In this document: positions 1 through 49,634 of the stretch, piece by piece
How the letters are laid out: every line of letters begins with the position of its first letter
Position numbering within the stretch: position 1 is the stretch's first letter
Source of the DNA: Candidatus Oscillibacter pullicola
Lineage (GTDB): Bacteria > Bacillota > Clostridia > Oscillospirales > Oscillospiraceae
Length of the DNA: 49,634 nucleotides
Reading direction: 5' to 3'
NCBI GenBank assembly: GCA_019118935.1
Contig: DWXY01000020.1
Location: 1 to 49,634, forward strand
Position numbers and translations under genes: made by a program
Notes under the pieces: model-generated
Told to the model about the DNA's origin: nothing
The model's input: the letters and a program-made list of their open reading frames with translations, nothing else
The model's database searches: none

Positions 1-1
1 C

Positions 2-295
2 CTGCCGAAACTCCGCGGCTCTGAGAAGCAAATCGCCTGGGCTGAACACATTCGGCCCGAGTTATTAGAAAGCATGGAAAAGACTGTGGAAGAAGCTCGA
101 GAATATGTAAATGGGCTCGATGAAGGTGAAGAAAAAGACCGTTGCATCAAACTACTTCATATCTTTGAGCAAATACTTATTCAGGTGCGGAATGAGAAGA
201 GTGCCGCCTGGTGGATTGACAAAAGGTTCAGAGATGGTTGCAGCGTAATGAGAGAAATATACTGGGAGCAGTACAACAAAAAGCTGGAGTTATAA
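2..295 (+). CDS. C-terminal part of an unrecognised accessory protein (5' truncated by window edge)
   Basis: The reading frame is open from base 2 to the TAA at 293-295, giving 97 residues that continue upstream of the window, so the ATG at 74 is probably internal. The visible part begins LPKLRGSEKQIAWAEHIRPE. From memory, GSEKQIAWAE-like motifs occur in hypothetical proteins of phages and integrative elements in Bacillota, but I cannot name the family. The protein is charged, helical, and has no membrane segment. Base composition is clearly more AT-rich than everything after ~550, which supports a horizontally acquired origin. Function unknown. Confidence 0.6.
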   Translation: MPKLRGSEKQIAWAEHIRPELLESMEKTVEEAREYVNGLDEGEEKDRCIKLLHIFEQILIQVRNEKSAAWWIDKRFRDGCSVMREIYWEQYNKKLEL

Positions 296-310
296 TATGA
301 TATTAGACTT

Positions 311-347
311 GCAAGAGCGAGGGAGCCATAAACTCCCCCGCTCTTGC
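311..347. terminator. Hairpin after the truncated accessory gene
   Basis: A 13-14-bp stem (GCAAGAGCGAGGGA paired with CCCCCGCTCTTGC) lies 16 bp after the stop codon of the first gene. There is no clear T tract on the plus side, so termination efficiency is uncertain. Confidence 0.5.
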
Positions 348-371
348 TGTGCTGCCACAACTTAACCTGTA

Positions 372-400
372 TTGCGATTTCAACTGTCTTGTGGTATAGT
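372..400 (+). promoter_or_regulatory. Orphan sigma-A promoter
   Basis: TTGCGA (372-377), 17-bp spacer, TATAGT (395-400). No convincing gene starts downstream before the terminator at 521-552, so the predicted transcript is ~145 nt. A 15-codon ORF (405-452) is present but lacks a Shine-Dalgarno site. Confidence 0.5.
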
Positions 401-406
401 CTTAAT

Positions 407-552
407 GTCCTCATTTATCAGGATTTTCCGAGACCCACTATGTGACAATTAGTTAGAAAACGCACCGCCTGTCGCACCAATCCTGACGCGCACTACGGCG
501 GCATCACATAGTATTTTTTAAGGGTCTTGGAGCCATCCAAGGCCCTCTTTTT
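407..552 (+). ncRNA. Candidate small RNA between an orphan promoter and terminator
   Basis: The segment is bounded by a good promoter (372-400) and an intrinsic terminator (521-552) and holds no ORF with a ribosome binding site. It could be a small RNA, or a relic of the integrated element that ends here. Inference only; no known RNA family recognised. Confidence 0.25.
521..552 (+). terminator. Rho-independent terminator
   Basis: AGGGTCTTGGA pairs with TCCAAGGCCCT around a 4-nt loop and is followed by CTTTTT. An upstream TATTTTTTA makes it potentially bidirectional. It marks the compositional boundary between AT-rich sequence and the GC-rich chromosome. Confidence 0.75.
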
Positions 553-1017
553 ATGCCCATGGGCTGGTGTCCCCGGCCTGCATCCCAAACCCCGTCACGG
601 CCCCCGGAACGGGTCTCCGAGGCGGGAATCCTGTTCCGTGGTGCGCTCTCTGTTTTGCCTCAGAATGTGCGGGAAACAGCGGTGTTCGTGCCGGTTTTGG
701 CGCAAATGCTGACGCGCCCGGGGCGGGGTGAGGGTTCCGCGCCAGGGTTCCGCGCCAGGGTTCGGGGTGAGGGTGATGGGGTGTACGAGGGGAAGAGGGA
801 GAGGGGAAAATGGATATAGGATTACGCTGTGGAGCGCGGGTGCGCTCCCGGGTGATATTTTGGACCAGCCCGCTCCATCCAGATTTGCTTCTTCTGATGC
901 GGCCAGGATACGTGAGACTGTGCGACGGTTTTCCATGTTACTGGCACAACCGGGACGAATAAGAAGGAAGAGAGCGGTCTCCGGTATTCCGCAGGCTGCC
1001 GTGTGGGGAGTGAGAAT
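553..1017. other. Intergenic stretch without a supported gene
   Basis: No ORF here has both a ribosome binding site and protein-like composition. It contains a 13-bp tandem repeat (AGGGTTCCGCGCC at 731-743 and 744-756, partial third copy to 763) and a short inverted repeat GGAGCGC/GCGCTCC near 832-849. I see no clear promoter for the following flavodoxin-like genes, although it should lie here. Confidence 0.5.
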
Positions 1018-1533
1018 ATGAGGCTGGTATTGAGCGATACGGCGCTGCCGGCCGGACTGCCGGTCCGGGAGGACTGGCACTATGTGGATCTGAGGCGGCT
1101 GAAAATCGCGGACTGTATGGGCTGCTTCGGCTGCTGGGTCAGGACACCGGGGCGGTGTGTGATTCGGGATGACGCCGTAGGCGTGTATCCCCTGATTGCC
1201 CGCAGCGACCATGTGATCTATGTCAGCCGCCTCTTCTGCGGGTCCTATGACGTGCCGATGAAGACCATGCTGGAGCGGGCCATTCCCATCCAGCAGGCGT
1301 TTATTCGGATACACCATGGGGAGACGCACCATATACAGCGGGCGGTGGCGGAGAAAGATGCGGTGATTCTGGCCTATGGGGATACCGGAGACGAGGAGCG
1401 GGAGCTCTTCCGGCTGCTGGTGGCCCGCAATGCCCACAATATGCTGTTCCGAAGCTGGAGCGTCCGCTTCCTTCGGGAAGAGGAGCTGGCCGGAGCCATT
1501 AGGGAGGAGGTGCGCGCATGGGAAAACTCCTGA
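1018..1533 (+). CDS. Flavodoxin-like FMN-dependent reductase family protein (first of a pair)
   Basis: The 171-residue product has the C-x2-C-x2-C-x7-C cluster (CMGCFGCWVRTPGRC, about residues 32-46) typical of multimeric flavodoxin / iron-sulfur flavoprotein relatives of WrbA and NADPH-dependent FMN reductases. These bind FMN and move electrons to small acceptors, though in many relatives these cysteines do not hold a cluster. The N-terminal phosphate-binding strand is short and lacks the usual GSPR motif. I chose ATG 1018 because GGGGAG lies 8 bp upstream; an in-frame GTG at 1003 is the alternative. It overlaps the next gene by 16 bp, which implies translational coupling. Substrate unknown. 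Confidence 0.7.
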   Translation: MRLVLSDTALPAGLPVREDWHYVDLRRLKIADCMGCFGCWVRTPGRCVIRDDAVGVYPLIARSDHVIYVSRLFCGSYDVPMKTMLERAIPIQQAFIRIHHGETHHIQRAVAEKDAVILAYGDTGDEERELFRLLVARNAHNMLFRSWSVRFLREEELAGAIREEVRAWENS

Positions 1534-2114
1534 TCGTCAATGGGAGTCCCCGGGCACCCCGTTCCAACTCCCGGAGATATATCGAACAGTTCCTTCCATG
1601 CTGGGGAGAGACGGCGGACCGGTACACCGCGCTGAAGGGTGGACCACTCTCCTCAGAGGGCTGCACGGATCTGCTGCTGGTGTTCCCCTTGTATGCGGAC
1701 GGCGTACCGGCGGTGCTGATGAGGACCCTGAAGCAACTCGCAACATGGGGAGAAACACCCCGCCCCAGGATCCACGTGCTGGTGAACTGCGGCTTTCTGG
1801 AGCCGGAGCAGACCCAGCCTGCGGTAGAGATGGTGCGCTTTTTCTGCAAACGATACGGATTTCCCTGGGGGATGGCGCTGCGGATCGGCTCGGGAGAGGC
1901 GATCTTGAATACACCTTTTTCTTTTCTGGTGCGGCGGAGCCTGCGCCGCCTGGCCGCCGGCATACGGGCAGGACGGAGCGAGGTGCTGTCGGTGCGGATG
2001 CCGCTGAGCAGGCGGATGTTCATCTGGGCCTCCGGCCGGTACTGGGCCGGTTACGGCGCGGAAAACCACATCACCGCCAGGGAGATGCGAACCATGGAGA
2101 TCGAGGGAGGCTAG
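1518..2114 (+). CDS. Flavodoxin-like NAD(P)H reductase family protein (second of a pair)
   Basis: This 198-residue protein begins MGKLLIVNGSPRAPRSNS, the FMN-phosphate loop (GSPR) of the flavodoxin-fold FMN reductase family. A following strand LLLVFPLYADGVPAVL matches the flavin-contacting loop of these proteins. The C-terminal third is basic and less typical. GGAGGTG at 1504-1510 serves as ribosome binding site inside the upstream gene. The upstream partner carries the cysteine cluster but a weak GSPR loop, while this one has the loop but no cysteine cluster, so a heterodimer is plausible (inference). Confidence 0.7.
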   Translation: MGKLLIVNGSPRAPRSNSRRYIEQFLPCWGETADRYTALKGGPLSSEGCTDLLLVFPLYADGVPAVLMRTLKQLATWGETPRPRIHVLVNCGFLEPEQTQPAVEMVRFFCKRYGFPWGMALRIGSGEAILNTPFSFLVRRSLRRLAAGIRAGRSEVLSVRMPLSRRMFIWASGRYWAGYGAENHITAREMRTMEIEGG

Positions 2115-2175
2115 AGATTCCCAGCCATAAAATCAGACAACATTCGCAGACTACTTCTGGGAGGAGGTCTGCGGA

Positions 2176-2286
2176 ATGGACAAACAAAGGCTTTGGGAGT
2201 GCTTCTGCCTCACCGGCGAACCGCTGGTGTACCTGCTGTATCAGGCCGCCCGGGACCGGGAGTCCGGCGGCGGGATCAGCGCATAG
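2176..2286 (+). CDS. yqzL: YqzL-like micro-protein (36 aa) upstream of recO
   Basis: A 36-codon ORF opens with ATG 2176 behind GGGAGGAGG (2159-2167). Its product (MDKQRLWECFCLTG, then YLLYQ) has the pattern W-x2-F-x2-TG-x4-YLL that characterises the YqzL-like family, which in Bacillota is commonly encoded just before recO. Function of the family is unknown. Position 44 bp upstream of recO strongly supports the call, and the two are probably co-transcribed. Confidence 0.7.
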   Translation: MDKQRLWECFCLTGEPLVYLLYQAARDRESGGGISA

Positions 2287-2330
2287 AACGGAGGGCGGAC
2301 GCTCTCCGTACATAGTAGGGAGGGAGCGCG

Positions 2331-3107
2331 TTGGCCGAGCGGGCCTACATCGTGACAAAGGGCGTGGTCCTGCGGGAGACAGAGACGAAAGAGGCGGACA
2401 AAATTTTGACGCTGCTGACAGCGGAGCGGGGCAAGATCTCCGTCATCGCCCGGGGCGTCCGGCGGAAGAGCTGCAAGTACGCCGCCTGCGCCCAGCAGCT
2501 GGCCTATTCCGAGTGGACCCTGTATCAGAAGGGCGAGTGGTACTACGCCAACGAGGGGGCCACGGCGGAGCTGTTCAACGGCCTGCGGACGGATCTGGAG
2601 ACACTGGCCCTGGGCTGCTACTTCGCGGAGCTGACGGAGGCCGTCACGGCGCCGGAGGTCCCTGCCGGGGCGCTGCTGTCTCATCTGCTGAACGGGCTGT
2701 ACGCCCTCTCCGCTTTACACAAGCCCCCGGCGCTGGTGAAGCCCGCCTTTGAGATCAAGCTGCTGTGCCTGGCGGGATATGAGCCTCTGGCGGACAGCTG
2801 CGCTTACTGCGGCCGGCCGGACCCGGAGCAGCCCCTGCTGGACGTAGTGCAGGGCGTCCTGCGGTGCCGGGCCTGCGGGGCGAAGGAGAGCGCCCTGTCC
2901 ATGCCCCTGTGCCCGGACTCCCTGGCGGCCCTGCGGCATATCGTGTACGGAGACCCCAAGCGGCTCTATTCCTTCCGGCTGACGGGCCCGGCGCTGGAGC
3001 GGCTTTCCGCCGCGGCGGAGGCCTTCGTGGCCGCTCAGCTGGAGCGGGGGTTCCGGACGTTGGACTTTTACAAGAGCCTCCAGCCGCCGGAAATGCCGTC
3101 GAAATAA
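2331..3107 (+). CDS. recO: DNA repair protein RecO
   Basis: RecO anneals complementary strands and helps load RecA on SSB-coated DNA with RecR in the RecFOR recombination pathway. The 258-residue product starts with the OB-fold segment of the family (TKGVVLRETETKEADKILTL, residues 9-28) and has a zinc ribbon C157-x2-C160-x18-C179-x2-C182. Length is normal. The start is a TTG at 2331, supported by AGGGAGGGA at 2317-2325; no in-frame ATG near the conserved N-terminus fits better. It follows the yqzL-like ORF, as in many Bacillota. Confidence 0.93.
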   Translation: MAERAYIVTKGVVLRETETKEADKILTLLTAERGKISVIARGVRRKSCKYAACAQQLAYSEWTLYQKGEWYYANEGATAELFNGLRTDLETLALGCYFAELTEAVTAPEVPAGALLSHLLNGLYALSALHKPPALVKPAFEIKLLCLAGYEPLADSCAYCGRPDPEQPLLDVVQGVLRCRACGAKESALSMPLCPDSLAALRHIVYGDPKRLYSFRLTGPALERLSAAAEAFVAAQLERGFRTLDFYKSLQPPEMPSK

Positions 3108-3155
3108 GATACATACTGTATTGAACTTGCGGATTTATACGAAACGGAGCGGATT

Positions 3156-3623
3156 ATGACGGAATTTGTCTTCGGCCCCTACCGGCTGGAGGTGGATGTG
3201 GAGGCCACCCGGGGCTGGTACGCGGCCCACAACGAGCCCTGGGTCACTTGTGACTGCGCCGGGTGCCGGAACTTTGTCCGGGCCGTCAGGTCCCTGCCCC
3301 AACCGGTACGGGAATTCTTTGCCCGGCTGGGCCTGGACCCGGAGAAGGTGAACGAGCTGTGCTACTACAACGGCACTCGGTCAACCGTCATCGGCGACTG
3401 CTGGTATCACCTAGTGGGGAGCGTTCTGGAGGGCTCCTCAAGGCCGGGGGACTATGTGCTGTTTCCAGCCGGGTGGTACGAGCTGGCGGAGGGGTTCTCC
3501 GTGGGCTTCAAAAACGCGTGCGATCTGCTGCCGGAGGACTTCCCCAGGCCCTGCTTCCAGATGCACTTCAATTATACCCTGCCCTGGCTGCTGGAAGAGC
3601 GAAACCCCTATCTGTATGAGTGA
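3156..3623 (+). CDS. Conserved hypothetical protein with CDCAGC motif
   Basis: The 155-residue cytosolic protein has a C-D-C-x2-C motif (TCDCAGCRNF, about residues 32-41), an RLGLDPEKVNEL helix and aromatic-rich strands. I recall similar uncharacterised proteins in Clostridia but cannot name a domain. The cysteines could bind a metal (inference). It lies between recO and mutS2 on the same strand, 48 bp after recO, and may ride on the same transcript. The region before its ATG has only a weak ribosome binding site (ACGGAGCGG, 3143-3151). Confidence 0.6.
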   Translation: MTEFVFGPYRLEVDVEATRGWYAAHNEPWVTCDCAGCRNFVRAVRSLPQPVREFFARLGLDPEKVNELCYYNGTRSTVIGDCWYHLVGSVLEGSSRPGDYVLFPAGWYELAEGFSVGFKNACDLLPEDFPRPCFQMHFNYTLPWLLEERNPYLYE

Positions 3624-3659
3624 CCATCAAGCGAAAACCCTTGACAGGAGAACCAGATC

Positions 3660-6053
3660 ATGAGTGACCTATTTGACAAATCCCTCCGCACCCTGGAGCT
3701 GCCCCGGGTGCTGGAGCTGCTGAGCGAGCAGGCGGTCAGCGCAGAGGCCAAGCAGCGGGCCCTCCGCGTTCGGCCGGAGACAGAGCCGGAGGAGGTGCTG
3801 CGGCTGCTGGACCAGACCGACGCGGCCCGGAATCTGATCGGCCTGCGGGGCAGCCCGTCCTTTTCCGGCGTGAAGCCGGTGGCGGAGGCCCTGGACCGGG
3901 CGGACCGGGGCGGCGCCCTGAACGCCCGGGAGCTGCTGACCATCGCCGATCTGCTGACCGCCGCCCGCCGGGCCAAGGAGTACTTCAACGACGAGGTGGC
4001 GGAGAAGACCGCCATCGACCACCTGTTTCTCTCCCTCCACGGCAACCGCTTTCTGGAGGAGAAGATCAAGCGGGCCATCCCCGACGAGGACACCATCGCC
4101 GACGCCGCCAGCACGGAGCTGGCGGACATCCGCCGCCACATGCGGGCGGCCCAGGCCAAGAGCCGCCAGATCCTGCAGCGGATCATCTCCTCCCCCAGCT
4201 ATGGGAAGATTTTGCAGGAGACTATCATCACCCAGCGGGACGGCCGCTTCGTGGTGCCGGTGAAGGCGGAGCACAAGGGCGACCTGCCGGGGCTGGTCCA
4301 CGACATCTCCTCCACCGGCGCCACGCTGTTCGTGGAGCCCATGGGGGTGGTCCAGGCCAACAACGAGTTCATCGAGCTCCAGGCCAAGGAGCAGAAGGAG
4401 ATCGACCGCATCCTGGCGGAGTTCTCCGCCGAGGCCGCCGCCCACCGGGAGGACATCCAGTGGGACTACGACACCCTGGTCCACCTGGACCTGATCTTCG
4501 CCCGGGGCCAGCTGAGTTACAAGATGAACGCCGTCCGGCCGGAGGTTCGCCGGGACGGGGCCATCCATCTGCGCAAGGCCCGCCACCCCCTGCTGGACCC
4601 CAGGACGGCGGTGCCCATCGACATCGAGCTGGGGGACACCTTTGACACCCTGGTGATCACCGGCCCCAACACCGGCGGCAAGACCGTGACCCTGAAGACC
4701 CTGGGCCTGCTGACCCTGATGACCCAGTGCGGCCTCCACATCCCGGCGACGGACCGCAGCGCCGTGTCCGTCTATGAGCGGGTGCTGGCGGACATCGGCG
4801 ACGAGCAGAGCATCGAGCAGAGCCTCTCCACCTTCTCCGCCCACATGGTGAACATCGTGGAGATTTTGAAGGAGGCGGACCGGCACAGCCTGGTGCTGTT
4901 CGACGAGCTGGGGGCCGGCACGGACCCGGTGGAGGGCGCGGCCCTGGCCATCGCCGTCATCCAGCACGTGCGGCGGCTGGGGGCCAAGGTGGCCGCCACC
5001 ACCCACTACGCGGAATTAAAGACCTTCGCCATGACCACGGCGGGGGTGGAGAACGCCTCCTGCGAGTTCGACGTGGAGACATTGGCTCCCACCTACCGGC
5101 TGCTGATCGGCATTCCCGGCAAGTCCAACGCTTTCGCCATCTCCCGGCGGCTGGGGCTGCCGGAGGACGTCATCGCCGCCGCCCAGGAACAGATGAGCGG
5201 CGAGAGCGTCCGGTTCGAGGACATCCTGACCCAGCTGGAGGAAAAGCGCCAGGCCCTGGAGAAGCGGGAGCAGGAGGCGGACCGCCTGCTGCGCCAGCGG
5301 GAGGAGGATGCCCGCAAGGCCCGGGAGTTCCGGGACCAGATGGAGCGGGCCAAGGACAACGCCCGGGGCCGGGGCGAGGCGGAGGCCAAGCGCATCCTCC
5401 GGGACGCCCGGGCCGCGGCGGACCAGGTGTTCGCGGAGCTGGCGGAAATGCGGAAGGCCCAGGCCAAGGCAGACCGGGCCCTGAACGAGAACGAGGCCCG
5501 GGCGGCCCTCCGCCGCCAGCTGAACGAGGCGGAGGAGGCTGTGTCCAAGCGGGACGCCCGGCAGGAGCCCATCCCCAAGCCCAGCCGGCCCATCCGGGCC
5601 GGGGATCTGGTGGAGTTCCCCGGCGTCCGCCAGCCGGCGGAGGTGGTGTCCGTGGGCAAGGACGGCACCCTCCAGCTGAAGGCCGGTATTTTGAAGATGA
5701 AGGCCAAGGCCGACGAGGTGCGGCTCATCGAGGACGACGAGCGGGCCGCCCGGAAGAAGACGCCGTCTGTCACCATCCGCCAGAACGCCGACCGGGCCCT
5801 GCGGGCCTCCGCCGCCCGGGAGCTGGACATCCGGGGGATGGAGACATTGGAGGCGGAGAGCGTGGTGGACAACTTCATCTCCGCCGCCGTCATGGGCAAG
5901 CTGGAGACCGTGACCATCATCCACGGCAAGGGCACCGGCGCCCTGCGGAAGGCGGTCCACGACATCCTCCGCCGGAACAAGGCGGTGAAGAGCTTCCGCC
6001 TGGGCGTCTACGGCGAGGGCGAGAGCGGCGTCACCGTGGTGACGCTGAAGTGA
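3660..6053 (+). CDS. mutS2: Endonuclease MutS2
   Basis: MutS2 is a MutS-like ATPase without the mismatch-recognition domain; it suppresses recombination and, in Bacillus, acts on collided ribosomes. The 797-residue product shows Walker A GPNTGGKT (~residues 333-341), the ABC-type DELGAGTDP Walker B/D-loop, a coiled coil of Glu/Arg-rich repeats (~520-640), a KOW-like segment (~650-690) and a C-terminal Smr domain (~720-797) with LDIRG and HGKGTG. All key motifs are intact. ATG 3660 is preceded by AGGAG. Its last 11 codons are copied twice more downstream in a tandem repeat (see 6021-6372). Confidence 0.95.
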   Translation: MSDLFDKSLRTLELPRVLELLSEQAVSAEAKQRALRVRPETEPEEVLRLLDQTDAARNLIGLRGSPSFSGVKPVAEALDRADRGGALNARELLTIADLLTAARRAKEYFNDEVAEKTAIDHLFLSLHGNRFLEEKIKRAIPDEDTIADAASTELADIRRHMRAAQAKSRQILQRIISSPSYGKILQETIITQRDGRFVVPVKAEHKGDLPGLVHDISSTGATLFVEPMGVVQANNEFIELQAKEQKEIDRILAEFSAEAAAHREDIQWDYDTLVHLDLIFARGQLSYKMNAVRPEVRRDGAIHLRKARHPLLDPRTAVPIDIELGDTFDTLVITGPNTGGKTVTLKTLGLLTLMTQCGLHIPATDRSAVSVYERVLADIGDEQSIEQSLSTFSAHMVNIVEILKEADRHSLVLFDELGAGTDPVEGAALAIAVIQHVRRLGAKVAATTHYAELKTFAMTTAGVENASCEFDVETLAPTYRLLIGIPGKSNAFAISRRLGLPEDVIAAAQEQMSGESVRFEDILTQLEEKRQALEKREQEADRLLRQREEDARKAREFRDQMERAKDNARGRGEAEAKRILRDARAAADQVFAELAEMRKAQAKADRALNENEARAALRRQLNEAEEAVSKRDARQEPIPKPSRPIRAGDLVEFPGVRQPAEVVSVGKDGTLQLKAGILKMKAKADEVRLIEDDERAARKKTPSVTIRQNADRALRASAARELDIRGMETLEAESVVDNFISAAVMGKLETVTIIHGKGTGALRKAVHDILRRNKAVKSFRLGVYGEGESGVTVVTLK

Positions 6054-6372
6054 GCCCGAGCCCGTCGCCGCGGTGCGGCGTCAAGCGTCCCGGGCAGCGG
6101 GACCTTGGAGCGGGCGGGCTCTGCCCGGCCGTTCCAATCAAATGCGGGGCCCCCGCGGGGCGTGCCCCGTGGGGTGCGGCGAGAGCGGCGTCACCGTGGT
6201 GACGCTGAAGTGAGGCTGAGCCCGTCGCCGCGGTGCGGCGTCAAGCGTCCTGCGCAGCGGAACCTTGGAGCGGGCGGGCTCTGCCCGGCCGTTCCAATCA
6301 AATGCGGGGCCCCGCGGGGCGTGCCCCGTGGGATGCGGTGAGAGCGGTGTCACCGTGGTGACGCTGAAGTGA
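6021..6372 (+). repeat. Tandem ~160-bp repeat duplicating the mutS2 3' end
   Basis: Three copies of the mutS2 tail (GAGAGCGGCGTCACCGTGGT and the following GACGCTGAAGTGA) start at 6021, 6181 and 6340, giving period 160 then 159. Between them are two near-identical ~126-bp GC-rich spacers with inverted repeats around GCGGGGC/GCCCCGTGGG. The last copy ends GAAGTGAGG and supplies the ribosome binding site of the next gene at 6383. No gene is supported between 6054 and 6382. Confidence 0.9.
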
Positions 6373-6382
6373 GGCTGATTCT

Positions 6383-6889
6383 ATGACACTGACCTTTCGA
6401 TTTGCGCAGGAGACCGACACGCCCCTGATCCTGCAATTCATCCGGGAGCTGGCGGACTACAAGCATCTGCTGGACCAGGTGGTGGCCGACGAAGCCACCC
6501 TCCGGGACCAGCTGTTTGAAAAGTGCCGGGCCGAGGTCCTCTTTGCCCTGGAGGACGGGGCGGAGGTGGGCTTTGCCCTGTTTTTCCATAACTTCTCCAC
6601 CTTCCTGGGCCGGGCGGGCCTGTACCTGGAGGACCTGTACGTCCGACCAGAGCACCGGGGGAAGGGGTACGGCAAAGCCCTGTTCCGCCAGATGGCGGCC
6701 ATCGCCGCGGAGCGGGGCTGCGGCCGGCTGGAGTGGTGGTGCCTGGACTGGAACACCCCCAGCATCGGCTTCTACAAGTCTCTGGGGGCGGAGGCCATGG
6801 AGGACTGGACTGTCTACCGCCTTACCGGCCCGGCATTGCAGAGGCTGGCAGAACCGGAATCTCCAGTTGCGGAAACCGATGAGATTTGA
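6383..6889 (+). CDS. GNAT family N-acetyltransferase (spermidine/diamine acetyltransferase-like)
   Basis: The 168-residue protein has the GNAT acetyl-CoA site RPEHRGKGYGKAL (residues 88-100) followed by the WWCLDWNTPSIGFYKSLGA segment. The layout, including the YLEDLYVRPEHRG strand and the N-terminal IRELADYKH helix, resembles the SAT1-like diamine acetyltransferase subfamily; the true substrate is unknown. ATG 6383 is placed by GAGG at 6371-6374, which comes from the third copy of the mutS2 tail repeat. A promoter for the next gene lies inside its 3' end. Confidence 0.85.
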   Translation: MTLTFRFAQETDTPLILQFIRELADYKHLLDQVVADEATLRDQLFEKCRAEVLFALEDGAEVGFALFFHNFSTFLGRAGLYLEDLYVRPEHRGKGYGKALFRQMAAIAAERGCGRLEWWCLDWNTPSIGFYKSLGAEAMEDWTVYRLTGPALQRLAEPESPVAETDEI

Positions 6890-6895
6890 TATACT
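6867..6895 (+). promoter_or_regulatory. Promoter for the uridine phosphorylase gene
   Basis: TTGCGG (6867-6872), 17-bp spacer, TATACT (6890-6895), preceded by TGA extending the -10 element. It overlaps the end of the GNAT gene. Confidence 0.6.
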
Positions 6896-6945
6896 GGATC
6901 CACACAAAGAGACAGATTTTCGAAATTACACAATGAGGTGATTTT

Positions 6946-7719
6946 ATGCAAGAGCTTGCAAAGCAGTTCCACATTGCCTGTGCCCAGGGGGACATCGGCC
7001 GCTACTGCATCCTGCCCGGCGACCCGGGCCGGGTCCCGGCCATCGCCGCCCTGTTTGATGATGCCAAGCAGATCGCGTACAACCGGGAGTTCAACGTCTG
7101 GACCGGCACTCTGCTGGGGGAGAAGGTCACCGCCTGCTCCACCGGAATCGGCGGCCCCTCCGCCTCCATCGCTATGGAGGAGCTCCACAAATGCGGCGCC
7201 GACACGTTCATCCGCACCGGCACCTGCGGCGGCATCGACCTGAACGTCCAGTCCGGCGACGTGGTGGTGGCCACCGGCGCCATCCGGTATGAGCACACCA
7301 GCCGGGAGTACGCCCCCATCGAGTTCCCGGCGGTGGCGGATTTCCAGGTGACCAATGCCCTGGTGGAGGCCACCAAGAAGCTGGGCCTGCCCCTGCACAC
7401 CGGCATCGTCCAGTGCAAAGACAGCTTCTACGGCCAGCACGACCCCGCTGCCTCTCCCGTGTACTACGAGCTGCAGCAGAAGTGGGAGTCCTGGAAGCGG
7501 CTGGGCGTCAAGGCCAGCGAGATGGAGTCCGCCGCCCTGTTCGTGGTGGCGGCGGCCCTGGGCTGCCGGTGCGGCTCCTGCTTCCATGTGGTGTGGAACC
7601 AAGAGCGGGAGGCCGCCGGCCTGGACCAGAAAATGAGCGAGGACACCACCTCTTCCGTCCGAGTGTCCGTGGAGGCCCTGAAGCTCCTGATCGAAGAGGA
7701 CCGCAAGGCGGGCCGGTAA
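6946..7719 (+). CDS. udp: Uridine phosphorylase (nucleoside phosphorylase family)
   Basis: The enzyme would split uridine with phosphate to uracil and ribose-1-phosphate in pyrimidine salvage. The 257-residue product has the phosphate loop ILPGDPGR (22-29), the RTGTCGG ribose/phosphate motif (90-96) and the [10 protein letters not shown] motif (190-199) that contacts the 2'-OH in the PNP/UDP family. The QCKDSFYG segment favours uridine over purine nucleosides. GAGGTGA sits 5 bp before ATG 6946. It has its own promoter and terminator, so it is monocistronic. Confidence 0.88.
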
Positions 7720-7735
7720 CTGGCTGCGTTTTTCA

Positions 7736-7770
7736 AAAAGATGCCCGGAAATTTCCGGGCATCTTTTTTT
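7736..7770 (+). terminator. Intrinsic terminator of udp
   Basis: AAAAAGATGCCCGGAAA pairs with TTTCCGGGCATCTTTTT, giving a near-perfect stem and T7 tail. The flanking A run makes it bidirectional in principle. Confidence 0.9.
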
Positions 7771-7779
7771 GCTGTCCTA

Positions 7780-7829
7780 TTGACAAGTTTACTTGGTATA
7801 TGGTATGCTCTACTTGCAAAGAAAACTTG
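7780..7829 (+). promoter_or_regulatory. Promoter with ACTTG operator-like repeats
   Basis: TTGACA (7780-7785), 18-bp spacer, TATGCT (7804-7809). A perfect inverted repeat CAAGT-TT-ACTTG (7784-7795) overlaps the -35, and ACTTG recurs at 7812-7816 and 7825-7829. The array is a plausible operator for the XRE regulator encoded at the end of this operon (inference). Confidence 0.55.
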
Positions 7830-7867
7830 GTAAAATAAAAAGTGAACTATGCAAAAGGGGCTTCAGC

Positions 7868-8179
7868 ATGGATCGGGAGGAGATCCTGCGGCGCAGCCGG
7901 GCGGAAAAAGAGGACGAGGGCAACACCTATCTGGAAAACAGAGGCCGCCGGGCGGGATTTTACGGCTTGTGCGCTATGTACATCGCGCTGCTGGCGTTCA
8001 ACTGCTGGACGGAACAGCCTTCGGAGAGCGTCTTGGCCCTGTTTACCAGCTATTTGGCCGCGGAGGCCTGGGGGCAGCACCGGGCCGGCGGCCGGCGGCT
8101 GTTTCTGATCCTGAGTCTGCTGCTGGCGGGAGCCACGTTGTTGAATCTGGCGATTTATGTACGGGGCGTGCTGGGATGA
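7868..8179 (+). CDS. Small membrane protein, DUF6442-like (paralogue 1)
   Basis: The 103-residue product starts MDREEILRRSRAEKEDEG, a charged cytosolic head shared with the next two genes and with the one at 9277, followed by three hydrophobic segments (~29-47, 52-68, 78-98). This matches the architecture of the DUF6442 family as I recall it; function unknown. ATG 7868 has AAAGGGG 7 bp upstream; the longer frame starting at 7793 would run across the promoter and is rejected. It is the first gene of an operon ending in an XRE regulator. Confidence 0.75.
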   Translation: MDREEILRRSRAEKEDEGNTYLENRGRRAGFYGLCAMYIALLAFNCWTEQPSESVLALFTSYLAAEAWGQHRAGGRRLFLILSLLLAGATLLNLAIYVRGVLG

Positions 8180-8223
8180 GAGGCAGGCCTTATGGCTTGG
8201 CAGAAAAAGAAAGGGAGAATGTT

Positions 8224-8538
8224 ATGGAAAAACAGGAGATCCTGGAGAAGAGCCGGCGGGAGAATCGGAACGGCGACGAGCGGGAGCGGACCATCCGCAT
8301 GGAGGGGGAGTCCTTCAGCCTGCTCTTCGTGTTTTTGATGGGCCTGATCCTGCTGACCTGGAAGCGGGTCCATGGGCTGCCGCATGAGGATGTGCTGACC
8401 ATGTTCTGGACGGCCTGCGTGGCCAACCGGGTCTACCGGCTGACCCGGCGGCGGAATACCTCCGACATCGTGACGCTGCTGATCTCCCTTGCGTTTTTGA
8501 TCTGGAATCTGGTAAAATTCCTTCAGATCGCCGGGTAA
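8224..8538 (+). CDS. Small membrane protein, DUF6442-like (paralogue 2)
   Basis: The 104-residue protein begins MEKQEILEKSRRENRNGDE, the conserved head of the family, and has about three hydrophobic segments: SLLFVFLMGLILLTW, a weaker FWTACVANRVY stretch, and VTLLISLAFLIWNLV. The short basic loop YRLTRRRN lies between the last two. AAAGGGAG precedes ATG 8224. It lies 44 bp after the first paralogue. Sequence divergence from its neighbours is high apart from the head, so the duplication is old. Confidence 0.75.
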   Translation: MEKQEILEKSRRENRNGDERERTIRMEGESFSLLFVFLMGLILLTWKRVHGLPHEDVLTMFWTACVANRVYRLTRRRNTSDIVTLLISLAFLIWNLVKFLQIAG

Positions 8539-8549
8539 GGAGGTCCGCC

Positions 8550-8858
8550 ATGAATCGGGATGAGATTTTGAAAAAGGCCCAGGCGGGGAAGATCGGCATG
8601 GACGAGCGGGAGCAGCAGGTGCTGGGGCTGTCCTTCGGCATCGGCGGCATCCTGATGGCGCTGTTGTGCGTCATTCTGGCGATCCTGCGGCTGGTGAACG
8701 GACAGGACGCCTATGACTACGCATCCATCGTGTTTCTGTATCTGGCGGGCACGGAGCTGCATCTGTACTGGAAGACCCGGCGGCGGGGCTCGGCGCTGCT
8801 GGCGGCGGCTTACGGCCTGGTGTTCGCGGGCAACCTGGCCATGTTCCTGCTGGGGTGA
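8550..8858 (+). CDS. Small membrane protein, DUF6442-like (paralogue 3)
   Basis: The 102-residue protein begins MNRDEILKKAQAGKIGMDER and has hydrophobic segments near residues 28-47, 55-68 and 78-101. It lies 11 bp after paralogue 2 with AAGGAGG just upstream of the ATG. The terminal GTGA abuts the regulator gene. The family head with acidic/basic residues may be the partner surface, while the membrane part has no recognisable transport motif. Confidence 0.75.
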   Translation: MNRDEILKKAQAGKIGMDEREQQVLGLSFGIGGILMALLCVILAILRLVNGQDAYDYASIVFLYLAGTELHLYWKTRRRGSALLAAAYGLVFAGNLAMFLLG

Positions 8859-8863
8859 GCGCC

Positions 8864-9073
8864 ATGGACGATCAGCTGATTTTGAAAAACCGGTTGAAGG
8901 TGGCCCGGGCGGAGAAGGGGCTATCCCAGACCCAGCTGGCGGAACTGGTGGGCGTGTCCCGGAACACCATCAGCTCCATTGAGACGGGGCAGTTCAACCC
9001 CACCGCGAAGCTGGCGCTGATTCTCTGCATCGCGCTGGACAAGAAGTTCGAGGACCTGTTCTATTTTGAGTGA
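8864..9073 (+). CDS. XRE-family transcriptional regulator (YgzD-like)
   Basis: This 69-residue protein is a stand-alone helix-turn-helix domain: LKVARAEKGLSQTQLAELVG and the recognition helix VSRNTISSIETG, ending with the KKFEDLFYFE tail typical of small Cro/CI-like regulators. TGGGGTGAG at 8850-8858 supports ATG 8864; GTG 8855 is possible. As the last gene of the small-membrane-protein operon it probably autoregulates the operon at the ACTTG repeats near 7784-7829 (inference). Confidence 0.88.
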   Translation: MDDQLILKNRLKVARAEKGLSQTQLAELVGVSRNTISSIETGQFNPTAKLALILCIALDKKFEDLFYFE

Positions 9074-9090
9074 GAAAGTGTCGATTTAAG

Positions 9091-9120
9091 AGTGAAGAGT
9101 TGAGAGTGGAGAGTGAAGAG
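9091..9120 (+). repeat. Purine-rich simple repeat (GAGTGAAGAG type)
   Basis: GAGTGAAGAG-like 10-mers recur imperfectly three times. It lies next to the hairpin element at 9131-9242. A similarly purine-rich stretch precedes the hairpin at 16100. Confidence 0.6.
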
Positions 9121-9130
9121 AGGAATTAGA

Positions 9131-9242
9131 AGTTAGGAATTAGGATTTAGGAATTCAGGTGTCCGGCGGAGCCGGACGAATTGAAATCGTGCGCCGGCGG
9201 CGCACACCCCAATTCCTCATGCCTAACTCCTAATTCCTAACT
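9131..9242. repeat. 112-bp palindromic element (MITE/REP-like)
   Basis: Terminal arms AGTTAGGAATTAGGATTTAGG (9131-9151) and its inverse (9222-9242) match over 21 bp with one mismatch. Inside are two perfect hairpins, GTCCGGC-GGA-GCCGGAC (9161-9177) and GTGCGCC-GGC-GGCGCAC (9189-9205). No ORF. It separates the XRE operon from a fourth paralogue and looks like an inserted non-autonomous repeat. Confidence 0.75.
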
Positions 9243-9276
9243 GACGGATAGCCGGTCCAAAGAGAGGAGAGAACCT

Positions 9277-9585
9277 ATGGAGAAAGAAGAGATCCTGAAA
9301 AAATACCGCCAAGAGGGCATGGACGAGGGCCGGGAGGAGGCCAACCGCCGGGGAGATGACGCGGGCTTTTACGCCATGTGTGTTCTGGCCCTGCTGCTGA
9401 TGCTTTACCAGGCGTTTACCGGGCAGGTCTTTGGAGACGTGGCGGCGGTGCTGTTTGTGTTCAGCTCCGTCGGGTCCTTCGCCCGGTACCGGACAGACCG
9501 GGACCGGTTCTTCCTGGGCATGGGCATTCTCACCGGCGCGCTGTGCCTGGGCTGCCTGGGATGGTATCTGTGGCACACGCTGTAA
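9277..9585 (+). CDS. Small membrane protein, DUF6442-like (paralogue 4)
   Basis: The 102-residue protein begins MEKEEILKKYRQEGMDEGRE, the same head as the three paralogues at 7868-8858, and has three hydrophobic segments (~28-45, 49-63, 77-100). It is closest to paralogue 1 in layout (the head is followed by DDAGFYAMCVLALLLM versus RRAGFYGLCAMYIALL). AGAGGAGAG precedes ATG 9277. It was probably part of the upstream operon before the palindromic element entered between them. Confidence 0.72.
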   Translation: MEKEEILKKYRQEGMDEGREEANRRGDDAGFYAMCVLALLLMLYQAFTGQVFGDVAAVLFVFSSVGSFARYRTDRDRFFLGMGILTGALCLGCLGWYLWHTL

Positions 9586-9586
9586 A

Positions 9587-9620
9587 AAGGGCGGGCGGCG
9601 CCATCAAGCGCCGCCCGCCT
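9587..9620 (-). terminator. Terminator between convergent genes
   Basis: GGGCGGGCGGCG and CGCCGCCCGCC form a strong stem. The T tract (CCCTTTTT on the minus strand) follows the stem in the minus direction, so it mainly terminates the MerR gene, with some effect on the convergent plus gene. Confidence 0.75.
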
Positions 9621-9623
9621 GTG

Positions 9624-10442
9624 TTACTGCTTCCGCACCGGGTAGCAGACCTCGGTGACGAATTCATCGGGGTTCCGGGTCTCCCAGGGGCTGACGTGGT
9701 AGATGTTGAAGAACGGCCCGTCAAAGGCGTAGCCGTTGGCCTCTGCCCAGGCGGCCACCGCCTGGTTCACCTCGCCGATCAGGTGATACCCGCCCTGGAA
9801 GGTGGCGGAGGCCACTGTCACCGGCGGCACAGTCTTGAATTTCACGTGTTCCGTGTCCGGGTAGGTTCCCTTCACCGTCTTCTGGATCTCCACATCCACG
9901 TCGGACTCCTTGAATTCCCCGTCGTGGAAGATGCTGACGCACAGGGGCGGGTCTCCGTCCTGGATCCGCAGGGAGGCGGTCTCCTGGGCGAAGAGGTGCC
10001 ACAAGTCCCCCTCCCGGTCATAGCCGGGGAGGATCTGACGGACGCTGGCCACCTGCCGCTCCGGCAGGGTCTTGATGGTGACATCGCAGTTCATCTGTTT
10101 TTCGTCCTTTCTCAGCCGTTCGATGGCTGTGTCCAGAAGCCGCAGCCGGTCCGATGCCTCCTGAATGGATGCCTCCACCGCTGCCCGCTGGGCCAGCAGG
10201 CGCCGCTCCATGGCGGTCCGGTCCTCCCAGCAGGCCAGCAGCGCCGCCGTGTCCGCCAGGGAAAAGCCCAGGCTCCGCAGGGCGGTGATGCGATTGGCGG
10301 TGATCAGCTGGGCGGCGGCGTACTGGCGGTAGCCGGTCCAGGAGTCGGTGTGCTCCGGCACCAGCAGGCCGATCTCGTCGTAGTGGCGCAGCATCCGGAT
10401 GCTGATTCTGGACAGTTTTGAAAATTCTCCGATTTTGAACAT
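9624..10442 (-). CDS. MerR family regulator with GyrI-like effector domain (BmrR-type)
   Basis: The 272-residue protein has an N-terminal winged helix (MFKIGEFSKLSRISIRMLRH, then YDEIGLL and GYRQY), a coiled-coil dimer helix (~70-120) and a C-terminal GyrI-like ligand-binding domain (~125-272) containing FQGGYHLIGEVNQAVAAW and EVCYPV. Such proteins sense hydrophobic or cationic drugs and twist their promoter DNA. I chose the start at 10442 because GGAGGG lies 5 bp upstream; the longer frame to 10499 would cover the promoter. No efflux gene is adjacent, so the target is unknown; autoregulation is likely. Confidence 0.88.
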   Translation of the reverse strand: MFKIGEFSKLSRISIRMLRHYDEIGLLVPEHTDSWTGYRQYAAAQLITANRITALRSLGFSLADTAALLACWEDRTAMERRLLAQRAAVEASIQEASDRLRLLDTAIERLRKDEKQMNCDVTIKTLPERQVASVRQILPGYDREGDLWHLFAQETASLRIQDGDPPLCVSIFHDGEFKESDVDVEIQKTVKGTYPDTEHVKFKTVPPVTVASATFQGGYHLIGEVNQAVAAWAEANGYAFDGPFFNIYHVSPWETRNPDEFVTEVCYPVRKQ

Positions 10443-10482
10443 AGGGTCCCTCCGCATATATGCGATTTTTGAGCTCACGGTC

Positions 10483-10513
10483 ATGGTAAGCCCTGCCACG
10501 GTGTGAGAGTCAA
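10483..10513 (-). promoter_or_regulatory. MerR-type promoter with 19-bp spacer
   Basis: On the minus strand TTGACT (10513-10508) and TACCAT (10488-10483) are separated by 19 bp, the lengthened spacing that MerR regulators correct by DNA distortion. It drives the MerR gene itself. Confidence 0.5.
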
Positions 10514-10542
10514 GGGGAAATTTTCAGGAGCCCGAACAGGAG

Positions 10543-10578
10543 AAAAAAGCCGGCCCGTCCCTAGGGCGGACGGGCCGG
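10543..10578 (-). terminator. Intrinsic terminator of the metY-metA operon
   Basis: On the minus strand the stem CCGGCCCGTCCGCCC / GGGACGGGCCGG is followed by TTTTTT, 10 bp after the metA stop. Confidence 0.9.
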
Positions 10579-10587
10579 TGCAAGGGC

Positions 10588-11526
10588 TCAGTCGTCGGTG
10601 CGGATACCCCGTTCAATATCCCGGATATTGTAGGGGGAGGTCTGGTAGACGAAGTAGTTCAGCCAGTTGGAGTACAGCAGGTGGGCGCAGGACCGCCAGG
10701 TCACCACCGGCTTGCGGCCGGGGTCATCGCCGGGGAAGTAGTTTTGGGGGATCTGGATGGCCGCCCCGGCGGTCAGGTCCCGCATGTACTCATTGCGCAG
10801 GGTGTCCCGGTCGTATTCCGCGTGGCCCATCAGGAAGATCTGGCGACCCTGGTCGGTCTTGACGGCGTAGATCCCGGCCTCCGGGGAGGAGGAGAGGATC
10901 TTCAGCGCCGGGACCGCCTCGATGTCCTCCCGCAGCACCGTGGTGTGCCGGGAGTGGGGGACCCAGAACTCATCGTCAAAGCCCCGGAAGAGGATGAAGT
11001 TGGGGTCCTCCACCGTGTGGCGGAACACGCCGAAGAGCTTTTCCGGCAGCTGCCGCTTGGGGATGCCGTAGTGGTAGTACAGCCCCGCCTGGGCGCCCCA
11101 GCAGATGTGGAGGGTGGAGTGGACATGGGTCTTGGACCACTCCATGATCTCGCACAGCTCCGGCCAGTAGTCCACCTCCTCAAAGGGCATGTTCTCCACC
11201 GGCGCGCCGGTGATCACCAGGCCGTCAAAGGTCCGGTCCTTCACCTCGTCAAAGGATTTGTAGAAGGCCAGCATGTGGGCCTGGGAGGTGTTCTTGGACA
11301 CGTGGCCGCTGGGGGCGATCAGCTCCAGCTCGATCTGGATGGGGGTGTTGCCCAGCACCCGGGCCAGCTGGGTCTCGGTCTCGATCTTGGTGGGCATCAG
11401 GTTCAGCAGCAGGATCTGCAGGGGCCGGATGTCCTGGGTGATGGCCCGGGTCTCCGTCATGACAAAGATGTTCTCCGACGTCAGGACGGAGGTGGCGGGC
11501 AGTTGGTTGGGGATTTTGATGGGCAT
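10588..11526 (-). CDS. metA: Homoserine O-acetyltransferase (MetA type)
   Basis: The enzyme activates homoserine for methionine synthesis. The 312-residue protein carries the catalytic Cys142 in HICWGAQAG and His235 in MGHAEYD of the MetA class-I-amidotransferase-like family. Residue 111 is Glu ([15 protein letters not shown]). In this family Glu111 is associated with acetyl-CoA and Gly with succinyl-CoA, so O-acetylhomoserine is the expected product, which fits the neighbouring O-acetylhomoserine sulfhydrylase. It starts 1 bp after the metY stop and shares its T-box-controlled transcript. Confidence 0.93.
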
Positions 11527-11527
11527 C

Positions 11528-12814
11528 TCACTTCACCTGGTCCAGCGCCTGGGCGATGTCGTCGATCAGATCCTGCTTGTTCTCCAGGCCGCAGCTCATC
11601 CGCACCAGCCCGGCGGGAACGCCGGCGGCGGCAAGCTGCTCGTCGGTCATCTGCCGGTGGGTGGAGCTGGCGGGGTTCAGGCAGCAGGTCCGGGCGTCGG
11701 CTACATGGGTCTCGATGGCGGCCAGCTTCAGGTGCTTCATGAAGGTGCTGGCTGCCTCCCGGCCGCCCTTCAGCTCAAAGGACACCACGCCGCAGGAGCC
11801 GTGGGGCAGGTACTTCTCCGCGAGAAGGTGGTACTTGTCTCCCGGCAGGCCGCAGTAGATGACGGAGGCCACCTTGGGATGCTGGGCCAGGAACTCCGCC
11901 ACCGCCTGGCCGTTCTCGCAGTGGCGGGCCATGCGGACGTGGAGGCTCTCCAGCCCCAGGTTCAGGTAGAAGGCGTTCTGGGGGGACTGGATGGCGCCGA
12001 AGTCCCGCATCAGCTGGGCGGTGCACTTGGTGATGAAGGCCCCCTCCCTGCCGAACTTCTCCGCGTAGGTGATGCCGTGGTAGCTGTCGTCCGGGGTGCA
12101 GAGGCCGGGGAACTTGTCCGCGTGGGCCATCCAGTCGAACCTGCCGGAGTCCACGATGGCGCCGCCCACGGCGGCCCCGTGGCCGTCCATATACTTGGTG
12201 GTGGAGTGGGTGACGATGTCGGCGCCCCACTCGAAGGGCCGGCAGTTCACCGGGGTGGCGAAGGTGTTGTCCACGATCAGGGGCACGCCGTGGGCGTGGG
12301 CGGCCTTGGCGAACTTCTCGATGTCCAGCACCGTCAGGGCCGGGTTGGCGATGGTCTCGCCGAACACGGCCTTCGTGTTGGGCCGGAAGGCGGCCTTCAG
12401 CTCCGCGTCGGTGCAGTCCGGGGAGACGAAGGTCACCTCGATGCCCATCTTGGCCATGGTGACGGAGATCAGGTTGAAGGTGCCGCCGTAGATGGAGGAC
12501 GAGGAGACGATGTGGTCCCCGCAGGAGCAGATGTTGAACAACGCGAAGAAGTTGGCCGCCTGGCCGGAGGAGGTGAGCATGGCGGCGGTGCCGCCCTCCA
12601 GCTCGCAGATCTTGGCGGCCACATAGTCGTTGGTGGGGTTCTGGAGGCGGGTGTAGAAGTAGCCGCTGGCCTCCAGGTCAAAGAGCTTGCCCATGTCCTC
12701 GCTGGTGGCGTACTTGAACGTGGTGGACTGGACGATGGGGATCTGCCGGGGCTCTCCGTTGCCGGGGGTGTAGCCCCCCTGGACACATTTCGTTTCAATG
12801 CGGTAATCGCTCAT
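11528..12814 (-). CDS. metY: O-acetylhomoserine sulfhydrylase
   Basis: This PLP enzyme makes homocysteine directly from O-acetylhomoserine and sulfide. The 428-residue protein has the Cys/Met-metabolism fold: [19 protein letters not shown] and the PLP lysine K207 in [11 protein letters not shown], followed by the insertions typical of the long OAH sulfhydrylase type. ATG 12814 has AGGAG upstream. The open frame to 13528 is rejected because it crosses the T-box leader. It is the first gene of the operon with metA. Confidence 0.93.
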
Positions 12815-12857
12815 GGTATGTGCTCCTTTCGACTGGATGAAAATGACTTTGGAGACG

Positions 12858-13138
12858 AAAAAAACGACTTTCGTCCCAAAGAAAGACTTTGAGACGAAAG
12901 CCGTCAGGCTTCCGCGGTACCACTCAAATTGCGCCGTCCTCACGGTCCGACGCCCCTTTTGGGGTCCAGCAACCCCTCTGCCCTGACGCGGCAGTCCTCG
13001 GAGAGGCCCTACCGGCGGCGCGCCGCCCTCGAACCCTCGGCTCAGGAGCCATAGGACCTGGAGACCCTTGCCGCCGGCTTCCACCGCCCGCCGGCTCTCT
13101 GAGGGCGCCGGTCTCCGTCCCTCTCCATCATCGCTTTG
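12858..13138 (-). promoter_or_regulatory. T-box riboswitch (probably methionine-specific) before metY
   Basis: On the minus strand the leader opens GCGATGATGGAGAGGGAC. Stem I is closed by GGAGACC/GGTCTCC (13116-13110 with 13066-13060), with the AG-rich and GGTGG distal loop motifs. The antiterminator T-box is TGAGTGGTACCGCGG (near 12925-12911). The intrinsic terminator follows: GGCTTTCGTCTCAAAG / CTTTGGGACGAAAGTCG, then T7 (12903-12858). An AUG at 13052-13050 in the presumed specifier loop fits Met. Uncharged tRNA-Met would turn on metY-metA. Confidence 0.9.
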
Positions 13139-13144
13139 GAAAAT

Positions 13145-13174
13145 ATTATAGCCACGCCGCGGCGAGTTTGTCAA
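13145..13174 (-). promoter_or_regulatory. Promoter of the T-box/metY transcript
   Basis: Minus-strand TTGACA (13174-13169), 18-bp spacer, TATAAT (13150-13145): both hexamers are consensus. Confidence 0.85.
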
Positions 13175-13210
13175 CTGCGGATTTTCACCTCGTATGGACC
13201 GCGGCGGCAG

Positions 13211-13239
13211 TGGACTTTTGGCCCGGCCTGTGGTACGAT
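13211..13239 (+). promoter_or_regulatory. Candidate promoter of the CAT-like gene
   Basis: TGGACT (13211-13216), 17-bp spacer, TACGAT (13234-13239). It lies 44 bp before the start codon and diverges from the metY promoter. Confidence 0.45.
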
Positions 13240-13282
13240 GGCCCAAACGGCCGGCGGAGGACGCCGGAGAGGGAGGAGCGCC

Positions 13283-13921
13283 ATGGCCTTTACGCCCATT
13301 GACGAGCAGACCTGGGAGCGGCGGGAGTATCTGGAGGTCTTCCGCCAGACTGCCATCTATCTGACGGCGGAGGTGGACATCACGGCCCTGTACAAGCGGG
13401 TCAAGAACCGAGGCGAAAAGCTGTATCCGGCCCTGATCTGGTGTGTGGCCGCCGTGCTGAACCGGCATGTGCATTTCCGCTACGGCCGGGACCAGGCAGG
13501 GCGGATCGGGATATGGGATATGCGCCATCCCTATTACACCGTGCCCCGGCGGGAGGCCCCGGATCAGTTCGCCATGAAGGTCACACCCTTTACAGCGGAT
13601 TACCGCACCTTTCTTGCCGCCTTTCAGGCGGACTACGCCCGGGCAGAGACCTGCGGCCGCCTGCTCTGCGATGAGATCCTGCCCCCCAACATTTGCGGCA
13701 TCTCCGCCGTGCCGGGGCTGGCTTTCTCAGCTTTCAGCTTCGGCGGGGACCCCAAGCCGGACTTCACGCCCTTCGTCCTGCTGGGGCAGGTCCATCCGGC
13801 GGGGGACCGGACGGTGCTGCCGGTGGGTGGGGAGTTCGCCCATGCCGTTAACGACGGCAGCCACATCAGCGGCTTTTTCAAAGAACTGGAGGAGACCGCC
13901 GCCGAATTGTTTCCGGATTGA
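13283..13921 (+). CDS. CatA-like O-acetyltransferase
   Basis: The 212-residue protein belongs to the chloramphenicol-acetyltransferase fold, with the catalytic H-x3-D-G motif HAVNDG at residues 187-192 and the N-terminal YPALIWCVAAVLNRH helix. The family transfers acetyl from acetyl-CoA to hydroxyl groups. The residues before the catalytic His (GGEFAHAVNDG) differ from classical CAT (HHAxxDG), as in many chromosomal homologues, so chloramphenicol resistance should not be assumed. GGGAGGAG at 13271-13278 sets ATG 13283. It is monocistronic, with its own promoter and terminator. Confidence 0.82.
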   Translation: MAFTPIDEQTWERREYLEVFRQTAIYLTAEVDITALYKRVKNRGEKLYPALIWCVAAVLNRHVHFRYGRDQAGRIGIWDMRHPYYTVPRREAPDQFAMKVTPFTADYRTFLAAFQADYARAETCGRLLCDEILPPNICGISAVPGLAFSAFSFGGDPKPDFTPFVLLGQVHPAGDRTVLPVGGEFAHAVNDGSHISGFFKELEETAAELFPD

Positions 13922-13932
13922 AAGAGAAAGAG

Positions 13933-13970
13933 ACCGCCCGTGGGGAAGCTGTTCCCTGCGGGCGGTTTTC
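13933..13970 (+). terminator. Intrinsic terminator of the CAT-like gene
   Basis: ACCGCCCGTGGGGAA pairs with TTCCCTGCGGGCGGT, followed by TTTTC. Confidence 0.85.
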
Positions 13971-14009
13971 TGCCTGGAAGGGGTTGTTTAAAAAATCTGC
14001 GGCCCCCTC

Positions 14010-14070
14010 TTGACAAGAAAATGGCCCTGTGCTATATTAGCCACACGGTTAGTTACTAGACTAATTAACC
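14010..14070 (+). promoter_or_regulatory. Promoter and operator of the GntR/ABC operon
   Basis: TTGACA (14010-14015), 17-bp spacer, TATATT (14033-14038). Directly downstream is the dyad GGTTAGT-TACTAG-ACTAATTAACC (14047-14070), a likely operator for the YtrA-type repressor encoded next. Confidence 0.75.
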
Positions 14071-14103
14071 AGATAACAAACCAGCAGGAAAGGGGGAGCC
14101 GCC

Positions 14104-14475
14104 TTGACGTTGACGGAAGACCGGCCTATCTTCCAGCAGATCGCGGAGCAGCTGGAGGAGGCGATCCTCTCCGGGGCCTATCCGGAGGAGAGCCAGGTGC
14201 CGTCCATCACCGAGTATTCGGTGCAGTACCGGATCAACCCCGCTACCGCCCTGAAGGGTATCAACCTGTTGGTGGACGCGGGGCTGCTGTACAAAAAGCG
14301 GGGCGTGGGGATGTTTGTGGCCTCCGGCGCCCGGGAGAAGCTCCGCCAGAGTCGGCGGGAGCGGTTTTATCAGGACTACGTCCAGCGGATGGTGCGGGAG
14401 GCCCGGAATCTGGGGCTGACGGACCAGGAGCTGCGGGCACTACTGGAAAGGGGAATGGAAGAAGATGGCCATTGA
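14104..14475 (+). CDS. GntR family regulator, YtrA subfamily
   Basis: The 123-residue protein has an N-terminal winged helix of the GntR type (IFQQIAEQLEEAILSGAYPE, then QVPSITEYSVQYRINPATAL) and only a short C-terminal helical tail (~75-123), the hallmark of the YtrA subfamily that represses linked ABC transporter genes. Start is TTG 14104 behind AAGGGGGAG (14090-14098). It overlaps the ATPase gene by 11 bp and probably represses the operon through the dyad at 14047-14070. In relatives the inducing signal is cell-wall-active antibiotics. Confidence 0.9.
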   Translation: MTLTEDRPIFQQIAEQLEEAILSGAYPEESQVPSITEYSVQYRINPATALKGINLLVDAGLLYKKRGVGMFVASGAREKLRQSRRERFYQDYVQRMVREARNLGLTDQELRALLERGMEEDGH

Positions 14476-15319
14476 GTTTCAGCACGTCACCAAGACCTTC
14501 GGGGACACCCGGGCCCTGGAGGATGTGTCGCTGACCTTTGAGGAGGGGAAGATCTACGGGCTGCTGGGCAACAACGGCGCCGGCAAGTCCACGCTGCTGA
14601 ACATCCTCACCGGGCGGCTGTGCCCGGACAGCGGCACCGTCACCGTGGACGGCACCCCCGCCGACAGCGACGCGGCGCTGGGCAAGCTGTTCCTGGTGGG
14701 GGAGAAGAATCTGTACCCCGACGACATGAAGGTGAAGCGGGCCATGGAGATGGCGGCGCTGTTCTATCCGGACTTCGACCGGGCCTATGCGGAGAGTCTG
14801 GCAAAGCAGTTCGAGCTGCCGCTGAACAAGAAGATCAACAGCCTCTCCACCGGCTACGGCTCCATCTTCCGCCTGATTTTGGGCCTCAGCGTCAACACCC
14901 CCTATGTGCTGTTCGACGAGCCCGTTCTGGGCCTGGACGCCCAGCACCGGGACCTGTTCTACAAGCTGCTGGTGCAGAAATACGCCGAGAATCCTTGCAC
15001 CATGGTGGTCTCCACCCACCTGATCGCGGAGGTGGCGGACCTCATTGAGCACACCGTCATCATCCGGAAGGGCCGCATCCTGCAGGACGCGCCCACGGAA
15101 GAACTGACCGCCGCCTGCTGGGCGGTGTCCGGCCCCGCCGGACTGGTGGACGGCTGGGCCGCCGGGCGGGACGTGTTTACATCCTCTGTGCTGGGCGGGC
15201 TCAAGACCGTCTGCGTCCGGGGCGAGGAGACGGAGGACCTGCCCGCCGGGCTGGAGCGGCGGCGCGTGGGGCTCCAGGAGTACTTTATCAGCCTGATGGA
15301 AGAGGAGGATCAGAGATGA
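14465..15319 (+). CDS. ABC transporter ATP-binding protein (YtrB-like)
   Basis: The 284-residue ATPase has Walker A GNNGAGKST (35-43), Walker B YVLFDEP (147-153), a D-loop LGLDAQH and an H-loop VSTHLI. The signature motif is LSTGYGSIFRL (127-137) rather than LSGGQ, a replacement I associate with YtrB/EcsA-like exporters controlled by YtrA regulators. The C-terminal ~70 residues are a variable tail. It overlaps the regulator gene upstream and shares ATGA (15316-15319) with the permease downstream, so the three form one translationally coupled unit. Confidence 0.9.
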   Translation: MAIEFQHVTKTFGDTRALEDVSLTFEEGKIYGLLGNNGAGKSTLLNILTGRLCPDSGTVTVDGTPADSDAALGKLFLVGEKNLYPDDMKVKRAMEMAALFYPDFDRAYAESLAKQFELPLNKKINSLSTGYGSIFRLILGLSVNTPYVLFDEPVLGLDAQHRDLFYKLLVQKYAENPCTMVVSTHLIAEVADLIEHTVIIRKGRILQDAPTEELTAACWAVSGPAGLVDGWAAGRDVFTSSVLGGLKTVCVRGEETEDLPAGLERRRVGLQEYFISLMEEEDQR

Positions 15320-16083
15320 ACACACCATTCGGCCGGGCCTTCCGGTATGAGATGCAGAACTATTTCCGGGCGGTGGCGGTGCTGTGGCTGGCCATGGCGC
15401 TGATCCCGGCCGCGATGCTGGCGCTGGCCTATTTCCTGGCCGGAGAGACAGCCGCTGAAAGCAGCTTCAACGGCTATTCCATGGCGGTGGGGATGTTCGG
15501 GCTGGTTCTGGGCATGGTGGGTCTGCGGGAGAACCAGCGGGTGCTGAACCAGAACGGCGTCTCCCGCCGGTCCGCCTTTCTGGCGGACATGGCGGCCCTG
15601 GCGGTGGCGGCACTGCTGGTGGCTGTGGGCGTGTCCGTGATCATGGGCATCTATCGGGCGGTTCTGGGCAGCGGGAGCCACCTGCTGATCACAGACCTGT
15701 ACCAGCTGATCTACGAGCCGGCGCCCGCCGGAAACGGTGTGGGGGCGCTGGCCCGGGGAGCGGTCCTCTCCACGGTGGTGGGCTGGATGCTGGCGGCCCT
15801 GGGGCAGTTCTGCTCCGCCCTGTACTGGCGGCTGAACAAGTTCTGGACCATTCTGGTCTCCGTGGCCGTGCCCCTGGCGCTGATCTTCGGCAGCGTGCCG
15901 CTGCTCACCTGGCTGGACACCACCTCCGCCGGACAGGCGGCGGTGGAGGCCCTGGCGGCCTTCGGGCGGTTCCTGGCCGCCTCCCCCTGGAACGCGGCGG
16001 CGGTGCTGCTGGCCATGGGGATCGTGTTCTTCGCCCTCAGCTGGCTGCTGCTGCGCCGGGCCATGATCCGGCCCGCGAAGTAA
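15316..16083 (+). CDS. ABC transporter permease of the GntR-linked operon
   Basis: The 255-residue protein has six hydrophobic segments (about 20-41, 56-74, 90-112, 141-163, 176-195, 221-247) with short charged loops and no periplasmic domain, as expected for an ABC-2-like exporter subunit. Substrate unknown; in analogous YtrA operons lipid-II-binding antibiotics or peptides induce expression. It is the last gene of the operon, ending before the palindromic terminator at 16100. Confidence 0.82.
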   Translation: MNTPFGRAFRYEMQNYFRAVAVLWLAMALIPAAMLALAYFLAGETAAESSFNGYSMAVGMFGLVLGMVGLRENQRVLNQNGVSRRSAFLADMAALAVAALLVAVGVSVIMGIYRAVLGSGSHLLITDLYQLIYEPAPAGNGVGALARGAVLSTVVGWMLAALGQFCSALYWRLNKFWTILVSVAVPLALIFGSVPLLTWLDTTSAGQAAVEALAAFGRFLAASPWNAAAVLLAMGIVFFALSWLLLRRAMIRPAK

Positions 16084-16099
16084 AAGAGAAAAGTGAAAA

Positions 16100-16148
16100 G
16101 ATAAAGGATAAGAGATATTCCCAACAAGGGTATCTCTTATCCTTTATC
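16100..16148. terminator. Bidirectional terminator/palindrome between convergent operons
   Basis: GATAAAGGATAAGAGATA (16100-16117) and its perfect inverse (16131-16148) form an 18-bp stem with 13-nt loop between two convergent genes. It is AT-rich and lies in purine-rich simple sequence, unlike the GC-rich terminators elsewhere in the window. Confidence 0.7.
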
Positions 16149-16174
16149 TGATATCTCATATCTCCGGAGATGTC

Positions 16175-18151
16175 CTATTGTCCTCCCACGATTCGGCTGT
16201 AGGTGCGTGTGGTGAGGCCGTACACCAGGGCGTAGATGGCGCAGAACACCAGCAGCGTCCCGGCGGCGCAGAGGGCAAACAGCCGGACCTCAAACAGGTT
16301 GAACAGCTCCAGCAGCTTGCACAGCATGGGGAAGGCCGCCGCCACATGGATGCCCGCCGTCACCAGGGGCAGGAAGAACACCAGCAGCACCTGGCTGCGG
16401 ATGGAGGCGCGGACCTCCCGGGGGCTCATGCCCACCTGCTGCATGATCTGGTACCGGCGCTGGTCCTCATACCCCTCGGAGATCTGCTTGTAGTAGATGA
16501 TGAGCACCGTGGACAGCAGGAACAGCAGCCCCAGGAACACACCAAGGAACAGAAAGCCGCCGTACATGGTGTACAGGTCCACGGCGTTGTCCTGGCGGCT
16601 GACGACGGAGTAGGCATCATTTGCATCCGCCGCCAGCAGGGGGTCCACAAAGGCCAGCTTCTCCGCCTCCGTGCCGTCCAGGTCCATCTGGACACGAAAT
16701 TCCCGGTGGACCCTGCTGGCGTCCCGGGCGCTGATGGCGGAGACCACGGTCTCATCCGCCACCACCAGGAAAAGCTGCGCCGTCTGACCGGAGATCAGGA
16801 TGGAGCTGTTGTACCGGGGGAAGTCCGTGATGGTCCCGGCGATGTGAAAAGGGAGGTCTTCGATATAGAAGGTATCCGGCAGGTCCAGATTCTCCGCCTG
16901 GACCAGCACCTCTTCCGGCTCCAGATCCACGGTGTGGCCGGCGAGGCGGCCGTAGTCATCGGCGGTGAGCAGCCGGATCTCGGTGCTGACGCCCTCCTGC
17001 GCCACAAGGGTGAAGGTGTTTCCCGTGTAATAGCCGACGGTGTCCCCCGGAGTGGACCACCGGAGCAGCTCCACCTTCCGGCCTGCGTCCGCAGCGGCGG
17101 TCTGGACCCGCTCCAGGGTGTCCTCGTTCAGTGCCGTCTCCTGTTCCGACGGCACTTCGTCCAGGGGCTGAACCACGTCCACATCATAGGGATACATCCG
17201 ATTCAGAGTCCCCTCCAGCCCGGCGTACAGGCTGACGGTGGTGGACACCGTCACCAGCACCATGGTGGAGAGGATGCAGATGTTGGCCAGGCCCACGGCG
17301 TTCTGCTTCATCCGGTACAGCAGTCCCGCCACGGCGGTGAAGTGCCTGGGCTGGTAGTAGTACCGGGGATTGTTCCGCAGGTGCTTCAGCAGGGCGATGG
17401 ACCCGGCGGTGAACAGGCAGTAGGTGCCGATCATCACCAGCACCACCGCCAGGAAGAAATAGGCCAGGGCGGTGAAGGGGTCCGCCACTGTCAAAGCCGT
17501 GGCATAGCCGGCCCCCAGGGTGACGGCCCCCAGCACCACCAGCAGCCGCTTTGTTCTGGGCTCCCGCTCTCCGGCGCTGGCGCTGTGGAGCAGCTCCACA
17601 GGCCGGGACCGGAGCAGCCCGAACAGGTTCCACGCCAGCGTCAGCAGAAAGAGGAAGCCGAAGAGAGCGGCGGTATCGGCCATGCCGGAGAGGCTGATCT
17701 CAAAGCCGTACTCCACCGGCAGGTGGGACAGCTGCAACAGCAGCAACAGCACCAGCTTGCTCAGCAGCAGCCCTGCCGCGAGACCCCCCAGAATGGCCGC
17801 GGCGGCGCAGTAGAGCGTCTCCCACACCATCACGTGGGCAATGTGGCGCTTCTCCAGCCCCAGGATGTTGTAGAGCCCCAGCTCCCGCCGGCGGCGCTTC
17901 ATGACGAAGCTGTTGGCGTACAGCAGCAGGACCACGGAGAACAGAGTCACCACCAGCCGGCCCAGGTACATCAGGCTCTGGAGGTACCCGGCGCCCCGGA
18001 CGGAGGCCACGATGTCGCTGCGGGTCAGGTAGGAGAGGATGTAGTACATGGCGGCGGTCATGCCGCAGGAGAGCAGATACGGCCCGTAGAACCGGCCGTT
18101 GCGCACCAGGTTCACCAGGGCCAGCCGGGGGAAGAAGCCGGACTTACGCAT
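16175..18151 (-). CDS. Bce-type ABC transporter permease (FtsX family)
   Basis: The ~658-residue protein has the BceB layout: one N-terminal membrane helix, a three-helix FtsX block with the RRRRELGLYNILGLEKRHI cytosolic motif, further helices, one large extracellular domain (~310-510), and a C-terminal FtsX block. Such permeases sense and remove lipid-II-binding antimicrobial peptides. I chose ATG 18151, which overlaps the ATPase stop by 8 bp; a GTG at 18160 is the alternative. Last gene of the minus-strand cluster. Confidence 0.88.
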   Translation of the reverse strand: MRKSGFFPRLALVNLVRNGRFYGPYLLSCGMTAAMYYILSYLTRSDIVASVRGAGYLQSLMYLGRLVVTLFSVVLLLYANSFVMKRRRRELGLYNILGLEKRHIAHVMVWETLYCAAAAILGGLAAGLLLSKLVLLLLLQLSHLPVEYGFEISLSGMADTAALFGFLFLLTLAWNLFGLLRSRPVELLHSASAGEREPRTKRLLVVLGAVTLGAGYATALTVADPFTALAYFFLAVVLVMIGTYCLFTAGSIALLKHLRNNPRYYYQPRHFTAVAGLLYRMKQNAVGLANICILSTMVLVTVSTTVSLYAGLEGTLNRMYPYDVDVVQPLDEVPSEQETALNEDTLERVQTAAADAGRKVELLRWSTPGDTVGYYTGNTFTLVAQEGVSTEIRLLTADDYGRLAGHTVDLEPEEVLVQAENLDLPDTFYIEDLPFHIAGTITDFPRYNSSILISGQTAQLFLVVADETVVSAISARDASRVHREFRVQMDLDGTEAEKLAFVDPLLAADANDAYSVVSRQDNAVDLYTMYGGFLFLGVFLGLLFLLSTVLIIYYKQISEGYEDQRRYQIMQQVGMSPREVRASIRSQVLLVFFLPLVTAGIHVAAAFPMLCKLLELFNLFEVRLFALCAAGTLLVFCAIYALVYGLTTRTYSRIVGGQ

Positions 18152-18911
18152 GGGGCTCACCGCCTCCCGCCAGGACCGTCAGCGTGTCGGAGATGCGGCG
18201 GAACTGGGCCTCCTGGCTCTCCCCGCCCCGGTAGAGCTGGTGGTACACCTGCCCGTCCCGGAGGAACAGCACCCGCCCGGCGTGGCTGGCCGCCTTTACC
18301 GAGTGGGTGACCATCAAAATGGTCTGCCCGGCAGCGTTCAGCTCCCCGAACAGCTCCAGCAGGGCGTCGGAGGACCGGGAGTCCAGGGCGCCGGTGGGTT
18401 CGTCCGCTAAAATCAGCTGCGGGTCCGTGATAAGGGCCCGGGCCACCGCCGCCCGCTGCTTCTGGCCGCCGGAGACCTCGTAGGGGTACTTGGTCAAAAT
18501 GTCTGTAATCCCCAGCTGGTCCGCGATGGGGCGGAGTTTTTTCTGCATGGCCCGGTAGTCCGTCCCCGCCAGCACCAGGGGCAGATAGATGTTGTCCTGA
18601 AGGGAGAAGGTGTCCAGCAGGTTGAAGTCCTGGAACACGAATCCCAGGTGGGACCGGCGGAAGGCCGCCAGATCCCGCTCCCGGATGGCGGAGAGGGGCT
18701 TGCCCGCCAGCAGGACCTCCCCGGCGGTGGGGCGGTCCAGGGCCGCCAGGATGTTCAGCAGGGTGGTCTTGCCGGAGCCGGACTCCCCCATGATGGCCAC
18801 GTACTCCCCCGCCTCCACGGAGAAGCTGACGTTGGACAGGGCCTGGACCTGATTCCCGCCGAAGCGGGTGGTGTAGATTTTCTGTACATGCTGTACTTCC
18901 AGCAATGGCAT
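18144..18911 (-). CDS. Bce-type ABC transporter ATP-binding protein
   Basis: The 255-residue ATPase has Walker A GESGSGKT (42-49), Q-loop FVFQDFNLLD, signature VSGGQKQR (146-153), Walker B LILADEP and H-loop VTHSV. It belongs to the MacB/LolD/BceA group. AGGAGG lies 7 bp before ATG 18911, so the TTG one codon earlier is not needed. It is separated from the kinase gene by 114 bp that carry a Bce-type regulator site and a hairpin, so it can be transcribed separately under regulator control. Confidence 0.92.
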   Translation of the reverse strand: MPLLEVQHVQKIYTTRFGGNQVQALSNVSFSVEAGEYVAIMGESGSGKTTLLNILAALDRPTAGEVLLAGKPLSAIRERDLAAFRRSHLGFVFQDFNLLDTFSLQDNIYLPLVLAGTDYRAMQKKLRPIADQLGITDILTKYPYEVSGGQKQRAAVARALITDPQLILADEPTGALDSRSSDALLELFGELNAAGQTILMVTHSVKAASHAGRVLFLRDGQVYHQLYRGGESQEAQFRRISDTLTVLAGGGEPHA

Positions 18912-18944
18912 CAAGATTCCTCCTCACATCGGGATCATGCCTCT

Positions 18945-19018
18945 ATTGTAGCCGAAGGGCCGGACTGTCTGCCATCGTTCTGGCTTACAGTCCGGCCCGA
19001 TTCCTTACACTTTTGTCA
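18945..19018 (-). promoter_or_regulatory. Candidate Bce-type response-regulator site and ABC promoter region
   Basis: Minus-strand TGACA-AAAG-TGTAA (19018-19005) matches the TNACA-N4-TGTAA consensus reported for Bce-like regulators. Downstream is TACAAT (18950-18945) as possible -10, without a good -35. Between them an inverted repeat GGGCCGGACTGT/ACAGTCCGGCCC (18987-18998 and 18957-18968) may end the kinase transcript or shape the promoter. Confidence 0.5.
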
Positions 19019-19025
19019 CATGGGA

Positions 19026-20009
19026 TCACTCCACCACCCGGCGGCCCCGGGAGAGGTCCAGCCGCACCAGCGTCCCCTGCCCGGGGCGGGAGACGATGGA
19101 GATGCCGTGGTTCAGCCGGTCCATCACCCGGCGGCACAGGTACAGCCCGATGCCGGTGGACTTCTTGTCCTCCCGGCCGTTATAGCCGGTGAAGCCCTTC
19201 TCGAACACCCGGGGCAGGTCCTCTTCCCGGATGCCGATGCCGCTGTCGGCGATCACCACCGTCTCCCCATCGCCGTAGATGCGGATGCGGCCCCCGGCGG
19301 GGGTGTATTTCAGGGCGTTGGACAGCACCTGCTCTACCACGAAGGAGAGCCACTTCTCGTCCGTCAGCACGGTCCGGCCCGTCTCCTGAAGGTCCAGGGC
19401 GATCTTTTTCAGAATGAACATCCGGGCGAACTTCCGCACCGCCTGCCGCAGCAGGCCGTCCAGGTCCGTGTCCCGGAGGACATAGTCCGTGCTCTCGCTG
19501 TCCAGCCGCAGGTAGCCCAGCACCATGTCCACATACTGCTCGATCTTCAGGAGCTCCACCTCCACCTCTGCGCCCACGGCGCCGGGGTCCTCCTGCAACA
19601 GCAGCCGGGCCGCGGCAATGGGGGTCTTGATCTGGTGAGCCCAGAGGGTGTAGTAGTCCGTCATGTCCTCCAGCCGGTCCCGGTTCTCCGCCGCCAGACG
19701 CACCCGGTCGGCGCAGACCGCCCCCAGCAGGGCCTGGTAGTCCGCCTCCAGCACGCCCCGGGGCGGCGGCAGGGGCAGTACCGACTCATGGACCTGCCGC
19801 AAAAGCCCCTCCAGCTCCCGGTGCCGCCGGAGAAAGGCGGAGTACCCCAGGGCGAACAGGAGCAGCCCCAGCACCAGGCAGAGAAGCCCCGCGTAGGCAA
19901 CCGCCTCCACCGGCAGATCGTACAGGGCGAACACGGCGGCGAACACCGCCACCGCCCCGGCCAGCAGCAACAGCAGCTTCCACTGGCGCTTGAGATAGGC
20001 TGTCAGCAT
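19026..20009 (-). CDS. Bce-type sensor histidine kinase (intramembrane-sensing)
   Basis: The 327-residue kinase has two N-terminal membrane helices (~10-29 and 37-57) with almost no extracellular loop, the architecture of BceS-like kinases that read the state of their ABC transporter. The phosphoacceptor His125 lies in YYTLWAHQIKTPIAA. The ATPase core shows an N box (SNALKYTP), DSGIGI and TGIGLYLCRRV. It starts 4 bp after the regulator stop and precedes the ABC genes. Confidence 0.92.
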   Translation of the reverse strand: MLTAYLKRQWKLLLLLAGAVAVFAAVFALYDLPVEAVAYAGLLCLVLGLLLFALGYSAFLRRHRELEGLLRQVHESVLPLPPPRGVLEADYQALLGAVCADRVRLAAENRDRLEDMTDYYTLWAHQIKTPIAAARLLLQEDPGAVGAEVEVELLKIEQYVDMVLGYLRLDSESTDYVLRDTDLDGLLRQAVRKFARMFILKKIALDLQETGRTVLTDEKWLSFVVEQVLSNALKYTPAGGRIRIYGDGETVVIADSGIGIREEDLPRVFEKGFTGYNGREDKKSTGIGLYLCRRVMDRLNHGISIVSRPGQGTLVRLDLSRGRRVVE

Positions 20010-20013
20010 TCCG

Positions 20014-20688
20014 TCACCCCTCCACCAGATACCCGGCGCCCTTCCGGGTGCGGATGAAGTCCGGCAGGCCCGCCGCCTCCAGCTTCCGCCGCAGCCGGGC
20101 GATATTCACCGTCAGGGTGTTCTCGTCCACGAAGCTGTCGGACTCCCACAGCCGGGTCATCAGGGCGTCCCGGCTGACGATCTCCCCCTTGTGCTCCAAT
20201 AGGAGTTGGAGGATGCGGCATTCGTTCCGGGTCAGCTCCACCCGCTGCCCGTGGGCGTCCAACGTCCCGTCGGACACGTTCAGCACCGCGCCGCCGCAGG
20301 AGAGCAGGTGGGACGACGGGCCGAAGTCATAGGCCCGCCGCAGCAGGGCCTGGATCTTGGCGGAGAGCACCTGTAAATCAAAGGGCTTTGCCAGCAGGTC
20401 GTCCCCGCCCAGCTGCATGGCCATCACCACGTTCACATTGTCCGAGGCGGAGGTGAGGAACAGGATGGGCACCTGGGAGACCCGGCGGATCTCCTGGCAC
20501 CAGTGGTAGCCGTTGAAAAAGGGGAGGGAGATGTCCAGCAGCACCAGGTGGGGGTCAAAGGCAGCGAACTCTGAGAGCACATCGTCGAACCGCTCCGCGC
20601 AGCGGACAGTGTAGCCCCAGCCTTCCAGATGGCGGCGGATGACCCCGGCGATGGCCCCGTCGTCCTCCACGATGAAAATGCGGTACAT
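20014..20688 (-). CDS. Bce-type response regulator (OmpR family)
   Basis: The 224-residue protein has a receiver domain with acidic pair D9/D10, phospho-acceptor D52 (LVLLDISLPFFNGY) and KPFD, and a C-terminal OmpR winged helix (ELTRNECRILQLLLEHKGEI, TVNIARLRRKLE). It would activate the ABC genes through the site near 19005-19018. It begins only 21 bp after the MoxR ATPase stop, with GGAGGGA just before the ATG and no room for a separate promoter, which implies co-transcription with the upstream AAA+/VWA genes. Confidence 0.93.
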   Translation of the reverse strand: MYRIFIVEDDGAIAGVIRRHLEGWGYTVRCAERFDDVLSEFAAFDPHLVLLDISLPFFNGYHWCQEIRRVSQVPILFLTSASDNVNVVMAMQLGGDDLLAKPFDLQVLSAKIQALLRRAYDFGPSSHLLSCGGAVLNVSDGTLDAHGQRVELTRNECRILQLLLEHKGEIVSRDALMTRLWESDSFVDENTLTVNIARLRRKLEAAGLPDFIRTRKGAGYLVEG

Positions 20689-20709
20689 GGTCCCTCCTCT
20701 CCCCGGCGG

Positions 20710-22218
20710 TCAGTTCAGCTCCAGGGACTCCAGCTGGGAGATGATCTCCTGCTGGCGCTCATAGAACAGCAGCTCCTGGTTGTGGGCGAAATAGGCGTCG
20801 CAGCCGTAGCGGCTGATGAAGGTGGCGGCGTAGTAGTTGATGGTCAGCTCCGTCACCAGGATCAGCAGCTCCTGCCCCTCCGGAAACACCTCCTCGCAGA
20901 AGGCGAAGAGGTTGTTCAGCCGCTCCCCGGCGGTCTTGGCCTGGGCCTTCAGATCCTGCACCATCTGGTCGAAGTCCGCCTTCACCGCGGCAAAGCCCGT
21001 CTGGCCGTCCGGGGCCTGCCCGGCCAGGGCCTTGTGCCGCTCCAGGGCGGCGATGATCCGGCGGTGGGAGCGCTCCGCCTCCTGGGAGAGGCTGCCGGAC
21101 CGCTTGCCGGTGTCGATGCGGGTCTTCTGCCGGCGCAGCTGCTCCTCCAGCAGGGCGGCGAGGTCCGCCTCCGGCGCGGCCAGGGCGGCTTTCACGCCCT
21201 TCAGGATGCCCAGCAGCTCCCGCAGCATCTCCTCCCGCTCCACCACGGCGCGCAGCTCGCCGGTGACGGCGTCCAGCAGCAATCCCAGCAGGGACAGCCG
21301 CTCGTCGAACTTGGCGGCGGCGGCCCGCTGGCGGATGGCCTTGGTGGCCTTGCCGGCGAGGATCTTGTCCACCTGGTAGTCGCTGCGGTACTTGTTGAAC
21401 AGGTCGTAGTAGACGGCGAACTCCTTGGCGATCTTGGGGTTCTGGAGGTACTGGATGATGAGCTTCTCGTCCACCGGCAGATGGTTCTGCTCGTACAGAT
21501 GGATCATCTGGCTCAGGTCGTCCCAGCCCCGGGCGGTGACGAACCGCTTGCCGTTCACCGTGGACTCCACCTTGTAGAAGTCGCCCTTCCGGATCTCCAG
21601 GTACGTCATCACCGCCGGGTGGACGTGCTTCTGGTAGGCGAACTCCTTCCAGGCGTCGAAGTCCGGCTCCACGTCGATGCGCTTGAGCCGGTCCCAGGTG
21701 ACGATGTCGAACTCCCGGACGGAGCGGTTGTACTCCGGCGGGTTGCCGGCGGTGACCACAATCCAGCCCTCCGGCACCCGGTGGCGGCCGAAGATCTTGT
21801 ATTGCAGGAATTGCAGCATGGAGGGAGCCAGGGTCTCGCTGACGCAGTTGATCTCGTCCAGGAAGAGGATGCCCTCCTTTTTGCCGGTGGCCTCCATGGT
21901 CTCGTACACGGAGGCGATGATCTCGCTCATGGTGTATTCGGAAACCTGGTACTCCCTGCCGTCAAAGACCTTCTTCTCGATGAAGGGCAGGCCCAGGGCA
22001 CTCTGCCGGGTGTGGTGGGTCATGGAGTAGGACACCAGGCACACATCCAGCTCCTGGGCGATCTGCTCCATGATGGCGGTCTTGCCGATGCCCGGAGGGC
22101 CCATCAGAAACACGGGCCGCTGCTTTTCCACCGGCACCGCGTAGTTGCCGAACTCATCCTTGGTGAAGTACGCCGTCATGGCGTTTTTGATCTGTTCCTT
22201 GGCCTCTTTGATGTTCAT
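20710..22218 (-). CDS. MoxR-type AAA+ ATPase
   Basis: The 502-residue protein has Walker A GPPGIGKT (40-47), Walker B GILFLDEIN (116-124), sensor 1 in VVTAGNPPEY and an extended C-terminal helical region (~280-502) absent from short MoxR proteins. MoxR ATPases act as chaperones that mature or remodel partners with VWA domains; the VWA partner is two genes upstream in the same operon. The C-terminal region is rich in charged coiled-coil sequence and probably binds the partners. Substrate unknown. The ribosome binding site (GAGGAAAG) is far from the ATG, so initiation may be weak. Confidence 0.85.
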   Translation of the reverse strand: MNIKEAKEQIKNAMTAYFTKDEFGNYAVPVEKQRPVFLMGPPGIGKTAIMEQIAQELDVCLVSYSMTHHTRQSALGLPFIEKKVFDGREYQVSEYTMSEIIASVYETMEATGKKEGILFLDEINCVSETLAPSMLQFLQYKIFGRHRVPEGWIVVTAGNPPEYNRSVREFDIVTWDRLKRIDVEPDFDAWKEFAYQKHVHPAVMTYLEIRKGDFYKVESTVNGKRFVTARGWDDLSQMIHLYEQNHLPVDEKLIIQYLQNPKIAKEFAVYYDLFNKYRSDYQVDKILAGKATKAIRQRAAAAKFDERLSLLGLLLDAVTGELRAVVEREEMLRELLGILKGVKAALAAPEADLAALLEEQLRRQKTRIDTGKRSGSLSQEAERSHRRIIAALERHKALAGQAPDGQTGFAAVKADFDQMVQDLKAQAKTAGERLNNLFAFCEEVFPEGQELLILVTELTINYYAATFISRYGCDAYFAHNQELLFYERQQEIISQLESLELN

Positions 22219-22255
22219 GGTTATTCAACCTGACTTTCCTCAGTATCGATATGGT

Positions 22256-23182
22256 TCAAAGCGCAAATTCCGCGTCCAGAAAATCCGTGTCCGCCCCAGC
22301 CGTCTCCCGGGGCCAGCGGCGGTTGCAGTAGTCCAGGAGAAAGGCGGTGGCCTCTGTCAGGCGGCTGCGCAGCAGCAGGTTCACCGCGGCCTGGTGGTTC
22401 TCCCGGTCCAGAAAGCCCAGGTCCGCCAGCTGCAGCAGCTGGCGGCGCAGGGCGTCGTTGTCCGTCAGGGCCAGGTTCTGGCGCAGATAGTCCAGATAGT
22501 GCTCCTTGGGCCGCATGTGCCGGAAGTCGTTGGTGCCGCCGTTGGTGTAGAACTCCTGATAGGAGTGCCCCCGCAGCAGGGCCAGCGCGTAGATCAGGCG
22601 CTCCTCGCCGGTGAAGCGGTTCTCCTGCCGGTAGCAGGCGGCGATCTCCGGATCGTACTGGTCTTCTCCCGGGGAGAGACCCATGTAGAAGGCGTATTCC
22701 AGCCGCTTCAGCTGGGCGTAGCCCTGGCACAGGAAGATATTCTCCCGGGAGGTGTCCTGCCGAACGGTGCCGTTGGCGGCCCGCTCGTCCAGGGCGGCCA
22801 TCAGAGAGTCCCAGTGGGCCAGGGCGTGAATGGGGCGCATGCGGGGGGCCGCAATGGCGGTCAGCGCCGGGGAGATGGGGCGGGCGCCGATGGCGTTGGT
22901 GGCCAGCCGGAAGAGAAAGGCCTCCTCATCGGCCAGCTTCTCCGACAGCCAGTCCAGGCTGTCCTGAAAGGCGAACACGTCCGCCGTGCCGCCGTATTCC
23001 ACGATCCGCAGGTTTTCAAAGCGGTTCAGGCCGTAAAAGGCCTCCACCTCCGGGGGGATCACCAGGACCTCCACGCCCCGCAGGGCGGGCACGGCTTTGG
23101 CACTGACCCGGGCCACCGGGCCGGCGGGCTCCGCCACGGCCCGGCTGCCGTCGACCCGCAGACATTCCACTTGTGTTTCCAT
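22256..23182 (-). CDS. Unknown protein of the MoxR/VWA operon with LRR-like N-terminus
   Basis: The 308-residue protein is not recognised. Residues ~29-65 (VPALRGVEVLVIPPEVEAF, then FENLRIVEYGG) resemble one or two BspA-type leucine-rich repeats. The rest (~75-308) looks helical, with RLATNAIGARPISPALTAI and two YxxYLRQN/HYLDYLRQN-like stretches. No signal peptide or membrane segment. It is sandwiched 3 bp after the VWA gene and 37 bp before the MoxR gene, so it probably serves as an adaptor or substrate of that pair (inference). Confidence 0.6.
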   Translation of the reverse strand: METQVECLRVDGSRAVAEPAGPVARVSAKAVPALRGVEVLVIPPEVEAFYGLNRFENLRIVEYGGTADVFAFQDSLDWLSEKLADEEAFLFRLATNAIGARPISPALTAIAAPRMRPIHALAHWDSLMAALDERAANGTVRQDTSRENIFLCQGYAQLKRLEYAFYMGLSPGEDQYDPEIAACYRQENRFTGEERLIYALALLRGHSYQEFYTNGGTNDFRHMRPKEHYLDYLRQNLALTDNDALRRQLLQLADLGFLDRENHQAAVNLLLRSRLTEATAFLLDYCNRRWPRETAGADTDFLDAEFAL

Positions 23183-23185
23183 GGC

Positions 23186-24604
23186 TCAGATCTCCTCGCT
23201 CTGCAATACCAGCTTGATGGCCCACACCGGCACGTCCGGCGGATCGTACCCGTCGTCCAGAAAGACGAAGGCCGCGTCGTAGTCCGGCTTTTTCTCCGGG
23301 AAGATGCCCCGGCCGTCGGTGAAGTAGATCATGCCCTTGAGGTTGGTGAACTCTCCGGCCCGGACCAGCTCGTCCACATACTGGAACACCGGGCGGAAGT
23401 CCGTGCCGCCGAAGCCGTGGAGCTGCATGGTGTCCAGATAGTTGTCGAAGTCCTTCTGGCTGGTGATCTTCCGGTCCTCCTGCACCTCCGCGTCGCACTG
23501 GATGATGTGGAGGTTGATCTTGGTGAAGAAGTTCTCCTGCTGGCGCAGGATGTTGTAGGTCTTGGTGACGAACCGCTGCACCAGATCGCCGCTGACGGAG
23601 CCGGAGGTGTCGATGGCGATGACGAATTCCTTGATTCGCCGAACCTCCTTGTACTCCAGCGGCTCCACCAAGGGCATGTTGCCGTACAGGGACAGGCCGT
23701 AGGTGTAGTAGATATAGTCGAACTCGTCCTGATTCACCTGGGTGACCTCGCCCAGGCTCATATAGCGGCGGAGAAAGTCGGCGTAGTCATACGTCTCCCG
23801 GTTCACCGCCTTCAGCTCCTGGACCAGATTGCCGGCGTCGGTGCCGTGGCGGCGGGAGATGGTCTCCAGGTCCACCTGGAGCCGCTCACTGATCTCCTTC
23901 CAGGTCTGCTCCAGGTCCCGCTTCTGCCGTTCCGTGCCGGACTTGGGCGTCTTGGCCCGGCTGCCCTGGCCGCCCCGGCCGGACTTCTGCTTGCCCGGAG
24001 TGCCGGCCTCCGGCGTCCGGCCGGTGGACTGGCCGCCGCCTCCGGCGCCCTGGCCGCTCTTCACTGGCAGGTACCAGGCCCGGTGATCGTCCGCCAGGAA
24101 GGGTTCCCGCAGCCGGGCCATCTGGTCGTCGGAGAGCTGCCGGTCCAGAAAGTACCGGTAGAGCTTCTCCGCCGTCAGGGGCCTGACCTGGGCCCGGAGC
24201 TCCTTCAGCGTCTCCTCCTGGGCATAGGCCCGGTTACAGGCGGCGCTCTCCAGGTGGAGGTCCACGATGGCGCTCTCCACCGCGATGTCACAGGCCAGGT
24301 CCCAGCACCGCCGGTTGATGTTGGCGCTGGTGAACAGATGGCGGAACACGCAGTGGAGCACGATGTGCAGGTAGTCCCGCACGTTCCGGCCCCGCTCCTG
24401 CTTGTACATGGACAGGACGTAGTACGTGTCGTAAAACAGGTGCTGGCCGTCCGTGGCCAGGGTGCCGGGGTAGGAGGTCAGCTGGAACTGGCTGAGGGCC
24501 AGATCCAGAAACCGCAGGTTCACCAGCAGGGTGTTCCGGGTCAGGCGCAGGATATTCTGGGCCAGGGCGTCCGCCTGGCGGAATTTTTCCACATGATCTT
24601 CCAT
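23186..24604 (-). CDS. DUF2201-type putative metallopeptidase/VWA domain protein
   Basis: The 472-residue protein has an N-terminal metallopeptidase-like domain with H80-x3-H84 (LHIVLHCVFRH) and the family motif WDLACDIAVES, a low-complexity Gly/Lys/Ser linker (~182-228), and a C-terminal VWA-like domain with MIDAS DTSGS (332-336) and a GGTDFRPVF loop. DUF2201 proteins are usually encoded beside MoxR ATPases, as here. ATG 24604 has GAAGAG 8 bp upstream; GTG 24610 is too close. First gene of the minus-strand operon with its own promoter. Role unknown; a metal-dependent effector matured by the AAA+ ATPase is the usual hypothesis. Confidence 0.82.
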   Translation of the reverse strand: MEDHVEKFRQADALAQNILRLTRNTLLVNLRFLDLALSQFQLTSYPGTLATDGQHLFYDTYYVLSMYKQERGRNVRDYLHIVLHCVFRHLFTSANINRRCWDLACDIAVESAIVDLHLESAACNRAYAQEETLKELRAQVRPLTAEKLYRYFLDRQLSDDQMARLREPFLADDHRAWYLPVKSGQGAGGGGQSTGRTPEAGTPGKQKSGRGGQGSRAKTPKSGTERQKRDLEQTWKEISERLQVDLETISRRHGTDAGNLVQELKAVNRETYDYADFLRRYMSLGEVTQVNQDEFDYIYYTYGLSLYGNMPLVEPLEYKEVRRIKEFVIAIDTSGSVSGDLVQRFVTKTYNILRQQENFFTKINLHIIQCDAEVQEDRKITSQKDFDNYLDTMQLHGFGGTDFRPVFQYVDELVRAGEFTNLKGMIYFTDGRGIFPEKKPDYDAAFVFLDDGYDPPDVPVWAIKLVLQSEEI

Positions 24605-24655
24605 AAGCACAACTCTTCCCGAAAGGGCGCCGTGCGCCCGATGTTCTGACCCTTT

Positions 24656-24684
24656 ATTTTAGCATGGGGATATCGGCAATGCAA
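24656..24684 (-). promoter_or_regulatory. Promoter of the VWA/MoxR operon
   Basis: Minus-strand TTGCAT (24684-24679), 17-bp spacer, TAAAAT (24661-24656). Confidence 0.65.
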
Positions 24685-24706
24685 GAAAAACGCCCCGGAC
24701 GGCGTC

Positions 24707-24735
24707 TTGCGCCCGTCGCCGGGAGATGATATGAT
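24707..24735 (+). promoter_or_regulatory. Promoter of the GTPase-nuclease gene
   Basis: TTGCGC (24707-24712), 17-bp spacer, TATGAT (24730-24735). It is divergent from the VWA promoter with 22 bp between the -35 boxes. Confidence 0.65.
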
Positions 24736-24769
24736 AAACCCGTATGAACACGAAAGATGGAGTGGAGAC

Positions 24770-27442
24770 ATGAGAAAGCTGGTCGTTGGAATATTGGCCC
24801 ATGTGGACGCGGGGAAGACTACCCTGTCGGAGGCGCTGCTGTATCAGAGCGGCGCCCTGCGGCGTCTGGGCCGGGTGGACCACCAGGACGCCTTTCTGGA
24901 CACGGACGCCATGGAGCGGGAGCGGGGCATCACCATCTTCTCCAAGCAGGCGGTGTTTTCCCTGGCGGACACGGAGATCACCCTGCTGGACACGCCGGGC
25001 CATGTGGACTTCTCCGCCGAGGCGGAGCGGACGCTGCAGGTGCTGGACTGCGCCATTCTGGTGATCAGCGGCACCGACGGGGTCCAGGCCCACACCCGCA
25101 CCCTCTGGCGGCTGCTGGAGCGGTATCACGTCCCCACCTTCCTCTTTATCAATAAAATGGACCTGGCGGGGGCAGACCGGGCCGCGGTTCTGGCAGGCTT
25201 AAAGCAGCATCTGGGCAGCGGCTGCGTGGATTTCAGCGGCGAACGGGACGAATCGTTCCGGGAGGAGGCCGCCGTCTGCGACGAGGCGGTGCTGGAGCGG
25301 TATCTGGAGACCGGAGCCCTGACAGACGGCGACCTGCGGCAGATGATCGGGAAGCGGAAGCTGTTTCCCTGTTGGTTCGGCTCCGCGCTGAAGCTGGAGG
25401 GGGTCTCGGAATTCCTGGAGGGGTTGGAGCAGTACGCCCCGGTTCCCGCCTATCCGGAGGAGTTCGGTGCCCGCATCTTCAAGATCGCCCGGGACAGCCA
25501 GGGCGCCCGCCTTACCTATTTAAAGGTGACAGGCGGCACCCTGCGGGTGAAGAGCCTTTTGACCAACCGCCGTCCCGGCCTGGGAGAGGACCAGGTGTGG
25601 GAGGAGAAGGCGGATCAAATCCGCATCTACTCCGGCGCCAAGTTCCGCACCGTGGAGGAGGCCCCGGCGGGGACGGTGTGCGCCGTGACGGGCCTCTCCC
25701 GCAGCCGGGCGGGGGAGGGCTTAGGGCTTGAGACCGGCTGGACCGCCCCGGCGCTGGAACCGGTGCTGACCTATCAGGTGCTGCTGCCGGAGGGGACGGA
25801 TCCCCACACCGCCCTGGGCAATCTGCGTCAGCTGGAAGAGGAGGACCCCCAGCTCCACATCGCCTGGAACGAACAAGCCCGGCAGATCCACGTGCAGCTG
25901 ATGGGGGAGATCCAGCTGGAGATCCTCCAGCGGATGCTCCGGGAGCGGTTCGGCCTGGAGGTGGCCTTCGGCCCCGGCGCCATCTGCTACCGGGAGACCA
26001 TCGCCGCCCCGGTGGAGGGCATCGGCCACTTTGAGCCCCTCCGCCACTACGCGGAGGTCCACCTGCTGCTGGAGCCGGGCGAGCGGGGCAGTGGATTGGT
26101 GTTCGCCGCCGCCTGCCCGGAGGACCAGCTGGAGGGCCGCTGGCAGCGGTTGGTGCTGACCCACTTAGCGGAGAAGGAGCATCTGGGGGTGCTGACCGGC
26201 TCTCCCATCACGGACATGAAGATCACCCTGGTGGCGGGCCGGGCCCATGTGAAGCACACGGAGGGCGGCGACTTCCGCCAGGCCACCTATCGGGCGGTGC
26301 GCCAGGGGCTGATGGAGGCGGAGAGCGTCCTGCTGGAGCCCTGGTACGACTTCCGGCTGGAGCTGCCCGCGCCCCAGGTGGGCCGGGCCATGACGGACCT
26401 CCAGCAGATGGGCGCCCAGCTGAACCCGCCGGAGACGGTGGGGGAGGAATCGGTGCTCACCGGATCCGTGGCGGTGTCCGCCCTGGGGGATTACGCCCGG
26501 GAGGTGGCCGCCTACACCCAGGGCCGGGGGCGGCTGAGCTGTTCTCTCCGGGGCTACGAGCCCTGCCCGGATCAGGAGGCGGTGCTGGCGGACATCGACT
26601 ACGACCCCACAGCGGACCTGGACAACTCCCCGGACTCCGTGTTCTGCAGCCACGGCGCGGGCGTCATCGTCCCCTGGGACGAAGTGCCCGCCCGGGCTCA
26701 CGTGTCCAGCGGCCTGGACCTGGGACCGGAGAAAGAGGAGCCGGCGGAGGGTCCTGACACCCGGCGGGCCTCCGCCTACGCCGGCACCATCGAGCAGGAC
26801 AAGGAGCTCCAGGCCATCTTCGAGCGGACCTACGGCCCTGTCAAGAGGCGGGCGTTCCTCCCGCCCAAGGAGCCCCGGCGGCCCGCTCCGGCAGAGACGG
26901 AGCGGGAGAAGCGGGCCATCCGGGAGCAGTTCTCCGGCCCGGAGTACCTGCTGGTGGACGGCTACAACATCATTTTCGCCTGGGACGAGCTGAAGGCCAT
27001 CGCCCGGGACAACCTGGACGCGGCCCGCAAGCAGCTGTGCGACATCCTCAGCAACTACCGGGGCTTCCGGAAGTGCGAGGTCATCGCCGTGTTTGACGCC
27101 TACAAGGTGAAGGGCGGCCAGGGCAGCGTGGAGAAGTACCACAACATCCACGTGGTCTACACCAAGGAGGCGGAGACAGCGGACGCCTATATCGAGCGGG
27201 CCACTTATGAGATCGGCCGCCACCACCGGGTGCGGGTGGCCACCTCCGACGGGCCGGAGCAGCTGATCATTCTGGGCCATGGGGCCCTGCGGCTGTCTGC
27301 CAGCGCCTTCCGGCAGGAGGTGGAGCAGGTGGAGGGTCAGATCGCCGACATCCTGGCCGCCAACAACCACCTGAAAAAGACGGGCAACGTCCGCTCCGCC
27401 CTGGAGCGGGCCCGGAGACAGACAGAGGAGGAACAGCCATGA
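24770..27442 (+). CDS. TetM-like translational GTPase fused to a YacP/Rae1-type NYN endoribonuclease
   Basis: The 890-residue protein starts with a complete EF-G/TetM-type G domain: G1 AHVDAGKTT (10-18), G2 RGITI, G3 DTPGHVDF, G4 NKMD. Domains II-V of the ribosomal-protection type follow to ~residue 660. After a charged linker (~660-724, including EQDKELQAIFERTYGPVKRR) comes an NYN/PIN-like nuclease domain (~725-880) with YLLVDGYNII, FDAYKVKGG, EAETADAYIE and VATSDGPEQ, matching YacP. In Bacillus YacP is Rae1, which cuts mRNA in the ribosomal A site. ATG 24770 is supported by the conserved N-terminus. Overlaps the next gene by ATGA. Tetracycline resistance is not implied. Confidence 0.88.
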   Translation: MRKLVVGILAHVDAGKTTLSEALLYQSGALRRLGRVDHQDAFLDTDAMERERGITIFSKQAVFSLADTEITLLDTPGHVDFSAEAERTLQVLDCAILVISGTDGVQAHTRTLWRLLERYHVPTFLFINKMDLAGADRAAVLAGLKQHLGSGCVDFSGERDESFREEAAVCDEAVLERYLETGALTDGDLRQMIGKRKLFPCWFGSALKLEGVSEFLEGLEQYAPVPAYPEEFGARIFKIARDSQGARLTYLKVTGGTLRVKSLLTNRRPGLGEDQVWEEKADQIRIYSGAKFRTVEEAPAGTVCAVTGLSRSRAGEGLGLETGWTAPALEPVLTYQVLLPEGTDPHTALGNLRQLEEEDPQLHIAWNEQARQIHVQLMGEIQLEILQRMLRERFGLEVAFGPGAICYRETIAAPVEGIGHFEPLRHYAEVHLLLEPGERGSGLVFAAACPEDQLEGRWQRLVLTHLAEKEHLGVLTGSPITDMKITLVAGRAHVKHTEGGDFRQATYRAVRQGLMEAESVLLEPWYDFRLELPAPQVGRAMTDLQQMGAQLNPPETVGEESVLTGSVAVSALGDYAREVAAYTQGRGRLSCSLRGYEPCPDQEAVLADIDYDPTADLDNSPDSVFCSHGAGVIVPWDEVPARAHVSSGLDLGPEKEEPAEGPDTRRASAYAGTIEQDKELQAIFERTYGPVKRRAFLPPKEPRRPAPAETEREKRAIREQFSGPEYLLVDGYNIIFAWDELKAIARDNLDAARKQLCDILSNYRGFRKCEVIAVFDAYKVKGGQGSVEKYHNIHVVYTKEAETADAYIERATYEIGRHHRVRVATSDGPEQLIILGHGALRLSASAFRQEVEQVEGQIADILAANNHLKKTGNVRSALERARRQTEEEQP

Positions 27443-27861
27443 TCGGATTGAGCGGCGCGGCAGGCGCGGTGCTGGCCCTCTGCGGCCAGGTCCGCTCCGC
27501 CCTGGAGCGCAAGGGTCTGCCCCGGAGAGAACTGGCCGGCGGCCGGGTGCGGATCGAGCCCCGGTACAACCAGGGCTCCGGCTTCGGCCTTGTCCCGCTG
27601 AACGGACGGCAGATGGCCCCCCTTTCTCTGGCGGCGCTGTGGGCGCTGCTGGGGATGTGCGGCGGCCGGGGCCTGGGGACCGGACTGCTGCTGGGCGGCG
27701 GGCTCAGCAACCTGTGGGAGCGGGTCCGCCATGGCCGGGTCCTGGACTACCTGCGCTTTCCAAAGGCGCCGGGGCCGCTGAAGAAATACACCTACAATCT
27801 GGCGGACCTGGCCATCCTCCTGGGCGCGGTGCTGCTGGTCCTGCGGCCCAGGAGGCGGTGA
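27439..27861 (+). CDS. Minimal signal peptidase II (LspA)-like protein
   Basis: The 140-residue protein retains LspA signature motifs: N44-QGSGFGL, N91-LWERVRHGRVLD103, and N120-LAD123, so both catalytic aspartates appear present. It has fewer or shorter membrane helices than the usual ~150-170-residue enzyme, and the N-terminal portion diverges. LspA removes signal peptides from prolipoproteins. It overlaps the GTPase-nuclease gene by 4 bp (ATGA), an unexpected partnership. Whether it is the housekeeping LspA or a second specialised copy cannot be told from this window. Confidence 0.75.
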   Translation: MIGLSGAAGAVLALCGQVRSALERKGLPRRELAGGRVRIEPRYNQGSGFGLVPLNGRQMAPLSLAALWALLGMCGGRGLGTGLLLGGGLSNLWERVRHGRVLDYLRFPKAPGPLKKYTYNLADLAILLGAVLLVLRPRRR

Positions 27862-27868
27862 CGCGTTC

Positions 27869-27908
27869 AAAAGCCGCCCCGCGCGATTTTGCGCGGGGCG
27901 GCTTTCTT
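27869..27908 (+). terminator. Intrinsic terminator after the lspA-like gene
   Basis: AAAGCCGCCCCGCGC and GCGCGGGGCGGCTTT form a 15-bp perfect stem with a short T-rich tail (TTTCTTC). Confidence 0.9.
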
Positions 27909-28004
27909 CATAAAATTTTAAGAAAATTCCCTGTTTTTTCGAAATTAGAAGGGGTCTATACTGCATATATGGACCAAGTCATCAATCTGTAACTGTTTTG
28001 TAAA

Positions 28005-28061
28005 TTGACAAGCGGACAATTTTGTGTATATATTAACTGTATTAGTACGGACAGTACAGTT
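28005..28061 (+). promoter_or_regulatory. Distal promoter and palindrome before the glycosyltransferase operon
   Basis: TTGACA (28005-28010), 18-bp spacer, TATATT (28029-28034). Immediately after it lies AACTGTA-N13-TACAGTT (28035-28061), a perfect 7-bp dyad that could be an operator. Confidence 0.55.
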
Positions 28062-28087
28062 TTCTCGAATTCTTCACAAATTTCCTA

Positions 28088-28115
28088 TTGACAAATTCTT
28101 GGATTGTGTTATTGT
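28088..28115 (+). promoter_or_regulatory. Proximal promoter of the glycosyltransferase operon
   Basis: TTGACA (28088-28093), 16-bp spacer, TATTGT (28110-28115). It gives a leader of about 200 nt before the first gene. Confidence 0.5.
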
Positions 28116-28152
28116 ATTATTAAAGTAATACAAAAGAACGCCTGTAACATCT

Positions 28153-28216
28153 GTCGCTCCGCCGCGTCTGATCTGTGAGGAGTTTTACAGAGATTTGATC
28201 GGGACGCCACGGAGTG
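28153..28216 (+). promoter_or_regulatory. Structured 5' leader hairpin
   Basis: CGCTCCGCCGCGTCTGATC pairs with GATCGGGACGCCACGGAGTG through four helical blocks with internal loops; CTGT/ACAG closes the apical part. No known riboswitch class recognised, and no clear terminator follows before ATG 28322. Confidence 0.4.
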
Positions 28217-28321
28217 TTGATGTGGATGCGGTATTCTGGCGTTGAAAAAATGTTCCGGCAGTTGAAGAGTTTGGCGGGGCTGTGTCGTATAGAAGAACGA
28301 GACGAAAGAAGGGAGCCTGTT

Positions 28322-29503
28322 ATGAAGATCCTGATCACCACAGACTGGTATACACCGGCGGTAAACGGTGTGGTTACCTCTGTGAAAAACCTGCAGCGGG
28401 AGTTGGAGCGCCGGGGCCATGAGGTCCGGATCCTGACGCTGTCTCAGACGCTTCACTCCTGGTCCCGGGACGGCGTCACTGCCATCGGCTCCGTAAACGC
28501 CGGGCGGATCTATCCCGGCGCCCGCCTCCGCACCGCCATGGCGGGCCGCTGGGTGCGGGAGCTGATGGATTGGCGGCCGGATGTGATCCACTCCCAATGT
28601 GAGTTCAGCACCTTTTTCCTGGCCCGCCGCATCGCGGAGGAGCTGGATGTCCCCCTGGTCCACACCTATCACACGGTGTATGAGGACTACACCCACTACT
28701 TTTCCCCCAGCGTCCGGTGGGGCCGGTGCGCGGTGGCGGCCTTCTCCCGCTGGGTGGCGGCCCAGACCGACTGCATGATCGCCCCCACCGGCAAGGTGCG
28801 GGGACTGCTGCAGGGCTACGGCGTCCGCTGCCCGGTCTTCGTGGTGCCCACGGGCATCGACCTGCGGCGCTTCCAGCAGGAGGGCGATCCCATGCGCCGG
28901 GCGGTTCTGCGGGCCAGCCTGGGCATCCCTGCGGAAAACACCGTGCTGGTGTGCGTGGGGCGCCTTGCGGAGGAGAAGAACATCCAGGAGCTGCTGAAGC
29001 TCCGGGCCTCTCTGGGCAGCCGCCCTGTGACGCTGCTGCTGGTGGGGGACGGCCCCGACCGGTCCCGGCTGGAGCGGGTGGCCCGCGACCTGCGGCTGGA
29101 GGCCCCGGCGGTGGTCTTTGCCGGCATGGTGCCCCCGGAGGAGGTGCCGGAGTGGTACCGGCTGGGGGACCTGTTCGTCAGCGCCTCCTCCAGCGAGACC
29201 CAGGGCCTGACCTACATCGAGGCGCTGGCCGCCGGCGTGCCCGCCCTGTGCCGGGCGGATCCCTGCCTGGAGGGCGTCATCCTGGAGGGAGAGAACGGCT
29301 GGCAGTACCACAGCACTGCGGAGTTCCGGCAGCGGCTGGAGGACTTCCTGGCCAGCCCGGAGACCCATGAAGCACTGAAGCGGCAGGCTGCGGAGAGTGC
29401 GGAGCAGTTCTCCGCCCAGCGGTTTGCCCAGCGGGTGGAGCGCATCTACCAGATGCAGCTGGCCCGGCGGACGGCCTGCTGTGTCCAGGGGGTGACCGCA
29501 TGA
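28322..29503 (+). CDS. Glycosyltransferase family 4 (diacylglycerol glucosyltransferase-like)
   Basis: The 393-residue GT-B enzyme begins MKILITTDWYTPAVNGVV (the donor/acceptor loop typical of GT4 glycolipid and phosphatidyl-inositol mannosyl-type enzymes) and has the C-terminal donor-binding SETQGLTYIEALAAG with the E-x7-E motif. It probably adds glucose or galactose to diacylglycerol on the cytosolic face of the membrane. ATG 28322 follows AAGGGAG; upstream in-frame starts would enter the leader. It overlaps the TVP38 gene by ATGA. Confidence 0.85.
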   Translation: MKILITTDWYTPAVNGVVTSVKNLQRELERRGHEVRILTLSQTLHSWSRDGVTAIGSVNAGRIYPGARLRTAMAGRWVRELMDWRPDVIHSQCEFSTFFLARRIAEELDVPLVHTYHTVYEDYTHYFSPSVRWGRCAVAAFSRWVAAQTDCMIAPTGKVRGLLQGYGVRCPVFVVPTGIDLRRFQQEGDPMRRAVLRASLGIPAENTVLVCVGRLAEEKNIQELLKLRASLGSRPVTLLLVGDGPDRSRLERVARDLRLEAPAVVFAGMVPPEEVPEWYRLGDLFVSASSSETQGLTYIEALAAGVPALCRADPCLEGVILEGENGWQYHSTAEFRQRLEDFLASPETHEALKRQAAESAEQFSAQRFAQRVERIYQMQLARRTACCVQGVTA

Positions 29504-30096
29504 GCCGGGGCATGGAAAAGACCGCCTTGCAGGCGGCGTCCCTCTTCGGACTGATCTTGTGCGTGCTGGCCGGAATCTGGGCCTGGCAGGCGGGGCTGCT
29601 GACGTCCCAGGAGCGGCTGCAGGCCTTTGTGGCCAGCTGCGGCGCCGCCGGAGGGCTGCTGTTCGTGGCCTTCCAGGCGGTGCAGGTGGTGGTGCCGGTC
29701 CTGCCCGGCGGACTGGGATGCCTTGCCGGCGTGGTGCTGTTCGGCCCGGTGGTGGGCTTTGTCTACAACTATGTGGGCATCTGCATCGGCTCCCTGCTGG
29801 CCTTCGCCGTGGCCAGGAGCTGCGGAAAGCCCCTGCTGTCCATGCTGTTTTCCGAGAAGACCATCGCCAAGTACAGCGGCTGGACGGAAAAGAACGACCG
29901 CTTTGCCCGGCTGTTCGCCCTGGCCATCTTCTTTCCTGTGGCGCCGGATGACTTCCTGTGCTATCTGGCGGGCACCACGGAGATGACATGGCGGCGGTTC
30001 ACCGCCATCATCCTGCTGGGCAAGCCCTTCTCCATCGCGCTGTACAGCCTGGGCCTGACGGTGCTGTTCCAGCAGGTCATAGGCTGGTTCAACTGA
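29500..30096 (+). CDS. TVP38/TMEM64 family membrane protein (DedA superfamily)
   Basis: The 198-residue protein has five to six hydrophobic segments and the family signatures VVPVLPGGLGCLAGVVLFG (~65-83), GFVYNYVGICIGSLLAFAVAR and FPVAPDDFLCYLAG (the F-x4-P-D/N re-entrant motif). DedA/TVP38 proteins are implicated in lipid translocation across the membrane (undecaprenyl phosphate or phosphatidylethanolamine flipping). Its place between two glycolipid-type glycosyltransferases suggests a role in moving the glycolipid or its precursor. Confidence 0.88.
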   Translation: MSRGMEKTALQAASLFGLILCVLAGIWAWQAGLLTSQERLQAFVASCGAAGGLLFVAFQAVQVVVPVLPGGLGCLAGVVLFGPVVGFVYNYVGICIGSLLAFAVARSCGKPLLSMLFSEKTIAKYSGWTEKNDRFARLFALAIFFPVAPDDFLCYLAGTTEMTWRRFTAIILLGKPFSIALYSLGLTVLFQQVIGWFN

Positions 30097-30136
30097 AAGA
30101 ACTCCGCCGCGGCGGAGGAAAAAAGAGGAGACATCT

Positions 30137-31210
30137 ATGCGCGTTTTCATTTACAAGGGCGGACTGCGCCTGGTGGGCAGAAGCGGCGTGGGACAGGCCA
30201 TCCTCCACCAGCGGGAGATGCTGCGCCGGGCCCGGATCGACACTGCCGACCACTGGCGCCAGCGGGCCGGGGCCGTCCATATCAACACGGTGCTGCCGGA
30301 TTCGGTGCTGGCGGCCCTGGCGGCCAAGCTCCTGGGGCGGAAGGTCATTTACTACGGCCACTCCACCATGGAGGACTTCCGCAGCTCCTTCCGGGGCTCG
30401 GACCGGCTGGCCCCTCTCTTCCGCAAGTGGATCACCTTCTGCTACAGCCTGGGCGACGTGGTGCTGACCCCCACGGAATACTCCCGCCGTTTGCTGGAGA
30501 GCTACGGCCTCAAGCCGCCGGTGTACAGCATCTCCAACGGCGTGGACACGGAGTTCTTCGCGCCGGATCCTGCCCGGCGGGCATCCTTCCGCCGCCGCTG
30601 GGGCCTCCGGGAGGGGGAGCGGGCGGTGATCTCCGTGGGCCACACCATTGCCCGGAAGGGGCTGCCGGAGTTTCTGGAGCTGGCCCGGCGGATGCCGGAG
30701 GCCCGTTTCCTCTGGTTCGGCTGGACGGATCCCCATCTGATCCCCCAGGAGATCCGGCAGGCCATGGAGCAGGCGCCGGAGAACGTGACCTTCGCCGGCT
30801 TCGTAGACCGGGAGACGCTGCGGGAGGCCTATTGCGGCGCGGATGTCTTCGCCTTTATGAGTCATGAGGAGACCGAGGGCATCGTGGTGCTGGAGGCCCT
30901 GGCCTGCGGCATCCCCACGGTGGTGCGGGACATCCCCGTCTACAACGGCTGGCTGCGGGAGGGGCAGAATGTCTACAAGGCCTCCGGCACAGACGAATTC
31001 CAGCAGAAGGTGGAAGGGCTCCTGACAGGGACATTGCCGGATCTGACAGCCGCCGGCCGCCGGGTGGCAGAGGAGCGGAGCCTGTCGGTGATGGGGGAGC
31101 GCCTGCGGGAGGTCTACCGGCGGATGGACATTCTGCCGGCAGCGCAGCCGGCGGCAAAAACGAACCTCCCCCAGGCGGAGAGACCCGTACGGCACAGCTT
31201 CACACCCTAA
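30137..31210 (+). CDS. Glycosyltransferase family 4 (second, glycolipid-type)
   Basis: The 357-residue GT-B protein starts MRVFIYKGGLRLVGRSGVGQ, has the N-terminal acceptor loop YYGHSTMEDFRSSF and the C-terminal SHEETEGIVVLEALACG donor motif with E-x7-E. It resembles the second glycosyltransferase of glycolipid pathways that adds a sugar to monoglycosyl-diacylglycerol (CpoA/BgsA-type). AAGAGGAG precedes ATG 30137, 40 bp after the TVP38 gene. The last ~20 residues are a disordered tail. Confidence 0.83.
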   Translation: MRVFIYKGGLRLVGRSGVGQAILHQREMLRRARIDTADHWRQRAGAVHINTVLPDSVLAALAAKLLGRKVIYYGHSTMEDFRSSFRGSDRLAPLFRKWITFCYSLGDVVLTPTEYSRRLLESYGLKPPVYSISNGVDTEFFAPDPARRASFRRRWGLREGERAVISVGHTIARKGLPEFLELARRMPEARFLWFGWTDPHLIPQEIRQAMEQAPENVTFAGFVDRETLREAYCGADVFAFMSHEETEGIVVLEALACGIPTVVRDIPVYNGWLREGQNVYKASGTDEFQQKVEGLLTGTLPDLTAAGRRVAEERSLSVMGERLREVYRRMDILPAAQPAAKTNLPQAERPVRHSFTP

Positions 31211-31308
31211 TTCCCGGTATTCCCACGGGATAGTGCTGTTTTAATAGGGGAACTGGATCCCCACAGCGCCCGCTCCTGTTCCGGCCCGGCGGGCCGCCGA
31301 TGAAGAGA

Positions 31309-31342
31309 AAAAGCGCCTCCGGCTTTTGCCGGAGGCGCTTTC
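31309..31342. terminator. Bidirectional terminator between glycosyltransferase operon and pyk
   Basis: AAAGCGCCTCCGGC and GCCGGAGGCGCTTT form a perfect stem with a 4-nt loop. The T tract (CTTTTTCTC) follows on the minus strand, so it mainly serves pyk. Confidence 0.88.
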
Positions 31343-31349
31343 GGCGCGT

Positions 31350-33092
31350 TTACTGGGGCAGCGTCTGGACCACGCCGCGGGCACAGTCCACAGAGACCAT
31401 GGTGCCGTCCTTCAGCCGCTGGACGGCGCCGGCGGCGCCCACGATCACCGCCTTGCCCAGCGTCAGGCCCACGGTGGCCGCGTGGCCGTTGGTGCCGCTC
31501 TCCTCGCTGATGACGGCGGCCGCCTGCCGGATATAGGGCAGGAGGTCATTGGTGGTGTAGGGCACCACCAGCACATCGCCGGGGCGGAACTTGGCGGCCA
31601 CATCCTCCGGCGAGCGGCAGACACACAGGGGGCCGGAGGCGTTGCTGGTCCCCACACCGACGGCGTTGAGCAGGGCCCCGCCCACCAGATGGACCTTGAT
31701 CATATTGGTGGTGCCGGAGACGCCCACGGGCACACCGGCGGTGATGACCACCAGATCGCCCTGCTTCACCAGCTCCGCCTGTTCCGCCGCCTGGATGGCG
31801 AACTCGATCAGCTGGTCGGTGTTCTGGGCATAGGGCATCAGCAGGGGCACCACGCCCCAGTACAGGGCCATCTGCCGCTGGACCCGCTCGCTGAGCAGGC
31901 AGGCCACCACCGTGGTGCCGGGGCGGAAGCGGCTCACCAGCCGGGCAGTGGCGCCGCTCTGGCTGACGGTGAGGATGGCGTCGGCACCGATGTCCATGGC
32001 CGTGGTGCAGGCGGCATGGGCCGTGGCGGCGGCGATGGACAGGCGGCTGGAGCCCGGCAGGTTGCGCATCCGCTTGGCATAGTTGATGTCCGCCTCGGTC
32101 CGCAGGGCGATGGCGTCCATGGTCTGTACCGCCTCCACGGGGTATTTGCCCGCTGCCGTCTCGCCGGAGAGCATGATGGCGGAGGTGCCGTCGTAGATGG
32201 CGTTGGCCACGTCGGTGATCTCCGCCCGGGTGGGGCGGGGATTTTCCATCATGGAGTCCAGCATCTGTGTGGCAGTGATGACAGGCTTGCCGGCGGCCAC
32301 GCACTGGGCGATCATGTCCTTCTGGATGATGGGGATCTCCGTGAAGTCGATCTCCACGCCCATATCGCCCCGGGCCACCATGATGCCGTCCGCCACGGAC
32401 AGGATCTCCGCCAGGTTGCTGACGCCCTCCTGGTTTTCGATCTTGGCGATGATCTGGATGGAGGAGTCCGCCTCATCCAGCAGGCGGCGGATCTCCCGCA
32501 CGTCGTCCGCCGTGCGGACGAAGCTGGCGGCGATGAAGTCAAAGCCCTGCTCCACGCCGAAGAGGATGTCCTCCCGGTCCCGCTGGCTCATGTAGGGCAT
32601 GGACAGGCGGATGCCCGGCACATTGACGCCCTTGTTGTTTTTCATGGCCCCGTCGTTCTCCACCCGGCAGCGGACGTCCGCCGCGGTGGTCTCCAGCACC
32701 GTCAGGCGCACCAGGCCGTCGTCCAGCAGGATGGTGTCGCCGGCCTTCACGTCCCCGGGCAGGTCGGCGTAGGTGATGGAGCAGCCGTGCTCATCCCCCA
32801 CGATGTCCCGGGTGGTCAGGGTGAACTCCTGGCCGGTCCGCAGCATGACGGAACCAGCGGCGAAGGACTTCAGCCGGACCTCCGGCCCCTTGGTGTCCAG
32901 CATGGCGGCCACCGGCAGGCCCAGCTCCGCCCGCAGGGCCTTCAGGGCGTCCAGACGGCCCTTGTGCTCCGCGTGGCTGCCGTGGGAGAAATTGAACCGG
33001 GCCACGTTCATGCCGGCTTCCAGCATCTGCCGCAGGACGCCCTCCCTGTCCGTGGCCGGACCGAGGGTGCACACGATCTTCGTCTTTCTCAT
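31350..33092 (-). CDS. pyk: Pyruvate kinase with C-terminal PEP-utiliser-like domain
   Basis: The enzyme makes pyruvate and ATP from phosphoenolpyruvate in glycolysis. The 580-residue product starts MRKTKIVCTLGPAT, has ARFNFSHGSH, LDTKGPEVR, the metal/PEP site IAKIENQEGV and MVARGDMGVE, and ITATQMLDSM. After the regulatory domain (~350-475) comes an extra ~90-residue domain (~488-580) of the PEP-utiliser mobile-domain type (EESGTNGHAATVGLTLGKAV), as in Bacillus-type pyruvate kinases. GGTGG precedes ATG 33092. It follows the HIT gene but has its own promoter. Confidence 0.96.
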   Translation of the reverse strand: MRKTKIVCTLGPATDREGVLRQMLEAGMNVARFNFSHGSHAEHKGRLDALKALRAELGLPVAAMLDTKGPEVRLKSFAAGSVMLRTGQEFTLTTRDIVGDEHGCSITYADLPGDVKAGDTILLDDGLVRLTVLETTAADVRCRVENDGAMKNNKGVNVPGIRLSMPYMSQRDREDILFGVEQGFDFIAASFVRTADDVREIRRLLDEADSSIQIIAKIENQEGVSNLAEILSVADGIMVARGDMGVEIDFTEIPIIQKDMIAQCVAAGKPVITATQMLDSMMENPRPTRAEITDVANAIYDGTSAIMLSGETAAGKYPVEAVQTMDAIALRTEADINYAKRMRNLPGSSRLSIAAATAHAACTTAMDIGADAILTVSQSGATARLVSRFRPGTTVVACLLSERVQRQMALYWGVVPLLMPYAQNTDQLIEFAIQAAEQAELVKQGDLVVITAGVPVGVSGTTNMIKVHLVGGALLNAVGVGTSNASGPLCVCRSPEDVAAKFRPGDVLVVPYTTNDLLPYIRQAAAVISEESGTNGHAATVGLTLGKAVIVGAAGAVQRLKDGTMVSVDCARGVVQTLPQ

Positions 33093-33121
33093 AATAAAAC
33101 ATCCACCTTTCGGTCAAAAGG

Positions 33122-33150
33122 GATACACACTGTGAGACAGTTTATCACAA
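33122..33150 (-). promoter_or_regulatory. Candidate pyk promoter
   Basis: Minus-strand TTGTGA (33150-33145), 17-bp spacer, TGTATC (33127-33122). The spacer carries CTGTCTCACAG, an imperfect dyad. Confidence 0.4.
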
Positions 33151-33227
33151 AGCCGCAGCGCAAAAAAGTGGAAAAGTGTTCAATAAACAAGAGGATTCCG
33201 CCAAAAGGCCCGCCGGTGCGGGAAGGC

Positions 33228-33650
33228 TCACATCCCCAGCTTTTCCCGCAGGGCGGCGATCATCTCCTGGTATTCGCCCTCGGAGAGCAGCACCGGCTCC
33301 GGATTCGTGATGGCGAAGGAGCCGCCGAACTCGAATCCGCCCTCGTACTTGGGCACGATATGGAAGTGCAGGTGGGGATTCGTGTCGCCGAAGGAGCCCA
33401 GGTTGATCTTGTCGCAGCCCCACAGCTCCTTCACCGCGCCGGAGGCCCGGGCCAGATCCCGGGCGAAGGCGGCCAGCTCCTCCGGCCCGCATTCGCACAG
33501 CTCCTTCCGGTGGTTCTTCAGCGCCAGGGCGCAGCGGCCCTTGTGGGCCTGATCCTTGAAGAGATAGAGCACACCGGCCTCCATCTCGCCGACCTTGTAC
33601 ATGATGGCCTCCCGGCCCTCGTGATGTTCATCGCAGTAAAAGCATCCCAT
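33228..33650 (-). CDS. HIT family hydrolase
   Basis: The 140-residue protein has the histidine triad H93-x-H95-x-H97 (NPHLHFHIVPK) and an N-terminal CFYC pair that in many HIT proteins binds zinc with downstream histidines. HIT proteins hydrolyse nucleoside phosphoramidates or AMP-linked compounds; the cellular substrate is not clear. AAAGGAG lies 8 bp before ATG 33650. It is transcribed toward pyk, 135 bp away. Confidence 0.9.
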   Translation of the reverse strand: MGCFYCDEHHEGREAIMYKVGEMEAGVLYLFKDQAHKGRCALALKNHRKELCECGPEELAAFARDLARASGAVKELWGCDKINLGSFGDTNPHLHFHIVPKYEGGFEFGGSFAITNPEPVLLSEGEYQEMIAALREKLGM

Positions 33651-33697
33651 GGCTAGATCTCCTTTTGTCAGAATACGGAGGAAATTTTCCCCTTATT

Positions 33698-33726
33698 ACC
33701 ATACAACCCAAAACCGCCGCCGTCAA
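33698..33726 (-). promoter_or_regulatory. Promoter of the HIT gene
   Basis: Minus-strand TTGACG (33726-33721), 17-bp spacer, TATGGT (33703-33698). Confidence 0.6.
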
Positions 33727-33740
33727 GCGTCAGTTCAGGA

Positions 33741-33769
33741 TTGCGCCGGGGCAGAGGTTCTGGTATCAT
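33741..33769 (+). promoter_or_regulatory. Promoter of the TIM-barrel gene
   Basis: TTGCGC (33741-33746), 17-bp spacer, TATCAT (33764-33769), divergent from the HIT promoter. Confidence 0.55.
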
Positions 33770-33805
33770 CAGGGTATCAAGAACAAAGACGGAGGAGGAA
33801 TCGAC

Positions 33806-34738
33806 ATGAAACTCGGCTTGGTGACGGACAGCCTGGCAGACCGCTCCCTGGCAGAGGCGGCGGCCGTCTGCCGGGGACTGGGGCTGGAGCAGGTGGAGCT
33901 GGGCTGCGGCAACTGGTCCCCGGCGCCCCATGTGGACCTGAAAAAGCTGACGGCGGACGCCGGCGCCCGGCGCCAGCTGCTGGATACCCTGGGGGAAAAC
34001 GGCCTCACGATCTCCGCCCTGAACTGCTCGGGCAACCCCCTGTTCCCCGGGGAGAAGGGAGCCGGAGACCGGGGGGTGGCGGAGGGCACGTTCCTTCTGG
34101 CGGAGCAGCTGGGGGTGGAGACCGTGGTAATGATGAGCGGCCTGCCCGGCGGCTGTCCGGAGGACCGCACCCCCACCTGGATCGTCACGTCCTGGCCGCC
34201 GGAGACGGAGGAGATCCTCCGCTACCAGTGGGAGGCGGCCGTCCCGGTGTGGAAGGCGCTGGCCGCCCGGGCCCGGGACCACGGGGTGAAGCGCATTGCC
34301 CTGGAGTTCCACGGCTGGCAGCTGGTGTACAATGTGGAGACCCTCCGCCGCCTGCGGAGCGAGGTGGGCGGGGATATCTTGGGGGTCAATCTGGACCCCA
34401 GCCACCTCTTCTGGATGGGGGCGGACCCTGTGGAGGTGGCCCGCGCCCTGGCGGACTGCATCTACCACGTCCACATCAAGGACGTGCGCCTGGAGCCGGC
34501 CGCCGGGCAGAACACTCTGCTGGACACCAAGGGCGTGCTGGAGTTCGCCAGCCGCTCCTGGAACTTCGTCACCCCCGGCGCAGGCCACGACGCCGCCTGG
34601 TGGCGCCGCTTTCTGGAGACGCTGCGGGACTGCGGCTACGACGGCGCCCTCAGCATCGAACAGGAGGATTACACCATCCCGCTGGAGGAGGCCCTCCAAA
34701 AGGCCGTCTCCCTGCTGCGGCAGGCGCTGCCCGCCTGA
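33806..34738 (+). CDS. Sugar phosphate isomerase/epimerase (xylose isomerase-like TIM barrel)
   Basis: The 310-residue protein matches the AP-endonuclease-2/xylose-isomerase-like barrel: MKLGLVTDSLADRSLAEAAA start, the EFHGWQ, NLDPSHLFWMG and YHVHIKDVRL metal-binding strands, and a C-terminal SIEQED. Members isomerise or epimerise sugars and inositols with a divalent metal. Relatives with a DPSHLFWMG loop occur in inositol catabolism, but no such genes are nearby, so the substrate stays open. GGAGGAGG at 33791-33798 fixes ATG 33806; the frame's earlier start would cover the promoter. Monocistronic. Confidence 0.85.
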   Translation: MKLGLVTDSLADRSLAEAAAVCRGLGLEQVELGCGNWSPAPHVDLKKLTADAGARRQLLDTLGENGLTISALNCSGNPLFPGEKGAGDRGVAEGTFLLAEQLGVETVVMMSGLPGGCPEDRTPTWIVTSWPPETEEILRYQWEAAVPVWKALAARARDHGVKRIALEFHGWQLVYNVETLRRLRSEVGGDILGVNLDPSHLFWMGADPVEVARALADCIYHVHIKDVRLEPAAGQNTLLDTKGVLEFASRSWNFVTPGAGHDAAWWRRFLETLRDCGYDGALSIEQEDYTIPLEEALQKAVSLLRQALPA

Positions 34739-34744
34739 AATGCG

Positions 34745-34781
34745 CAAAAGCCCCGCCTCACGAACGAGGCGGGGCTTTTTT
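34745..34781 (+). terminator. Intrinsic terminator of the TIM-barrel gene
   Basis: AAAAGCCCCGCCTC pairs with GAGGCGGGGCTTTT around a short loop, followed by TT. The symmetric A/T arms make it bidirectional, serving the DUF1294 gene as well. Confidence 0.92.
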
Positions 34782-34791
34782 CAGAACAGGA

Positions 34792-35145
34792 TCACCGCAG
34801 GAAATTCCAGTACAGGGCAATGGCCGCCACCAGCAGGAGCTGCACGGCCAGGATCACCGGAACGCCCACCCGGAAGACCCGGTGGAGCGTCTTGTGGCGG
34901 AAGAGGTACATCCCCAGCAGGGCACCCACGCTGCCGCCCACCACGGCCAGCAGCAACAGGTTTTTCTCCGGCACCCGCTGGCGGAACCGGGGGTGCTTGG
35001 CCAGGAGCTTGTCCACGCCGAAGATCACAAAGGTCACGACGTTGATGAGCACCAGCCAGGCGGCCAGCAGCCCCAGGGGAGAGCCGATGAAGGCCCAGAC
35101 CGCATCATTCTGTGCCTCCGGCAGGATCAGTGTTTTTTCGTCCAT
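34792..35145 (-). CDS. DUF1294 family membrane protein
   Basis: The 117-residue protein has the DUF1294 pattern: a helix ending in FVIFGVDKLLAKH, the R-x-PE-x2-L loop (RQRVPEKNLLLLAVVGGSVG), a GALLGMYLFRHK motif, and a final membrane helix. Function of the family is unknown. GGGGGTG precedes ATG 35145. The longer frame to 35226 would overlap the terminator palindrome of psuG and is rejected. Confidence 0.85.
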   Translation of the reverse strand: MDEKTLILPEAQNDAVWAFIGSPLGLLAAWLVLINVVTFVIFGVDKLLAKHPRFRQRVPEKNLLLLAVVGGSVGALLGMYLFRHKTLHRVFRVGVPVILAVQLLLVAAIALYWNFLR

Positions 35146-35170
35146 GGCGCACCCCCTGAAAATGAAGCAA

Positions 35171-35196
35171 GACTGGCCGGGAGCTCCCGGCCAGTC
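35171..35196 (-). terminator. Terminator of the psuK-psuG operon
   Basis: GACTGGCCGGGAG and CTCCCGGCCAGTC form a 26-bp perfect palindrome 16 bp after the psuG stop, followed on the minus strand by TTGCTTCATTTTC, a moderately T-rich tail. Confidence 0.75.
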
Positions 35197-35212
35197 CAGT
35201 GTAGCAGAACTT

Positions 35213-36142
<930 letters not shown>

Positions 36143-36215
36143 GATAAAAACCTCCAGATTTGAATTTCAATTGGGAATGAGGTGTCAGGAATTGGAAATG
36201 GGGGGACCGGGGACT

Positions 36216-37298
36216 TTAAAGCCCGGCCCGCAGCTTCAGCGCTTCCGCGCTCATGGCGGGGTTGATGGTCTCCGCCCCCTCCATGGCGATGGCGGAGGCC
36301 GCCAGGCCCGCCTTGGCGGTGCCCGTCAGATCCGTGCCCGCAAGATAGGCCCAGGTGATGGCCGCCATAAAGGCGTCCCCGCAGCCGGTGGTGTTCACCA
36401 TCTCCGCCAGCAGGACAGGCAGGTGGACCCGCTCCCCGGACCGGTCGGCGGCGAACACGCCGTCGCCCCCCAGGGAGATGAACACCCGGTGGAGGCCGGT
36501 GGCCAGCAGGGCGTCCGCGGCGGCATGCAGGCTGGCCTCGTCGGTGATGGGCACGCCGGAGAGCAGCTCCGCCTCGATGCGGTTGGGCTTGAGGGTGTGG
36601 AGCCTGCCCAGCACCGGCTGCAGCTTCACCGCCTTGGCCGTGGAGACCGGGTCGGCGAAGATGGGCACCGGGCAGTTCTCTGCCAGATAGGCGATGCTCT
36701 CCGCGGGAATATTGGTGTCGATCACCAGCACCTGGCTGCCGGACAGCAGCTTCTGCCGCTGAGAGAGCAGCTGGGGCGTCAGGTGGCGGTAGATGTCCAT
36801 GTCGCTGACCGCCAGCAGCATGTCGCCCTTCTCGTCGTTGATGAAGAGATAAGTGGAGGTGCGCCCCTCCGGGATCACCGGGGATTGGGAGATGTCGATG
36901 CCCAGTTCCCCGCAGCTGGCGGCGATCTTCTGGGCGTACAGGTCGTCGCCGAAGGCGGTGACCATCCGCACGTCCAGGCCCAGCAGGCTCATGTTGTGGG
37001 CGATGTTCCGGCCCACGCCGCCCAGGCTCATCCGCACCGCGCCGGGGTTGGAGTCCCGGTCCACCGGCACCTCCGACGGCCAGCCGCCGATGTCCATGTT
37101 GACGCCGCCCACCACCGTCACATAGGGCGCTGTGTGGACGATATAGCCCTTGCCGGTGATGTAGCCCTTCTTCATCAGGTTGGAGATGTGCACCGCCACG
37201 GAGGACCGGGTGATGCCTGCCTTCTCCGCCAGCTCCTGCTGGGAGATGAGAGGGTTTTCCTCGATCCAGTTCAGAATCTGCCGTTCCCGCTGGGTCAT
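36216..37298 (-). CDS. psuK: Pseudouridine kinase with N-terminal HTH domain
   Basis: The 360-residue protein has an N-terminal winged helix-turn-helix (~1-50: ILNWIEENPLISQQELAEKA, then TRSSVAVHISNLMKKGYI) fused to a PfkB-type kinase (~55-360) with GGVNMDIGG, GGVGRNIAHN and the anion hole NTTGCGDAF. PfkB kinases before psuG phosphorylate pseudouridine. The fused HTH suggests that the enzyme also regulates transcription, probably its own, via a dyad over the promoter (inference). Ribosome binding site AAGGAGG is next to ATG 37298. The 73-bp gap to psuG shows no terminator. Confidence 0.92.
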   Translation of the reverse strand: MTQRERQILNWIEENPLISQQELAEKAGITRSSVAVHISNLMKKGYITGKGYIVHTAPYVTVVGGVNMDIGGWPSEVPVDRDSNPGAVRMSLGGVGRNIAHNMSLLGLDVRMVTAFGDDLYAQKIAASCGELGIDISQSPVIPEGRTSTYLFINDEKGDMLLAVSDMDIYRHLTPQLLSQRQKLLSGSQVLVIDTNIPAESIAYLAENCPVPIFADPVSTAKAVKLQPVLGRLHTLKPNRIEAELLSGVPITDEASLHAAADALLATGLHRVFISLGGDGVFAADRSGERVHLPVLLAEMVNTTGCGDAFMAAITWAYLAGTDLTGTAKAGLAASAIAMEGAETINPAMSAEALKLRAGL

Positions 37299-37337
37299 GG
37301 CGCCGCCTCCTTCTAAACAAAAATTAAGATAAATAAT

Positions 37338-37374
37338 CTAATGCTTAGTCTACCTCTTTTTTAAAAAAAGTCAA
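37338..37374 (-). promoter_or_regulatory. psuK promoter with overlapping CTAA-N3-TTAG dyad
   Basis: Minus-strand TTGACT (37374-37369), 16-bp spacer, TAGACT (37352-37347). CTAATGCTTAG (37338-37348) overlaps the -10 edge and is a candidate operator for the HTH domain of PsuK. Confidence 0.55.
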
Positions 37375-37559
37375 GACCCAATTTTTAGCCGTCTGCCGTC
37401 CATAGGACGGGAATGCCCGCTTCGCCTGCCGCGGGCGCCGGACAGAGAGGCACTGACGGATCAGGAGCTGCATGTTCTCCCGGCGGAATGAAAATCGCGC
37501 GGGAAGCGGAACCAAACCGCCGCCTTTGCCGACTATACAGGCAGAGGAGGCGGTGCTTC

Positions 37560-38459
37560 ATGAAAAAATGGTGCCTGTTCTTGAGCCTGTATTTCTGCAT
37601 CTGTCTGCTGGCGGCCTGCGCCGGGGGAGACATCTCCGCCAGTGAGGGGGCCGATTCCGGCGGAGCGCCCGCGGAGGAGACCCAGACCGGAGGAGAGACA
37701 GCGGAGCCCGGCCGGGTGACGGAGACCTTCCGGCTGGTGACCGCCGGGGACAGCGATAATCCGGCCTCTGTACTGGCCGCGGTGGGCGGCACGTCCGGAG
37801 ACGTGTACACCCTGGACATTTTCAGCGTGGAGGATGTGACGCTGGAGGGGTACACCCCGGAGGAGACGGCGGCCATGGACTGGTCCCCCATGCCCGGGGC
37901 TCTGGTGGAGGTCACCTGGGACGGATCTGTGATGGAGTCCTACCCGGCCCGGTTCGGCGATGTCACGTCTGTCCGCATTCTGGAAAGCGGATTCAACGAC
38001 CTGTGTCGGCTGTATCTGGATGTGCTGGAGGACCTGTGGAACGTGGATGCAGGGCTGAACGAGGGCATCACGGAGCTGGGCGTGGACCTTTCGGAGACCT
38101 CCCTGCCGGAGAGCGAGCGCGCGGCGGTGGCCTACGCCTTTGGTATGCGCCACGGCCTGATGCCCATCGAGGGCACCTATGGGGAGCTGGTGGAGGCAGG
38201 CTATATCGACGGGGAAAACCTGACCTGGGAGGACGGCTGCCTCTTCTCCATCAAGGAGACCCAGGACAAGGACCCGGTGGTGTTCAGTCTGCCCGCTTTT
38301 GGCCCCGGGGATGAGATGCCGGACTACAACGGGGTCCGCTTTGACGCGGAGAAGTGGCGCAGCGGCACAGGGGCCTATTTCTTCTCGGACTGCACCGCTG
38401 TCCGAAATGGCGGCGGCCAGTGGGGCGATTACGCCGTGGGGGCGGAGGCGATCTCCTGA
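37560..38459 (+). CDS. Hypothetical lipoprotein
   Basis: The 299-residue protein starts MKKWCLFLSLYFCICLLAAC, a type II signal peptide with lipobox LLAAC, so it should be anchored outside the membrane by Cys20. An acidic Gly/Ser/Thr-rich spacer (~21-50) precedes a globular domain with no family I recognise. The latter half includes LPESERAAVAYAFGMRHGL, an amphipathic helix. GAGGAGG at 37544-37550 sets ATG 37560. It stands alone between the psuK promoter and asnS; a weak TATACA near 37534 is the only promoter hint. Confidence 0.7.
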   Translation: MKKWCLFLSLYFCICLLAACAGGDISASEGADSGGAPAEETQTGGETAEPGRVTETFRLVTAGDSDNPASVLAAVGGTSGDVYTLDIFSVEDVTLEGYTPEETAAMDWSPMPGALVEVTWDGSVMESYPARFGDVTSVRILESGFNDLCRLYLDVLEDLWNVDAGLNEGITELGVDLSETSLPESERAAVAYAFGMRHGLMPIEGTYGELVEAGYIDGENLTWEDGCLFSIKETQDKDPVVFSLPAFGPGDEMPDYNGVRFDAEKWRSGTGAYFFSDCTAVRNGGGQWGDYAVGAEAIS

Positions 38460-38484
38460 AAACCGGGAAAACGCCCGTTCCCTC

Positions 38485-38513
38485 TTGTAAAACTATTTGA
38501 AATGGAGTACAAT
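38485..38513 (+). promoter_or_regulatory. asnS promoter
   Basis: TTGTAA (38485-38490), 17-bp spacer, TACAAT (38508-38513), 52 bp before the start codon. No T-box found in the short leader. Confidence 0.65.
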
Positions 38514-38565
38514 ACCCGTGATTATGCAGCCATTCCCAGCAAAAACAAGAAAACGGGTGAAGTTT

Positions 38566-39960
<1,395 letters not shown>

Positions 39961-39974
39961 AGAAAATGAAACCG

Positions 39975-40021
39975 GCCCCGGCGCTCTGTCCATTGCCTGG
40001 ACAGGGCGCCGGGGCTTTTTC
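39975..40021 (+). terminator. asnS intrinsic terminator
   Basis: GCCCCGGCGCTCTGTCC pairs with GGACAGGGCGCCGGGGC, followed by TTTTT. Confidence 0.92.
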
Positions 40022-40089
40022 ACAGCCGCGGAAACAGTGGGCGGCGCTCTCCGGATCCGGCTTGCGCAGATCGCCGGATGCGGTTTCTC

Positions 40090-40119
40090 TTGAGAAGAGG
40101 CGGGTCCCTGGTGTATAGT
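40090..40119 (+). promoter_or_regulatory. Promoter of the small helical protein gene
   Basis: TTGAGA (40090-40095), 18-bp spacer, TATAGT (40114-40119). Confidence 0.55.
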
Positions 40120-40146
40120 TATGGAAAACCCCAAAAGGAGGAAAAA

Positions 40147-40428
40147 ATGGAAAGCGATACAATGGAGCTCCTGCGCCTGATGCTGGCGCATCTGCGGCCC
40201 AGGCTTCAGGGACGGGACGAGGAGTGGCAGGCGCTGGAGCAGAAGCAGGAAGGACTGATGGCCAGCTTCCGGGAAGCCCACGGCGGAGACGCGCCGCTGC
40301 TGGAGGAGGTCCTGGAGATGGAGGACACATGGGCCAGCGCGGGAGAACGGGCCTGCGCCGCCCACTTCTTCCTGGGGCTGCAAATGGGCCTGGACCTGGG
40401 GAAGCTGAACTATTTGCGGGAGGAGTAG
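40147..40428 (+). CDS. Small helical hypothetical protein (93 aa)
   Basis: The acidic, helix-rich protein (MESDTMELLRLMLAHLRPRL, then AAHFFLGLQMGLDLGKL) has no signal peptide or membrane segment. The final F-x-L-G-x2-M-G-L motif recalls small clostridial proteins of the DUF6809 type, but I do not assign it. AAAAGGAGG at 40134-40142 gives a strong start at ATG 40147. It has its own promoter and terminator, so it is a real single gene despite its size. Confidence 0.65.
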   Translation: MESDTMELLRLMLAHLRPRLQGRDEEWQALEQKQEGLMASFREAHGGDAPLLEEVLEMEDTWASAGERACAAHFFLGLQMGLDLGKLNYLREE

Positions 40429-40451
40429 GCGCCGCGCCGGAGTGCGCGTGA

Positions 40452-40491
40452 AAAGAGCGCCCGGACCAATCGGCCCGGGCGCTCTCTTTTT
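40452..40491. terminator. Terminator between convergent genes
   Basis: AAGAGCGCCCGG and CCGGGCGCTCT form a stem followed by CTTTTTC. The A run on the other side makes it usable by the convergent ABC operon. Confidence 0.85.
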
Positions 40492-40516
40492 CGGATGAAT
40501 GTCGGACTGTGCCGGA

Positions 40517-41635
40517 TCAGGCCAGCACCCGCACGCAGCGGTCGATGAGGGTCATGTGGACCTCCTCGCCCTCTGTGAAGCGCTTGGACAGCTGGGGATT
40601 GTAGACCTCCACGATGATGGGCTGGTCGCCCAGCATGACCTCGTACTCCACCTTGGCGCCGTAGTAAGTGGCCCGGGAGACACGGCCGGGCAGGGGGCCC
40701 TCCTCCTCAGAGAGGAGAATGGACTCCGGACGGACAGCCAGGCAGCAGGGGCCGTCCTTCTGGACGCCCTCCATCTTGCCGGGAGCGGGGATGGGGAAGG
40801 TGTGGCCGCCCACTTCCACCAGGGCGTTCTCGCCGTCCAGCCCACGGAAGGTGCCGTCGATGAAGTTGGCCTTGCCGATGAAGTTGGCCACGAACCGGCT
40901 GTTGGGCTGCTCATAGATCTCCGTGGGCGTGCCCTGCTGGCAGATGACGCCGTCCTTCATGATGACCACCCGGTCGGAGATGGCCATGGCCTCGGACTGG
41001 TCGTGGGTGACGTAGAGGGAAGTGATGCCCAGCCGCTTCTGGAGGGCCCGGAGTTCGTCCCGCATGCTCTCCCGCAGCTTGGCGTCCAGGTTGGACAGGG
41101 GCTCGTCAAACAGCAGCACGCTGGGCTCGATGACCACGGCGCGGGCCAGGGCCACCCGCTGCTGCTGTCCGCCGGAGAGCTGGTTGGGGAACCGGCGCTC
41201 CATGCCCTTGAGCTGCATCAGCTCCAGCACGGAGTCCGTCCGGCGGATGACCTCATCCTGGGGGAGCTTGGCCACCTTCAGGCCGTAGGCCACGTTCTCC
41301 CAGATATTCAGGTGGGGGAACAGGGCGTAGCTTTGGAACACCATGGAGATGCCCCGCTTGTTGGGGGGGATCTTGGCCACGTCCCGGTCCCCGATGAAGA
41401 CGCTGCCGCTGGTGGGGTACTCAAAGCCGGAGATCATCCGCAGCGTGGTGGTCTTGCCGCAGCCGGAGGGGCCCAGCAGCGTCACCATTTCGCCGTCCTG
41501 AATGGTCAGGTTGATATGGTCCACGGCGACAAAGTCCTTGCCGGTGTCGGGCTGCTGGAAGATTTTCGTCACATCATGTAATACCACGCTGGAGCTCTTT
41601 TTGCTGAAGCCCAGCTTTTCGTTTTGATTGCTCAT
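40517..41635 (-). CDS. ABC importer ATP-binding protein (Fe3+/polyamine type)
   Basis: The 372-residue ATPase has Walker A GPSGCGKTT, Q-loop VFQSYALFPHL, signature LSGGQQQR, Walker B VLLFDEP and H-loop VTHDQSEA, then a C-terminal TOBE regulatory domain (~290-372). It belongs to the FbpC/PotA group that energises uptake of ferric iron, spermidine, phosphonates or related solutes. It shares ATGA with the permease gene (41632-41635) and is last in the operon. Confidence 0.92.
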   Translation of the reverse strand: MSNQNEKLGFSKKSSSVVLHDVTKIFQQPDTGKDFVAVDHINLTIQDGEMVTLLGPSGCGKTTTLRMISGFEYPTSGSVFIGDRDVAKIPPNKRGISMVFQSYALFPHLNIWENVAYGLKVAKLPQDEVIRRTDSVLELMQLKGMERRFPNQLSGGQQQRVALARAVVIEPSVLLFDEPLSNLDAKLRESMRDELRALQKRLGITSLYVTHDQSEAMAISDRVVIMKDGVICQQGTPTEIYEQPNSRFVANFIGKANFIDGTFRGLDGENALVEVGGHTFPIPAPGKMEGVQKDGPCCLAVRPESILLSEEEGPLPGRVSRATYYGAKVEYEVMLGDQPIIVEVYNPQLSKRFTEGEEVHMTLIDRCVRVLA

Positions 41636-43377
41636 GTCGTTCCCTCCGTTTTCTTGAGACTGTCCGCCTGCTTGGGCACCTTGGAACGGGGCGCCAGCAG
41701 CAGGTTGATGAGGCCGTTGAAGATGCCGATAAACACCAGCAGGATTATGACCATCATGGTGACAAAGGCTGCGGCCTGGCTGTATTTCGCCTGGTCAAAG
41801 AGGGTGTAGATCTTGCTGGTGACCAGGTTCCAGCGGGGAGAGACCAGGAAGATCACCGCGCTGACGGCGGTGATGGCCTTTACAAAGGAGTACACCAGAC
41901 CGGAGAAAAAGGCGTTCCGCAGCATGGGCAGCGTGATCCGGCGGAAGGAGTAGCCGCTGCCGGCGCCCAGGATGGTGGAGGCCTCTTCGATGGAGTTGTC
42001 GATCTGCAGCAGCGTGGTGGTGCCGGACTCAATGGCCACAGGCATATTCCGGAACACGAACACGATCACCAGAATGGTGGCAGTGCCGGTGAGCACCAGG
42101 AAGCCGGTGTTGAAGGCCAGGATGTAGGCGATGCCCAGCACGGTGCCGGGGACGGCGAACATCAGAACGGAGGACACCTCGATGAATCGCTTGCCGTAGT
42201 AGTCCCGCTTGGCAGTGATGTAGGCGATCACCATGCCCAGCAGGCCGCCGATCAGGGCTGCGATCAGGCCCAGGATCATGGAGTTCTTCAGGCTGTCCCA
42301 GCCCTGCTGCAGGGCGCGGGTGTACTGGTCCAGCGTGAGGGTGTAGTCATAGCCCCAGGTCTTGACGAAGGAGCCGAAGACCACCGTGCCGTAAAACAGC
42401 AGGATCACAACGGCCACCAGCATGCAGAAGATGAACAGGGGCCACTTGATATGGGCCTCGTCGATGAGCTTGCGGGCCTGAGTGGGCTTGCCCGTGACGG
42501 TGACGAAGCTCTTCTTGTTGACCCAGTATTTGTTCAGCAGATACGCGATCATGGCGGGCACCAGCATCAGCAGTGCCAGCACGGAGCCCTTCCGCATGTC
42601 ATAGCTGCCGGTGATGATCTGATAGACCTCCACGGACAGGGTGGTGAAGTCGCCGCCGATGGTGGCGGGGTTGGAGAAGTCCTCCAGAGACTGGATGAAC
42701 ACCAGCAGGCAGCCGGAGATGATGCCCGGCAGGGACAGCGGGAAGGTGACCGTCCAGAAGGTGTGCCACCGGCTGGCGCCCATGTTGCAGGCGGCGTCCT
42801 CCACCGACGCGTCGATGGAGGAGAGGATGCCGGAGAGCGTCATGTAGGCGATGGGGAAGAAGCTCAGCACCTGCACCACAATCAGGCTGCCCATGCCGTA
42901 TACGTCGTTGCCCTCGATCCCCAGCAGGGATTTTGTAATCAGGCCCTGCCGGCCGAACAGGAAGATGATGGACAGGCACAGGATGAAAGGCGGAGACAGG
43001 ATGGGCAGGGTGGCGATGGTCTTCAGAAAGCCCTTGCAGGGGACGTTGGTGCGGGTGATGGTATAGGCGAAGATGTACCCGATAAAGGTGGCGATCACCG
43101 CCACGATCAGGCCCAGAGCCATGGTGCGGCCGAACGTCTTCAGATACCGGGAGGTGGAGAAGATCTCCGCCGCAGTGGCCAGGGAGAAGGCGCCGGACTC
43201 GTCGGTCAGGCTGAAGAGCAGGACCTTGACCAGGGGATAGACCACGAACAAAAGCAGAAGTGCGATGACCGCGATCACGGCGAACAGCATCACCGGCTGG
43301 CGCATGATCATCTTGGTCTCGTTCCGCTTTTTCAGGCGGGCAGCGCTTTTGCCGCCGGAGCCGGAAGAGTTTGCCAT
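41632..43377 (-). CDS. Fused ABC importer permease (FbpB-type)
   Basis: The 581-residue membrane protein consists of two tandem permease units (~45-290 and ~325-565), each with about six helices and an EAA loop (DAACNMGASRWHTFW and EASTILGAGSGYSFRR). A single polypeptide with two units is typical of the FbpB/AfuB iron importers. It lies 94 bp after the binding-protein gene, across a strong hairpin that should reduce its expression relative to the binding protein. Confidence 0.9.
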   Translation of the reverse strand: MANSSGSGGKSAARLKKRNETKMIMRQPVMLFAVIAVIALLLLFVVYPLVKVLLFSLTDESGAFSLATAAEIFSTSRYLKTFGRTMALGLIVAVIATFIGYIFAYTITRTNVPCKGFLKTIATLPILSPPFILCLSIIFLFGRQGLITKSLLGIEGNDVYGMGSLIVVQVLSFFPIAYMTLSGILSSIDASVEDAACNMGASRWHTFWTVTFPLSLPGIISGCLLVFIQSLEDFSNPATIGGDFTTLSVEVYQIITGSYDMRKGSVLALLMLVPAMIAYLLNKYWVNKKSFVTVTGKPTQARKLIDEAHIKWPLFIFCMLVAVVILLFYGTVVFGSFVKTWGYDYTLTLDQYTRALQQGWDSLKNSMILGLIAALIGGLLGMVIAYITAKRDYYGKRFIEVSSVLMFAVPGTVLGIAYILAFNTGFLVLTGTATILVIVFVFRNMPVAIESGTTTLLQIDNSIEEASTILGAGSGYSFRRITLPMLRNAFFSGLVYSFVKAITAVSAVIFLVSPRWNLVTSKIYTLFDQAKYSQAAAFVTMMVIILLVFIGIFNGLINLLLAPRSKVPKQADSLKKTEGTT

Positions 43378-43414
43378 TTGGGTTCCTCCTGTTGAATTTC
43401 AAGCGTTTGGCAAG

Positions 43415-43445
43415 AGGACTTCCTCCCCGGCGGGGAGGAAGTCCT
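43415..43445 (-). promoter_or_regulatory. Intercistronic hairpin between binding protein and permease
   Basis: AGGACTTCCTCCCC and its perfect inverse form a 14-bp stem with 3-nt loop and no T tract. It probably protects the upstream binding-protein mRNA and lowers expression of the downstream permease. Confidence 0.7.
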
Positions 43446-43471
43446 GCAGGCATACAAGGGACGCTCCCGGA

Positions 43472-44539
43472 TTACTCCAGGTTGTCAGAGCTGGCGACGT
43501 TGGCCTCGAACTGAGAGACGAACTCATCCTTGTGCTCGGCGGCCCAGACGGCGTCATAGTCGATGACGGCCACGGAGTCCAGCGTCACCAGACCCTCGGC
43601 CGGGGTGGCCTGGGAGTTGGTGGGGACGCGGAAGGAGTTGTTCTCGGCATACAGGTTCTGGCCCTCCGCAGAGCACATGAAGTCGATGAACTTCTTGGCG
43701 TTCTCCTGCTCGTCGGCGGGGCCGCCCTTGATCAGGGCCATGGCGCCCACCTCATAGCCGGTGCCGTCGGTGGGGAAGGACAGCTCGATGGGATAGCCCT
43801 CGGTGGTGGGCTGCAGGCCGTCGTGGGAGAAGGTCAGGGCAATGGCGGCCTCGCCCAGGGCCACGGCGTTGGGCGCCGCGGAACCGGACTTGGTGTACTG
43901 GGACATGTTCTTGTCCAGCTGCGCCAGATAATCCCACACGGCGTCTTCGCCCTTCAGCTGGATCAGCGTGGCCAGGACGGTGTAGGCAGTGCCGGAGGTG
44001 GCGGGGTGCGCCATGATGACCATGCCCTCATACTTGGGGTCCAGCAGGTCGTCCCAGCTGGTGGGATAGGAGTAGCCGTTGCTCTCGAACCAATCCTTGT
44101 TGCAGGCAAAGGCGATGGCGCCCACATAGATGGGGTTCCACACGCCGTCGGGGTCCAGATAGTTCTCCGGCGTGTTGGACAGCTCGGGGGACTGATAGGC
44201 CTCCAGCAGGCCCTGATCGGAGGCGGCAATGTAGTTGTCGGTGGAGCCGCCGAACATCAGCGCGGCCTGGGGGTTCTCCTTCTCAGCGGCCACGCGGGTC
44301 AGCATCTCGCCCGCGGAGAGGCGGATGGCGTTGACCTTGATTCCGGTAGCCTCCTCAAAGGCGTTGAAGTAATAGGCCACCTCGGCCTCGGGGAACGCGG
44401 TGTAGACCGTCAGGGAGTCGCTTCCGGTGGTCTCCCCGCCGCCCTCGCCGTCGGAGGAGCCTCCGCCGCAGGCGGTCAGCAGCCCCAGCACCATGACCAC
44501 GGCGAGAAGCAGTGCGAATAGACGTTTGGACTGTTTCAT
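43472..44539 (-). CDS. Solute-binding lipoprotein of the iron-type ABC importer
   Basis: The 355-residue protein begins with a type II signal peptide (MKQSKRLFALLLAVVMVLG, lipobox LLTAC, Cys24), then an acidic Gly/Ser spacer. The mature part is a periplasmic-binding-protein fold of the FbpA/AfuA class (SLTVYTAFPEAEVAYYFNAF, IAASDQGLLEAYQSPE). Ligand could be Fe3+ or another small anion or phosphonate; the usual tyrosine pair for bare Fe3+ is not obvious. First gene of the operon, GGAGA before ATG 44539. Confidence 0.88.
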   Translation of the reverse strand: MKQSKRLFALLLAVVMVLGLLTACGGGSSDGEGGGETTGSDSLTVYTAFPEAEVAYYFNAFEEATGIKVNAIRLSAGEMLTRVAAEKENPQAALMFGGSTDNYIAASDQGLLEAYQSPELSNTPENYLDPDGVWNPIYVGAIAFACNKDWFESNGYSYPTSWDDLLDPKYEGMVIMAHPATSGTAYTVLATLIQLKGEDAVWDYLAQLDKNMSQYTKSGSAAPNAVALGEAAIALTFSHDGLQPTTEGYPIELSFPTDGTGYEVGAMALIKGGPADEQENAKKFIDFMCSAEGQNLYAENNSFRVPTNSQATPAEGLVTLDSVAVIDYDAVWAAEHKDEFVSQFEANVASSDNLE

Positions 44540-44595
44540 AAGAGTGTCTCCTTTTCACCAATTTTAACTTCCGGACCCTCCGGAGATTTAGTCAT

Positions 44596-44625
44596 ATTGT
44601 AACATCTTCACCGGGGGAGTGTCAA
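44596..44625 (-). promoter_or_regulatory. Promoter of the ABC importer operon
   Basis: Minus-strand TTGACA (44625-44620), 18-bp spacer, TACAAT (44601-44596). Confidence 0.75.
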
Positions 44626-44781
44626 TGAATGGTAACGTTTGCGCACAGGGGGATTTTCGCAAAGAAAAGATAAAAATACAGAAAATGTATTTGATACAGA
44701 GACAAAAAAGCGTCGCTGTTGGATTTTTCCGGAAGTTTTGTTAAAAAGCAGAAGGTGAAATTGGTGAAACCATAAAATTTG

Positions 44782-44795
44782 TGACAGCGCTTACT
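44782..44795. promoter_or_regulatory. Weak cre-like (CcpA) site
   Basis: TGACAGCGCTTACT resembles the CcpA operator TGWAANCGNTNWCA with mismatches at the edges. It lies in the 635-bp AT-rich gap between divergent operons, far from either promoter. Low confidence. Confidence 0.25.
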
Positions 44796-44917
44796 TTGTA
44801 AAAAAATGCATTTCAAGGCCATTCTGCGTTTCAAGACCCGGCCGGACCGAAATTGCCCAATTTTTTTATCCGGCTTTAGGCAATCAGCCGAAGATTTTTG
44901 CTGGAGCCGGGAACATA

Positions 44918-44946
44918 TTGACTTCTGTTCCGGCTTGTGGTAAACA
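44918..44946 (+). promoter_or_regulatory. Candidate promoter of the mgtC pair
   Basis: TTGACT (44918-44923), 17-bp spacer, TAAACA (44941-44946). The 230-nt leader after it has no recognisable riboswitch, although Mg2+ leaders are common before mgtC genes. Confidence 0.45.
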
Positions 44947-45174
44947 TAAAAGAAACAATTCGGGCGCTTCTGCTCTGCTGAAATTTGTCGATAATGCCGA
45001 CTGCGGCGCCGTTCAAACGTTTTTTTTGATTATGCAACCGTTTCCGGGAATATGCGGCAGATTCTGCCCCAAGGCTTACCCGCTGGAAAAGAGAGGGAAG
45101 AGTTGGCGGAGCCATTCCTCCCTTTCTTACTGTTTTGCCGCCCGCTGCAGGGCGGAGAGAGGAGTGTGCGCGGA

Positions 45175-45900
45175 ATGATGGAAGGACTGGCATACCTGCG
45201 GGAGATGAACGTGGCCTCCGTCCTGCTGCGCCTGACTCTGGCCATGCTCTTCGGGGGCTTCATCGGCCTGGAGCGGGAGCGGAAGCGCCGGCCGGCGGGG
45301 TTCCGGACCTATATGATGGTTTGCCTGGGCGCGGCGCTGACCATGCTGCTCAGCCAGTATGAGAGCTACATGGTGACCCATGCCTGGCATGAGACCGCCA
45401 TGGAGATCGGCCTGCGGACGGATGTGTCCCGCTTCGGCGCCCAGGTCATCAACGGCATCGGCTTTCTGGGCGCGGGCACCATCATCGTCACCGGCAAGCA
45501 GGAGGTGAAAGGCCTGACCACGGCGGCGGGCCTCTGGGCGTCCGCCTGCATGGGCCTGGCCATCGGCGCGGGATTTTACGAGTGCGTGCTTTTGGGCTTC
45601 CTGCTGATCCTGCTGACCAACCGGCTTCTGCCCTTCGTGGAGGACGCCATCATCGAAAGCGCCCGGAACATGAACATCTATGTGGAATTCCAGACGCTGG
45701 ACGATCTGGGGGACATCATCGGACGGATCAAGTCCCAGGGGGCGCAGATTTACGAAGTGGATCTGGACCGGGGCCGGGAGGAGCGGTCCAAGAATCCCAG
45801 CGCGGTGTTCTCTATCCGCCTGCCCGGCAGGCACTACCACGTCCGGGTCCTGGCGGCGATCTCCGAGCTGGAGAGCGTCTACACCATTGATGAAATCTGA
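45175..45900 (+). CDS. MgtC/SapB family membrane protein (copy 1)
   Basis: The 241-residue protein has the MgtC N-terminal domain: GGFIGLERERKRRPAGFRT (~25-43), GIGFLGAGTIIVTG and VKGLTTAAGLWASA across about five helices, and a cytosolic C-terminal ACT-like domain (~165-241). MgtC proteins relate to Mg2+ limitation and modulate F-type ATP synthase in pathogens; roles in commensals are unclear. ATG 45175 (next to a second ATG at 45178) follows GAGAGGAG. The next mgtC-like gene starts 14 bp downstream. Confidence 0.88.
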   Translation: MMEGLAYLREMNVASVLLRLTLAMLFGGFIGLERERKRRPAGFRTYMMVCLGAALTMLLSQYESYMVTHAWHETAMEIGLRTDVSRFGAQVINGIGFLGAGTIIVTGKQEVKGLTTAAGLWASACMGLAIGAGFYECVLLGFLLILLTNRLLPFVEDAIIESARNMNIYVEFQTLDDLGDIIGRIKSQGAQIYEVDLDRGREERSKNPSAVFSIRLPGRHYHVRVLAAISELESVYTIDEI

Positions 45901-45914
45901 GGGAGGTGCGGAGA

Positions 45915-46607
45915 TTGCTGCCGATTTTTGACGGTGTGCGGGATGTGACCATGCTGTCCACCACGCTGCGGATGCTGCTGGCGGTGGTGTGCGGCGGCCT
46001 CATCGGACTGGAGCGGGAGTACAAGCGCCGGCCGGCGGGGTTCCGCACCCACATCCTGATCTGCCTGGGGGCGGCCATGACGACCCTCACCAGCCAGTTC
46101 CTTTACTTGAACCTCCATTACTACACGGACATGGCCCGGCTGGGGGCCCAGGTGGTGGCGGGCATCGGCTTCATCGGCGCCGGCGCCATCATCGTCACCC
46201 GGCGCCGCCGGGTGAAGGGGCTCACCACGGCGGCGGGCCTCTGGGCGGCGGCCATTGTGGGCTTGTGCCTGGGCGGCGGGTTCTACGAGGGCGGCATCTT
46301 CGCCACGGCGCTGATCCTGGCGGCGGAGATGTTCCTGTCCAAGCTGGAGTACCGGATGCTGGACAACGCCCCGGAGGTGAACCTCTATATGGAGTACAGC
46401 AACAAGACCTGCCTGGACAATGTGTTGCGGCTGTTCCGGGATCTGAACCTGAAGGTGCTGAACATGGAGATCACCCGCTCCACGGAGACGGAGACCCACA
46501 ACGCCTGCGCCCTCTTTACCCTGCGGCTGAACAAGCGGTGCCGGGTGGAGCAGCTGATCCCCAAGATGAACGCCACGGAGGGCGTGGTGTCGGTAGAGGA
46601 ATTGTAA
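45915..46607 (+). CDS. MgtC/SapB family membrane protein (copy 2)
   Basis: The 230-residue paralogue has CGGLIGLEREYKRRPAGFRT, GIGFIGAGAIIVTRRRRVKG and LTTAAGLWAAA, then a divergent C-terminal ACT-like domain (~150-230). A TTG start at 45915 with GGGAGG 8 bp upstream is preferred; GTG 45906 would overlap that site. Copies 1 and 2 are similar in the membrane part and different in the C-terminal domain, so they may form a heteromer (inference). Confidence 0.85.
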   Translation: MLPIFDGVRDVTMLSTTLRMLLAVVCGGLIGLEREYKRRPAGFRTHILICLGAAMTTLTSQFLYLNLHYYTDMARLGAQVVAGIGFIGAGAIIVTRRRRVKGLTTAAGLWAAAIVGLCLGGGFYEGGIFATALILAAEMFLSKLEYRMLDNAPEVNLYMEYSNKTCLDNVLRLFRDLNLKVLNMEITRSTETETHNACALFTLRLNKRCRVEQLIPKMNATEGVVSVEEL

Positions 46608-46641
46608 CAGCGGCGCAAGCCGGAAGAATAGGAGAGAGACT

Positions 46642-47523
46642 ATGAAAAAATCATATGACGTACTGGTGATCGGCCCGGTGTCCCTGGACCACAACATCGA
46701 CTATCAGGGCAACGAGCGCAAGGAAGTGGGCGGCGCCGTGGTGGCCTCCGGCTTCGCGGCGGCCAAAAGCGGCAACCGCACCGCTGTGTTCACCAAGCTG
46801 AACCCCGCGGACGCGGACGTGGAGGAGCGGTTCGCCGGATCCGGCGCGGATGTGTACTGGAAGCCGTCCCAGGCCACCTGCTCCATCCGCAACCAGTATT
46901 TCACCGCCGACAAGGAGAAGCGGGCCTGCACCTCCATGGGGGTGTGCGATCCCTTCCGGTTTGACGAGCTGCCGGATGTGGAGACGAAGATTTACCATTT
47001 CGCCGGCCTGGTGTACGGCGACTTCGACGGCGCCCTTTTTGCCGAGGCCGCCAGGCACGGCAAGGTGGCGGTGGACGTCCAGTGCCTGCTGCGGCACGTG
47101 GAGGCGGACCGGACCATGGCCTTCCACGACTGGGCGGAGAAGAAGCAGTACCTGCCGGTGATCGACTACCTTAAGACCGACGCGGCGGAGGCGGAGATCC
47201 TGACGGGCCTCACAGACCGGGCGGAGGCCGCCAAGCTCCTGTACAGCTGGGGCGCCAAGGAGGTCCTCATCACCCACAACACCGAGGTGCTGGCCTACGA
47301 CGGGGAGACTATCTACACCTGCCCCATCAAGGCCCGGAACCTCTCCGGCCGGACCGGGCGGGGCGACACCACCTTCGCCGGCTATATCACGGAGCGCCAG
47401 CGGGCCGGGGTGGAGGAGGCCCTGCGGTACTGCACGGCCCTGGTCTCTTTGAAGATGGAGACGCCGGGCCCCTTCCAGGGCACCCGCCAGGATGTGCTGG
47501 ACTATCTGCGGGAATTTTATTGA
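46642..47523 (+). CDS. PfkB family carbohydrate/nucleoside kinase
   Basis: The 293-residue kinase has N-terminal VIGPVSLDHNID and GGAVVASGFAAAKSG, and the C-terminal anion-hole motif TGRGDTTFAGY with Arg in place of the usual Ala/Cys (GAGD). It phosphorylates an alcohol on a small sugar or nucleoside; substrate not predictable. It lies 34 bp after the mgtC pair with AGGAGAGA before ATG 46642. The CRTxxxxCSIRNQYFT-like lid region is unusual. Confidence 0.85.
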   Translation: MKKSYDVLVIGPVSLDHNIDYQGNERKEVGGAVVASGFAAAKSGNRTAVFTKLNPADADVEERFAGSGADVYWKPSQATCSIRNQYFTADKEKRACTSMGVCDPFRFDELPDVETKIYHFAGLVYGDFDGALFAEAARHGKVAVDVQCLLRHVEADRTMAFHDWAEKKQYLPVIDYLKTDAAEAEILTGLTDRAEAAKLLYSWGAKEVLITHNTEVLAYDGETIYTCPIKARNLSGRTGRGDTTFAGYITERQRAGVEEALRYCTALVSLKMETPGPFQGTRQDVLDYLREFY

Positions 47524-47530
47524 GAAACCA

Positions 47531-47563
47531 CAGGAGCCGTCCGCAGACAGCGGATGGCTCCTG
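47531..47563 (+). terminator. Hairpin after the PfkB gene
   Basis: CAGGAGCCGTCCGC pairs with GCGGATGGCTCCTG (one mismatch), but no T tract follows on the plus strand. Confidence 0.5.
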
Positions 47564-47576
47564 TACAAAAACTCCA

Positions 47577-47605
47577 TTGACAACGGGTATTGTCCGTGAT
47601 AAGGT
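47577..47605 (+). promoter_or_regulatory. Promoter of the glycine riboswitch transcript
   Basis: TTGACA (47577-47582), 17-bp spacer, TAAGGT (47600-47605). Confidence 0.75.
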
Positions 47606-47637
47606 AACAAGTGTCAATTACATAAAGGCAAACGAAG

Positions 47638-47800
47638 TCCCTAGAGAAACGGCGCATGCCTGCCGAAGGAGTGAAACTCTCAGGTGTCCCGGCACGGGAT
47701 GAGGACTAGGGATGGATGTGGCTCTGGAGAAGCTCAAAGACGAGTACCGAAGGTGCAAGGCGGGGAGACCCGCTGAATCTCTCAGGTAAAAGGACAGAGA
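47638..47800 (+). promoter_or_regulatory. Tandem glycine riboswitch
   Basis: Aptamer 1 (47638-47712) is closed by TCCCTAG/CTAGGGA and contains GCCGAAGGAGTGAAACTCTC followed by AGGT. Aptamer 2 (47722-47799) is closed by CTCTG/CAGAG and has ACCGAAGGTGCAAG and AATCTCTCAGGTAAAAGGAC, the conserved glycine core. Two aptamers in tandem allow a steep response. Followed by hairpins to the start codon of the transporter. Confidence 0.93.
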
Positions 47801-47812
47801 AATGGGGAAGGT

Positions 47813-47877
47813 CCCTCCGCGCCCGGCGGAGGGGGCCGTCTCGTTGTTGGGCTGGACAGAGACTGTCCGGCCCTTTT
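47813..47877 (+). terminator. Expression platform of the glycine riboswitch
   Basis: A first hairpin CCCTCCGC-GCCCG-GCGGAGGG (47813-47833) is followed by a terminator stem GGGCTGGACA/TGTCCGGCCC with TTTT (47849-47877), just before the ribosome binding site of the transporter. The latter is a likely glycine-controlled attenuator. Confidence 0.7.
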
Positions 47878-47903
47878 CGTTTGCGGACAAGGAGAGAGAA
47901 CGA

Positions 47904-49280
47904 ATGAACATGGATCTGTTGGCCGCAAAGGTCAGCGAACTGGCCGGCTTTGTGTGGAACGGCCTGCTGCTGTATCTGCTGGTGGGCACCGGCATCATCT
48001 TCACCATCCGCACCCGGTTCATCCAGGTGCGCAAATTCGGCACCGGCTTCCGGCGGCTGTTCGGCAGCGTGAACCTCAACGGCGAGAAGGCCGGCAAGGA
48101 GGGCATGAGCTCCTTCCAGGCGGTGGCAACCTCCATCGCCGCCCAGGTGGGCACCGGCAACATCACCGGCTGCGCCACCGCCATGATCTCCGGCGGCCCC
48201 GGCGCCATCTTCTGGATGTGGCTGGCGGCCTTCTTCGGCATGGCCACCATCTACGGCGAGGCGGTGCTGGCCCAGACCTTCAAGACCAAGGACGAGACGG
48301 GCCACGTCATCGGCGGACCCGTCTACTACATCCGGCAGGCCTTCAAGGGGACCTTCGGCAAGATCCTGGCGGGCTTCTTCGCCTTGGCCATCATCTTCGC
48401 CCTGGGCTTCACCGGCAACATGGTCCAGTCCAACGCCATCAGCAACGCCTTCCAGGAGGCGCTGGGCATCCCCACCTGGGTCGTGGGCGTGGTGCTGGCG
48501 GTGGTGGCCGCCTTCATCTTCCTGGGAGGCGTCACCCGCATTGCCTCCGTCACGGAGAAGCTGGTGCCCGTCATGGCCTGCTTCTATCTGGTGGGCGGCC
48601 TCGTCATGCTGATCGCCAATATCACCAACCTGCCCCACGCCTTTGCCCTGATTTTTGAGGGCGCCTTCAACCCCCAGGCCATCCTGGGCGGCGCCGCCGG
48701 CATCGGCGTGCGGGAGGCCATGCGCTACGGCGTGGCCCGGGGCCTGTTCTCCAACGAGGCAGGCATGGGCTCCACCCCCCACGCCCACGCCATGGCCAAG
48801 GTGGAAAAGCCCCAGGACCAGGGCATCGTGGCCATGATCTGCGTGTTCATCGACACCTTCGTGGTCCTGACCATGACCGCCCTGGTGATGATTACCAGCG
48901 GCGCCCTGAACGTGGGCGACATGGCTGCCAATCCGGCGGCGGAGAATATGGCCCAGGTGGCGTTTTCCACCGTGTTCGGCAGCTTCGGCAACCTCTATGT
49001 GGCCATCTGCCTGCTGTTCTTCGCCTTCTCCACCGTCATCGGCTGGTACTTCTTCGGCGAGCAGAACGTGAAGTACCTCTTCGGCGTGAAGGCCGTCAAG
49101 GTCTACGCCTGTATTGCGGTGGTGTGCGTGGCCCTGGGGTCCATGCTGGAGGCCCCCCTGGTCTGGAACCTCTCCGACCTGTTCAACGCGCTGATGGTGT
49201 TCCCCAACCTGCTGGCGCTGCTGGCCCTCAGCGGGCTGGTGGCCAAGGCGGCCAGGGAGGGAGACGCCCTGCGGAAATAA
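47904..49280 (+). CDS. Sodium:alanine/glycine symporter (AGCS family)
   Basis: The 458-residue transporter has about 11 helices and AGCS motifs: FQAVATSIAAQVGTGNITGC (near 75-95), GGPGAIFWMWLAAFFGMAT, the VARGLFSNEAGMGSTPHAHA substrate motif and AFSTVIGWYFFGEQ. It takes up small neutral amino acids with Na+. The glycine riboswitch argues for glycine as ligand. AAGGAGAG before ATG 47904 sets the start; the longer frame would enter the expression platform. Confidence 0.93.
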   Translation: MNMDLLAAKVSELAGFVWNGLLLYLLVGTGIIFTIRTRFIQVRKFGTGFRRLFGSVNLNGEKAGKEGMSSFQAVATSIAAQVGTGNITGCATAMISGGPGAIFWMWLAAFFGMATIYGEAVLAQTFKTKDETGHVIGGPVYYIRQAFKGTFGKILAGFFALAIIFALGFTGNMVQSNAISNAFQEALGIPTWVVGVVLAVVAAFIFLGGVTRIASVTEKLVPVMACFYLVGGLVMLIANITNLPHAFALIFEGAFNPQAILGGAAGIGVREAMRYGVARGLFSNEAGMGSTPHAHAMAKVEKPQDQGIVAMICVFIDTFVVLTMTALVMITSGALNVGDMAANPAAENMAQVAFSTVFGSFGNLYVAICLLFFAFSTVIGWYFFGEQNVKYLFGVKAVKVYACIAVVCVALGSMLEAPLVWNLSDLFNALMVFPNLLALLALSGLVAKAAREGDALRK

Positions 49281-49297
49281 GCGCCCCGCCCAGAAAG

Positions 49298-49334
49298 GCC
49301 CCCTCCGCCCGGAACTTCGGGCGGAGGGGCTTTT
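49298..49334. terminator. Terminator between convergent genes
   Basis: GCCCCCTCCGCCCG and CGGGCGGAGGGGC form a strong stem with a TTTT tail on the plus strand. Confidence 0.88.
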
Positions 49335-49634
49335 CACGTCTCCCGGGCGGAGAGGTCCGGACCGCCCTGGCCGTAGGGAAGGGTGAAGACCGGGATGCCC
49401 TCCATGGCCGGGGCGATGGCGTACATGGGATAAAAAAACGCCAGACCCTCCGCCGTGAGATAGAAGTTTTGCGGGTTGAAGTGGCGCCGCAGCAGCCGGC
49501 GGACGCCCTCATGGTACCGGGAGATCCCGGCCGTCTCCTGCCGCTGGATCTCCGCCTCCGCCGTCTCCATCAGCCGCCGCTTCCACCCGCTGCGGCGGGG
49601 AAAGAAGGCGGACAGAGGCGCCGGATAGCCGGAG
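49334..49634 (-). CDS. C-terminal part of a DUF3298 (RsiV-like) protein, truncated by window edge
   Basis: About 99 residues are visible on the minus strand; the frame stays open to the window end, so the ATG at 49570 is internal. The segment FNPQNFYLTAEGLAFFYPMY, then AIAPAMEGIPVFTLPYGQG, matches the DUF3298 C-terminal domain of RsiV-type anti-sigma factors and related DUF4163/DUF3298 proteins. RsiV binds lysozyme through this domain; whether this is an anti-sigma factor or a secreted homologue depends on the missing N-terminus. Confidence 0.75.
   Translation of the reverse strand, partial: SGYPAPLSAFFPRRSGWKRRLMETAEAEIQRQETAGISRYHEGVRRLLRRHFNPQNFYLTAEGLAFFYPMYAIAPAMEGIPVFTLPYGQGGPDLSARET

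Follow-up and report, generated by a model that had tools for sequence, protein, structure and literature searches.

A translational GTPase fused to a Rae1-type nuclease domain in Clostridia: a candidate ribosome-directed mRNA endonuclease

What does a bacterium do with a protein that is half translational GTPase and half ribonuclease? The question is raised by a gene in contig DWXY01000020.1 of Candidatus Oscillibacter pullicola, which we analysed as one window of 49,634 nucleotides. To our knowledge, no example has been tested in which an mRNA nuclease and a translational GTPase are physically joined. A preliminary description had read the product as a TetM-like GTPase fused to a Rae1/YacP-type nuclease, and had proposed that the GTPase senses a stalled ribosome and the nuclease cuts the mRNA. 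It had also called the combination not characterised. This stands as far as experiments are concerned, since we found no experimental study of the fusion in the open-licence literature. However, a fusion of a Tet-like GTPase to a YacP-like NYN domain was already described in ten species of Clostridiales by Atkinson 2015, where an RNase-based resistance mechanism was proposed for it (PMC4342817).

The fused gene and its product

The gene is a single frame of 890 codons with the Pfam domains in order (Table 1), and the fusion of both halves in one polypeptide is thus as first described. A frameshift or an assembly error joining two separate genes, which the preliminary description had allowed for, is ruled out because the fusion stands in a single frame at 75 of the 80 loci from named genomes. 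Regarding the remaining five, three (L121, L147, L165) start at a contig end, one (L135) lacks about the first 78 residues of the frame and one (L151) is split over two frames. In total we collected 116 fused rows, which include two pairs identical in the last 300 residues and therefore represent 114 distinct sequences.

Table 1. Features of the fused gene (positions in the window; residues numbered in the 890-aa product)
Feature	Position	Strand	Evidence
Possible promoter (TTGCGC, spacer of 17 bases, TATGAT), with its end 34 bases 5' of the start codon	24707..24735	+	sequence
Fused gene, 890 aa: EF-G/Tet-type translational GTPase and YacP/Rae1 NYN endoribonuclease	24770..27442	+	translation, Pfam, PDB match, model
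G domain (GTP_EFTU, residues 4-224; AHVDAGKTT, DTPGH with H78, NKMD)	24779..25441	+	Pfam, E 1.1e-50
Domain II (EF-G_D2, residues 232-316)	25463..25717	+	Pfam
Domain III (EFG_III, residues 331-401)	25760..25972	+	Pfam
Domain IV (EFG_IV, residues 404-517)	25979..26320	+	Pfam
Domain IV loop 3, HVKHTEGGDFR (residues 493-503), at the site of the SPVST-bearing loop of TetM	26246..26278	+	alignment
Domain V (EFG_C, residues 520-602)	26327..26575	+	Pfam
Conserved GTPase C-terminal element (residues 611-644, SVFC..G..V.W..V...)	26600..26701	+	alignment
Linker (residues 646-724)	26705..26941	+	model, family alignment
Short predicted helix inside the linker (residues 674-688)	26789..26833	+	model, family alignment
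NYN_YacP (Rae1-type) nuclease domain (residues 727-879; D730, D776, D805, E809, D827)	26948..27406	+	Pfam, E 1.1e-49; alignment; model

The possible promoter was not picked up by a consensus scan. Letters resembling it were also seen by eye in two loci of the set (L089 and L096). The tetM gene has an attenuator ahead of it; upstream of the fused gene the consensus scan gave nothing convincing as an attenuator.

The preliminary description had placed a linker of about 65 residues between the halves. A linker is indeed present, but what follows domain V is really the conserved C-terminal element of the GTPase and then a linker of about 80 residues. The consensus of this element, SVFC..G..V.W..V...MH, is common to the unfused relatives aligned and absent in the Tet-type rows aligned. 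In the family the linker has a median length of 78 residues and a range of 68-115 (measured in 107 of the 116 fused rows), and a loose form of its helix motif is found in 80 of the 116 sequences. The AlphaFold2 model of the whole protein (50 sequences) had a pLDDT of 81.2 and a pTM of 0.59, with pLDDT below 50 at linker residues 654-672 and 693-719, so the model does not define how the NYN domain and the GTPase are arranged to each other. Among the Foldseek matches listed for the full model all were EF-G-type factors, and the best target TM-score listed was 0.76 (6n0i).

Comparison of both halves with their relatives

The GTPase half has the five-domain, EF-G-like order of Tet(M/O/W). It is intact, as had been claimed, and its G motifs are kept in the family (AHVDxGKTT in 115, DTPGH in 116 and NKxD in 111 of the 116 fused rows). 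The best NCBIfam match was tet_protect, with 400 bits against a cut-off of 775. The other Tet models gave 337 bits for OtrA (cut-off 900), 253 for TetM/W (1100), 241 for TetQ (1425) and 214 for TetM (1420), and none of the Tet models among the 25 of 40 families listed reaches its cut-off with the fused protein.

In TetM, tetracycline is touched by the Pro509 of a Ser508-Pro509-Val510 stretch at the tip of domain IV loop 3 (PMC7456112, PMC8161019). The SPVST motif occurs there in 10 of the 12 Tet-type rows, but in none of the 116 fused and none of the 11 unfused rows. Conversely, HxKHTxGGDFR occupies the loop in 113 of the 116 fused and in all 11 unfused rows, and in none of the 12 Tet-type rows. 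The Tet-type set came from 16 loci, reduced to 12 rows by removing identical ones; nine of them lie over the Tet(M/W) cut-off and L207, L208 and L209 below it. SPVST is found in all nine and in L207. The other two, L208 and L209, carry DHVMHSNPGDF and YHVVHTKAPDF (pattern H..H....DF), loops which are part way to that of the fused family, so that distant members blur the boundary. Resistance should also not be dismissed too readily on sequence: certain distant otr(A)-like genes bettered the growth of Escherichia coli in tetracycline (PMC7725328).

Domain IV of the fused family is on average 28% identical to that of the 12 Tet-type rows of the class, and the PPNPFW stretch of the Tet-type domain is also missing from it. 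No other domain of the fused family is as well conserved; nevertheless, in unfused and Tet-type rows, too, domain IV is better conserved than the G domain, so this is not special to the fusion. The EF-G matches listed show 22-28% identity to the fused protein. Thus, with the Tet models listed under their cut-offs, the low identity in domain IV and the SPV loop absent, the name TetM-like does not hold as a functional label, and judging from its sequence the fused protein is probably not a tetracycline-resistance protein. In database records, the Agathobacter rectalis homologue, which is fused, and those of Ligilactobacillus salivarius, which are unfused, go under the name of TetM/TetW/TetO/TetS family proteins, and the Monoglobus homologue is called a translation factor GTPase family protein. 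Since records say Tet while the drug-contacting loop is missing in the fused and unfused rows examined, resistance-gene counts taken from annotation in gut bacteria may be inflated.

Regarding the nuclease half, the NYN_YacP domain scored 169.1 bits, over the curated Pfam cut-off of 24.6. It matches the Rae1/YacP of Bacillus subtilis in the PDB (5mq8, 5mq9) with an E-value of 1e-24. Modelled alone, it had an AlphaFold2 pLDDT of 89.8, and the sole three Foldseek matches below E 0.001 were Rae1 chains of the same entries (E 6.7e-11), in agreement with the identity given in the preliminary description. The cluster of catalytic acids, whose loss had been considered there, is intact: D730, D776, D805 and E809 are kept in all 116 fused rows and D827 in 115. 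The same acidic letters stand in Rae1 (alignment to the PDB sequence) and in all 34 stand-alone NYN rows. These 34 rows were left from 41 after removing rows identical over 100 residues; some of the removed rows repeat a locus already present, and the set is without L224, L227 and L233. A degenerate NYN domain is ruled out by the intact acidic residues across the fused rows. The domain is of the Rae1 type, and we infer that it would cut mRNA, as Rae1 is described to do in the ribosomal A site (PMC6613710, PMC12320835, PMC10100781).

Distribution and origin of the fusion

A profile search found an NYN_YacP match in 249 of the 391 genomes of the class of the window genome. In the 196 class genomes with a full listing, 70 have the fusion, 58 have only a stand-alone NYN_YacP, 68 have neither and none has both. 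We took as fused the frames longer than 217 aa (65 of 847-937 aa and five, cut or broken, of 313-789 aa) and as stand-alone those of 168-217 aa; the GTPase model, too, finds a match in all 70 genomes with a fused-size frame. Under independence of the two forms, both would be expected in around 21 genomes (70 x 58 / 196). The suspicion that fusion genomes lack a separate yacP is therefore borne out in the 196 genomes. This exclusivity is partly phylogenetic, because the fused and the stand-alone forms cluster by family; among the class genome rows compared, six families hold both forms and a single genome (G330) is listed with both. The second NYN_YacP match of G136 is a fragment of 49 positions below the cut-off, those of G201 and G242 lie outside the matches listed, and in G133 the fusion is present twice. 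G131, counted among the 68 genomes with neither form, has a GTPase match of 924 bits cut by the contig end, which may be a broken-off fusion. As 68 of 196 genomes have neither form, many Clostridia can do without the activity.

Among genomes with a name, the fusion is carried by Oscillibacter, Anaerotruncus, Ruminococcus, Faecalibacterium, Gemmiger, Monoglobus, Herbinix and Agathobacter, among others; the nearest of them, at 95% over the part used as query, is that of Candidatus Oscillibacter excrementavium. In a phylum sample of 299 genomes, searched with the GTPase profile only and judged by frame length, the match lay in a fused-size frame in 18 and in an unfused-size frame in 2. A whole unfused GTPase was found in 9 of the 196 genomes, 4 with and 5 without a stand-alone NYN, and its presence showed no association with the stand-alone NYN in these genomes (Fisher p = 1.0). 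Unfused copies with about 50% identity were also found by tblastn in Ligilactobacillus salivarius. The GTPase thus has some job without the nuclease.

In the GTPase tree (58 rows with 35 of the 116 fused rows, no EF-G row and no outgroup, midpoint-rooted), all 35 fused rows fell on one side of one branch with an SH-aLRT of 100. The 11 unfused rows of about 650 aa stood beside this fused clade, which spans more than a dozen families, and the Tet-type rows far off. The NYN tree, which held 43 of the 116 fused rows and has weakly supported deep forks, needs only three changes. Two stand-alone NYN genes deserve mention here: the one in G160 adjoins rlmB and groups with the fused clade (supports 85-91), and the G243 gene, which is not near rlmB, branches within that clade (supports 85-91, not starred) and so shows that the two halves can come apart. 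We found no GTPase relic beside the G243 gene (best tblastn E 0.13).

Stand-alone NYN genes lay at most 77 bases behind rlmB in 15 of the 19 loci chosen; in L219, L225 and L226 they are not directly behind it, and L218 is too close to a contig end to judge. The yacO/rae1 operon of B. subtilis has the same order (PMC6613710). In the window genome the frame behind rlmB is not an NYN gene, and no second NYN_YacP was found in the genome. The simplest account is that the rlmB-linked Rae1 gene was fused once to the GTPase and the old gene was then lost, and that a separate nuclease arose again at least once later on.

As for the surroundings of the fused gene, no neighbour is conserved class-wide, and the commonest neighbour cluster occurs in only 13 of the 116 loci (flanks of differing length), so a conserved operon partner was dropped as a clue to function. 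An overlapping signal peptidase II gene was found at 9 of the 116 fused loci. Such a lack of conserved neighbours is what a core gene would show, and not a mobile resistance gene.

Proposed function and known systems

We consider it reasonably probable that the protein is a GTPase-tethered Rae1, that is, a ribosome-directed mRNA endonuclease in place of Rae1, which would bind ribosomes and cut mRNA under the control of GTP. A cell with the fusion nearly always has no other NYN_YacP, which suggests that the fused nuclease does Rae1's job rather than a side job; it would be the successor of the rlmB-linked gene. The EF-G-like half would occupy the factor site of the ribosome with domain IV extending to the decoding centre, and the flexible linker would keep the NYN half close, so that it may cut the mRNA of that ribosome. 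EF-G-type translational GTPases put domain IV into the A site. The domain IV of TetM is likewise placed there (PMC7456112). The scheme of the preliminary description, in which the GTPase senses and the nuclease cuts, does not stand as it was put: domain IV and Rae1 would both be placed in one A site which they cannot share, so that a hand-over would be needed, and either the GTPase would leave first or the NYN domain would act elsewhere. In the likeliest order, the GTP-bound GTPase would first bind a ribosome with a free or blocked A site; GTP would then be hydrolysed, domain IV would exit, and the tethered NYN domain would move into the A site and cut. Alternatively, domain IV might stay and the NYN domain cut just outside the A site or on a neighbouring ribosome. 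A more specific version, which we put forward tentatively and with some doubt, is a GTP-gated A-site endonuclease whose HxKHTxGGDFR tip recognises stalled or drug-blocked ribosomes and which then yields the A site to the Rae1 domain that it carries.

Other readings have to be weighed against this one. The idea in print (PMC4342817), a tetracycline ribosomal protection protein with a gained RNase that acts partly via RNA cleavage, agrees with the five-domain layout of TetM and TetO, with tet_protect as the best NCBIfam match, with TetO and TetM among the PDB matches and with the Tet names in records. We regard it as unlikely given the scores under the cut-offs of the Tet models listed, the distribution of SPVST, the distance of domain IV and the unconserved gene context; furthermore, 4 of the 10 genomes (among the 196) with a Tet(M/W) gene over the cut-off also have the fusion, so that these four carry a Tet gene in addition to it.

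The substrate could also be another RNA. A factor linked to the ribosome, with a nuclease directed at rRNA or tRNA precursors in maturation or in the decay of defective subunits, would suit the role in rRNA and tRNA maturation once proposed for the domain (Anantharaman and Aravind 2006, cited in PMC4342817), and rlmB, which the stand-alone genes adjoin, is homologous to a 23S rRNA methyltransferase. Nevertheless, for Rae1, the characterised member, the substrate is mRNA in the A site (PMC6613710), and the fused domain has the acidic residues of Rae1, which makes this reading improbable. Finally, both halves may work independently, the GTPase as a back-up or stress factor, with the fusion merely coupling their expression or location. 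The whole GTPases without NYN in Clostridia and L. salivarius speak for such independence, as does the separate nuclease of G243 within the fused clade. We hold it to be quite unlikely, however, in view of the one fused GTPase clade over more than a dozen families, the linker length of 68-115 residues and the exclusivity with the stand-alone NYN.

If the protein is a GTPase-tethered Rae1, then 70 of the 196 class genomes encode a GTPase-tied nuclease for cutting mRNA on the ribosome, and the fusion offers a handle on how Rae1-type nucleases get to their ribosomes. If the GTP-gated version is also true, a one-protein switch of ribosome rescue and mRNA decay replaces Rae1 in much of the gut Clostridia.

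Regarding known systems, the fused protein is like the Rae1/YacP of B. subtilis in the sequence, fold and acidic positions of the NYN domain and in the place of its stand-alone relatives behind rlmB, whereas Rae1 is a separate chain of 181 residues without a GTPase. With TetM, TetO and TetW it shares the domain order G-II-III-IV-V and the G motifs, but it lacks the SPVST loop and PPNPFW, has another C-terminal element and adds the NYN domain. The full model finds its best fold matches in EF-G and EF-G2 (Foldseek). The unfused GTPase of about 650 aa in Clostridia, sister of the fused GTPases, has the HxKHTxGGDFR loop (11 of 11) and the SVFC...MH end; it stops at this element, and the linker and NYN domain are absent. 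The Tet-YacP fusions of Atkinson 2015, ten sequences matched here by description only, have the same architecture, and the window protein is a further member; that account keeps the resistance reading, and its available text does not mention Rae1 (PMC4342817). As far as the open-licence literature shows, the replacement of Rae1 and its exclusivity with the fusion, the single clade, the loop motif and the unfused sister family are new here.

A stand-alone nuclease gene within the fused clade

The GTPase half was likely lost secondarily from a fused ancestor at L219, the locus in genome G243 where the NYN domain is encoded by a gene of its own. In the tree this stand-alone NYN gene falls inside the fused clade and, furthermore, it is located away from rlmB. 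A search for a GTPase remnant at this gene found no trace of one.

Coordinates of the genes and cluster discussed
Feature	Location	Position	Strand	Remark
Stand-alone NYN gene	L219 (G243)	4787-5308		
Three-gene cluster, divergent, adjoining the fused gene	Window	20710-24610	-	
Signal peptidase II gene (LspA-type)	Window	27439-27861	+	Pfam Peptidase_A8
GTPase-half homologue, no NYN	L245, Ligilactobacillus salivarius UCC118, plasmid pMP118	3529-5920		

Neighbours of the fused gene

At its stop codon the fused gene shares four bases with the signal peptidase II gene, a neighbour that is present at 9 of the 116 fused loci. Of the three proteins encoded in the divergent cluster, one is an AAA ATPase of the MoxR type, another is 308 aa long and has no match in Pfam, and the third is a DUF2201 VWA/metallopeptidase-like protein.

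Homologues in phage and bacterial records

Nearly full-length fused homologues were found in two unannotated records from human stool labelled 'Bacteriophage sp.', MT835563.1 and MT835514.1, with 60% and 49% identity, respectively. Possibly, both are bacterial DNA deposited as phage.

Regarding the GTPases without NYN, the L. salivarius homologue, which its record names a tetracycline resistance protein, adjoins rpsN (ribosomal protein S14) on a megaplasmid. Genome G121 carries two unfused GTPase genes (L081 and L088) as well as a stand-alone NYN_YacP gene.

Intermediate loops in distant Tet-type GTPases

Two distant Tet-type GTPases, L208 (G147) and L209 (G049), have an intermediate loop 3 in domain IV, H..H....DF, which contains neither SPVST nor HxKHT.
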